Origin: a virus
Strand: one strand, 5' to 3'
IMG/VR virus record: IMGVR_UViG_3300022707_001227
Coordinates: 1-30,408 of that record
DNA length: 30,408 nt
Of this stretch, positions 1-30,408 are shown one piece after another. Both the position numbers and the translations under genes were made by a program. Position 1 is the stretch's first letter. Each line of letters starts with the position of its first letter. Under the pieces are notes generated by a model. That model ran no database searches. It was given only the letters and a program-made list of their open reading frames with translations, and was not told where the DNA came from.

Positions 1-114
1 AAACGATTTTAATGATAGATTCTCTGAGCGCATATATTCTGTATGGAAGCGCCTCGAGAAAGAACTATTCGATGCAGGTCTCATTCCACACATTGAAACC
101 CCGGTAGTGCTTAA
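1..114. repeat. Left arm of a 114-bp inverted repeat (probable chimeric contig end)
   Basis: Bases 1-114 are the exact reverse complement of 774-887. On the minus strand this places a flipped copy of the region just upstream of the portal gene after portal codon 220. The match ends at a short shared CTTAA. A real portal protein would not continue into antisense sequence of its own upstream gene, so this is best read as a fold-back chimera from amplification or assembly. Confidence 0.9.
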
Positions 115-774
115 AGCTATACGAACGCGATTGCGCTGCCTGTCTTGGAACGGCGGCCGGTCTTGGAATGTTTCACCATCTTCGGAGTCCGACGAAACCT
201 GAGCAAGTAACTCGTCAAAATTGGCCTTCGGGAACAGTTCTTCGAGCTGATCTTTACCCATCCACATCAGCATTCCCATGTAACGAGCATCAGAGAAGTC
301 CTTTTCCCTGGAGTGCGGGTCGAAGTATATGCGGTCCCATGGTATCCGGGTCACTCTGACTTCGATATTGCCGTTTGCCTTCTGCCGAACATCAGTCAGA
401 ACGCCGCCGTAACCTTCTATCCAAAAATCCTCGGCTACCTCCATCTTTGTCATCTCGAGGTCGTTGTTATCAGCAACAAAGCGCAAAGCATCCGTAATGA
501 CTTCGCTGGCTTTCTCGTGCTTCTTCGTTCTCGGGAACGCTTTCGGGTCAGTGTGCCGCAGGTTATACAGACCGATCAGGCCCTCCACCTTTGGCTTGAT
601 ACGGTTCACCACGATAGGCGCCATCTTCCGAGACCTGAGCTTTGCCGTCTGTTGCGCAGTCCATTGATTGTGGTCGAAGTAATCACGGTCACGCTCCGAC
701 AGGTCACGTGCTTGTGACGTATCACTCAGAAAGTTGCCGATTTGCTGCTGAAATATCCTGTTGTTATGAAGCAT
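115..774 (-). CDS. Portal protein, P22 gp1-like, N-terminal 220 codons only
   Basis: The portal forms the dodecameric DNA-entry ring of the head. The first 220 residues are readable. Residues about 19-45 carry the signature SxxxRDLSERDRDYFDHNQWT, followed by KMAPIVVNRIKPKVEGL and IEGYGGVLTDVRQKANGNIEV. This pattern is typical of the P22-type portal family, whose members run to about 700 residues. The ATG overlaps the end of the preceding gene, and terminase lies just upstream, as usual. At base 114 the frame runs into the inverted copy of upstream DNA and stays open to base 1, but that added peptide is not portal sequence. The gene is therefore cut short by a chimeric junction, not by an evolved truncation. 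The function call is firm; the true 3' end is outside the window. Confidence 0.85.
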
Positions 775-1009
775 TAAGCACTACCGGGGTTTCAATGTGT
801 GGAATGAGACCTGCATCGAATAGTTCTTTCTCGAGGCGCTTCCATACAGAATATATGCGCTCAGAGAATCTATCATTAAAATCGTTTATCTCAGTAGATG
901 CGCCAGGAGTCCCGAAAACGTAGGAATTTATAATGATTTCCTTCATCTCATCGCCATGATCGATTTCTATCATCTTTTGAGCAGGTCCATAAATCAGTTG
1001 TCTGTTCAT
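764..1009 (-). CDS. Hypothetical protein between TerL and portal (81 aa)
   Basis: I do not recognise this small protein. It is soluble, acidic in the middle and helical at the C-terminus, with no Cys or metal motif. The ATG at 1009 overlaps the terminase stop as ATGA. A TTG 12 bases upstream is also in frame but is a poorer choice. Its stop lies 8 bases inside the portal gene, so the three genes are translationally packed. Between large terminase and portal, related phages often carry one small protein of unknown role. The inverted-repeat arm 774-887 covers its last 38 codons. Confidence 0.7.
   Translation of the reverse strand: MNRQLIYGPAQKMIEIDHGDEMKEIIINSYVFGTPGASTEINDFNDRFSERIYSVWKRLEKELFDAGLIPHIETPVVLNAS
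774..887. repeat. Right (native) arm of the 114-bp inverted repeat
   Basis: This copy lies in its natural context, inside the 3' part of the 81-aa gene between terminase and portal, and ends at the first base of the portal start codon. It is the presumed source of the flipped copy at 1-114. Confidence 0.9.
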
Positions 1010-2517
1010 GTTGTCATCCAATCTTGCTCGTTGTCATCATCATCAATTCCATAGTCGTTATGCTGCATTGGTGCGTCTTCTTCGATCAGCTCTCTCGGTC
1101 CGTATGTCTTATCGAGCAAACGACCGAACAGACCGCAGACGTCCACGGCATCGTCATACTTGCCGGTCGGGAACTTCAGGAGCTGCGTTAACAGCCGTTC
1201 GCCCCACGGCGTATTCGGTATGTGTACCTTTCCTGCAGATGCTAAAGCCTGGAATGCTCGAGCATTTGCAGTTTTGTTTTTGTTGGACGTTATCCATTCC
1301 ATCCGGAAATATCCGCCCGATTTCTTTTGTTCCTTTTTCAAATATGGCTCTGCCGCCTTCCTGATTATTCCACCTTCAGCGCACCATGCAAACGGCTCGT
1401 GCTTGTTGACCAGGAAGACCTGTTCCTCGATCCATTTATCCATGGTGGTCATGTCGTACCACCAGTCGATCAGCCAAAGGTCTTCGTCTTTGTCAAAGCC
1501 GCAGATACCATGCTCCGTATAATCCGGATCTTCGCCTGGCTTCGGTTCGGTCACTGCATAGTCAGAAGCACCGAACTTGTACGTTTCAGGCTCTTTTCCC
1601 AGTTCGAACCGGTGAAACCATTCCCGTTTGAAGAACGTACCGTCGTCAGGTGATGGTTCCTGCATCATTTGCCCGGCAAAGGTAAGCGCATCAGCTTTAC
1701 GTTCTGCCTCGAGGTCTTTCATGTTGTGCTTAAACATCCAAAGCGGCTCGTTGTCGCATATCGCTGGCAGCTTCAAATGATGGAATTTCTCTCCCATCTT
1801 GCCTTCGAGCACGAATCCGCTCATGTCTTCTTCATGCAAGCGCTGCATGATTATGATTATTGGTGTGTTCCTGTTGTTCCGTCGGCTTTTAATCGTTGTG
1901 TTAAGCCGTTTGTTTACCCTGTCTCTCTCGTTGTCACGTTCAGCATCGTCAACTTTCAGCGGGTCATCGATGATTATTGCGCCGCGAAACTCACTGGATT
2001 CTGTTGAACCGGCGCCGAATCCTGTTATAGCGCCACCAGCCGCAGTCGCGTAAAGTCCGCCGCCTTCCGTTGTATACCATTTCTTCTTGCTCTTGCTGTC
2101 GTCCTTCAGTCTGACCGGCCATAGTTCCTGATATTCGTCAGAGAGTATCATTTCCTTTGTTCTGGACGAATTATCCAGCGCCAGTTCATCCGAATATGAC
2201 AGATGGATAAACAAGCATCGAGGGTCTACAGCTATTTGCTGCGCTATCCAGTTAATCACCGCCATCTCAGTCTTACCGTAACGTGGCGGAATGTTGATCA
2301 GCAGGTTTTTGATTTCGCCGTCAACGACCTTCTGCAGGGCTTCAGAGATTTCGTGATGGTGCCAGTTCTCAATGAAATTATCACCACGAGCGTCGAAGAA
2401 ATAATCAGTGAACGCTACGAGATTGTTTTGAAGCTCCCTTTTTGTTTTTAGACGTTGCGCCCTCTGTATCGCTTCCGACGGCGACCAGTCCGGCGATGAG
2501 GTTATCGAGTTGTTCAT
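1006..2517 (-). CDS. terL: Terminase large subunit (packaging ATPase and nuclease)
   Basis: This is the motor that pumps DNA into the procapsid through the portal and cuts the concatemer. The protein has 503 residues, a normal length. The N-terminal ATPase shows a Walker A-like PPRYGKTE at residues 77-84 and a Walker B-like strand IIIDDP at 181-186. The C-terminal RNase H-like nuclease shows GASDYAV around D319 and KYDDAVD around D455-D456, the expected metal-binding acidic residues. It fits the Terminase_6 group with a Terminase_6C nuclease. The start at 2517 gives a 113-bp overlap with the small-subunit gene. I kept it because no other ATG, GTG or TTG occurs before the conserved core begins near residue 25. 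It lies directly upstream of the portal module. Confidence 0.95.
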   Translation of the reverse strand: MNNSITSSPDWSPSEAIQRAQRLKTKRELQNNLVAFTDYFFDARGDNFIENWHHHEISEALQKVVDGEIKNLLINIPPRYGKTEMAVINWIAQQIAVDPRCLFIHLSYSDELALDNSSRTKEMILSDEYQELWPVRLKDDSKSKKKWYTTEGGGLYATAAGGAITGFGAGSTESSEFRGAIIIDDPLKVDDAERDNERDRVNKRLNTTIKSRRNNRNTPIIIIMQRLHEEDMSGFVLEGKMGEKFHHLKLPAICDNEPLWMFKHNMKDLEAERKADALTFAGQMMQEPSPDDGTFFKREWFHRFELGKEPETYKFGASDYAVTEPKPGEDPDYTEHGICGFDKDEDLWLIDWWYDMTTMDKWIEEQVFLVNKHEPFAWCAEGGIIRKAAEPYLKKEQKKSGGYFRMEWITSNKNKTANARAFQALASAGKVHIPNTPWGERLLTQLLKFPTGKYDDAVDVCGLFGRLLDKTYGPRELIEEDAPMQHNDYGIDDDDNEQDWMTT

Positions 2518-2824
2518 CGTTTAGCCCTTCAATAAACCTGTCAAATGCTGCCTCTTGGTTTGTGTTCACGTTGATATCTTTCGGCAAGAGAGACGCTGCA
2601 ACACGCAGAAACGCCGCTGGGTCTTCATCCCTGACCTTTTTCAACGCATCAATTCCGCCTTCTTCCCATGAACTGAGAAAGTCTTTCAGAAAGACCTCGC
2701 TGAATTTATTCCTTGTGCCTTTTGGCCGTCCTGCAAGGTTTCCTGATTCGCCGGGTTTGAACGATGTTTCCTTCATTGCCTCCGGAAGCTGTTTCTTACC
2801 TGTATTATCAGCTTTGACAGCCAT
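2405..2824 (-). CDS. Terminase small subunit-like protein (DUF5681 type)
   Basis: This is the probable DNA-recognition subunit of the packaging machine. The 139-residue protein begins with the FKPGESGNLAGRPKGTRNK motif (residues about 22-40) that marks the DUF5681 family, often found directly before large terminases. A helical segment with AAFLRVAASLLPKDI follows, then a basic tail rich in Lys and Ser. The gene overlaps the large subunit by 113 bp, an unusually long overlap that would couple their translation. The small-subunit role is inferred from position and family context; the motif alone shows only a DNA-binding-like N-terminus. Confidence 0.75.
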   Translation of the reverse strand: MAVKADNTGKKQLPEAMKETSFKPGESGNLAGRPKGTRNKFSEVFLKDFLSSWEEGGIDALKKVRDEDPAAFLRVAASLLPKDINVNTNQEAAFDRFIEGLNDEQLDNLIAGLVAVGSDTEGATSKNKKGASKQSRSVH

Positions 2825-2825
2825 C

Positions 2826-2960
2826 TCAAGGCACGACCAATTTGTTGAACACTTCAGCCACTATTTCCTCGTTACGTCTAGTGATTTTAGCGTTCCATTT
2901 TATGCCTTCTTCGCTTTTAAGCCATTCTGGAGTAATCAATATCAATGTTCCCTTTGCCAT
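2826..2960 (-). CDS. Small hypothetical protein (44 aa) upstream of TerS
   Basis: The ATG at 2960 lies 8-9 bases after an AAAGG-type ribosome site inside the preceding gene, with an overlap of 19 bp. The stop at 2826 is one base before the TerS start, so the frame tiles exactly between its neighbours. The product is short and mixed-charge, with ITPEWLKSEEGIKWN in the middle and EEIVAEVFNKLV near the end, predicted helical. I know no family for it. Support comes from tiling and the absence of any other reading of this stretch. Confidence 0.55.
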   Translation of the reverse strand: MAKGTLILITPEWLKSEEGIKWNAKITRRNEEIVAEVFNKLVVP

Positions 2961-3145
2961 GATGCTGCCTTTATTTTTTTGAAGAGTTTGAAAGCCATCC
3001 GATACTTTATTATTTTTCCTCTGATTGTCTTTTCTGTCCTGTCCAATATGACACGTAGCTTTTCTTCATCCGTAAGGCTTAGAAAGTGCAATGCTTTACT
3101 GCGCCTATGGTTAATTTCATCTTGGATTTTTGCTTGTGATATCAT
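2942..3145 (-). CDS. Small basic helical protein (67 aa)
   Basis: No family is recognised. The protein is almost wholly helical and basic, with RRSKALHFLSLTDEEKLRVILDRTEKTIRGK suggesting an amphipathic helix pair. The ATG overlaps the stop of the upstream 36-aa gene as ATGA. It sits in the run of small genes between the late promoter and TerS, so it should be expressed late. It could be a packaging or DNA-binding accessory factor, but nothing in the sequence proves that. Confidence 0.6.
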   Translation of the reverse strand: MISQAKIQDEINHRRSKALHFLSLTDEEKLRVILDRTEKTIRGKIIKYRMAFKLFKKIKAASWQREH

Positions 3146-3252
3146 TTCTTCCTGCCGCTGCTCTTCAGAGTTTTTACTGGTCTCTTAGGCGTAGATTTCG
3201 GCATAGTCTTTGGATTATTCTTCTGGCGCTCTTTTGATGTGTGACTAGGCAT
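3142..3252 (-). CDS. Very basic 36-aa peptide
   Basis: The ATG at 3252 follows an AGAAGGAAA ribosome site by a good distance. The stop shares ATGA with the next gene. The peptide has about one third Lys or Arg plus many Ser, Thr and Pro (for example KSTPKRPVKTLKSSGRKK), so it is likely unstructured and able to bind nucleic acid. Small Lys-rich proteins of this kind are common in phage late operons, but I cannot assign a role. Confidence 0.55.
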   Translation of the reverse strand: MPSHTSKERQKNNPKTMPKSTPKRPVKTLKSSGRKK

Positions 3253-3297
3253 TTGTAATTTCCTTCTAATGTTTGGGTTTAAATTATCTCTCAGCCA

Positions 3298-3519
3298 TTA
3301 CGCTATTGCCAATCCTTTCCTTTTGTTGTGAACATCTATTTCTCTGTGCTTTTTCACGTATTTCACATACCAGAGATAGTTCGCTATGCTGCGGGGACTC
3401 AAGTGTTCCATCCTTGGTATTGCTTCGAAATCGAAAACACGCACAATCGAGTTCAGCAAACAAAGTTCGTCATAGTCTTCGTTTATTTCGTTGTCGTTAA
3501 CCGGGCTCTTTTTCTCCAT
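3298..3519 (-). CDS. Hypothetical protein (73 aa)
   Basis: No family is recognised. The N-terminal third is acidic (NDNEINEDYDELC) and the C-terminal part is basic and aromatic (SIANYLWYVKYVKKHREIDV). The ATG lies inside the preceding zinc-ribbon gene with a 37-bp overlap and a weak GAAGAA ribosome site, so translation may depend on the upstream gene. It belongs to the small-gene cluster at the head of the late operon. Confidence 0.6.
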   Translation of the reverse strand: MEKKSPVNDNEINEDYDELCLLNSIVRVFDFEAIPRMEHLSPRSIANYLWYVKYVKKHREIDVHNKRKGLAIA

Positions 3520-3680
3520 TTTATTTCTTCACTTTTGTGTGCGCTGGTTAAGTGCCACTTTCCGCAGTCAGGGCAATCATAGACTCGATACCATCGTTTA
3601 GCTCTTTTCGCAGCTTTTTTTGCATCACGTTTTTTGTTATAGGTTTTTTTATTGCATCCAGTCCTTTTACGTTTCGCCAT
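3483..3680 (-). CDS. Small basic zinc-knuckle-like protein (65 aa)
   Basis: The N-terminal half is a highly basic, Lys- and Arg-rich stretch. Residues about 32-46 read YRVYDCPDCGKWHLTS, a CxxC...H pattern seen in many small phage proteins annotated as zinc-ribbon or zinc-knuckle proteins. With C9 upstream it may complete a metal site. The gene starts just after the first late gene and ends inside the next one. A nucleic-acid-binding role is likely from composition, but the target is unknown. Confidence 0.65.
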   Translation of the reverse strand: MAKRKRTGCNKKTYNKKRDAKKAAKRAKRWYRVYDCPDCGKWHLTSAHKSEEIKWRKRARLTTTK

Positions 3681-3682
3681 CG

Positions 3683-4024
3683 CTAACAGCTACAGAGTCC
3701 GTAATCTTCAATCGGACGTCTCGGATCAATGGTCAGTAGGTCAAGAATGGCGATATAAGTTTCAGTACCGGTTTCGGCTTTGATTTCTACCAGGCTGCCT
3801 CCGGACTCTGGGAACGCGATTTGTGCATTGGCAACGTTTGCGGCAAGAGCCTGGCCGGTTATGGTGACCTGTCCGGACTTCACGGTCCAGGTAACGGTTA
3901 CCAAGTCAGTGTTTTCTTCAGCCCATTGCGAAAAATCAAACTGATAAGTTTTGATGGACCCGAGTTGAGCCTGGTCACGAAAATCCTGCGGATTGTTTTC
4001 TGATGTTATAAAATAATCAGGCAT
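3683..4024 (-). CDS. First gene of the late operon; beta-rich structural-type protein (113 aa)
   Basis: The protein is beta-rich, with alternating strands such as LVTVTWTVKSGQVTITGQALA and GGSLVEIKAETGTETYIAIL, and a DPRRP turn near the C-terminus. This resembles Ig-like or small fibre-associated phage proteins, but I cannot name the family. A strong AAGGAG site precedes the ATG. It is the first open frame after the late promoter and terminator, so it would be the first late product once the terminator is passed. A virion or tail-accessory role is inferred from fold and operon only. Confidence 0.6.
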   Translation of the reverse strand: MPDYFITSENNPQDFRDQAQLGSIKTYQFDFSQWAEENTDLVTVTWTVKSGQVTITGQALAANVANAQIAFPESGGSLVEIKAETGTETYIAILDLLTIDPRRPIEDYGLCSC

Positions 4025-4160
4025 TCAATCTCCTTTTCCGCATGGGTCACCTTGAAACGCGGTGGAGATAAGCCAGCTCGAAAGCCGTGCCCATCTCAAC
4101 ACCGGTAATACCGCCACGTGGAGTTGACGGGAAATCGTTGAATTATAAGGGTTTTGGGAA
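4025..4160 (-). promoter_or_regulatory. Leader between the early late-operon terminator and the first late gene
   Basis: About 136 bases separate the intrinsic terminator from the first late gene. I see no convincing gene here; a 64-codon frame crosses the terminator hairpin and the promoter start region and lacks a ribosome site. The segment contains GC-rich stretches (CACGTGGCGGTATTACCGG on the minus strand) that could fold, but no second T-tract. The ribosome site for the next gene is at its downstream end. Confidence 0.4.
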
Positions 4161-4186
4161 TAAAAAAACCGCCTCTGCTGGGCGGT
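4161..4186 (-). terminator. Intrinsic terminator just downstream of the late promoter (tR'-like)
   Basis: Read on the minus strand this is ACCGCC, a 7-base loop, GGCGGT, then a run of seven T. It has a perfect 6-bp GC-rich stem and a textbook U-tract. It lies only about 20 bases after the expected transcription start of the promoter at 4209-4239. It would give an RNA of about 40 nt unless antiterminated. Confidence 0.85.
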
Positions 4187-4208
4187 AGATACAATTAGTA
4201 GTGTGGTA

Positions 4209-4239
4209 ATTTTAGGCATGTGTGGTGCTGTTTTGTCAA
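4209..4239 (-). promoter_or_regulatory. Candidate late promoter (pR'-like)
   Basis: The minus strand shows a perfect -35 TTGACA (4239-4234) and -10 TAAAAT (4214-4209). The spacer is 19 bp, or 18 bp if CTAAAA preceded by TGC is used as an extended -10. The spacer is longer than optimal. The site lies between the candidate Q gene and the late operon and points into the late genes. Confidence 0.65.
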
Positions 4240-4242
4240 GAA

Positions 4243-4713
4243 TTATTTTTCATCGTCTATGAATATATAGGTCTTTGTTGTGTTAAACGGTTCTTTTATA
4301 AAGGTTTTTGGCTGTGAACTTTTTTTCACTGACACGGCAGGATTTAGCACATAATACCATTCGTTCAGTGCTTCTTTCAATATTTTGGAGATTGAGCGCC
4401 TGGTTTTCCGGTAATGCCGTCCACATGCTCGTATGGATTTGTTATCGAAGCAGACTGCTTCTGCGATGTTGTGCTGTTCAGTTGTGACACGTTTTTCCCA
4501 TTTGCGTAGGGCTTTTAGGATTTCGACTGCGGCTTCTGAATATCCTACATCGCCAGTCGACGAGATATGATGCTCGTAGCTTGCACCGCTTGGATATCCC
4601 AGTCCTCCGCGCTGTATGTTCATTGCCGCACCGACTTGACAATGCGCTGACCAGAGCCGTACACCGAGTGATTTTTCCAGCCTGGTCGCATCCGTAACCC
4701 TGGTTCGCGGCAC
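4243..4713 (-). CDS. Candidate late-gene antiterminator or activator (Q-like position), about 156 aa
   Basis: The C-terminal half is helical and basic. It contains EAVEILKALRKWEKRVTTEQHNIAE and then SIRACGRHYRKTRRSISKILKEALNEWYYVL, which looks like a helix-turn-helix of the sigma-region-4 type found in phage Q-like regulators. It is the last gene of the leftward early operon and directly precedes the late promoter and terminator pair, the exact place of lambda and P22 Q. I infer that it lets polymerase read through the terminator at 4161-4186. The start is uncertain: the GTG at 4713 has only a weak ribosome site. The frame stays open upstream without a good start, and the first internal ATG is at residue 31. 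Similarity to a known Q family is not proven. Confidence 0.5.
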   Translation of the reverse strand: MPRTRVTDATRLEKSLGVRLWSAHCQVGAAMNIQRGGLGYPSGASYEHHISSTGDVGYSEAAVEILKALRKWEKRVTTEQHNIAEAVCFDNKSIRACGRHYRKTRRSISKILKEALNEWYYVLNPAVSVKKSSQPKTFIKEPFNTTKTYIFIDDEK

Positions 4714-4748
4714 CTGTTTGAATTTATCCGTGTAAATCCACTGAAGCG

Positions 4749-4931
4749 TTAATTTTTCACCGTCTCTGATGGTTTTTCTCCCGATTGTGTTAAATTCCCC
4801 CCGATCGTATCCAATTGGTCCCGTAACAGCTTATTCTCCGCCCTGAGCGCCCGTGCTTCGCCTTCAGCGTCTCTGAGTCGCTTGGTTATAACCTTCATTC
4901 TGGATTTGAAATGGTCGTGTGTGGTGCTCAT
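4749..4931 (-). CDS. Short coiled-coil protein (60 aa)
   Basis: Residues about 10-42 form an uninterrupted charged heptad pattern (KVITKRLRDAEGEARALRAENKLLRDQL), so a coiled-coil dimer is likely. The tail is Ser- and Thr-rich and probably disordered. The ATG overlaps the preceding gene as ATGA. Its function is unknown. Small coiled-coil proteins in early phage operons often act by binding a host protein, but no target can be read from the sequence. Confidence 0.65.
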   Translation of the reverse strand: MSTTHDHFKSRMKVITKRLRDAEGEARALRAENKLLRDQLDTIGGNLTQSGEKPSETVKN

Positions 4932-5239
4932 TTCACGGCCTCATGAAAGTGTTTTGCTGCTTTAAGTGAGGTGTATATTGTGTCCATTTCCCGTGTAGTT
5001 AACTGTTCTCTCCCGGCATCAGATAGCATTTGTCCAGACAGACCATTAGTAACTTGTTGTGCGTATTCCAATCCTTCCGGCACCCCAGCCTTGAATGCTT
5101 TAAGGGCTTCGAGGGCTTGTTCTGCCTTTTCCCTCGCTGCGTCGATATAGGCTGCTGTGTCTACATGGGTCATATCCAGATTGATTGTTACCCATTCTAA
5201 AGCCTCAATAGCCTGCGTAATCGCGCCTTTGTCTGTCAT
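4928..5239 (-). CDS. Hypothetical early protein (103 aa)
   Basis: This is a helical, Ala-rich protein with no recognised domain. It contains ITQAIEALEWVTINLDMTH and AREKAEQALEALKAFKAG, a pattern seen in many small phage proteins of unknown function that resemble parts of Ea22-like proteins. It starts 15 bases after the upstream zinc-binding gene and overlaps the coiled-coil gene by 4 bases. It is expressed with the early operon. Confidence 0.65.
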   Translation of the reverse strand: MTDKGAITQAIEALEWVTINLDMTHVDTAAYIDAAREKAEQALEALKAFKAGVPEGLEYAQQVTNGLSGQMLSDAGREQLTTREMDTIYTSLKAAKHFHEAVK

Positions 5240-5254
5240 GATTTTGGTTCCTTT

Positions 5255-5494
5255 TTATTCTCTTACGCCAAGTATTTTCTGCTCTTCTACTGATAATTTA
5301 TCTAATATTTTTTGGCGTTTTTGTTGCAATTCCCTTTCATCTGGCAGTGGGCATGAACATTCACAAGGTACACCAATACACCCTTTATGAACGTCACCCT
5401 CACACATAAAGCACCGACCAAAGGTTTCTTCCTCAAAGCCTTCAAATCTTCTGTTTACTTTTTCTCTTTCCCATTCTTGCGCGTATCCGTCCAT
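5255..5494 (-). CDS. Cys-rich, probably zinc-binding small protein (79 aa)
   Basis: The central part holds CFMCEGDVHKGCIGVPCECSC, six Cys and one His within 21 residues, strongly suggesting a zinc-binding knuckle. A charged helix (RELQQKRQKILDKLSVEEQKIL) follows. The upstream gene ends with GAGGAGGTGGGATGATGG. The second ATG at 5494 has the better spacing from this strong ribosome site, though the one at 5497 is possible. The stop of the upstream gene overlaps the start. The function is unknown. Confidence 0.65.
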   Translation of the reverse strand: MDGYAQEWEREKVNRRFEGFEEETFGRCFMCEGDVHKGCIGVPCECSCPLPDERELQQKRQKILDKLSVEEQKILGVRE

Positions 5495-5850
5495 CATCCC
5501 ACCTCCTCTTCCCAAGGTGCTTTAGTCGCCATGAGTTTCTTTAGACCTGGGTTGTCTTGTGCTGGGGCGTCAAGGATATCTGTCAATTTGCCCTCCTGCG
5601 CTTTTGCTATTTGTGTGGCGTTGTCGGATAGGACTTGTTCTGCTTTGCGCCATTTAACCACCTTCATAGGATGCACCGATCCTAACTCTGTTTGAGTTCT
5701 GCGATAATTTACTTCGCTGGCGTAAAAATGCAAAGCCGCCGCCAGTTCCCGTATGGTTTTGCTATCCGCTGCACGTTCCGCTACTAGGTATCTAACCTTT
5801 TCGGCTGGCGTCATATCATTTAATTTTTTCGGCATCCCTGTATCACTCAT
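5494..5850 (-). CDS. Hypothetical early protein (118 aa)
   Basis: A helical N-terminal half ends in LAAALHFYASEVNYR, a motif common in phage proteins of the Ea22-like or nonfamily 'FYA..NYR' group. KWRKAEQVLSDNATQIAKA follows. The C-terminus APWEEEVG forms the ribosome site of the next gene. It overlaps the DUF551 gene by ATGA. No biochemical role is known for such proteins. Confidence 0.65.
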   Translation of the reverse strand: MSDTGMPKKLNDMTPAEKVRYLVAERAADSKTIRELAAALHFYASEVNYRRTQTELGSVHPMKVVKWRKAEQVLSDNATQIAKAQEGKLTDILDAPAQDNPGLKKLMATKAPWEEEVG

Positions 5851-6332
5851 GGTTTATCCTCCGGTGGTTGTGGTAAAGGCATCCAGTGGGTAGCACCTTG
5901 AAAACCGTTTCTATGGTTAAAGCAACGCCTATACTTTGTATCTTCATAGGAAGAAATAGCCCTATCCCCGTTTAAAGAATTACAAACAATAATATCTTTG
6001 TCATCCTTCGGCGCTGTCTTGATAGGCTGCCACTGTGATGTGTTCAGGTAGCCCTTGGCGTGTAGGTGGTCTATGCAGTCTACGGCTATTCTTGTTAACA
6101 GGTCGTTGTAATCGTCTAGGTGATGATCTGCGGTTAAGTGATCAACAATCTCTAAAGTAATTGTCTCCACATCAACGGGCTTGCTCTGTAGGGCTACTTT
6201 GATGGTTTCTTGGAACTCCTCAACCCACTTTAATATGAAGTGGTCGTTATTTTCTTCTTCCCAGTTGGGCGTCTGAGCCCCCTCACCAGTCCATTTTAAG
6301 AAAGCCTCTATCGCTTCTTGTTTTTTACTCAT
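5847..6332 (-). CDS. DUF551 domain protein (161 aa)
   Basis: The C-terminal 60 residues match the DUF551 signature: WQPIKTAPKDDKDIIVCN at about residues 101-118 and THWMPLPQPPEDKP at the end. This domain is widespread in phage early regions and has no known activity. The N-terminal 95 residues are helical, acidic and not recognised. The stop overlaps the next gene as ATGA, and the gene follows a 48-aa zinc-finger-like gene by 3 bases, with a GGAG ribosome site. Confidence 0.8.
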   Translation of the reverse strand: MSKKQEAIEAFLKWTGEGAQTPNWEEENNDHFILKWVEEFQETIKVALQSKPVDVETITLEIVDHLTADHHLDDYNDLLTRIAVDCIDHLHAKGYLNTSQWQPIKTAPKDDKDIIVCNSLNGDRAISSYEDTKYRRCFNHRNGFQGATHWMPLPQPPEDKP

Positions 6333-6335
6333 ACC

Positions 6336-6482
6336 CTATCTCCTATAAACAAATGGTTGCATCAACAAATTCGGTTTCTGTTCCGGCTCCTCCGGTTCAA
6401 CCGCCCCGCATTCTTCAACGTGTTCAACGTCTTCATCCAGGTCGATGGTCTGGTCGCAGTTTTCGCAATAGAATACGGGCAT
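6336..6482 (-). CDS. Small zinc-finger-like acidic protein (48 aa)
   Basis: The ATG at 6482 follows AGAGGAAATAA, a strong ribosome site. The peptide starts FYCENCDQTIDLDEDVEHVEEC, a CxxC...HxxxC arrangement (C6, C9, H21, C25) that should bind one zinc. An acidic and Pro-rich linker follows. The frame fills the space between its neighbours. The role is unknown, but a small protein-binding zinc finger is plausible. Confidence 0.6.
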   Translation of the reverse strand: MPVFYCENCDQTIDLDEDVEHVEECGAVEPEEPEQKPNLLMQPFVYRR

Positions 6483-6584
6483 TTATTTCCTCTTTCTCAC
6501 TAACAGTTTACGGAGTATTACACCATTTAGGCCACTTATCGCCCTGTGAAAAGCACTGCATAATTGCCTGAGCCTGTATGCCAT
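6483..6584 (-). CDS. Possible 33-aa basic peptide
   Basis: The start is a TGATG overlap with the upstream gene after GAGGGGAAAG, and the TAA abuts the ATG of the 48-aa gene. The peptide is basic, with ten Arg or Lys. Only the exact tiling and the ribosome site support it. An alternative frame here gives no good start, so translation is likely but unproven. Confidence 0.35.
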   Translation of the reverse strand: MAYRLRQLCSAFHRAISGLNGVILRKLLVRKRK

Positions 6585-7018
6585 CACTTTCCCCTCATAT
6601 ATTCAAGCGCCTGTATCCGGGCGTGACATATGGCGCGAGGCATGTCCGAAATTATTTTATTACCTCCCACCATATTTGCTCTAGTTAATTTTTTTCCTTC
6701 GTGCATAAAAACCACATAGGGATTATTAAAACCCATGCTAAAAATGGCAGGCTGAATATACATCTTCCACCCCTCCAACTCCTCCGTGCCTATGGACATG
6801 GCTGCGTCTAGGGATGTGGTGTATTTTGGGATATCACTGACGTACAGCCGTTCTTTGGCTCCACTGTGACTTCTATACAGGGCAATATGTTTACCACACT
6901 CAAATTCCGTAAATTTATAATCTATTGTCAAATAACTATGTGTTTCAGCGCGAATATGCGCATTTATCTCTACATTATCGCTGTCCGGGTCTTCCAGCAT
7001 TTTCAGTATTTTGTTCAT
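6584..7018 (-). CDS. Phage ABA-sandwich-like protein (144 aa)
   Basis: The C-terminal two thirds show KYTTSLDAAMSIG, then W-rich strands, and end in PRAICHARIQALEYMRG. This is the layout of the Phage_ABA_S domain (alternating strands followed by an AIC.A.I.AL helix). The domain is common in early phage regions and its role is unknown. The N-terminal 40 residues are not recognised. It overlaps the upstream gene by ATGA and feeds into the 33-aa frame by TGATG. Confidence 0.6.
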   Translation of the reverse strand: MNKILKMLEDPDSDNVEINAHIRAETHSYLTIDYKFTEFECGKHIALYRSHSGAKERLYVSDIPKYTTSLDAAMSIGTEELEGWKMYIQPAIFSMGFNNPYVVFMHEGKKLTRANMVGGNKIISDMPRAICHARIQALEYMRGK

Positions 7019-7344
7019 GGTTTCCGTCCTTCCGTATAATATTTAGACCAATGCGCATCCTTAAACGCATCTTCCAGCCATGCCTTGATCTCTGCGTACT
7101 GCGGAAAAAATGCGCCGGTTTCTTTCTCGATCCAATGCTCGACCATACAAGCTATTTCTACCTCCGTGACGCCATCAAGCCGCGTTGCATAGTCCGCCAG
7201 CAAATATGCGTTACGCTCCAGGTCATTCCCATCCATCCTCTTGTGCATCGCCAAGCGGTCTAAATGGGATAGTATCCGGTCCGATGTCGCTGGGAGACGG
7301 TAACAGGCTATGATGTTCAATTCCGTCGTCGTCAAATCTGGCAT
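7015..7344 (-). CDS. Hypothetical protein overlapping the DUF1376 gene (109 aa)
   Basis: The frame is open far upstream inside the DUF1376 gene, but that part reads as a frame shadow. The ATG at 7344 follows AGAGGA at good spacing and gives a plausible helical protein, ending in GAFFPQYAEIKAWLEDAFKDAHWSKYYTEGRKP. It overlaps the end of the replication gene by 122 bp. Later ATGs at 7248 and 7236 cannot be excluded. Its position right after the replication initiator suggests a replication partner such as a helicase loader, but there is no ATPase motif. Confidence 0.55.
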   Translation of the reverse strand: MPDLTTTELNIIACYRLPATSDRILSHLDRLAMHKRMDGNDLERNAYLLADYATRLDGVTEVEIACMVEHWIEKETGAFFPQYAEIKAWLEDAFKDAHWSKYYTEGRKP

Positions 7345-8137
7345 TTCCATCCTCTGCATCAGGCCCCATTTCTTCACGTAATCGTAATTGCTCCCGGGCT
7401 CGTTCCGACGCAGTAAGGATCTGGCTTGAATAGCTTTCTTTCCCGTTAGCAGAGGTATGTCCTTTGGCTGGTATTTCGTAATCATCTTCCCATCCTCGTT
7501 TGTCGAGCCACCTGAATACGTTTTTCGTGTTGCAATCTGTTGACTGGCAGAACTGGCAATATTGCCGGCTACACTCGATAATTTTTTCATGCGATATTTC
7601 CTTTGCTGATTTTTTATAAAATTTAAAGGCTTCGGACTTTGAACCTTTTCCAGTTTTGTACGGAATCCATGATTTCCAGAAATTTTCAAATTCCGATGTA
7701 TATACTTTCTTTCTTTCTGTATCTGTACTTGTATCTGTAACTGTCGCATCGCCACGCATAGGCGACGCATAGCGGTCGCATTTAAGTCGTTGTTTTGGTT
7801 TATGATTCTTCCAACGCTTTTTTGCCGCTTTTTCTGCACTTAACGATCTTCTTTTTGATCTTTTATCCTGAACATCGAGCTGATTATCGCAAAATTTATG
7901 CGAATAAAAGCCGTTTTTATGCGTGAAGTATGCGATTACCATGCGCTTCGCATCTAACCACTTGATATCGCTAACACCTGCTATCCTTGCAAGTGAAATA
8001 TCGTCATCAGGAAGAGGTTCACGAGTTAGCATATATTCGTCGATCAAACGGCGATAAATGCCGTCCTGTTCAGCCGTCAAATGACGAGTAGCTTTTCTAT
8101 ATTCTTCAGGAAAAAACGGGTACCAATATTCACTCAT
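7223..8137 (-). CDS. Replication protein with N-terminal DUF1376 (304 aa)
   Basis: The N-terminus YWYPFFPEEYRKATRHLTAEQDGIYRRLIDEY is a clear DUF1376 signature, a domain found at the start of phage replication-initiation or helicase-loading proteins in proteobacterial phages. A basic linker (KRSKRRSLSAEKAAKKRWKNHKPK) and a second helical block around FENFWKSWIPYKTGKGSKSEAFKFYKK follow. The latter resembles domains of primosome proteins, and an acidic tail comes last. The ATG overlaps the upstream stop as ATGAGTGA. It probably recognises the phage origin or loads host helicase. I found no iteron array inside the gene. Confidence 0.8.
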   Translation of the reverse strand: MSEYWYPFFPEEYRKATRHLTAEQDGIYRRLIDEYMLTREPLPDDDISLARIAGVSDIKWLDAKRMVIAYFTHKNGFYSHKFCDNQLDVQDKRSKRRSLSAEKAAKKRWKNHKPKQRLKCDRYASPMRGDATVTDTSTDTERKKVYTSEFENFWKSWIPYKTGKGSKSEAFKFYKKSAKEISHEKIIECSRQYCQFCQSTDCNTKNVFRWLDKRGWEDDYEIPAKGHTSANGKESYSSQILTASERAREQLRLREEMGPDAEDGNARFDDDGIEHHSLLPSPSDIGPDTIPFRPLGDAQEDGWE

Positions 8138-8369
8138 CTCTTATTGTCCTATTCTTCAGCCACGGGTCGTCTTCTTCTACGGCATTTACGTAGCTTGTTA
8201 TTAGTTCTCTGGCCTCTTCTGACACTGTGTTTCCTGCAACGTGGCACAGTCTACGGAAACGTTTATATAAATCCTGACTGACAGGGACGTGTATGACGTG
8301 GCACTGGCTCAGAGCGTACATAAACGTCTTGGTTGTGCATTTGTGCAGGTGCAGTGTGTCTCTATGCAT
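8130..8369 (-). CDS. Ribbon-helix-helix-like DNA-binding protein (79 aa)
   Basis: The start at 8369 follows GGAGGAAAAA, a strong ribosome site inside the end of the HNH gene. Residues about 26-65 read VIHVPVSQDLYKRFRRLCHVAGNTVSEEARELITSYV: one beta strand and two helices, the layout of Arc/CopG-type ribbon-helix-helix proteins. The tail is acidic. It may regulate early transcription or its own operon. The fold call is by eye and the target is unknown. A longer frame upstream is a shadow of the HNH gene. Confidence 0.6.
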   Translation of the reverse strand: MHRDTLHLHKCTTKTFMYALSQCHVIHVPVSQDLYKRFRRLCHVAGNTVSEEARELITSYVNAVEEDDPWLKNRTIRDE

Positions 8370-8667
8370 TTTTTCCTCCAAACATATCGGGTGTTTTATC
8401 GCATGCGCGGTGATGGTGTTGGTCATAGCGCAGATGACATCGCTGACACATTGCCTCCAGGTTATCATCGGCACAATTTGCCGGGTTGTGGTCCAGGTGC
8501 GCGACGGTTAGAACGACCGTTGATCCGGTTATCGGATGTTCCATTCCGTGTTCTGCTGTACAATCGCCATGCTCACAGAAACCGCCGGCACGTTCGAACC
8601 GTATCCGATATGAAATATCATCCCAGTTTTTCGGATACAGCGCTTTGTTTTCAGTCGATATCGGCAT
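8362..8667 (-). CDS. HNH-family nuclease-like protein (101 aa)
   Basis: From the ATG at 8667 the product has CEHGDCTAEHG, then VVLTVAHLDHNPANCADDNLEAMCQRCHLRYDQHHH. The AHLDH, N and HLRYDQ residues fit the HNH core, flanked by two Cys pairs that would hold a structural zinc. Small HNH proteins in phages may cut DNA during packaging, act as homing nucleases or assist replication. It is coupled to the methyltransferase by a one-base stop-start overlap (TAATG), so a modification-linked role is possible. Confidence 0.75.
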   Translation of the reverse strand: MPISTENKALYPKNWDDISYRIRFERAGGFCEHGDCTAEHGMEHPITGSTVVLTVAHLDHNPANCADDNLEAMCQRCHLRYDQHHHRACDKTPDMFGGKNA

Positions 8668-9362
8668 TATATCAGCTCTTCCTGTACCACCTTTTTCGGC
8701 GGCTCTATAAACATGTCTGGTTGCCTGTAGGCTTCCTCTACGCGCTTGCAAGCTATTTCGAAATACTTTTCCTCCAGCTCTATTCCTATCCCTATGCGGC
8801 CTAGTTTGGCGCAAGCAACGAGGGTTGTGCCGGATCCGAGAAACGGATCAAGAATGTATCCGCCAACAAGGTTAACCATTTTCTCCATTAAAGGAACGGG
8901 CTTTTCGTGCGGATGCACATCACCACATCTATAGTCAGTAAAAACTGTGAATGTTGTTTGTAAAGGTTCTGGTGAGCCATTCTTGCATACTGCTATATTT
9001 TCGTGTTGGTATCTTAATGGGTTCCCCATTCCGCCGACCTTCTTATTCCATATTATCTCACCGACATATTTATCTCTAACAATATCCATCACATCAGGGG
9101 TTATCCTGCATGAATAAAACATAAGCATCCATGCGTCCCAATCCACCAGACCGAACATGTCCCTAAAAACTGTTAAATCATTATCGTTTTTTATAGTCCT
9201 GCCGCCACGACCGTAACCGCCCACAAGATCTCCTATTCCATAAGGAGGATCGCTTACTATATTGAGGTGTTCCTTATCGAGCGTAGGCATAACCTCAAGG
9301 CAATCCCCCAGTATCAACGTAAAGTCGCCTATTTGTTCGGTGCGGAATGTCATCTCAATCAT
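8667..9362 (-). CDS. DNA methyltransferase, beta-class N6-adenine or N4-cytosine type
   Basis: This enzyme transfers a methyl group from S-adenosylmethionine to an exocyclic amino group in DNA. The catalytic motif SDPPYG is at residues about 37-42 and the cofactor motif DPFLGSGTTLVA is near 172-183. HPHEKPVPLM, the usual motif before it, starts near 150. The order catalytic then cofactor defines the beta class. The length of about 231 aa fits solitary phage enzymes without a large recognition domain. The ATG at 9362 is one codon after a GTG; an ATG at 9353 has better spacing from AGGTGA. The HNH gene follows with a one-base overlap. It probably protects phage DNA from host restriction. Confidence 0.93.
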   Translation of the reverse strand: MIEMTFRTEQIGDFTLILGDCLEVMPTLDKEHLNIVSDPPYGIGDLVGGYGRGGRTIKNDNDLTVFRDMFGLVDWDAWMLMFYSCRITPDVMDIVRDKYVGEIIWNKKVGGMGNPLRYQHENIAVCKNGSPEPLQTTFTVFTDYRCGDVHPHEKPVPLMEKMVNLVGGYILDPFLGSGTTLVACAKLGRIGIGIELEEKYFEIACKRVEEAYRQPDMFIEPPKKVVQEELI

Positions 9363-9588
9363 CACCTATAATTTGATCGATTGTAGGGCTGCGTTTGCTA
9401 AATGCATCGTTTTTCCTTGTCGGTACCAGCGCAGCCATTTCGTCTTCAATGGCTTTGAGAATGCGTAAGGCTTTCCGGACTGTGTTCAAATTAGGCGATA
9501 TTTTTCTGGCGCCACTCGTCGGGTGCTGATGGCTCTCGATTTGTATTATGGCCGTATCGACTTCCCTCAGTGCATCTTTTACGCTCAT
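9355..9588 (-). CDS. Hypothetical helical protein (77 aa)
   Basis: No family is recognised. It is a helical protein with TVRKALRILKAIEDEMAALVPTRK in the middle and an acidic end. It begins after TAGGTAATGAC and its stop overlaps the methyltransferase start. It sits between the double winged-helix gene and the methyltransferase and is likely co-translated with both. Confidence 0.6.
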   Translation of the reverse strand: MSVKDALREVDTAIIQIESHQHPTSGARKISPNLNTVRKALRILKAIEDEMAALVPTRKNDAFSKRSPTIDQIIGDD

Positions 9589-9592
9589 GTCA

Positions 9593-10813
9593 TTACCTAT
9601 ATGAAAAGTTTCCAGGCTTACAATTCGGTTCGTATCCGCGAGAATAAGCTGGTGGACATTGCGTAACCTTTACCGGCTCTCCTGCGACTTTGTCATGCGC
9701 TGCCTTGGCTACATCGAGATCACGTTCGTACTCGGTACCGTTGGAGCGTTTTAAAGGTATGCTTCCCATTGGAACAGGTCCTGTCGGTGATTTTCTTTTC
9801 ACTTCGACACGATAAATGAAGCCTTTTTCTTCTATCGTCCTGCATAAAGTGTTTACGTTGCCGACATCTCTGTTTGTTTTTTGAGCAACCATGGTGTTAA
9901 TCACGGGCTTTTTACTGCAATCGTAATAATGACATATCGCGTCAAGTGTTTCTGCTTGCACCGGTGTTAAATCACTGGAAACCGTCGCTGGTTCTTTATT
10001 TTGAACTACCGTGGAATCTTCGGCAGTTGCATTCTCTTGTTTTTCCTCCGTTTCTTCCGGTGCAGCCTGCACATACACAGAACCGTCGGAACGCTTGACA
10101 GGCAGATAAAGTGATCCCTTTCCGTTTCCTTCTTTATTGACAAACCCTTTCCTGACAAGTCCCTGCATGTAGCAAATGACATTAGATACCGGCTTATCCA
10201 GCTTGTCTGAAATCTTTGTCAGTGTTGTAAACTCATCGCCTGCATCGTGAAAATCACAAAGAACGTCAAGCGCCTCTGCCGTTTTTTCCGTCAGTTTATG
10301 GTTTTCCCATATTTTGACGTGACCTTCTTCCGAATCTCCAGTAGGTTCGTCATCATCTTCAACGACTTCGTGCATCTCGACGACATCTGTGTCGTCAACA
10401 TCGGACTCATTGGTACCGACATCAATGTCGGGACCAGCATCCTGCTCTACGGCTTCGATGTTTTCTCTGACCTCGAGTTCTTTATCTCTGAGTTCTTTCG
10501 CCCTGATTTCATTGGCTTCGTTGACTTCTTCGAGCGTTTCCTTGAGAAGATTGTCACCGAAAATCACGTCATTAGCTTCATTGATTTGCTGTAGTGGGAT
10601 TGATACACCGAGATCATCAGGTAATGGGTTTTTCTTCCGCCAGTCTATATCTTCCAATCTATCCAGCATGGCAATGGTTTCTTTCAGGGTGTTGGCGAGA
10701 CATTTTGCACTATTTCTTGTGAACCAGTGCAGCTTCTCTAGGCTGTTAAATTGCAGACCTATATTTCCGTTGTTGTCCATTTCAAAAACTATTGATACTT
10801 TTGCCGTATTCAT
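9593..10813 (-). CDS. Protein with two tandem winged-helix domains and an acidic linker (406 aa)
   Basis: Two related blocks are visible. Block one, residues about 174-248, runs from LTEKTAEALDVLCDFHDAG to LYLPVKRSDGSVY. Block two, about 282-363, runs from LTPVQAETLDAICHYYDC to GSIPLKRSNGTEY. Each is a three-helix MarR-like winged helix followed by a wing and the same K-R-S-(D/N)-G end, so they arose by duplication. Residues about 120-165 are very acidic (Asp- and Glu-rich). The N-terminal 100 residues are helical. Position between RuvC and the methyltransferase suggests an early DNA-binding regulator or replication protein, perhaps a counterpart of lambda O. No known name fits. Confidence 0.7.
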   Translation of the reverse strand: MNTAKVSIVFEMDNNGNIGLQFNSLEKLHWFTRNSAKCLANTLKETIAMLDRLEDIDWRKKNPLPDDLGVSIPLQQINEANDVIFGDNLLKETLEEVNEANEIRAKELRDKELEVRENIEAVEQDAGPDIDVGTNESDVDDTDVVEMHEVVEDDDEPTGDSEEGHVKIWENHKLTEKTAEALDVLCDFHDAGDEFTTLTKISDKLDKPVSNVICYMQGLVRKGFVNKEGNGKGSLYLPVKRSDGSVYVQAAPEETEEKQENATAEDSTVVQNKEPATVSSDLTPVQAETLDAICHYYDCSKKPVINTMVAQKTNRDVGNVNTLCRTIEEKGFIYRVEVKRKSPTGPVPMGSIPLKRSNGTEYERDLDVAKAAHDKVAGEPVKVTQCPPAYSRGYEPNCKPGNFSYR

Positions 10814-11262
10814 GATTTTGTCTCCTGTTCGTGTAATAAAAGCAACGCGACCGCGTCAGCTTCGTGCTCTGTTGTGATTTTGTGACCGAGATCGAGTACG
10901 GCCTGCATAACTTCTGGTTTATTAGCTCTGGTGTCGCCGGTGACGTGCTTCTTGATGACGCCGGCAGTGTATTCGCCCCGAGGTATTTTATGTAGTTCAG
11001 CGACTCTGTGTGCTTCGTGACATAGTTTGTGCAGTAATATCCCTGCTTCCGGTGCTTTCTGCATAAAAAACGGCTTCTCGATAACAATTCGGCTAGGTTT
11101 ACCATGTTCTGCAATCAAATCAGTAAGCCACCAATGAAAACGCCGTCCGAGGACAGCGTGATCATGGTTAACGGCTGAGAAATCCCGTGTTCCGAAGATG
11201 ACTCCGCTTTCGGTACGACGAGCCCAGCCTGTGGTCGTGGCTATGTCCAGCGCGAGTATCAT
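10810..11262 (-). CDS. RuvC-like Holliday junction resolvase (150 aa)
   Basis: The RNase H-like fold of the RuvC family is visible. The first strand is LALDIATTTGWA with D6, the second acidic site is VIEKPF with E62, and the C-terminal HEADAVALLLLHE supplies E134 and D136. These are the three or four metal ligands expected. Phage RuvC homologues cut branched DNA left by recombination and replication before packaging, matching the place of RusA or Rap in lambdoid phages. It is joined by ATGA overlaps to both neighbours. Confidence 0.9.
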   Translation of the reverse strand: MILALDIATTTGWARRTESGVIFGTRDFSAVNHDHAVLGRRFHWWLTDLIAEHGKPSRIVIEKPFFMQKAPEAGILLHKLCHEAHRVAELHKIPRGEYTAGVIKKHVTGDTRANKPEVMQAVLDLGHKITTEHEADAVALLLLHEQETKS

Positions 11263-11648
11263 TTGTTACCCTTGCTCAAAGCTTTCTTCTTCTTCGAACG
11301 CTGCAGTTTCGCTGTATCGAGTTCAGCGAATAGTTCCCGGGTGTCTGCGTTGTTCAGGGCTTCCTTGGTTATGCTGACAGTTTCGTCATAACCTTCTTGC
11401 TCTGAACTTTTGGACTTCCAGTATTTGTACTCTACGTCAAGGGCAGACGTTACCAGTTCAGCTTCACGAGCCATCTGACGATTAGCGTCAGCTTGTTCGT
11501 TCAGTTCTTCCCTTGCTGCATCGATACGTACGCGATTTTTGAAGTATTCCAGAGCGGTTTCGCCCTGAGCTTTGGAATTGTCACCGACTCCGCGTTCGTT
11601 TGCTGGTTCGCGGTCGGGTTCTTCTGCTTTTTCAGCCGTTTGTGTCAT
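11259..11648 (-). CDS. Hypothetical helical protein with basic tail (129 aa)
   Basis: I chose the ATG at 11648 because AGAAGGA lies just upstream; the frame continues through the tRNA but without a start. The N-terminus is acidic and disordered. The middle (YFKNRVRIDAAREELNEQADANRQMAREAELV) is a long charged helix, likely coiled-coil, and the end is Lys-rich (QRSKKKKALSKGNK). No known family. It is coupled to the RuvC-like gene by ATGA. Confidence 0.65.
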   Translation of the reverse strand: MTQTAEKAEEPDREPANERGVGDNSKAQGETALEYFKNRVRIDAAREELNEQADANRQMAREAELVTSALDVEYKYWKSKSSEQEGYDETVSITKEALNNADTRELFAELDTAKLQRSKKKKALSKGNK

Positions 11649-11759
11649 AGTTTTTTCCTTCTGATGACCATTTTCACCACTTCGCGAAAAAGGTCTGGTT
11701 GATGTTATGCCCCAAAGATCAATCCCAGAACGGGTTTCTTGCGTATGGAGCCGCGTTAG

Positions 11760-11833
11760 TGGAGCGATGTGAGGGAATCGAACCCTCGTCATCAGCTTGG
11801 AAGGCTGTAGCTCTACCACTGAGCTAACATCGC
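11760..11833 (-). tRNA. tRNA-Gly(UCC) with encoded CCA
   Basis: The minus strand folds as a full cloverleaf. It has a perfect 7-bp acceptor stem (GCGATGT with ACATCGC), a D-arm GCTC/GAGC and a T-arm GAGGG-TTCGATT-CCCTC. The anticodon loop CTTCCAA carries anticodon TCC. The anticodon stem has one A27-A43 mismatch at its base. The discriminator T and the CCA end are encoded. It would read GGA codons (and GGG by wobble). It lies inside the early operon, with about 110 bases on each side that hold no gene. Confidence 0.95.
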
Positions 11834-11952
11834 AGGTTGAAGCTGGCAGGCGCACCCAGAACACTATTTCTAATGTTAGGAAAATAGTATGGTACTACCC
11901 GCAGCCTCAAAGAAACCTGTCGTTTGACCCCGGCAGGCTTCCCAGAAACTGT
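11834..11952. other. Non-coding spacer upstream of the tRNA
   Basis: No gene is visible in these 119 bases. On the minus strand ACTATTT...AAATAGT (about 11866-11891) can form a 7-bp AT-rich hairpin with a 12-base loop. There is no U-tract, so it is not a clear terminator. It may be a processing signal for the tRNA. Confidence 0.3.
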
Positions 11953-12270
11953 TTAGGCGGCTTTTGATTGTGTTTGACTGTCAGTCCACTGTGTTTCTGC
12001 CAGCAAAAAGCCATACAGAGACCAAAGCTGTTGGAAAGCATTGTCATACGCAATCCGTTCACCGATAGACTGATTGTAGTTTTCAACATTAACGCATGCG
12101 CTTTCACCGCGAACTGAATAGCCGTTATTCAGAGTGATCTGACAAACCGTAACCGTGTCAGAAAAGCGTGTAAAATCATGGTTATCAATATTGGCTTCAA
12201 TCTGTTCTTTCGTGACTCTGGCGGCAGGTGATGCGCTCAGTTGTTCGCTGAGCTGTTTGTCGTTAATCAT
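11953..12270 (-). CDS. N4 gp49 / Sf6 gene 66 family protein (105 aa)
   Basis: The core TRFSDTVTVCQITLNNGYSVRGESACVNVENYNQSIGERIAYDNAFQQLWSLYGFLLAE (about residues 34-92) matches the family signature FTVCVLTLKNGFEVTGESACVDPANFDAEIGRKIAYENAREKIWPLEGYLL very well. The family is widespread in dsDNA phages, and its members are early proteins of unknown function. It starts with a good AAGGAAAAT ribosome site. Confidence 0.85.
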   Translation of the reverse strand: MINDKQLSEQLSASPAARVTKEQIEANIDNHDFTRFSDTVTVCQITLNNGYSVRGESACVNVENYNQSIGERIAYDNAFQQLWSLYGFLLAETQWTDSQTQSKAA

Positions 12271-12285
12271 AGTATTTTCCTTCTT

Positions 12286-12528
12286 TTAGTGGTTAAAACG
12301 GTGCTGATTTGCCTTCAGCCATTTGTCGTGCATTCTGTTCATCTGTTCCGCCTGAAGTTTGTTTCTGACTGTCGTTCCTGCCACCTTAGAAAAAGCGCCA
12401 GCCGGTATATATTTACCGACCGGCAGTTTCGGGGGGGAAATCAAGGACCGTTCGAATTGTCTTGTTCTTCTCGCTGCCAGCATTTTCTGGCGGGCGGCGT
12501 ATTCAGGTGTTCCGCGTTTCAATGACAT
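12286..12528 (-). CDS. Small very basic early protein (80 aa)
   Basis: The protein is rich in Arg and Lys from end to end (KRGTPEYAARQKMLAARRTRQFERSL) and has no acidic clusters, so it may bind nucleic acid. The central SPPKLPVGKYIPAGAF is likely a loop. The ATG follows GGGGAATAC. It is the second gene of the leftward early operon, right after the Cro-like gene. The function is unknown. Confidence 0.6.
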   Translation of the reverse strand: MSLKRGTPEYAARQKMLAARRTRQFERSLISPPKLPVGKYIPAGAFSKVAGTTVRNKLQAEQMNRMHDKWLKANQHRFNH

Positions 12529-12544
12529 GTATTCCCCACGTAAT

Positions 12545-12748
12545 TTATGCAGCGCCGAATATATCTGGCCGCAACTGATGTCTAGTTATTCCGGTTTGCT
12601 CTTCAATCTTTACAACCCATTCTGCTGGCACCTTCTTTTTAAGCCAATATGATACCAATTGTTGTGAAGTGCCGATGGCTTCAGCAAGGGCAACTTGTCC
12701 CCCTGCTTTATGGATTGCCTGTTCGAATGGTGTCTTTTCTTTGCTCAT
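12545..12748 (-). CDS. Cro/YdaS-like helix-turn-helix repressor (67 aa)
   Basis: Residues about 8-52 read FEQAIHKAGGQVALAEAIGTSQQLVSYWLKKKVPAEWVVKIEEQTGI. This is the five-helix DNA-binding fold of the P22 Cro/YdaS group, with the helix-turn-helix at LAEAIGTSQQLVSYWL. The length is typical. It is the first gene of the leftward early operon and faces the operators at 12791-12839, its likely targets. No ribosome site precedes the ATG, and the predicted -10 box places the transcript start at or next to the ATG, so a leaderless mRNA is probable. As it heads the replication operon it corresponds in position to cro, not cI. Confidence 0.85.
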   Translation of the reverse strand: MSKEKTPFEQAIHKAGGQVALAEAIGTSQQLVSYWLKKKVPAEWVVKIEEQTGITRHQLRPDIFGAA

Positions 12749-12754
12749 ATTTCA

Positions 12755-12782
12755 ATCATATATAGGTCTTTTTTCATTGCAA
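12755..12782 (-). promoter_or_regulatory. Candidate leftward early promoter, leaderless for the Cro-like gene
   Basis: On the minus strand TTGCAA (12782-12777) and TATGAT (12760-12755) are separated by 16 bp. The predicted start falls near 12748, the A of the ATG. The -35 matches four of six consensus bases and the -10 five of six. Confidence 0.55.
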
Positions 12783-12790
12783 GAAGAAAA

Positions 12791-12806
12791 TACAAAATAG
12801 TTTGTT
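12791..12806. promoter_or_regulatory. Operator O1, ACAAA-N4-TTTGT dyad
   Basis: TACAAAATAGTTTGTT carries the 14-bp palindrome ACAAA-N4-TTTGT. It ends 8 bases before the rightward -35 and starts 8 bases upstream of the leftward -35. That is a place where a bound regulator could stimulate the leftward promoter. Confidence 0.75.
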
Positions 12807-12814
12807 TTTACCTG

Positions 12815-12842
12815 TTGACACTATACAAAATCGTTTGTAACG
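12815..12842 (+). promoter_or_regulatory. Rightward early promoter
   Basis: A consensus -35 TTGACA (12815-12820) is followed by TGTAAC (12837-12842) with a 16-bp spacer as the best -10, four of six matches. The start of the rightward operon with its GGAGG site follows about 25 bases later. O2 covers the spacer and part of the -10. Confidence 0.65.
12824..12839. promoter_or_regulatory. Operator O2, ACAAA-N4-TTTGT dyad over the rightward promoter
   Basis: TACAAAATCGTTTGTA is a 16-bp near-perfect palindrome, 33 bp from O1 centre to centre, about three helical turns. It lies between the -35 and -10 of the rightward promoter, so occupancy should block rightward transcription. Confidence 0.8.
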
Positions 12843-12867
12843 TTATCACAACAACGGAGGAAAAAAC

Positions 12868-13092
12868 ATGGAAATAATTAAACACAATGTAGAAGATTTC
12901 GTGATGGCGACCGGGATGCCGGTCGGGTGGTATCTCAAAGGCGCAGAACAAAGCATTGAAGCGCACCGCAAGTGCGTAGAAGCCAACAAAAAGCAGGGAC
13001 GTAAATATAACGGGACATGCTGGATTGATCGGGCTATAAAACAACTGGATCTTGCAAAACAAAGGGTAAAGCTTGATAGGGGGAAGTCATGA
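12868..13092 (+). CDS. First gene of the rightward early operon, hypothetical (74 aa)
   Basis: No family is recognised. The protein is mostly helical and basic in the second half (CVEANKKQGRKYNGTCWIDRAIKQLDLAKQRVKLDRGK). GGAGGAAAAAAC is a strong ribosome site. Being first behind a repressible promoter, it should be made at once after infection. Its role is unknown; it is not a repressor by sequence. Confidence 0.7.
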   Translation: MEIIKHNVEDFVMATGMPVGWYLKGAEQSIEAHRKCVEANKKQGRKYNGTCWIDRAIKQLDLAKQRVKLDRGKS

Positions 13093-13472
13093 AAACCAAA
13101 AAATACACCATAAAAGTCGATGGTCTGGAAATCAGGGATATCTGTTTACCGGCAACGTCAATACATAAATTGAATGAAATCCGCAGAGAAGAGGCCGAAA
13201 AACTTGGCATATCTGCGGAGGGTATCAAGATATTACCAAAAGTCCCAACCAAGCTGGGAACGCAAGAGGGTGTGGTTTTAAAGGCCATGCAACGGCGCAA
13301 GGCACTATTGATCGATACTAACAATTATGTGATTTTGAAACAAATAACAGGGATTGTGCATAATTCCACAATGGCGGACCTGTTGACTGATTTGGAAATC
13401 AAGGGCTATGTTGAGCGAAAGGGTCCCGGGATGGATAATATATTTATTACAGATAAGGGGATGGCGGCATGA
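13089..13472 (+). CDS. Protein with C-terminal winged-helix-like domain (127 aa)
   Basis: The N-terminal 60 residues are mixed alpha and beta and not recognised. Residues about 60-125 (EGVVLKAMQRRKALLIDTNNYVILKQITGIVHNSTMADLLTDLEIKGYVERKGPG) look like a winged helix with the common LEIKGYVERK end. This suggests DNA binding and a role as an early regulator. Overlaps of 4 bases (ATGA) join it to both neighbours. No family name can be given. Confidence 0.6.
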   Translation: MKTKKYTIKVDGLEIRDICLPATSIHKLNEIRREEAEKLGISAEGIKILPKVPTKLGTQEGVVLKAMQRRKALLIDTNNYVILKQITGIVHNSTMADLLTDLEIKGYVERKGPGMDNIFITDKGMAA

Positions 13473-13708
13473 GTGATAAAGAAATGACTAAAGAAGATGC
13501 GGTCAAGAAGTCCATAGAAGAGGACAGCCGGTATATTGGTCAAACTGTTTGGGCTACAATGTGGAATCATGAAAGATTTCAGGAGGGCGTTCTTGAAAGC
13601 GTAAGGGATTTATGTGTTCCCTATGGGGTCAGAATTAAAGAAACTGGTCGTTTGGGATATTTTGTGCGTTGCTATCTTGAACCGCCAGAGTCACGAGTGG
13701 AATCATGA
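13469..13708 (+). CDS. Hypothetical early protein (79 aa)
   Basis: No family is recognised. The first 20 residues are charged and helical. The rest is beta-rich (YIGQTVWATMWNHERFQEGVLESVRDLCVPYGVRIKETGRLGYFVRCYLEPP) and resembles a small SH3-like barrel by alternation of hydrophobic residues. It is joined to its neighbours by ATGA overlaps. Confidence 0.6.
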   Translation: MSDKEMTKEDAVKKSIEEDSRYIGQTVWATMWNHERFQEGVLESVRDLCVPYGVRIKETGRLGYFVRCYLEPPESRVES

Positions 13709-13911
13709 CCGAAACAGCGATCGATACACTGGCGGCGCAATGCCTTATTATGACGCAGATGATAAACGTTGCCAACGATAACGGAATAGAACAAGGGCTG
13801 CATGCTCTGGCCAGTTCCCCTGTCGAGGGGATGGTTTCTCATCCCAATGAGAACTCAAAAGTACCGCAGGGAGTGTTTCGGCGCTTCCTGCGGCGTTTGT
13901 GGGGTGTGTGA
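13705..13911 (+). CDS. Hypothetical early protein (68 aa)
   Basis: No family is recognised. The N-terminal half is helical (TAIDTLAAQCLIMTQMINVANDNGIEQGLHAL) and the C-terminus is basic and aromatic (QGVFRRFLRRLWGV), possibly an amphipathic membrane-contact helix. ATGA overlaps the preceding gene and TGATG the next. Confidence 0.55.
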   Translation: MTETAIDTLAAQCLIMTQMINVANDNGIEQGLHALASSPVEGMVSHPNENSKVPQGVFRRFLRRLWGV

Positions 13912-14270
13912 TGGATAGAAAATATGAAGATGACTTTGCTAAATTCTCAGACCATAAAATTCAAACTGCGATATCAAACATGGTTAATCGTGAACTGGGG
14001 CTTGATCCTGTAACCATGATTACTACAGCAAATATGCCAACAGAGACACTTACGGAAGAAAAACTGAAAGTAGCTATACAAAAGGTTCAGGATATAATGG
14101 ATATGGCTGATCCAAAATGGACAGTACATTGGTTAGCTTCTCTTGGTTTTACGGTGATGATAAATCCATTTTTCTCTGCTAGTGAAAAGCCAGTCGTAAT
14201 CTTGCCTAGCAAATACAGCGAGGCAATAGGCGAACTAAATAAAGAAAGGATAAAACAATGTCAGGAATAA
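13911..14270 (+). CDS. Hypothetical early protein (119 aa)
   Basis: No family is recognised. The ATG at 13911 overlaps the upstream stop as TGATG and is preferred over a GTG four codons upstream. The protein is helical with a central hydrophobic segment WTVHWLASLGFTVMINPFF that is probably buried core, not a membrane span, because charged helices flank it. It overlaps the nuclease gene by 13 bases. Confidence 0.6.
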   Translation: MDRKYEDDFAKFSDHKIQTAISNMVNRELGLDPVTMITTANMPTETLTEEKLKVAIQKVQDIMDMADPKWTVHWLASLGFTVMINPFFSASEKPVVILPSKYSEAIGELNKERIKQCQE

Positions 14271-15028
14271 CCGAAATGATACACCACGACACCAGCAACG
14301 TTCAGAAGGTCGGGAACGTCACCATATATCCGGATATGCTTCAGGGCAGTGATGAATGGTTCGCTGTCAGATGCGGCGTGTTAACCGCCAGTCAGATGAA
14401 ATTGGCCGTCAAAAAGAAAACAGACAAGAAAACAGGAGAAGTCACATATCCAATAGTTGATGACAACAAAACAAAAATACATGTTCAGGAAATCGCCGCT
14501 CAAAAGATATCGGAACATGTTGAACCATCATATCAGGGCGATGCAATGCTGCGAGGCCATGAAGAGGAAATCTATGCCAAGGTGCTTTACAATGAGCATG
14601 AGGCCAAAGGCTATGATGTCGGTTTCATGACGAATGACAAGTGGGGTTTTACTCTCGGATGCTCTCCAGACGGTTTAATCGGCGCTGATGGCATGATCGA
14701 GTGTAAATCGCGCATCCAGAAATATCAGGTCAAGACGATTGCTACCAATGAAATGCCAGACGAATATTCCATCCAGGTTCAAACCGGATTGTTGGTGTCA
14801 GAGCGCAAGTGGACAGATTTTATCAGCTACAGCAACGGGCTGCCTATGTTTACGTTGAGAATATATCCTGATCATGAAGTGCATAAAGCTATCATCGCGG
14901 CCGCAAAGGTGTTTTATAAGAATGTTTCAGAACTGATGAAAGATTACAAAAAACACCTTGCAAAGCCTGGCGCACGTTTAATTCCAACAGAACGCAGAGA
15001 ACCAAATGAAGGAGAAATCATAATATGA
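14258..15028 (+). CDS. YqaJ-type viral recombinase nuclease (lambda Exo-like)
   Basis: This nuclease digests one strand of double-stranded ends to prepare them for annealing. The N-terminal GSDEWFAVRCGVLTAS (residues 30-45) is the YqaJ family signature. The PD-(D/E)xK core follows: RGHEEEIYA near 99-107, GCSPDGLI with D138, and MIECKSR with E148 and K150, then the Q173-containing helix. The 256-residue length is normal. The next gene encodes an OB-like partner that probably binds the single strand. I see no RecT, Bet or Sak annealing protein by motif, so the partner may fill that place. Confidence 0.93.
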   Translation: MSGITEMIHHDTSNVQKVGNVTIYPDMLQGSDEWFAVRCGVLTASQMKLAVKKKTDKKTGEVTYPIVDDNKTKIHVQEIAAQKISEHVEPSYQGDAMLRGHEEEIYAKVLYNEHEAKGYDVGFMTNDKWGFTLGCSPDGLIGADGMIECKSRIQKYQVKTIATNEMPDEYSIQVQTGLLVSERKWTDFISYSNGLPMFTLRIYPDHEVHKAIIAAAKVFYKNVSELMKDYKKHLAKPGARLIPTERREPNEGEIII

Positions 15029-15693
15029 CTGATTTAGGACCGACAATCATCGCAAAATCTGACCAGCTGAATGCTGATGATTTAATAGCAGGCGGTATCA
15101 CCGTCAAAATTACCAAAGTATCCGGAAGAGGAGGAGATCAACCTATCTCCGTACATTATGAAGGCGACCAAGGAAAGCCGTGGAAACCGTGTAAAGGCAT
15201 GCGCCGGGTTCTGGTTCAGATATGGGGGAAAGATGGCTCCACATACGCCGGTCGTAAGCTAACGCTATTCCGAGAACCTACTGTCAAATGGGCTGGTGCG
15301 CCTGTTGGTGGTATCCAGATCAGCCATATGTCTGACCTTAAAAGTAAAATCACTTTGGCTCTGACTGTATCGAAAGGCATGAAGAGGCCGTTTGTCGTAC
15401 AGCCACTTGTCGACACTGCCCCAGCCACACAAGCCACATCATCAACACCGAACCAGGACATAACCGCACTGGTTACCGCTATCAATACAGCCAACACAGA
15501 AGCCGAACTTGCAGTCGTTGGCACAAAGATAGGCGCGGCCGGATTGAATACCGCACAGACTGCCGAGATTAAAGCAGGATATTCGGCACGTCTTAAATAT
15601 CTGAAAAGCGCACCGCCTCCAGATGATGGCAACGAAATGACGCAGGAAGATTATGAAGCACGGCATGGTCAAAACATAACTGACGCAGGATAG
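15025..15693 (+). CDS. OB-fold-like protein paired with the nuclease (222 aa)
   Basis: The first 110 residues carry the pattern KSDQLNADDLIAGGITVKITKV, then GKPWKPCKGMRRVLVQIWGKDGSTYAGRKLTLFREP. I recall this from proteins that accompany phage nucleases in proteobacterial phages. The strand pattern fits an OB fold. The tail is Ala- and Thr-rich, then a helical NTEAELAVVGTKIGAAGL segment and an acidic end. A single-strand DNA-binding role is inferred from fold, acidic tail and the ATGA coupling to the nuclease. Confidence 0.6.
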   Translation: MTDLGPTIIAKSDQLNADDLIAGGITVKITKVSGRGGDQPISVHYEGDQGKPWKPCKGMRRVLVQIWGKDGSTYAGRKLTLFREPTVKWAGAPVGGIQISHMSDLKSKITLALTVSKGMKRPFVVQPLVDTAPATQATSSTPNQDITALVTAINTANTEAELAVVGTKIGAAGLNTAQTAEIKAGYSARLKYLKSAPPPDDGNEMTQEDYEARHGQNITDAG

Positions 15694-15702
15694 GAGGCTG
15701 AC

Positions 15703-15870
15703 ATGTCAAAAGCGAATGAAGCAGCTGCACAAACACAAACATTACGGCAAGACCTTATCAACAGCATGACAAACTGGCAGCGCAATCAGGCTGGCAGAGC
15801 ATGCAAAGGTCGATGGTCAAAACTAACCGTACCAAACTTGGAAAAGTTTGCTAATATGCAACGCACTTAA
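15703..15870 (+). CDS. Small hypothetical protein (55 aa)
   Basis: The ATG at 15703 follows TAGGAGGCTGAC, a strong ribosome site. The peptide is helical and basic, with many Gln, Asn and Ala residues at the start and RACKGRWSKLTVPNLEKFANM at the end. The frame fills the gap between the OB-like and DnaQ-like genes. No family is known. Confidence 0.6.
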   Translation: MSKANEAAAQTQTLRQDLINSMTNWQRNQAGRACKGRWSKLTVPNLEKFANMQRT

Positions 15871-15885
15871 ACAGAAAGGCACGAC

Positions 15886-16464
15886 ATGTATATTTTTCTC
15901 GACACTGAAACGACCGGATTCTCTAAAAAAGGCGCACTCATGCAGGATGGTCAGGCGCGGGTTTGCCAACTGGCCGCGATAAAGACAGATTACAGCGGTA
16001 ACCATTTCAACGAATTTGTATCCCTGATACGTCCGGACGGATGGAAAATCGGTCCAGGCGCAGAAGAAATACATGGTTTCAGTGATGAAATGTGCGAGAT
16101 ACACGGCATCCATGCAAAGGGCGCTATGTCTTTGCTCGTTGCACTGATTGCGCAGGCAGAGCTTGTGGTCTGTCACAGTGTCGGTTTCGACAAAAGAATG
16201 ATCGAAATTGAAGCTGCATACGCTGGCATCGAGATACCAGAAAAGGAATGGTACTGCACGATGCTGGGTTCACTGGATATTTGCAAACTGCCTGGCAATT
16301 ACGGAAGCTATAAATGGCCGAAACTCGTCGAAGCTTTGCCGATAATCTGTGACAGGGAACTCGGTGATGGTGCGCACGATGCCATGGTCGATACAAAGGG
16401 CTGCAAGGATTTGTTTTTTGAACTGAAAAAGCGTGGTCTTGTTGATCATAAACAAGCGGCATAG
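15886..16464 (+). CDS. DnaQ-like DEDDh 3'-5' exonuclease (192 aa)
   Basis: The exonuclease I motif DTETTG gives D6 and E8. The middle motif CHSVGFDKRMIE gives D102, and the last motif GAHDAMVDT gives H164 and D169, completing a DEDDh active site. Length and fold are those of free-standing DnaQ-like enzymes. These may proofread, trim ends or degrade RNA or DNA. In the recombination operon it may serve with the YqaJ nuclease, though no polymerase is in the window. Confidence 0.9.
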   Translation: MYIFLDTETTGFSKKGALMQDGQARVCQLAAIKTDYSGNHFNEFVSLIRPDGWKIGPGAEEIHGFSDEMCEIHGIHAKGAMSLLVALIAQAELVVCHSVGFDKRMIEIEAAYAGIEIPEKEWYCTMLGSLDICKLPGNYGSYKWPKLVEALPIICDRELGDGAHDAMVDTKGCKDLFFELKKRGLVDHKQAA

Positions 16465-16473
16465 GAGGAAAAA

Positions 16474-16779
16474 ATGATTAAAACCTTATTCGCTACCGCC
16501 ATCATAGCCATTACAGCCAATCAACAGGCTATGGCGAAGGAAGTTCCATTCAACGGATTCCCTATAATTCTGCGGCCGGGAGAAATCACAGTGATACCTT
16601 TGCCGGAAGAAATAATAATGGAGATACGCGCTGGGGAAGAATTGATTTTTTCATGCACAAAGTCGCAGGCCAAATCAGCTTTGGAAATGGCAGAACTCTG
16701 TGAACCGGGAATAATTGAGTGCCCGTTTATCGCCTTGGCAGAGTATTGTTACATGAATGGGGAATTGTACGATGATTAA
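16474..16779 (+). CDS. Exported early protein with four Cys (101 aa)
   Basis: The N-terminus MIKTLFATAIIAITANQQAMA is a Sec signal peptide with an AMA cleavage site. The mature part of about 80 residues has four Cys (SCTK, LCEP, ECPF, EYCY), so disulfides in the periplasm are likely. It is acidic. GGAGGAAAAA precedes the ATG. An exported protein in the early operon is typical of superinfection exclusion or envelope modification, but no known exclusion protein is recognised. Confidence 0.7.
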   Translation: MIKTLFATAIIAITANQQAMAKEVPFNGFPIILRPGEITVIPLPEEIIMEIRAGEELIFSCTKSQAKSALEMAELCEPGIIECPFIALAEYCYMNGELYDD

Positions 16780-17029
16780 ATGGCACCACAACCACCGCCG
16801 CTTTCTTGTTCCTCTGTCCGTGGTAGTTTTTTCGGCTGTAGTCGGTATCGTCGGAGCGATTTCATATATAACGCCTGTACGGGCCGCTATGGACGAAACT
16901 GCGCCTATTGTAATTCAGTGCGATGAAGATACAGTGATCCGGGCGCACTACGCAGAAGTGCTCGACGCGATGGAAATTGATTATAGTCCTGTGTGGGTAG
17001 CGCCAACACGTAAACCAAGGAGAGATTAA
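16772..17029 (+). CDS. Early membrane or signal-anchored protein (85 aa)
   Basis: After a basic His-rich start (WHHNHRR), residues about 11-33 (FLVPLSVVVFSAVVGIVGAISYI) form one membrane segment, followed by a VRAAM site that signal peptidase might cut. The C-terminal domain is acidic, ending in a basic tail. The ATG at 16772 overlaps the previous gene; an ATG 15 bases upstream is possible. Together with the upstream exported protein it may act at the envelope. Confidence 0.6.
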   Translation: MIKWHHNHRRFLVPLSVVVFSAVVGIVGAISYITPVRAAMDETAPIVIQCDEDTVIRAHYAEVLDAMEIDYSPVWVAPTRKPRRD

Positions 17030-17475
17030 TGAAAATAGTAATATTTGATTTGGACGGGACGCTTTGTGATATATCGCATCGTTTGCACTTTATAAAATGC
17101 GATAAACCCGACTGGGATGCTTTTCATGCAGCTTGTGTGGATGACGAACCGAAGTGGGATATCATAGGATTATACGATGCTTTGATGCGTGCTGGTCACA
17201 GAATGATTATAGTCTCCGGCAGAAACTCTCAGGTCGAAAGCGAAACATTGCAATGGTTGGACAGCTACGGACTGCCGTTTAGCGAACTCATAATGAGGAA
17301 AGAAGGTGACTACACGCCCGACAACGAACTTAAACATTCTTGGCTCATGGATGGGTCATTAGGGGCAATCGACAACATTCTGCTTACGGTAGATGACAGG
17401 CAGCGAGTCGTTGATATGTGGCGAGAAGAAGGTTTAACCTGTTTGCAAGTCGATGCGTGGGAGGAGGGCAAATGA
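17029..17475 (+). CDS. HAD phosphatase, T4 Pnk phosphatase-like (148 aa)
   Basis: The HAD motifs are complete: motif I FDLDGTL (D7, D9), motif II IVSGR (S63), a basic residue region around R90-K91 or K102, and motif IV TVDDRQ (D122, D123). The pattern ISHRLHFI...DWDAFHAACVDDEP is the mark of the phosphatase half of T4 polynucleotide kinase-like proteins. These remove 3' phosphates from DNA or RNA ends. The kinase half is absent, so it is a lone phosphatase. It overlaps both neighbours by 1 or 4 bases. Confidence 0.85.
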   Translation: MKIVIFDLDGTLCDISHRLHFIKCDKPDWDAFHAACVDDEPKWDIIGLYDALMRAGHRMIIVSGRNSQVESETLQWLDSYGLPFSELIMRKEGDYTPDNELKHSWLMDGSLGAIDNILLTVDDRQRVVDMWREEGLTCLQVDAWEEGK

Positions 17476-17798
17476 CCCCAACAAAAGAAGATACAGCGGC
17501 GACGGAAGAACAGACTGACCCGCCAACGCTTAAAGAAGACGAACCGCATCCAGCATCGGTTCAAGCCCTGCAATACATACAGTCTCTCGGATTTCAAAGG
17601 CTGCTTACGTACCAGGACGCATTTGCTTCATTGTCGATGGAAGGCAGCAACCGGCTCGCTGAAATATGCAGCGGCACTTTAACCAAGTTAATCGATGCAG
17701 AGCCTGTCAGTGACTGCTATCTTTTGGGTCTGGCATGGACTATGAAGGATATGGAAGAAGAGTTAACCGAAGGCGAAGAACAGGAGATGGCAGAATGA
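17472..17798 (+). CDS. Hypothetical acidic early protein (108 aa)
   Basis: The start at 17472 overlaps the phosphatase stop as ATGA after GGAGGGCAA. The first 35 residues are Thr-, Glu- and Pro-rich and probably disordered. A helical domain (ALQYIQSLGFQRLLTYQDAFASLSMEGSNRLAEI) with an acidic tail follows. No family is recognised. Confidence 0.6.
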   Translation: MTPTKEDTAATEEQTDPPTLKEDEPHPASVQALQYIQSLGFQRLLTYQDAFASLSMEGSNRLAEICSGTLTKLIDAEPVSDCYLLGLAWTMKDMEEELTEGEEQEMAE

Positions 17799-17974
17799 TA
17801 TTAAATATATTTCTCGCGATACCGCTAATTGCAGTAATAGTTTTTATAGCTGGGGCCATCCCGTGGTTTACTTATATGGAATACGGCATACAAGGCATTG
17901 TGAGTTTATTGTTATATTTCCTGTTTATAGCTTGGCTGATGTTTGGTATATCTCATTTCATTGACAAACTTTAG
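17795..17974 (+). CDS. Small inner-membrane protein (59 aa)
   Basis: From the ATG at 17795 (ATGA overlap) the protein is almost all hydrophobic: one segment at residues about 3-24 (LNIFLAIPLIAVIVFIAGAIPW) and a second at about 33-54 (GIVSLLLYFLFIAWLMFGISHF). It has two spans and a short loop. It could be an early membrane-altering or exclusion protein. A holin role is less likely because it is in the early operon. Confidence 0.65.
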   Translation: MILNIFLAIPLIAVIVFIAGAIPWFTYMEYGIQGIVSLLLYFLFIAWLMFGISHFIDKL

Positions 17975-17985
17975 AGGAAAAACTA

Positions 17986-18081
17986 ATGAATGATATTTTC
18001 AACGACGCAGCAGGTGACTGTATAATCGATACGCAAACGGCGACCTGGACGGGTCCGGTGATGGTGGTGCGTTATGGGTAG
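17986..18081 (+). CDS. Possible 31-aa peptide
   Basis: An ATG after AGAGGAAAAACTA opens 31 codons that end in the start of the next gene with an 8-base overlap. The peptide is neutral, starting NDIFNDAAGDCIIDTQTATW. Tiling and ribosome site are the only support. Confidence 0.4.
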   Translation: MNDIFNDAAGDCIIDTQTATWTGPVMVVRYG

Positions 18082-18361
18082 TATAATAGTGCATTTCTCT
18101 CCCGGTGATCTGATCGCGTATCATGGGCGATATTGGAGGGTCACAGGCAATTTTCTCGGAGGAGTTAACGAGGCTAATGCCGTGTCGCTTCAAAGCGAAA
18201 ACTACGGTATTTCCCCAGCAACGGCACACGGGAAGATCATACTGGAGTTTATGATACCCGAGGAGTTACTTGTAGCTGCCGTTACAGCTAACACAGCGTT
18301 TCACTACAAGTTAAGAGATTACGCAAAGGAACTAAAGAAAAATGACACAAGCAGAAACTGA
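18074..18361 (+). CDS. Hypothetical early protein (95 aa)
   Basis: No family is recognised. The first half is beta-rich (IIVHFSPGDLIAYHGRYWRVTGNFLG), like a small barrel, and the second half is helical with a basic end. The start overlaps the preceding 31-aa frame and the end overlaps the next small frame, fitting the operon. Confidence 0.55.
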   Translation: MGSIIVHFSPGDLIAYHGRYWRVTGNFLGGVNEANAVSLQSENYGISPATAHGKIILEFMIPEELLVAAVTANTAFHYKLRDYAKELKKNDTSRN

Positions 18362-18437
18362 CCAATTTTTTATGAACTTACGTATAACTGAATATTTGGG
18401 GGGAAATAATGGAAACGATAACAGTAAATCTCTATGA
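18342..18437 (+). CDS. Possible 31-aa peptide overlapping two genes
   Basis: The ATG at 18342 lies inside the previous gene and the frame runs 29 bases into the next. The peptide ends Gly-, Asn- and Ser-rich. The upstream AAAGGA gives a modest ribosome site. It could be real but may be only the leader of the next gene, whose own GGGGGG site lies within it. Confidence 0.25.
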   Translation: MTQAETDQFFMNLRITEYLGGNNGNDNSKSL

Positions 18438-18687
18438 CCCGCAAAGCGTGGCACAATTAATCCTGAGCAAACCCATGAAAAAATGGAAAAGATGGATGCT
18501 AGAAAAGTTGTTGCCAAAGGAGTTTTTTGAAATTCCAACGCAGCAGCTCATGAAACTACAGAAAGGATCTGTCATAGGAAAAGTTTCTGTGGAGGTATCT
18601 ACACCAGATTATAATGAAAAAATTGATATTGGATGTGGCGAAGATGCAGTCCGGGCATTAAATATTGGCGTTAATCGTGATTGGTGA
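18409..18687 (+). CDS. Last gene of the rightward operon, hypothetical (92 aa)
   Basis: No family is recognised. An N-terminal beta strand (METITVNLYDPQ) precedes a basic helical hairpin (KPMKKWKRWMLEKLLPKEFF), and the end is mixed. A GGGGGGAAATA site precedes the ATG. It ends 31 bases from the stop of the convergent late operon. Confidence 0.6.
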   Translation: METITVNLYDPQSVAQLILSKPMKKWKRWMLEKLLPKEFFEIPTQQLMKLQKGSVIGKVSVEVSTPDYNEKIDIGCGEDAVRALNIGVNRDW

Positions 18688-18718
18688 TGTGGGGGATTAT
18701 GATGCAGGAGCAGAAGCT
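18688..18718. other. Convergent junction of the two operons, no terminator seen
   Basis: Only 31 bases separate the stops of the rightward early and the late operon. No GC hairpin followed by a T-tract is visible on either strand here, so readthrough or rho-dependent termination must end the transcripts. Confidence 0.5.
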
Positions 18719-19177
18719 CTACCGCCAGGCGATCCAGCCGCCTAATCGAACCGCTCTGTAAGCAGCTCTACGCCGGATTTTCTTTACCCCGGCTTCTCGC
18801 ATGATACGTGCGAAAATTCTATCAGCATTTTTACGTGTCCACTTCATGTTGAGATTAACCCATTTATTGTCAACAAGCATCTGATATGACCCTGCTGGCA
18901 GGTCACCCTCGTAGACGTATATCCAGTCATGTATCAACGCGGCGGCTCTTATGAGACCGTCAGGACGGATCCCGGTCAAAGTCCATACAAAGCGCGGAAC
19001 ACTCGCGCCATCGTATTTGAAACCGGCCTTGATGAAAATACGGTATGTTTTGTCGTGCTTTTTCCACTGATAAGAGTAATCTTCAGCGAGTTCATATGCC
19101 CTCCAGCGCTTCAGGCCATAGTCTTTACCATCAATCGGTACGTTATGCGGCTGTCGGAGTTTCTTAATTTCGGTCAT
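18719..19177 (-). CDS. DUF1353 family protein (152 aa)
   Basis: The signature GFKYDGASVPRFVWTLTG...ALIHDWIYVYEGD (residues about 52-93) is that of DUF1353, a small phage family of unknown function usually found next to lysis genes. The C-terminus is basic, ending in a hydrophobic GGWIAWR helix. It is the last gene of the late operon and overlaps the lipoprotein gene by 4 bases. A His-Asp pair (HDW) suggests metal binding but the activity is not known. Confidence 0.85.
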   Translation of the reverse strand: MTEIKKLRQPHNVPIDGKDYGLKRWRAYELAEDYSYQWKKHDKTYRIFIKAGFKYDGASVPRFVWTLTGIRPDGLIRAAALIHDWIYVYEGDLPAGSYQMLVDNKWVNLNMKWTRKNADRIFARIMREAGVKKIRRRAAYRAVRLGGWIAWR

Positions 19178-19443
19178 GGCACTCCTGTGTGGACTGAATC
19201 ATGGTGACAGAACTTGTGATATTGTTTGTATTTAGTGGGATTATCACCGAACTGTCTTTCGAGCGAACCGATCGTCGGGTATTTACACAGCTTTTCGATA
19301 CTGTCATCGAGCATCTTGTCGGCAGCCTTTGACAGTGCGACTTCTTTAAATGCCAGTACCGCGCCAAATTTCGCACCGGATTCGCAGCCGGCTAGAACCA
19401 GGCAAACAACCAGGCTAAGAATGATTTTTTTTCTGGTACCCAT
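19174..19443 (-). CDS. Lipoprotein, possible lysis (spanin-type) factor (89 aa)
   Basis: MGTRKKIILSLVVCLVLAGC is a lipoprotein signal with lipobox LAGC, so the mature chain begins at C20. E follows, which does not give the Asp+2 inner-membrane signal, so outer-membrane sorting is likely. The mature part has helices and a CKYPTIGSLERQFGDNPTKYKQYHKFC loop with two Cys. It starts 52 bases inside the end of the endolysin gene after AAGGAG. Position with holin and endolysin suggests an o-spanin, but no inner-membrane partner is evident. Confidence 0.7.
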   Translation of the reverse strand: MGTRKKIILSLVVCLVLAGCESGAKFGAVLAFKEVALSKAADKMLDDSIEKLCKYPTIGSLERQFGDNPTKYKQYHKFCHHDSVHTGVP

Positions 19444-19892
19444 TTTTTCTTTTTCTCCTTCTCGATATCTGGTATGCGGCCGGGCCTGTAGAACACGTGA
19501 TCTCTGATGGTCTTCCGAGGCTTTTCGCCCTTTATCCAGTACGGTTTGATGCTTTTGGTGTGATAATGCGTTGAGCCCTTGGTGTTGTCTTTCAGATCAC
19601 CATGAACAGCCAGTTCAGCGATTTCTAATGCTCTGGCGAATATCTTATTTTCTGGCGTCAGTGCATACATTTTTTTGAGGTTTGGGTCGTTTTCATTCCA
19701 GCAGGAAAACTGCTTATTTTTTAAACATATTTTTTCTACTGTGTTGCCCCACCAGTAGTATTTATATTCCTTGGATACCTCCAGCCGGTTCATCACTACA
19801 GACGCGACGGCCTCCATGCCTTTCAGTCCTTGATTCCTTGCTTCGCCCCACAACGTACGAGCCATGACATCGATATCGCGCTCTATGGTCAT
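19392..19892 (-). CDS. Endolysin, SleB/Hydrolase_2-type cell wall hydrolase (166 aa)
   Basis: The family pattern MARTLWGEARNQGLKGMEAVASVVMNRL (residues 10-37, catalytic Glu at E17) and FSCWNENDPN, then NTKGSTHYH...PYWIKG, mark the SleB hydrolase domain. Members cleave peptidoglycan glycan strands. Instead of a signal peptide, it has a short basic and aromatic end (KKKKWVPEKKSFLAWLFAWF) that may hold the enzyme at a membrane. The holin candidate is directly upstream (ATGA overlap). Confidence 0.9.
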   Translation of the reverse strand: MTIERDIDVMARTLWGEARNQGLKGMEAVASVVMNRLEVSKEYKYYWWGNTVEKICLKNKQFSCWNENDPNLKKMYALTPENKIFARALEIAELAVHGDLKDNTKGSTHYHTKSIKPYWIKGEKPRKTIRDHVFYRPGRIPDIEKEKKKKWVPEKKSFLAWLFAWF

Positions 19893-20149
19893 TTTTTCAG
19901 ATCCATGCGTATTTTGATAATGACATGAACAAGCGTCGCTATGACCAGTATCGGACCGACAATGGATCCTATGAGCTGGAACATGTTTGCGGTTTCTGTC
20001 AGTAATCCGCGGACTGAGAAGACTGTTACACCGCTTCCGAGCCCTACCCTAACCATAGTGCTTTCTGCACCATACGCGACGCAAGCGATGCAGGCGCCAA
20101 CAAGCACACCCAGGAAATATAAGATTGTCTGTTTGAGTATTTTAAACAT
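19889..20149 (-). CDS. Holin candidate (86 aa, two membrane segments)
   Basis: The protein has a basic start, one span at about 8-28 (ILYFLGVLVGACIACVAYG) and a second at about 57-80 (FQLIGSIVGPILVIATLVHVIIKIRM), with a Gly- and Ser-rich loop and a KK end. This is the class II holin pattern. The stop overlaps the endolysin start, which supports the call. The first span could be a signal peptide, in which case it would be a pinholin-like or pilin-like protein. Confidence 0.65.
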   Translation of the reverse strand: MFKILKQTILYFLGVLVGACIACVAYGAESTMVRVGLGSGVTVFSVRGLLTETANMFQLIGSIVGPILVIATLVHVIIKIRMDLKK

Positions 20150-20158
20150 AAATCACCT

Positions 20159-20533
20159 TTACGGTTTTGCGGCACGTAATGTTTTCTTTGCGTTATATTT
20201 ATCCAGTGTTGCAGCATCTATTCTTGTGCGTGTTGCTTCATCGAGAGCATCTATGATATTTTCGTGATCATCAGATAAACCAATAAAATCCATATCTGTT
20301 TGCCAATCATCCAAAGGTTTTGCGGCAAGCCATGCAGCTTCTTCTATATTTCTTGCTGATATTTCCGACCCTGTTAAAGATTTGATACCATATTTTGCTT
20401 TTTCAGTTAATTGCCCGGCAGTAAGTTCAGCATCCGGTTTATTTAAAGACACCGGCATAGCTATGGTTCTAGTCTGGGCATGTGCCGAAAAACTTATAGA
20501 AACTATAAATATCAGGATAGCTAAAATTCTCAT
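20159..20533 (-). CDS. Exported protein after the large fibre (124 aa)
   Basis: MRILAILIFIVSISFSAHA followed by Gln is a clear Sec signal peptide (AHA cleavage site). The mature part is helical and mixed-charge (AELTAGQLTEKAKYGIKSLTGSEI, RNIEEAAWLAAKPLDDW, LDEATRTRIDAATLDKYNAKK). No family is recognised. The ATG overlaps the fibre stop as ATGA, so both are made together. It may be a helper of the exported fibre in the periplasm, or a virion part. Confidence 0.65.
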   Translation of the reverse strand: MRILAILIFIVSISFSAHAQTRTIAMPVSLNKPDAELTAGQLTEKAKYGIKSLTGSEISARNIEEAAWLAAKPLDDWQTDMDFIGLSDDHENIIDALDEATRTRIDAATLDKYNAKKTLRAAKP

Positions 20534-23367
20534 TTTCTCACTCCATAAAGTTTAAATTCACCAGATGTAATATTCCCGCTTGAAAACAGAAATCTGATTG
20601 CATCTACATCAGCCGCAGAATCACGATATCCTCCGCCATCTGCTATCGCCGCACGTGGATCAGGATCAGTATAGACTGTATCAAATTCAATCCAGGTATG
20701 TGTGGTTGCGGCTGGATTATACAGCTTGATAACAGAATTGACAGACTCTCCTGCGGCATTGCCGACATTATTAGATATTTCAAAAGTGGTTGCTCCTGCA
20801 AAAGAGCGTGTTAATGTAGTGCCATCTGAAAATATATTGTCGTATAAGGAAATGTAATCTGATGCACCTGAGTCAAAACTTGACCCGCCGTCTGTCGATG
20901 TTCTCATAAATAATTTTACTGCATCAGTCGCAGGCACCGCATTGATTATATGTAGTTCGTATTCATCAAAAGTGCTGTCAATGTCGCTTGTGAAATCAAT
21001 ACTGGTACTAGCGCTTGCTGTCGCTGTTGCTAAAAGTTTTAAGCCATTCGTTGCAGCTGTTTCTATGCCATCCAATTTTGTTTCATCTGCTGTCAAAAAG
21101 CTCGCAGTTGTATTTTGCAAGACTGTCGTAAAGGCCTGTACGTCCGTGCCAATAACAAGGCCCAAATTTGTCCGTGCACCGCCGGCCGTGCTTGATCCGG
21201 TACCGCCATCAGTAACGGTGACATCCGTTCCGCCTATGGTATAAGGCAAGGCACCGCCGAACGTTACCGTAGAAGACAGATCAAACGTCGGAGTATTGTT
21301 GGCTGTCAAAGTGCCAAACACCGTATAGGCAGCCCCGTCAACGTCATACGCCTCCAAAAGCATAGTGTCAGACAGACCCTGGTTGGTAGCAATACTTACT
21401 GCCCTTACGCGTCCGTCTACATCCCATTCAAATTGTTGAAGGGAAGATATCTGCACTAAATCTTCGATAGGTGGTGTGCTAAGACCATCTTGTGTTCTTG
21501 TGATCCGTATAAGGAATTCACTGCCAGTGCCAACTGCCCAGCTGGATATATCAGTTATTAGCCAAATTATAGTCCCGTTTTGACGCATGCCGTTCGTACC
21601 GTCTACAGGCGTAAATGTAGAAAATGTCCCGACACCTGTGGAAAATTCAAAGGTGGGGACAATACCGGCACCCGTAGATACAGTATCGAGAGTAAAAGTT
21701 ATTTTAGTAAATTTAACGGCATTCCCTATGGTAATTGTATCATTGTCAGCCACGAACATCACAATATCTGATCCCGTGCTGGTAAATTCCGTTAGTCTAT
21801 CAACAGCGAGGACAAGGGCGCTGTCCATATCTCCCTCAGCTCCGATCAATTTAAGTACGGGACCTACTTCCGCATCCGCCGCAAGACCATACACATTCGA
21901 AGACCCTACTCCCGTGGTACCCACTGCAATACCTGCAACAGATCCCCCGGTAGCAGCGCTTTCGTCAATAGCTATGCTTATCGCAATGTTGTCGTCCCCT
22001 GGTCCTATAGCTCCCGTCGTATAATCTATATCGATAGCATCATAATCTCCGAAGCCGGCAGCTGATGTCACTAAATTGATAGCCATATCGCCTGTAGCAA
22101 GTGCTGTATGGGTGAGTTCCATATCTCCCGTAACATCGAACGTCGTAGTGGGTGTGCCGCCCCCTATTGCAAGTTGCGAACCATCAAAAGTAAGGTCTGC
22201 ATCCCCCACGAGGACGCCACCTATATTATGCGTAACTTGAGTGGTTAGCCCTACTGTCGTTATCTTTTCACTATCCAGTTCATCAATAGCTGCTTGTACG
22301 TTCGTTGCGGCTATATCACCGGCGGGTGTGTTATCCACTTGAACAGCATCATAATCGGAAGCCGCCGCCACAACTGCATCTGTGCGACCAAAAACAGAGT
22401 CCACCGCATCACCATCAGGAGTAACCCACGTATTATCACCTCTCCAGAATGTAGTAGCATTTGCACCTGTGCCACTATTTAGATTGGTTACGGGCAGATT
22501 CCCAGTAACATCCGCAGCCAGATCAATAGCATTTCTAGTAATAATCTGCCCGGAAATCGTGATGTAGTCAGGAGTACCAGCCAATGTCACGTCAGTGCTG
22601 TTATCTGTTCCTGCCTGGTCAACGTCTAAATTAGTACGGGCCGCCGCCGCCGTCGATGCTCCAGTACCACCATCGGCGACAGGCAAATCACCAATGACAT
22701 CGGTTGTAAGATCTACAGACCCAAGCGTTAATTCCTGACCGGAAATTGTAATATAGTCCAGCCCAGCCGCAATGATCACATCTATACTGTTGTCTGTTCC
22801 GGCCGCATCGACACCTAACGAAGTGCGCAACGTCGCATCACTCTCGAATGAATACGTTCCTGCACCTGTTCCGATCATCACTTCGTTGTCAGCGACAATA
22901 GCCAAGGCTGCGATATCCTCGAGGTTCGTGTCAAAAGCCTGTATATCTGTACCGATTGTTAAGCCCAAAGACGTCCGGACCGTGGCGCCGCTTTCGTTTG
23001 CATATGTACCGACACCGGTACCGACAATAAACTGATTGTCCGCTATCACTGCCAGGGCTGCCAGATCATCCAATACTTCATCAAACGCCTGGACATCGGA
23101 GCCTATAGCTAACCCCAGATTTGTTCTGGCACCACTCGCAGTGCTGGAGCCCGTGCCCCCGTTCAGAATGGGTAAATTCCCTATAATATCAGTTGTCAGG
23201 TCTATAGCGTTGCGCGTGATGACCTGGCCTGCAATGGTTATATAATCCAAAACACCGGCCAGTGTAACTTCTGCACCTCCAGAAGTAGCCCGTAGACGTG
23301 CATTAGCAGACGTTACAATCGATAATGCCAGGAATATCGTTACAAATAGGAATAGAAGCTTTTTCAT
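20530..23367 (-). CDS. Large repeat-containing tail fibre with a Sec signal peptide (945 aa)
   Basis: MKKLLFLFVTIFLALSIVTSANA is a textbook signal peptide. The N-terminal half holds at least three modules of LDYITI(A/S)GQ...AIDL...GNLP and GGTGSSTA..ARTNLGLAIG(S/T)DVQAFD, with GTGxGTYxxES linkers. One further copy of the GGTGSSTAGGARTNLG block lies near residue 735. These are phage tail-repeat-like units as found in trimeric fibres. The C-terminal region ends in a beta-sandwich with ...GEFKLYGVRK, a fibre-tip pattern. GGAGAATAAAC precedes the ATG. A fibre with a signal peptide is unusual, as it would cross the inner membrane. The tail call is from repeats and position; the export is from the signal alone. 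Confidence 0.75.
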   Translation of the reverse strand: MKKLLFLFVTIFLALSIVTSANARLRATSGGAEVTLAGVLDYITIAGQVITRNAIDLTTDIIGNLPILNGGTGSSTASGARTNLGLAIGSDVQAFDEVLDDLAALAVIADNQFIVGTGVGTYANESGATVRTSLGLTIGTDIQAFDTNLEDIAALAIVADNEVMIGTGAGTYSFESDATLRTSLGVDAAGTDNSIDVIIAAGLDYITISGQELTLGSVDLTTDVIGDLPVADGGTGASTAAAARTNLDVDQAGTDNSTDVTLAGTPDYITISGQIITRNAIDLAADVTGNLPVTNLNSGTGANATTFWRGDNTWVTPDGDAVDSVFGRTDAVVAAASDYDAVQVDNTPAGDIAATNVQAAIDELDSEKITTVGLTTQVTHNIGGVLVGDADLTFDGSQLAIGGGTPTTTFDVTGDMELTHTALATGDMAINLVTSAAGFGDYDAIDIDYTTGAIGPGDDNIAISIAIDESAATGGSVAGIAVGTTGVGSSNVYGLAADAEVGPVLKLIGAEGDMDSALVLAVDRLTEFTSTGSDIVMFVADNDTITIGNAVKFTKITFTLDTVSTGAGIVPTFEFSTGVGTFSTFTPVDGTNGMRQNGTIIWLITDISSWAVGTGSEFLIRITRTQDGLSTPPIEDLVQISSLQQFEWDVDGRVRAVSIATNQGLSDTMLLEAYDVDGAAYTVFGTLTANNTPTFDLSSTVTFGGALPYTIGGTDVTVTDGGTGSSTAGGARTNLGLVIGTDVQAFTTVLQNTTASFLTADETKLDGIETAATNGLKLLATATASASTSIDFTSDIDSTFDEYELHIINAVPATDAVKLFMRTSTDGGSSFDSGASDYISLYDNIFSDGTTLTRSFAGATTFEISNNVGNAAGESVNSVIKLYNPAATTHTWIEFDTVYTDPDPRAAIADGGGYRDSAADVDAIRFLFSSGNITSGEFKLYGVRK

Positions 23368-23369
23368 GT

Positions 23370-23720
23370 TTATTCTCCAGGGCCTTGTGAGATGTAAATC
23401 GTGCCGGCAACGCCAGCGCCGCAGATGACGGCCAGGTGTGTATTGACAGCATCATGGCTGAAAACCTGTATCGAGCCTCCGAGAACAGGTAAATCAGTTA
23501 CGGCTGCAGTGATTGTAAAGATTCCCGCTTTCAGAAAGCATGTCCCGTCAGAGTCATTGGTTATCATGAGGTTACGCCCTCCCGCATTCGGCAGCGCGAC
23601 ATTTGCGGTTACATCGGCTGCAACAATCAACACCGTAGGAGAGTTTACATGTATTGCATTCTGTGCAAAAGCCGGCGCTGTAATCAGTATGGCAAAAAGT
23701 GTTAATAGTAAAATACGCAT
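23370..23720 (-). CDS. Small exported beta-rich protein (116 aa)
   Basis: The ATG at 23720 is preceded by AGGAGAATTACA and opens directly on the signal peptide MRILLLTLFAILITAPAFA with an AFA cleavage site; an in-frame ATG 17 codons upstream lacks these traits. The mature part is beta-rich and Val- and Ala-rich (HVNSPTVLIVAADVTANVALPNAGGRNLMI) with two Cys, like a small tail or fibre-tip domain. It lies upstream of the large exported fibre and is probably in the same group. Confidence 0.7.
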   Translation of the reverse strand: MRILLLTLFAILITAPAFAQNAIHVNSPTVLIVAADVTANVALPNAGGRNLMITNDSDGTCFLKAGIFTITAAVTDLPVLGGSIQVFSHDAVNTHLAVICGAGVAGTIYISQGPGE

Positions 23721-23733
23721 TGTAATTCTCCTG

Positions 23734-24012
23734 TTATGTATCGAAAAACGGAATAACTTTCTCATCTCCATCGACTAAAATCTTGATGTAACCTGACGGG
23801 GGGTTCATATCAACGGTACTTGACGTGGACCATCCCGGGTCCACGGTCGGTGTGTCTGTCACTTGAAATATAGTGGGAATACCACTTTGACCGCCAATAC
23901 TGTACCAAATTTGATATACAGACCTCAAAAGTTGAGTGAAAAATTTCCTGGCACTTGTGTCTGACAGAATGGTTTTAGGTATTTGTTGAGGCGGCGGATT
24001 TAATGGGATCAT
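23734..24012 (-). CDS. Small tail-module protein (92 aa)
   Basis: No family is named with confidence. The Pro-rich start (MIPLNPPPQQIPKTILSD) and central FFTQLLRSVYQIWYSIGG resemble small podovirus proteins found beside fibres. The C-terminal half is a beta-rich segment ending KILVDGDEKVIPFFDT. It is coupled to the upstream gene by ATGA. Confidence 0.6.
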   Translation of the reverse strand: MIPLNPPPQQIPKTILSDTSARKFFTQLLRSVYQIWYSIGGQSGIPTIFQVTDTPTVDPGWSTSSTVDMNPPSGYIKILVDGDEKVIPFFDT

Positions 24013-24314
24013 TTCTTCTTTATTTTCTTTCTATTGGATACCCAGTCTTTCGTTTTTTGTGATAGCGGTGTCGAATTTTCTATGAAAGCGATGATCTCTT
24101 CCAGTTTTTCTGCGATAACTGCCGTACTTTCCGTTTCCATCAATAAATCTTTGACTGTCGGAAGCGTTTCAGGAGGGGGTTCGGGATTTTTAAAACTCCC
24201 GTCTGACTGTTTTATTTGACCGCAAACAACATCGTCAGGAGCCTCTTTAAAACCTTTTCCTGGATATGGCTGTTTTTGAATGACAACGTTCTTTGCATTA
24301 AGTTTGATATACAT
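24009..24314 (-). CDS. Small tail-module protein (101 aa)
   Basis: No family is recognised. A beta-rich start (YIKLNAKNVVIQKQPYPGKGFKEAPDDVVCGQIK) leads to a Pro-rich linker, a helix (MESTAVIAEKLEEIIAFIE-like) and a very basic end (VSNRKKIKKK). It has the look of a fibre-associated or fibre-assembly factor. It lies between the tail fibre and the exported proteins. Confidence 0.6.
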   Translation of the reverse strand: MYIKLNAKNVVIQKQPYPGKGFKEAPDDVVCGQIKQSDGSFKNPEPPPETLPTVKDLLMETESTAVIAEKLEEIIAFIENSTPLSQKTKDWVSNRKKIKKK

Positions 24315-24315
24315 A

Positions 24316-25752
24316 TCAGCCTACCTTCCATATTTTCGCATCACTATAGAGCTGCGTAACGCCAAAAGTATTCTCAACACCGAATCCTTTTGTGGCTAAT
24401 GTAGTTTGAACTCTGTGCTGCACCTCAAATGTTTTCGTTGAAGCAATAGTGAATCTTCCTTCTATAATTGATCTCGAAGTAGTGCGTATATTCCCTGGAT
24501 TAGCGGTGCCTATATTATTCTCTGCACGTTCACTGGTACCTAAAAGTGTATCTGAACCATCTGTTATATTACGAAGTCTTGTTTGATGACTATCTACACC
24601 GGCGGCGGGGCTATGTGCTTGTATATAATAAGTTCCTGCAGGCAGTGTTATCTGATTACTTGATAATGATGCACCGGTAATTTCATTTGTTAAAACCGTA
24701 TTCAAATCTCTTGTTTGAAAAGATCCTGATGTAGCTGTCCCGCCGCTTGTGCCTGCTGATTTCTGATCTTGAATATGTAGCAATTGGCCTTCAAAACCGC
24801 TTACGACCGATGCTCCACTAGCCCTCGTATATTTTGTTGCTCGCCATTTTCCTGTCTCAAATTCTATCAGTTCGATTTCATCTCCGACCTCTGCTTCAAT
24901 ATCTCCTCCGCCAGCATTTAAAATCAGATCGGCACTATCAGTTAATGTTGGAGTAGAATCAAAATGAAACTTGATAACAGTTCCGACACCCACTGTGTCG
25001 ATAGTATCGATCGTATTTGCCGCTGTGATATCAAAATAATTCCCGTCAGTTCCTAAAGTCAGAGCACTAGCACTGACGATATCAGCACCTTTTGACCAGG
25101 TCTGCGTCTTCGTGAAAGTGTTTTTCTGATTAATCTCAGCGGTGTTATTGTTGATAATCGACCAGGTTGTCGTGCCAGCAATGACCATCGCGCCCGTACC
25201 AGGCTGCAGGGTCACTGTGTTAGACGTGGTGTTCCCGGTGTTAAACAATTCTGCAGCATCTGCCGCAAGCGTCACGACATCAGTGCCGACATTCAGCACC
25301 GTGTATATGAACGCATCAGCGACGCCGGCAATCGGAGGATGCGTGAGCGTTGTCGAACCACTGACGTTTATATGAGAATTGCCATGCACCGCTTGCGTTA
25401 AAACCGTGTTCGAATTGATAAAAACCGTGGTCTGTCCGAACGTGAGTCCCAGAGAATTGTTATCGAGTATCCATATCGCTCCAGTATTTGTATCAGCAGA
25501 CGCCTGGTCAGGAAACAACGCTAGTTTATAGGCTTCGTCGAAGTGCGGGATAATTATGGTCCCGTTCAGTTCAGGATAGCCGTCTGCGTTCAAAACAGTG
25601 TCTGCAGCGGTAAACGTGCCGAGTGTGTCATTAGCGACCAGGATCGGATTGACGGTACCTGCTTCGAAACCTTTAAGAACAGCGCCAGAGAACGGGTCTC
25701 CGTTCAAATCGACATATTGTACTGCTGTTTTTGCAATGGGTTGAAATGACAT
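24316..25752 (-). CDS. Tail fibre/spike with virion-binding N-terminus (478 aa)
   Basis: Residues about 10-115 (VQYVDLNGDPFSGAVLKGFEAGT...DTVLNADGYPELNGTIIIPHFDEAYKLALFPDQ...GAIWILDN) are the head- or tail-binding domain seen at the start of many podovirus spikes. The middle is beta-rich with Thr- and Asn-rich repeats. The last 140 residues (TAGTYYIQAHSP-type strand, FEVQHRVQTT, LYSDAKIWKVG) look like a TNF/C1q-like jelly roll, which often binds receptors. It follows the gp16-like gene, the place of the P22 tailspike. Confidence 0.85.
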   Translation of the reverse strand: MSFQPIAKTAVQYVDLNGDPFSGAVLKGFEAGTVNPILVANDTLGTFTAADTVLNADGYPELNGTIIIPHFDEAYKLALFPDQASADTNTGAIWILDNNSLGLTFGQTTVFINSNTVLTQAVHGNSHINVSGSTTLTHPPIAGVADAFIYTVLNVGTDVVTLAADAAELFNTGNTTSNTVTLQPGTGAMVIAGTTTWSIINNNTAEINQKNTFTKTQTWSKGADIVSASALTLGTDGNYFDITAANTIDTIDTVGVGTVIKFHFDSTPTLTDSADLILNAGGGDIEAEVGDEIELIEFETGKWRATKYTRASGASVVSGFEGQLLHIQDQKSAGTSGGTATSGSFQTRDLNTVLTNEITGASLSSNQITLPAGTYYIQAHSPAAGVDSHQTRLRNITDGSDTLLGTSERAENNIGTANPGNIRTTSRSIIEGRFTIASTKTFEVQHRVQTTLATKGFGVENTFGVTQLYSDAKIWKVG

Positions 25753-27588
25753 TTATTTACTCCTGGCTGATTGTTGTCCAGCTATTAAGCCTGTCAAAGG
25801 TGCTGATAATTCTTTTCCTGCGCTTTTCGGCGACCTCAGAGCCGCATCGATCAGCCTTTGGTTTGTTGCTATGTTCTGCAGTCCTCTATTTGCTGCAATA
25901 CCTACGCCGGCTTTTGTTGCAAGCGACAGACCGAGCAGCGGATTTGCCACAGTTGTAGCTATCAATCCAACAGTTCCGGCACCTAAAGCACTTTTCTGGA
26001 ACGTGTCAGATCCACCTGCTTTCGGCAGAAAACGTTTCCCGATTCTTGCCAAATCAACCAGGTCGTCGGTGCCGGTCTTTATGCGCGAGGCTTTGATGAA
26101 TTTGCTTGCCTTCACTCTGTTCAGCAATTCCGTCGGGTTTATCAAGCCCTCTTCAGCCTTTTCAAGTAGCGGCTCGATGGTCTTAAAATTACGCCATTCA
26201 CGCCTTGCAGTTTTGAGTATTTCCCTTTTTTCCTTGGAAACGCTGACCTGCACTACATCGTCAATTTCTTCTATCAGCTCACTGAGTAATTGTTTTGCTC
26301 CAGGCTGTGCTGATGCGGTCCTCTTAATCAGTTGTGAACGAACACTTGAAAGCTTCTCACCGCTGATAGTGCCGTCACCTATATCGGACAGAACCTGGTC
26401 AACGTTCTTCCTGATGACGTTTGCAAGGTCAGCAGATACCGTCTTTTCAGCTTCGTCAGAAAGGTTCGCTATTTTTTTAATTACGTCGTCGCTGAATGTA
26501 ATCGTTTCATCGACCAGAGCAGCATCAAACTTACGGCTCGCATCATTTAGAAACTTCCGTATTGTGTCCGGACCGAGATCATCGGCTTCCTGTCCGAGAG
26601 TACGAGCAACAGCTTTGTTAAACGCTATCCTCTGCGTGGCCTCGAACTGGTCAGCACCACTGAAAGGTATTTCCTGACTTATCTTCTGTACGGTCTTCCT
26701 GGCTCTTGTTGGTGAGACCTGGTCGGCTCTGAGCGGTATTCCAAAGTCACGCGCTCTCTGAATGAGAGGTTTGGAGGCTTCGTCAATTCTCGGTATTACA
26801 GTGGCTTTTATCCCGCGAGCCGTAGCAGCAACAACAGGAATGGCCCCAGCAATAGTACCGCCAAAAATTGCGCCAGTTCTGGCAGCTTCAAGCCGTTCGC
26901 CTTCTTCTGCTGTCCCAGCCCCAAAAGCTGCGCCGGATACGGCACCGACAGGCACAGCTTTAACAATACGCGTTGTTGTACGGCCAGTCCGAAGGCTAGT
27001 AGCAAGAGCGGCTCCTGTTTTTGTTGTTGCGACTGCTCCACCTGTGAGAAGTCCTCCTGCGATATTTGCTGCTATAGATATAACGGGCTGTTGTTTGAAT
27101 TGTCTTTGCTGGCGTTCTTTGGTCAAAGTCCGCGCTTCATTCAATAATACATCAAAATTCTGGCCAGTCGATACCGCGGCAATAGCTGCCCCCAACCTAT
27201 CCGTAAGTTCATCAGCAAAGCCAAAAGTCGCGCCTTGTAATGCTTGATCGAGAATGATTCTCGGAATGCTTTCCTGCTGGTCTATGCCAACAGATTCAGT
27301 CGCTGCAATGCGGTTTGTAATGGATGGTTGTTCAGCACCTACAGATGCCCTTTTTCTTTTGAGGGTCAAAAACTCTAGTTCTTCGCTTTCTGATAATCCA
27401 CTTGAGAAGGATTCCGATCTTTTTTCTGCAGAAGCTACAGCTTCTTCGATTGTGTTAAATGGGCCTTCCAGAACTTTACGACGCTTCCTGGCATCTTCTC
27501 GAGTGAGTTGCCTTCCATTATCGTCGACTGTAGAAATGTTAAAGATACCGTCGTCAAATGTTTCTGTAATAGAGTTTTCATGAGACAT
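25753..27588 (-). CDS. DNA ejection protein, P22 gp16-like (611 aa)
   Basis: Ejection proteins leave the head with the DNA and help it cross the cell envelope. The length matches P22 gp16 (609 aa). Small-residue hydrophobic stretches at about 168-196, 211-226 and 238-259, and again at about 533-560 (GAGTVGLIATTVANPLLGLSLATKAGVGIA), could insert in membranes. The rest is charged helix and coiled coil. It is in the exact gp14-gp7-gp20-gp16 order. The name rests on order, length and composition, not on a visible motif. Confidence 0.7.
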   Translation of the reverse strand: MSHENSITETFDDGIFNISTVDDNGRQLTREDARKRRKVLEGPFNTIEEAVASAEKRSESFSSGLSESEELEFLTLKRKRASVGAEQPSITNRIAATESVGIDQQESIPRIILDQALQGATFGFADELTDRLGAAIAAVSTGQNFDVLLNEARTLTKERQQRQFKQQPVISIAANIAGGLLTGGAVATTKTGAALATSLRTGRTTTRIVKAVPVGAVSGAAFGAGTAEEGERLEAARTGAIFGGTIAGAIPVVAATARGIKATVIPRIDEASKPLIQRARDFGIPLRADQVSPTRARKTVQKISQEIPFSGADQFEATQRIAFNKAVARTLGQEADDLGPDTIRKFLNDASRKFDAALVDETITFSDDVIKKIANLSDEAEKTVSADLANVIRKNVDQVLSDIGDGTISGEKLSSVRSQLIKRTASAQPGAKQLLSELIEEIDDVVQVSVSKEKREILKTARREWRNFKTIEPLLEKAEEGLINPTELLNRVKASKFIKASRIKTGTDDLVDLARIGKRFLPKAGGSDTFQKSALGAGTVGLIATTVANPLLGLSLATKAGVGIAANRGLQNIATNQRLIDAALRSPKSAGKELSAPLTGLIAGQQSARSK

Positions 27589-28916
27589 TATTGAAGGGTT
27601 CCTTTTGCTGCTTTTCTTCGTAATTCCTGAAATCTATCTTCATCTGCTTGTGTAAAATCGTTCAATTTATTAATCTCAGCAGATTCTTCAACTTGCTCTA
27701 GGTCTTCTCCCAGAACACTTGAAAAATCTTCATTGAATAATCTGCGTTGATTATTAAGAACCCTAACGCGGCGGTCTTTAATGTTTATAAGGTTTTGTAT
27801 AATTATTTCTGTTGTTTGGTCCTGGCTGAGACTTCCAGATGTTAATTGTAGCAATTCGTTCTCAAGTTCTGATACCTGACCCAGAGCACCACCTGTCGGA
27901 GACGCGTCACGCATCGATTGCAGTTTGTCAAACCCTACGTTGGCACGAATGGTTTTCATATTTTCAGTAATTGTTTTCTGATCAGTCAGCGGAAGGTTTT
28001 TAAACACTACTCGACCTACTGCACTATTTTCTTGTAACAGAGCAACAGTCTGGTCAATGATGTTCTCCACAAATCCAGTTGTGTCCTCTAATTGCCGCAA
28101 AGCAAACCTAGCTTTCGGCATTTTATCTCTTCTTTCAGCTACCCGCTCGACTTCTTTTTCTCTTTGTTTTACCTGTTCAGCTATATCAGCTCTTGATGGC
28201 CCACCTTCTCCTGCTTCAGCTCTCAATGTCTGTCTGGTTCTCTGAAATGCTGATGCGCCTACTAAAGCGGCCTCTGAAGGCACAATATCAGTTCCGGCTC
28301 TGGCTATCTGTTTAGCAGCTTGTCCAGCACCACCTTTAATTAATCCTAATGCATCGGCAACCGTGTCAGCACTTCCTTCATTAATTAAACGATCAATTAT
28401 TACACCGGTTGCGCCGCCTGTTACCTTCTTGACATCCCTGAATGATGCTACACGGTTAGTTTCATCAACAATCTGTTTGAATTCTGTGATACCGCCTGTT
28501 CTGATCATTTGCAGGGCTTCTGTAGTCTCCTGAATGTCAATGTCTTCGCCAGCATCTATTCTGTCCTGTAATGATCCCAGCCTACGAACAAGACTTCTTT
28601 CGAGTGCTGTTGTATCACCTGTTTTTATGGCCTCGTCGACTGTAGGAGTTATTCCAAACGTGAAGGCAGCAATATCATCAAAACGTCGCTTTTTTCTTTC
28701 ATCTAAAAGGTCTATTCTTTCTGATTTTAATTCAAGATCAGCTATTTCTCTATTTAGCTGTCTGTCTTCCTCGGCAGAAATATCCAGACCTTGCTGACGC
28801 TTTATCTGACGGTCGAGCTCTGTGCGTTCCTCACGACGTTGTATTTCCTGCCTGATAGGTGTCGCAATGTCAGGAACAGCGCCGCCCCGTGCGATTAAAT
28901 CAGTTATACCGACCAT
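27588..28916 (-). CDS. DNA ejection protein, P22 gp20-like (442 aa)
   Basis: A highly helical, Glu- and Arg-rich protein with long coiled coils (RQEIQRREERTELDRQIKRQQGLDISAEEDRQLNREIADL near the start; EQVKQREKEVERVAERRDKMPKARFALRQLED near the middle). The length is near that of P22 gp20 (471 aa). It starts 13 bases inside the gp7-like gene and ends at the gp16-like start. It is probably a component of the trans-envelope channel built by ejection proteins. The call depends on gene order. Confidence 0.65.
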   Translation of the reverse strand: MVGITDLIARGGAVPDIATPIRQEIQRREERTELDRQIKRQQGLDISAEEDRQLNREIADLELKSERIDLLDERKKRRFDDIAAFTFGITPTVDEAIKTGDTTALERSLVRRLGSLQDRIDAGEDIDIQETTEALQMIRTGGITEFKQIVDETNRVASFRDVKKVTGGATGVIIDRLINEGSADTVADALGLIKGGAGQAAKQIARAGTDIVPSEAALVGASAFQRTRQTLRAEAGEGGPSRADIAEQVKQREKEVERVAERRDKMPKARFALRQLEDTTGFVENIIDQTVALLQENSAVGRVVFKNLPLTDQKTITENMKTIRANVGFDKLQSMRDASPTGGALGQVSELENELLQLTSGSLSQDQTTEIIIQNLINIKDRRVRVLNNQRRLFNEDFSSVLGEDLEQVEESAEINKLNDFTQADEDRFQELRRKAAKGTLQ

Positions 28917-29689
28917 GATGCTACCTTCTCTATGTCAACGTGTTTGATTCCGTTTATTTCGATGACCGCTTCAGGTAAGACCTTCTCGACGTCCTGAGCC
29001 ATGACGTTTATCTGCGGCGTGTCGTCTCCGATGTAATTGAAGAAGTAAATCGGCAAACCATTACGTAGATTCCCGATTTCGACGATGTTCTCTTTCATCC
29101 TGATGTCACATACAACCAGGGTCGCGATATTAACAGCTTGTTCAGCGGCTTTACTCTCAGCAGCGCGTTTTCCTAACACGCCGGCCGCTCGTGTCTCACC
29201 GATGTCAGCAAGCACACCACCTACGGCACCGGCGGCTCTTAATCCGAATTCTCCAGCCTGCTGTGCACCGGCAAAACCGAGTTGAGCCAGGTTCTGTCGT
29301 TGCGTGATATTCTGATTCAGCAGGTCAGCGCCAAGCAATACCAGGCTTTCCTGAAGTGCTTCCGCTGTGCCTCCGCTGCCGATCTTCCCTTTCGCCGCTT
29401 GATTCTGCAGTAAAGTTCGAGTGGCTTCGTCCGCTAGTGATTTAAAGAACGGGTTATCTTGTATAAACTCCAGTTGTCTTTGAGGATCCGTGACCAGTGC
29501 AGTCAAATCACCGATGGTGGAAGTTCCTGCTTCGGCAAACGGCTGCACACCTGCAACAGCTACTACACCGGCTTCACGAATTATTTGCTTTTCTTTCTGC
29601 AGTCCGGCTTCCTGTTCACTCGCAGCTCTTTTGGCAGCGTCTGCGCCGCTTCCGAAGAATCCGCCTATAACGTCCTTAATGAATCCCAT
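28904..29689 (-). CDS. DNA ejection protein, P22 gp7-like, with C-terminal S74-like domain (261 aa)
   Basis: The start GFIKDVIGGFFGSGADAAKRAASEQ and helical, Ala- and Gly-rich body (GAQQAGEFGLRAAGAVGGVLADIGETRAAG) are typical of gp7-like ejection proteins. Residues about 194-257 add CDIRMKENIVEIGNLRNGLPIYFFNYIG...INVMAQDVEKVLPEAV...HVDIEKV, the core of Peptidase_S74 chaperone domains. The usual SD of the self-cleavage site is CD here. In fibres this domain assists trimer folding and may be cut off. In an ejection protein its role is not clear. Confidence 0.75.
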   Translation of the reverse strand: MGFIKDVIGGFFGSGADAAKRAASEQEAGLQKEKQIIREAGVVAVAGVQPFAEAGTSTIGDLTALVTDPQRQLEFIQDNPFFKSLADEATRTLLQNQAAKGKIGSGGTAEALQESLVLLGADLLNQNITQRQNLAQLGFAGAQQAGEFGLRAAGAVGGVLADIGETRAAGVLGKRAAESKAAEQAVNIATLVVCDIRMKENIVEIGNLRNGLPIYFFNYIGDDTPQINVMAQDVEKVLPEAVIEINGIKHVDIEKVASWSV

Positions 29690-29690
29690 T

Positions 29691-30107
29691 TTAAACCTCG
29701 TATGTCAGTTTATGGCAGTCGTATAGCTTGCCATTCTTCAGATGTGAATCTTTCAAAATATCGATCTCCTGAAATCCAAAATTTTTAACAAAGTTAATAA
29801 CCGATCGATAAAGCGTCGGTATCTCAACATAAACATCGTGCGGCCATAACTTGAAACTCTCTGTCATAAGGTCATGGCAGAACCGCCTGTACGGTTTCAG
29901 AACCATAAAATGCATCTTTTTGCCGTGTACGATGAACAAACTCGCAATCTCATCGCCAACAAAGCCGGATATGAAATAACCACCCGTGTATTGCATCCGA
30001 AATCTATTCATCGGAGGACAATTATCGTCAGTTATCCGGTCGTAGATTTCTTCATCAAATATTATCGCATCAATTTCGTCCGTAGTGGACGACCTGGCTG
30101 TAATCAT
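29691..30107 (-). CDS. P22 gp14-like head assembly protein (DUF2824/GNAT-like, 138 aa)
   Basis: The protein has a GNAT-like strand pattern: GGYFISGFVGDEIASLFIVH, KMHFMVLKPYRRFCHDLM, then VYVEIPTLYRSVINFVKNFGFQEIDI. This matches the DUF2824 family, which includes proteins annotated as P22 gp14. It lacks a clear acetyl-CoA loop, so enzymatic action is doubtful. It starts inside the stop of the gp10-like gene (ATGA) and precedes the gp7-like gene, as in P22. Confidence 0.7.
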   Translation of the reverse strand: MITARSSTTDEIDAIIFDEEIYDRITDDNCPPMNRFRMQYTGGYFISGFVGDEIASLFIVHGKKMHFMVLKPYRRFCHDLMTESFKLWPHDVYVEIPTLYRSVINFVKNFGFQEIDILKDSHLKNGKLYDCHKLTYEV

Positions 30108-30408
30108 ATCCCGATTTCAAGGTCTGCAGCCGCAGAATGAATAGAGAAGAACACCGGGTCTGATGTTTTCACCCGTATGACCCTGCTTGTAAAGATACCC
30201 AACACAAACCATTCGACAGTCACCAGTTTATCTCCCAATTTCCCTATCTGCCCGAACATCTCAGTTCCGAAAGTATTGGCTCCGTCATCAGAGCAGGAAA
30301 GCATAATCAGCGGGTCCGACCCCTGTCCTGTCAGCAGTCCGGTACCGACTTCCATTATCAGTTCGAACCGGTTCATTTCTACAGTCTTGCCGGGTGCACC
30401 GATCAGGC
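30104..30408 (-). CDS. Tail stabilisation protein, P22 gp10-like, C-terminal fragment
   Basis: The frame is open to the right edge and encodes the last 100 or so residues. These carry MEVGTGLLTGQGSDPLIMLSCSDDGANTFGTEMFGQIGKLGDKLVTVEW and VKTSDPVFFSIHSAAADLEIG. GQGSDP and SDDG...F, then DP near the end, are hallmarks of the phage stabilisation (gp10) family C-terminus. gp10 closes the portal with gp4. The N-terminal part is outside the window. The next gene is the gp14-like gene, with no gp26 between. Confidence 0.8.
   Translation of the reverse strand, partial: LIGAPGKTVEMNRFELIMEVGTGLLTGQGSDPLIMLSCSDDGANTFGTEMFGQIGKLGDKLVTVEWFVLGIFTSRVIRVKTSDPVFFSIHSAAADLEIGI

Follow-up and report, generated by a model that had tools for sequence, protein, structure and literature searches.

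Predicted exported tail fibres in a P22-like phage and in a scattered minority of other tailed phages

The tail fibres of a phage determine the host that it infects, and the accepted teaching is that they are assembled in the cytoplasm. Fibres can also bind finished particles outside cells, as when tailspikes are added to P22 heads or fibres are added to T4, and we know of no export route for phage tail fibres. Lambda lom is an outer-membrane protein with a signal peptide (PMC12309495), and the phage proteins of diversity-generating retroelements are reported to lack signal peptides (PMC6199706). A full-text search of open papers returned no description of exported tail fibres. The first-pass annotation had proposed that three genes of a P22-like phage form an exported fibre module without a described counterpart, a proposal that is supported and extended here by the clustering of signal peptides in many unrelated phages and by a cysteine signature.

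Three signal-bearing genes between the tail fibre and the lysis genes

The window, by which we mean the whole stretch of DNA analysed, is part of an IMG/VR virus record, a 30.4-kb fragment from a P22-like phage. Its genes run from a terminase through DNA-ejection proteins, a protein whose C-terminus is S74-like and an ordinary tail fibre to the trio of interest, and then to the lysis genes, which encode a holin-like protein, an endolysin of the SleB type and a lipoprotein resembling Rz1. Since the terminase, ejection and lysis genes all lie in the window, bacterial contamination was rejected as the source; a search of IMG/VR for relatives of the ejection protein found none. The three genes, all on the minus strand, encode a 116-aa small protein (P0002, 23370..23720), a 945-aa fibre (P0001, 20530..23367) and, after the fibre gene, a 124-aa small protein (P0003, 20159..20533). 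The open reading frames described in the first-pass annotation, their linkage by a 2-base gap and an ATGA overlap, and their flanks were all confirmed in the sequence. Each gene has a Shine-Dalgarno sequence just 5' of its start (AGGAG, GGAG and GGAG). Wrong gene starts were rejected because the start codons and ribosome sites fit, as was the alternative start at 23771 for the first gene, since the ribosome site belongs to the start at 23720.

Upstream of the trio lie the gene at 23734, a small signal-less protein recognized by position and size (24009..24314, minus strand) and the ordinary signal-less tail fibre (24316..25752, minus strand; phrog_24210 tail fibre, 1.8e-43), which has a putative virion-anchor-type N-terminal domain and whose N-terminus is homologous to a signal-less fibre of another phage, G299. 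The small protein, for which a family search gave zero matches, is encoded next after the ordinary fibre and is by position the cytoplasmic counterpart of P0003. The next gene downstream encodes a holin-like small membrane protein with hydrophobic segments (19889..20149, minus strand), followed on the same strand by a SleB-type cell wall hydrolase endolysin (19392..19892; PF07486, 2e-20; phrog_938 endolysin, 8.6e-21) and a candidate spanin, an Rz1-like lipoprotein with the lipobox LVLAG/C and a weak PHROG spanin match of 0.05 (19174..19443). The trio accordingly sits within the late tail-to-lysis operon, as is usual for phage tail fibres, and promoter-like sites show no excess in the window (17, versus 17.8 in shuffled sequence). 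A small Cro/repressor-like helix-turn-helix protein encoded elsewhere in the window (12545-12748, minus strand; phrog_35, 1.4e-16) hints at a temperate life style.

Cleavable Sec signal peptides, as claimed for all three genes, were recovered by a rule of our own (not SignalP) that scores the charge of the n-region, a hydrophobic 9-mer and an A-x-A type site; each N-terminus has the positive n-region, hydrophobic core and A-x-A site characteristic of Sec export and signal peptidase I. The signal of P0002 reads MRILLLTLFAILITAPAFA/QNAI (23664..23720, minus strand; score 7.82), with a predicted cut after AFA at residue 19, that of P0001 reads MKKLLFLFVTIFLALSIVTSANA/RLRA (23299..23367, minus strand; score 7.29), with a predicted cut after SANA at residue 23, and that of P0003 reads MRILAILIFIVSISFSAHA/QTRT (20477..20533, minus strand; score 8.52), with a predicted cut after AHA at residue 19. 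A score of at least 7 was reached by just 4/565 genes (0.7%) of control phage loci, and shuffled N-termini attained the observed scores of P0002, P0001 and P0003 only 3, 15 and 0 times in 5000, respectively. In the early region of the window, a 101-aa gene without a family match (16474-16779, plus strand) likewise has a clear signal peptide, MIKTLFATAIIAITANQQAMA/KEVP.

The label of tail fibre is supported for the 945-aa protein and not supported for the two small ones. P0001 is homologous to four tail-fibre PHROGs (phrog_24210, 11393, 5481 and 1591, with matches down to 1.6e-22) and contains the repeats GGTGASTAxxARTNL and TFWRGDNTW, although with its score of 7.29 it departs from the cytoplasmic, signal-less character of phage tail fibres. 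Its fibre domain at residues 416-648 (21424..22122, minus strand) recurs in other phages, in some behind a signal peptide and in others without one: it is 54% identical to the signal-bearing fibre of L002, an IMG/VR locus, and has signal-less homologues in L101 and L103. In addition, the C-terminal domain (residues 772-943; 20539..21054, minus strand; phrog_14820, E=9e-22) is homologous to signal-less tail-region proteins of the cultured pelagiphages HTVC010P, HTVC034P and HTVC019P. P0001 contains zero cysteines, no anchor domain is evident after its signal peptide, and structure prediction of residues 406-660 was of low confidence (mean pLDDT 34). Its identification as a trimeric autotransporter adhesin of the YadA type was rejected because the C-terminal membrane anchor domain PF03895 is missing; the sole match to that anchor is sub-threshold (E=0.23) and falls at residues 109-130, not at the C-terminus.

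Within the trio, cysteines occur in P0002 only, which has two in its mature part, and P0003 has none. P0002 has a homologue in L002 with a signal peptide and two cysteines, encoded directly before the predicted exported fibre of that locus; a direct IMG/VR search with P0002 gave no matches, and its predicted structure was of low confidence (mean pLDDT 41). P0003 is probably a fibre-accessory or chaperone-like protein, judging from homology to small proteins encoded just after the fibre in L008 and L009. Its C-terminal 34 residues are 68% identical to the small protein of L008. Its conserved tail TLDKYNAKKTLR (20162..20263, minus strand) is common to signal-less fibre-accessory proteins, and P0003 ends in TLDKYNAKKTLR..P much as do the signal-less small proteins of both loci. 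P0003 had no match among curated families, and a search in named phages found nothing. Because signal-less relatives of the mature part exist for both P0001 and P0003, the signal is an addition.

Signal-bearing fibres in other phages

A search with the fibre repeat yielded 80 IMG/VR loci carrying a related fibre, of which 79 were usable; the fibre has a signal peptide in 6/79 and lacks one in 73/79. Neighbours, counted as genes within five positions on the same strand, were signal-bearing in 16/44 cases where the fibre itself has a signal (six loci) and in 14/407 cases where it has none (73 loci; Fisher P=2e-10). Genes for predicted exported fibres are a class found in a scattered minority of phages and not a one-off. 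The complete trio of the window was found in no other phage, and the known relatives of P0003 all lack a signal peptide; the pair formed by the genes at 23370 and 20530 does recur, in L002. The longest run was in phage G299 (54,145 bp, with a 96-bp terminal repeat), which has eight consecutive signal genes and one signal-less fibre. In G304, each of the five fibre-like genes is signal-bearing, and a signal-less fibre could not be identified among its poorly annotated genes. Since the window phage, G299 and G300 all keep a signal-less fibre or tailspike, the predicted exported fibres may not be needed for attachment. Domains among class members include concanavalin-like lectin, beta-helix, BNR, collar and S74 chaperone, and a lipoprotein version of the fibre occurs in L057 (contig G307).

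The searches also brought up several genes of separate interest. Secreted proteins with the TFWRGDNTW-type fibre repeat occur without obvious phage context in six contigs (L116, L122, L126, L129, L135 and L150) assigned to Bacteroidetes, Kapaibacteria, Parcubacteria and Hyphomicrobiales. Two IMG/VR loci (L042, 7519-8292, and L081, 9043-9819) encode related signal-bearing proteins of 257-258 aa whose sequences resemble that of an outer-membrane protein; the phage may use such a gene to change the cell surface or to block reinfection. In L007, a signal-bearing 333-aa protein with six cysteines (3836-4837) lies near an apparent capsid gene, outside the tail module. A gene of the G300 contig (L177, about 13199-13957) seems to correspond to the N-terminal half of a transketolase and may be an auxiliary metabolic gene.

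The position of the signals relative to fibre domains can be seen in a family of 28 loci sharing one homologous N-terminal domain, whose members, with and without a signal, both directly follow a gpJ-type tip protein and whose signal-less members match phrog_523, tail collar fibre. Similarly, the mature N-terminus of the signal-bearing fibre of L107 matches the phrog_8763 tail protein (2.8e-45) and is homologous to the N-terminal domain of a podophage fibre that has no signal (1.8e-7). On these comparisons, signals have been grafted onto fibres whose N-termini are otherwise ordinary, also in prophages, where such fibres directly follow gpJ. Prophage examples of signal-bearing fibres are L114, L173 and L174, and a prophage of Nitrobacter sp. 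Nb-311A is a named example of the class. In Bradyrhizobium phage ppBdUSDA122-1, the annotated tail fibre WAX24263.1 has a signal peptide, and so does a second protein after gpJ. The strain carrying this prophage, Bradyrhizobium diazoefficiens USDA 122, releases siphophages seen by electron microscopy (PMC10127595); a text search of the same paper found mention of neither signal peptides nor proteomics. An annotated acyltransferase gene on the opposite strand adjoins the signal-bearing fibre of this phage (L197, 11592-12716, minus strand), and its product could modify the receptor of the lysogen.

Cysteines of the predicted exported proteins

If the signals work, the mature proteins would fold in an oxidising space, and the class bears the cysteine signature of such a compartment, although in the window itself P0002 alone has cysteines. 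Two comparisons that do not depend on how signal peptides were called support export in this way. In a set of 50 predicted exported proteins, compiled by hand from gene maps by their signals and not by their cysteines, cysteine content was 13.0/1000 aa, versus 2.8/1000 in a non-redundant set of 62 fibres that have the fibre repeat and no signal (P=2.6e-10, a value that is optimistic because several proteins share a contig). Among the 45/50 exported proteins with any cysteine, 37 have an even and 8 an odd count (binomial P=8e-6, optimistic for the same reason), and the corresponding numbers for the signal-less fibres are 17 even and 25 odd. The exception to this parity is the L057/G307 contig, with counts of 3, 5, 4, 3 and 7 in addition to its lipoprotein-type fibre; the host of this phage may handle disulphides differently, and the odd counts together with the lipoprotein suggest surface anchoring there.

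The association also holds in a stricter comparison, within a single domain. In the 28-locus family, a cysteine pair is present in 11/12 members with a signal and in 0/16 without one (P=5.6e-7, again optimistic because many of the sequences are related, with few independent gains, at least two or three by eye). The signal-bearing version reads ...ALASCSWGSSAPANG...YQCWADT and the signal-less version ...ALASTSSGSVAPTT..YQFWADT, without the pair; in some members the second cysteine is shifted by two positions (QFWCDT) and the pairing is kept.

A proposed model of periplasmic fibre assembly and its alternatives

Export of the class proteins is highly probable. We propose, with moderate confidence, that the three genes form a tail-fibre module for export and are expressed late, at the same time as the tail and lysis genes. 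Their products would be carried across the inner membrane by Sec, lose their N-terminus to signal peptidase and fold in the periplasm, with disulphide bonds in most class members. Virions would be assembled in the cytoplasm without these fibres, and when lysis opens the inner membrane they would meet the periplasmic fibres, which would dock at or after lysis. Among the roles suggested in the first-pass annotation, post-lysis attachment to virions fits best because the signals precede N-terminal domains of the ordinary fibre type, in the place where fibres are usually encoded, and blocking of reinfection and binding of neighbouring cells become rival roles; attachment itself, as judged from domain and position, seems slightly more likely than not. 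For the window phage, we infer export and cleavage, docking on virions and the time of docking from sequence, and since P0001 lacks cysteine and an obvious anchor, the case there depends on the signals, their clustering and the class.

Hydrophobic segments occur in some virion proteins, and the N-termini could in principle be parts of the virion that serve in membrane insertion or trimer formation and not in export. This is very improbable, given that proteins unrelated to one another and of widely differing sizes have classical n-, h- and c-regions and A-x-A cut sites, that cysteine enrichment, even parity and pairing accompany such N-termini, and that the sequences of these N-termini diverge while the signal type stays. 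The main alternative, which accepts export, as the clustering and cysteine data support, is that the fibres are non-virion binding proteins, free, surface-bound or periplasmic. They would cover receptors, to prevent reinfection or the loss of progeny to cell debris, or would make cells adhere to each other. The receptor-covering role resembles that of the phage T5 lipoprotein Llp, which blocks T5's own receptor, and the lectin and beta-helix domains of some members, the lipoprotein in L057 and the separate signal-less fibre or tailspike kept by several of these phages all speak for this alternative. Nevertheless, we regard this reading as rather unlikely, since P0001 has no detectable outer-membrane anchor or autotransporter domain. 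Moreover, in many phages the signal is followed at once by an N-terminal domain of canonical fibre type, encoded at the canonical fibre locus, an arrangement that a free adhesin would not need.

The proteins in bacterial contigs lacking obvious phage context, which have a signal and the same repeats, count against a virion fibre and for binding proteins. They also count for a further alternative, namely that these are adhesins of lysogenic conversion, expressed from the prophage to alter the lysogen surface in the manner of lambda lom. Several examples are indeed prophages (L114, L173 and L174), and signal-bearing lom has the genes for the tail spike and the tail fibre on either side (PMC12309495). 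However, the window genes are tightly packed in a tail-to-lysis operon with promoter-like sites not above shuffled sequence, and ordinary collar fibres occupy the same locus in other phages, making this explanation improbable.

If periplasmic assembly followed by docking is correct, routing of fibres through the periplasm would add a step to the morphogenesis of tailed phages. It would account for how fibres gain disulphides, which could harden them outside the cell, and it would provide a common fibre pool for all particles from one lysed cell. We assign an even chance to a broader statement, that in a class of tailed phages the adhesive fibres are exported, acquire disulphide bonds in the periplasm and join the particle no earlier than lysis, which would keep fibre and genome uncoupled up to release. 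The matter bears on host range and on annotation, in which these genes may be labelled as secreted proteins of the host, and the model is testable in the Bradyrhizobium strain that sheds such a phage spontaneously.

Compared with known systems, the class shares its repeats and its N- and C-terminal domains with the side tail and collar fibres of lambda-like and P22-like phages (PHROG 523, 8763 and 24210), as well as their position after the tip or ejection proteins and before the lysis genes, but those fibres have no signal peptide and few cysteines and assemble in the cytoplasm. Lambda Lom resembles the class in its signal peptide and in being encoded between the tail tip and tail fibre genes, whereas Lom is a beta-barrel and the class consists of fibre proteins in which no barrel was detected. 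The pIII and pVIII proteins of filamentous phages are virion components synthesized with a cleavable Sec signal peptide, as is proposed for the class, although filamentous phages assemble at the membrane and the class belongs to tailed double-stranded DNA phages with cytoplasmic capsids. Finally, WAX24263.1 of ppBdUSDA122-1 is a signal-bearing fibre like that of the window, in a siphophage, whereas the window phage is P22-like.
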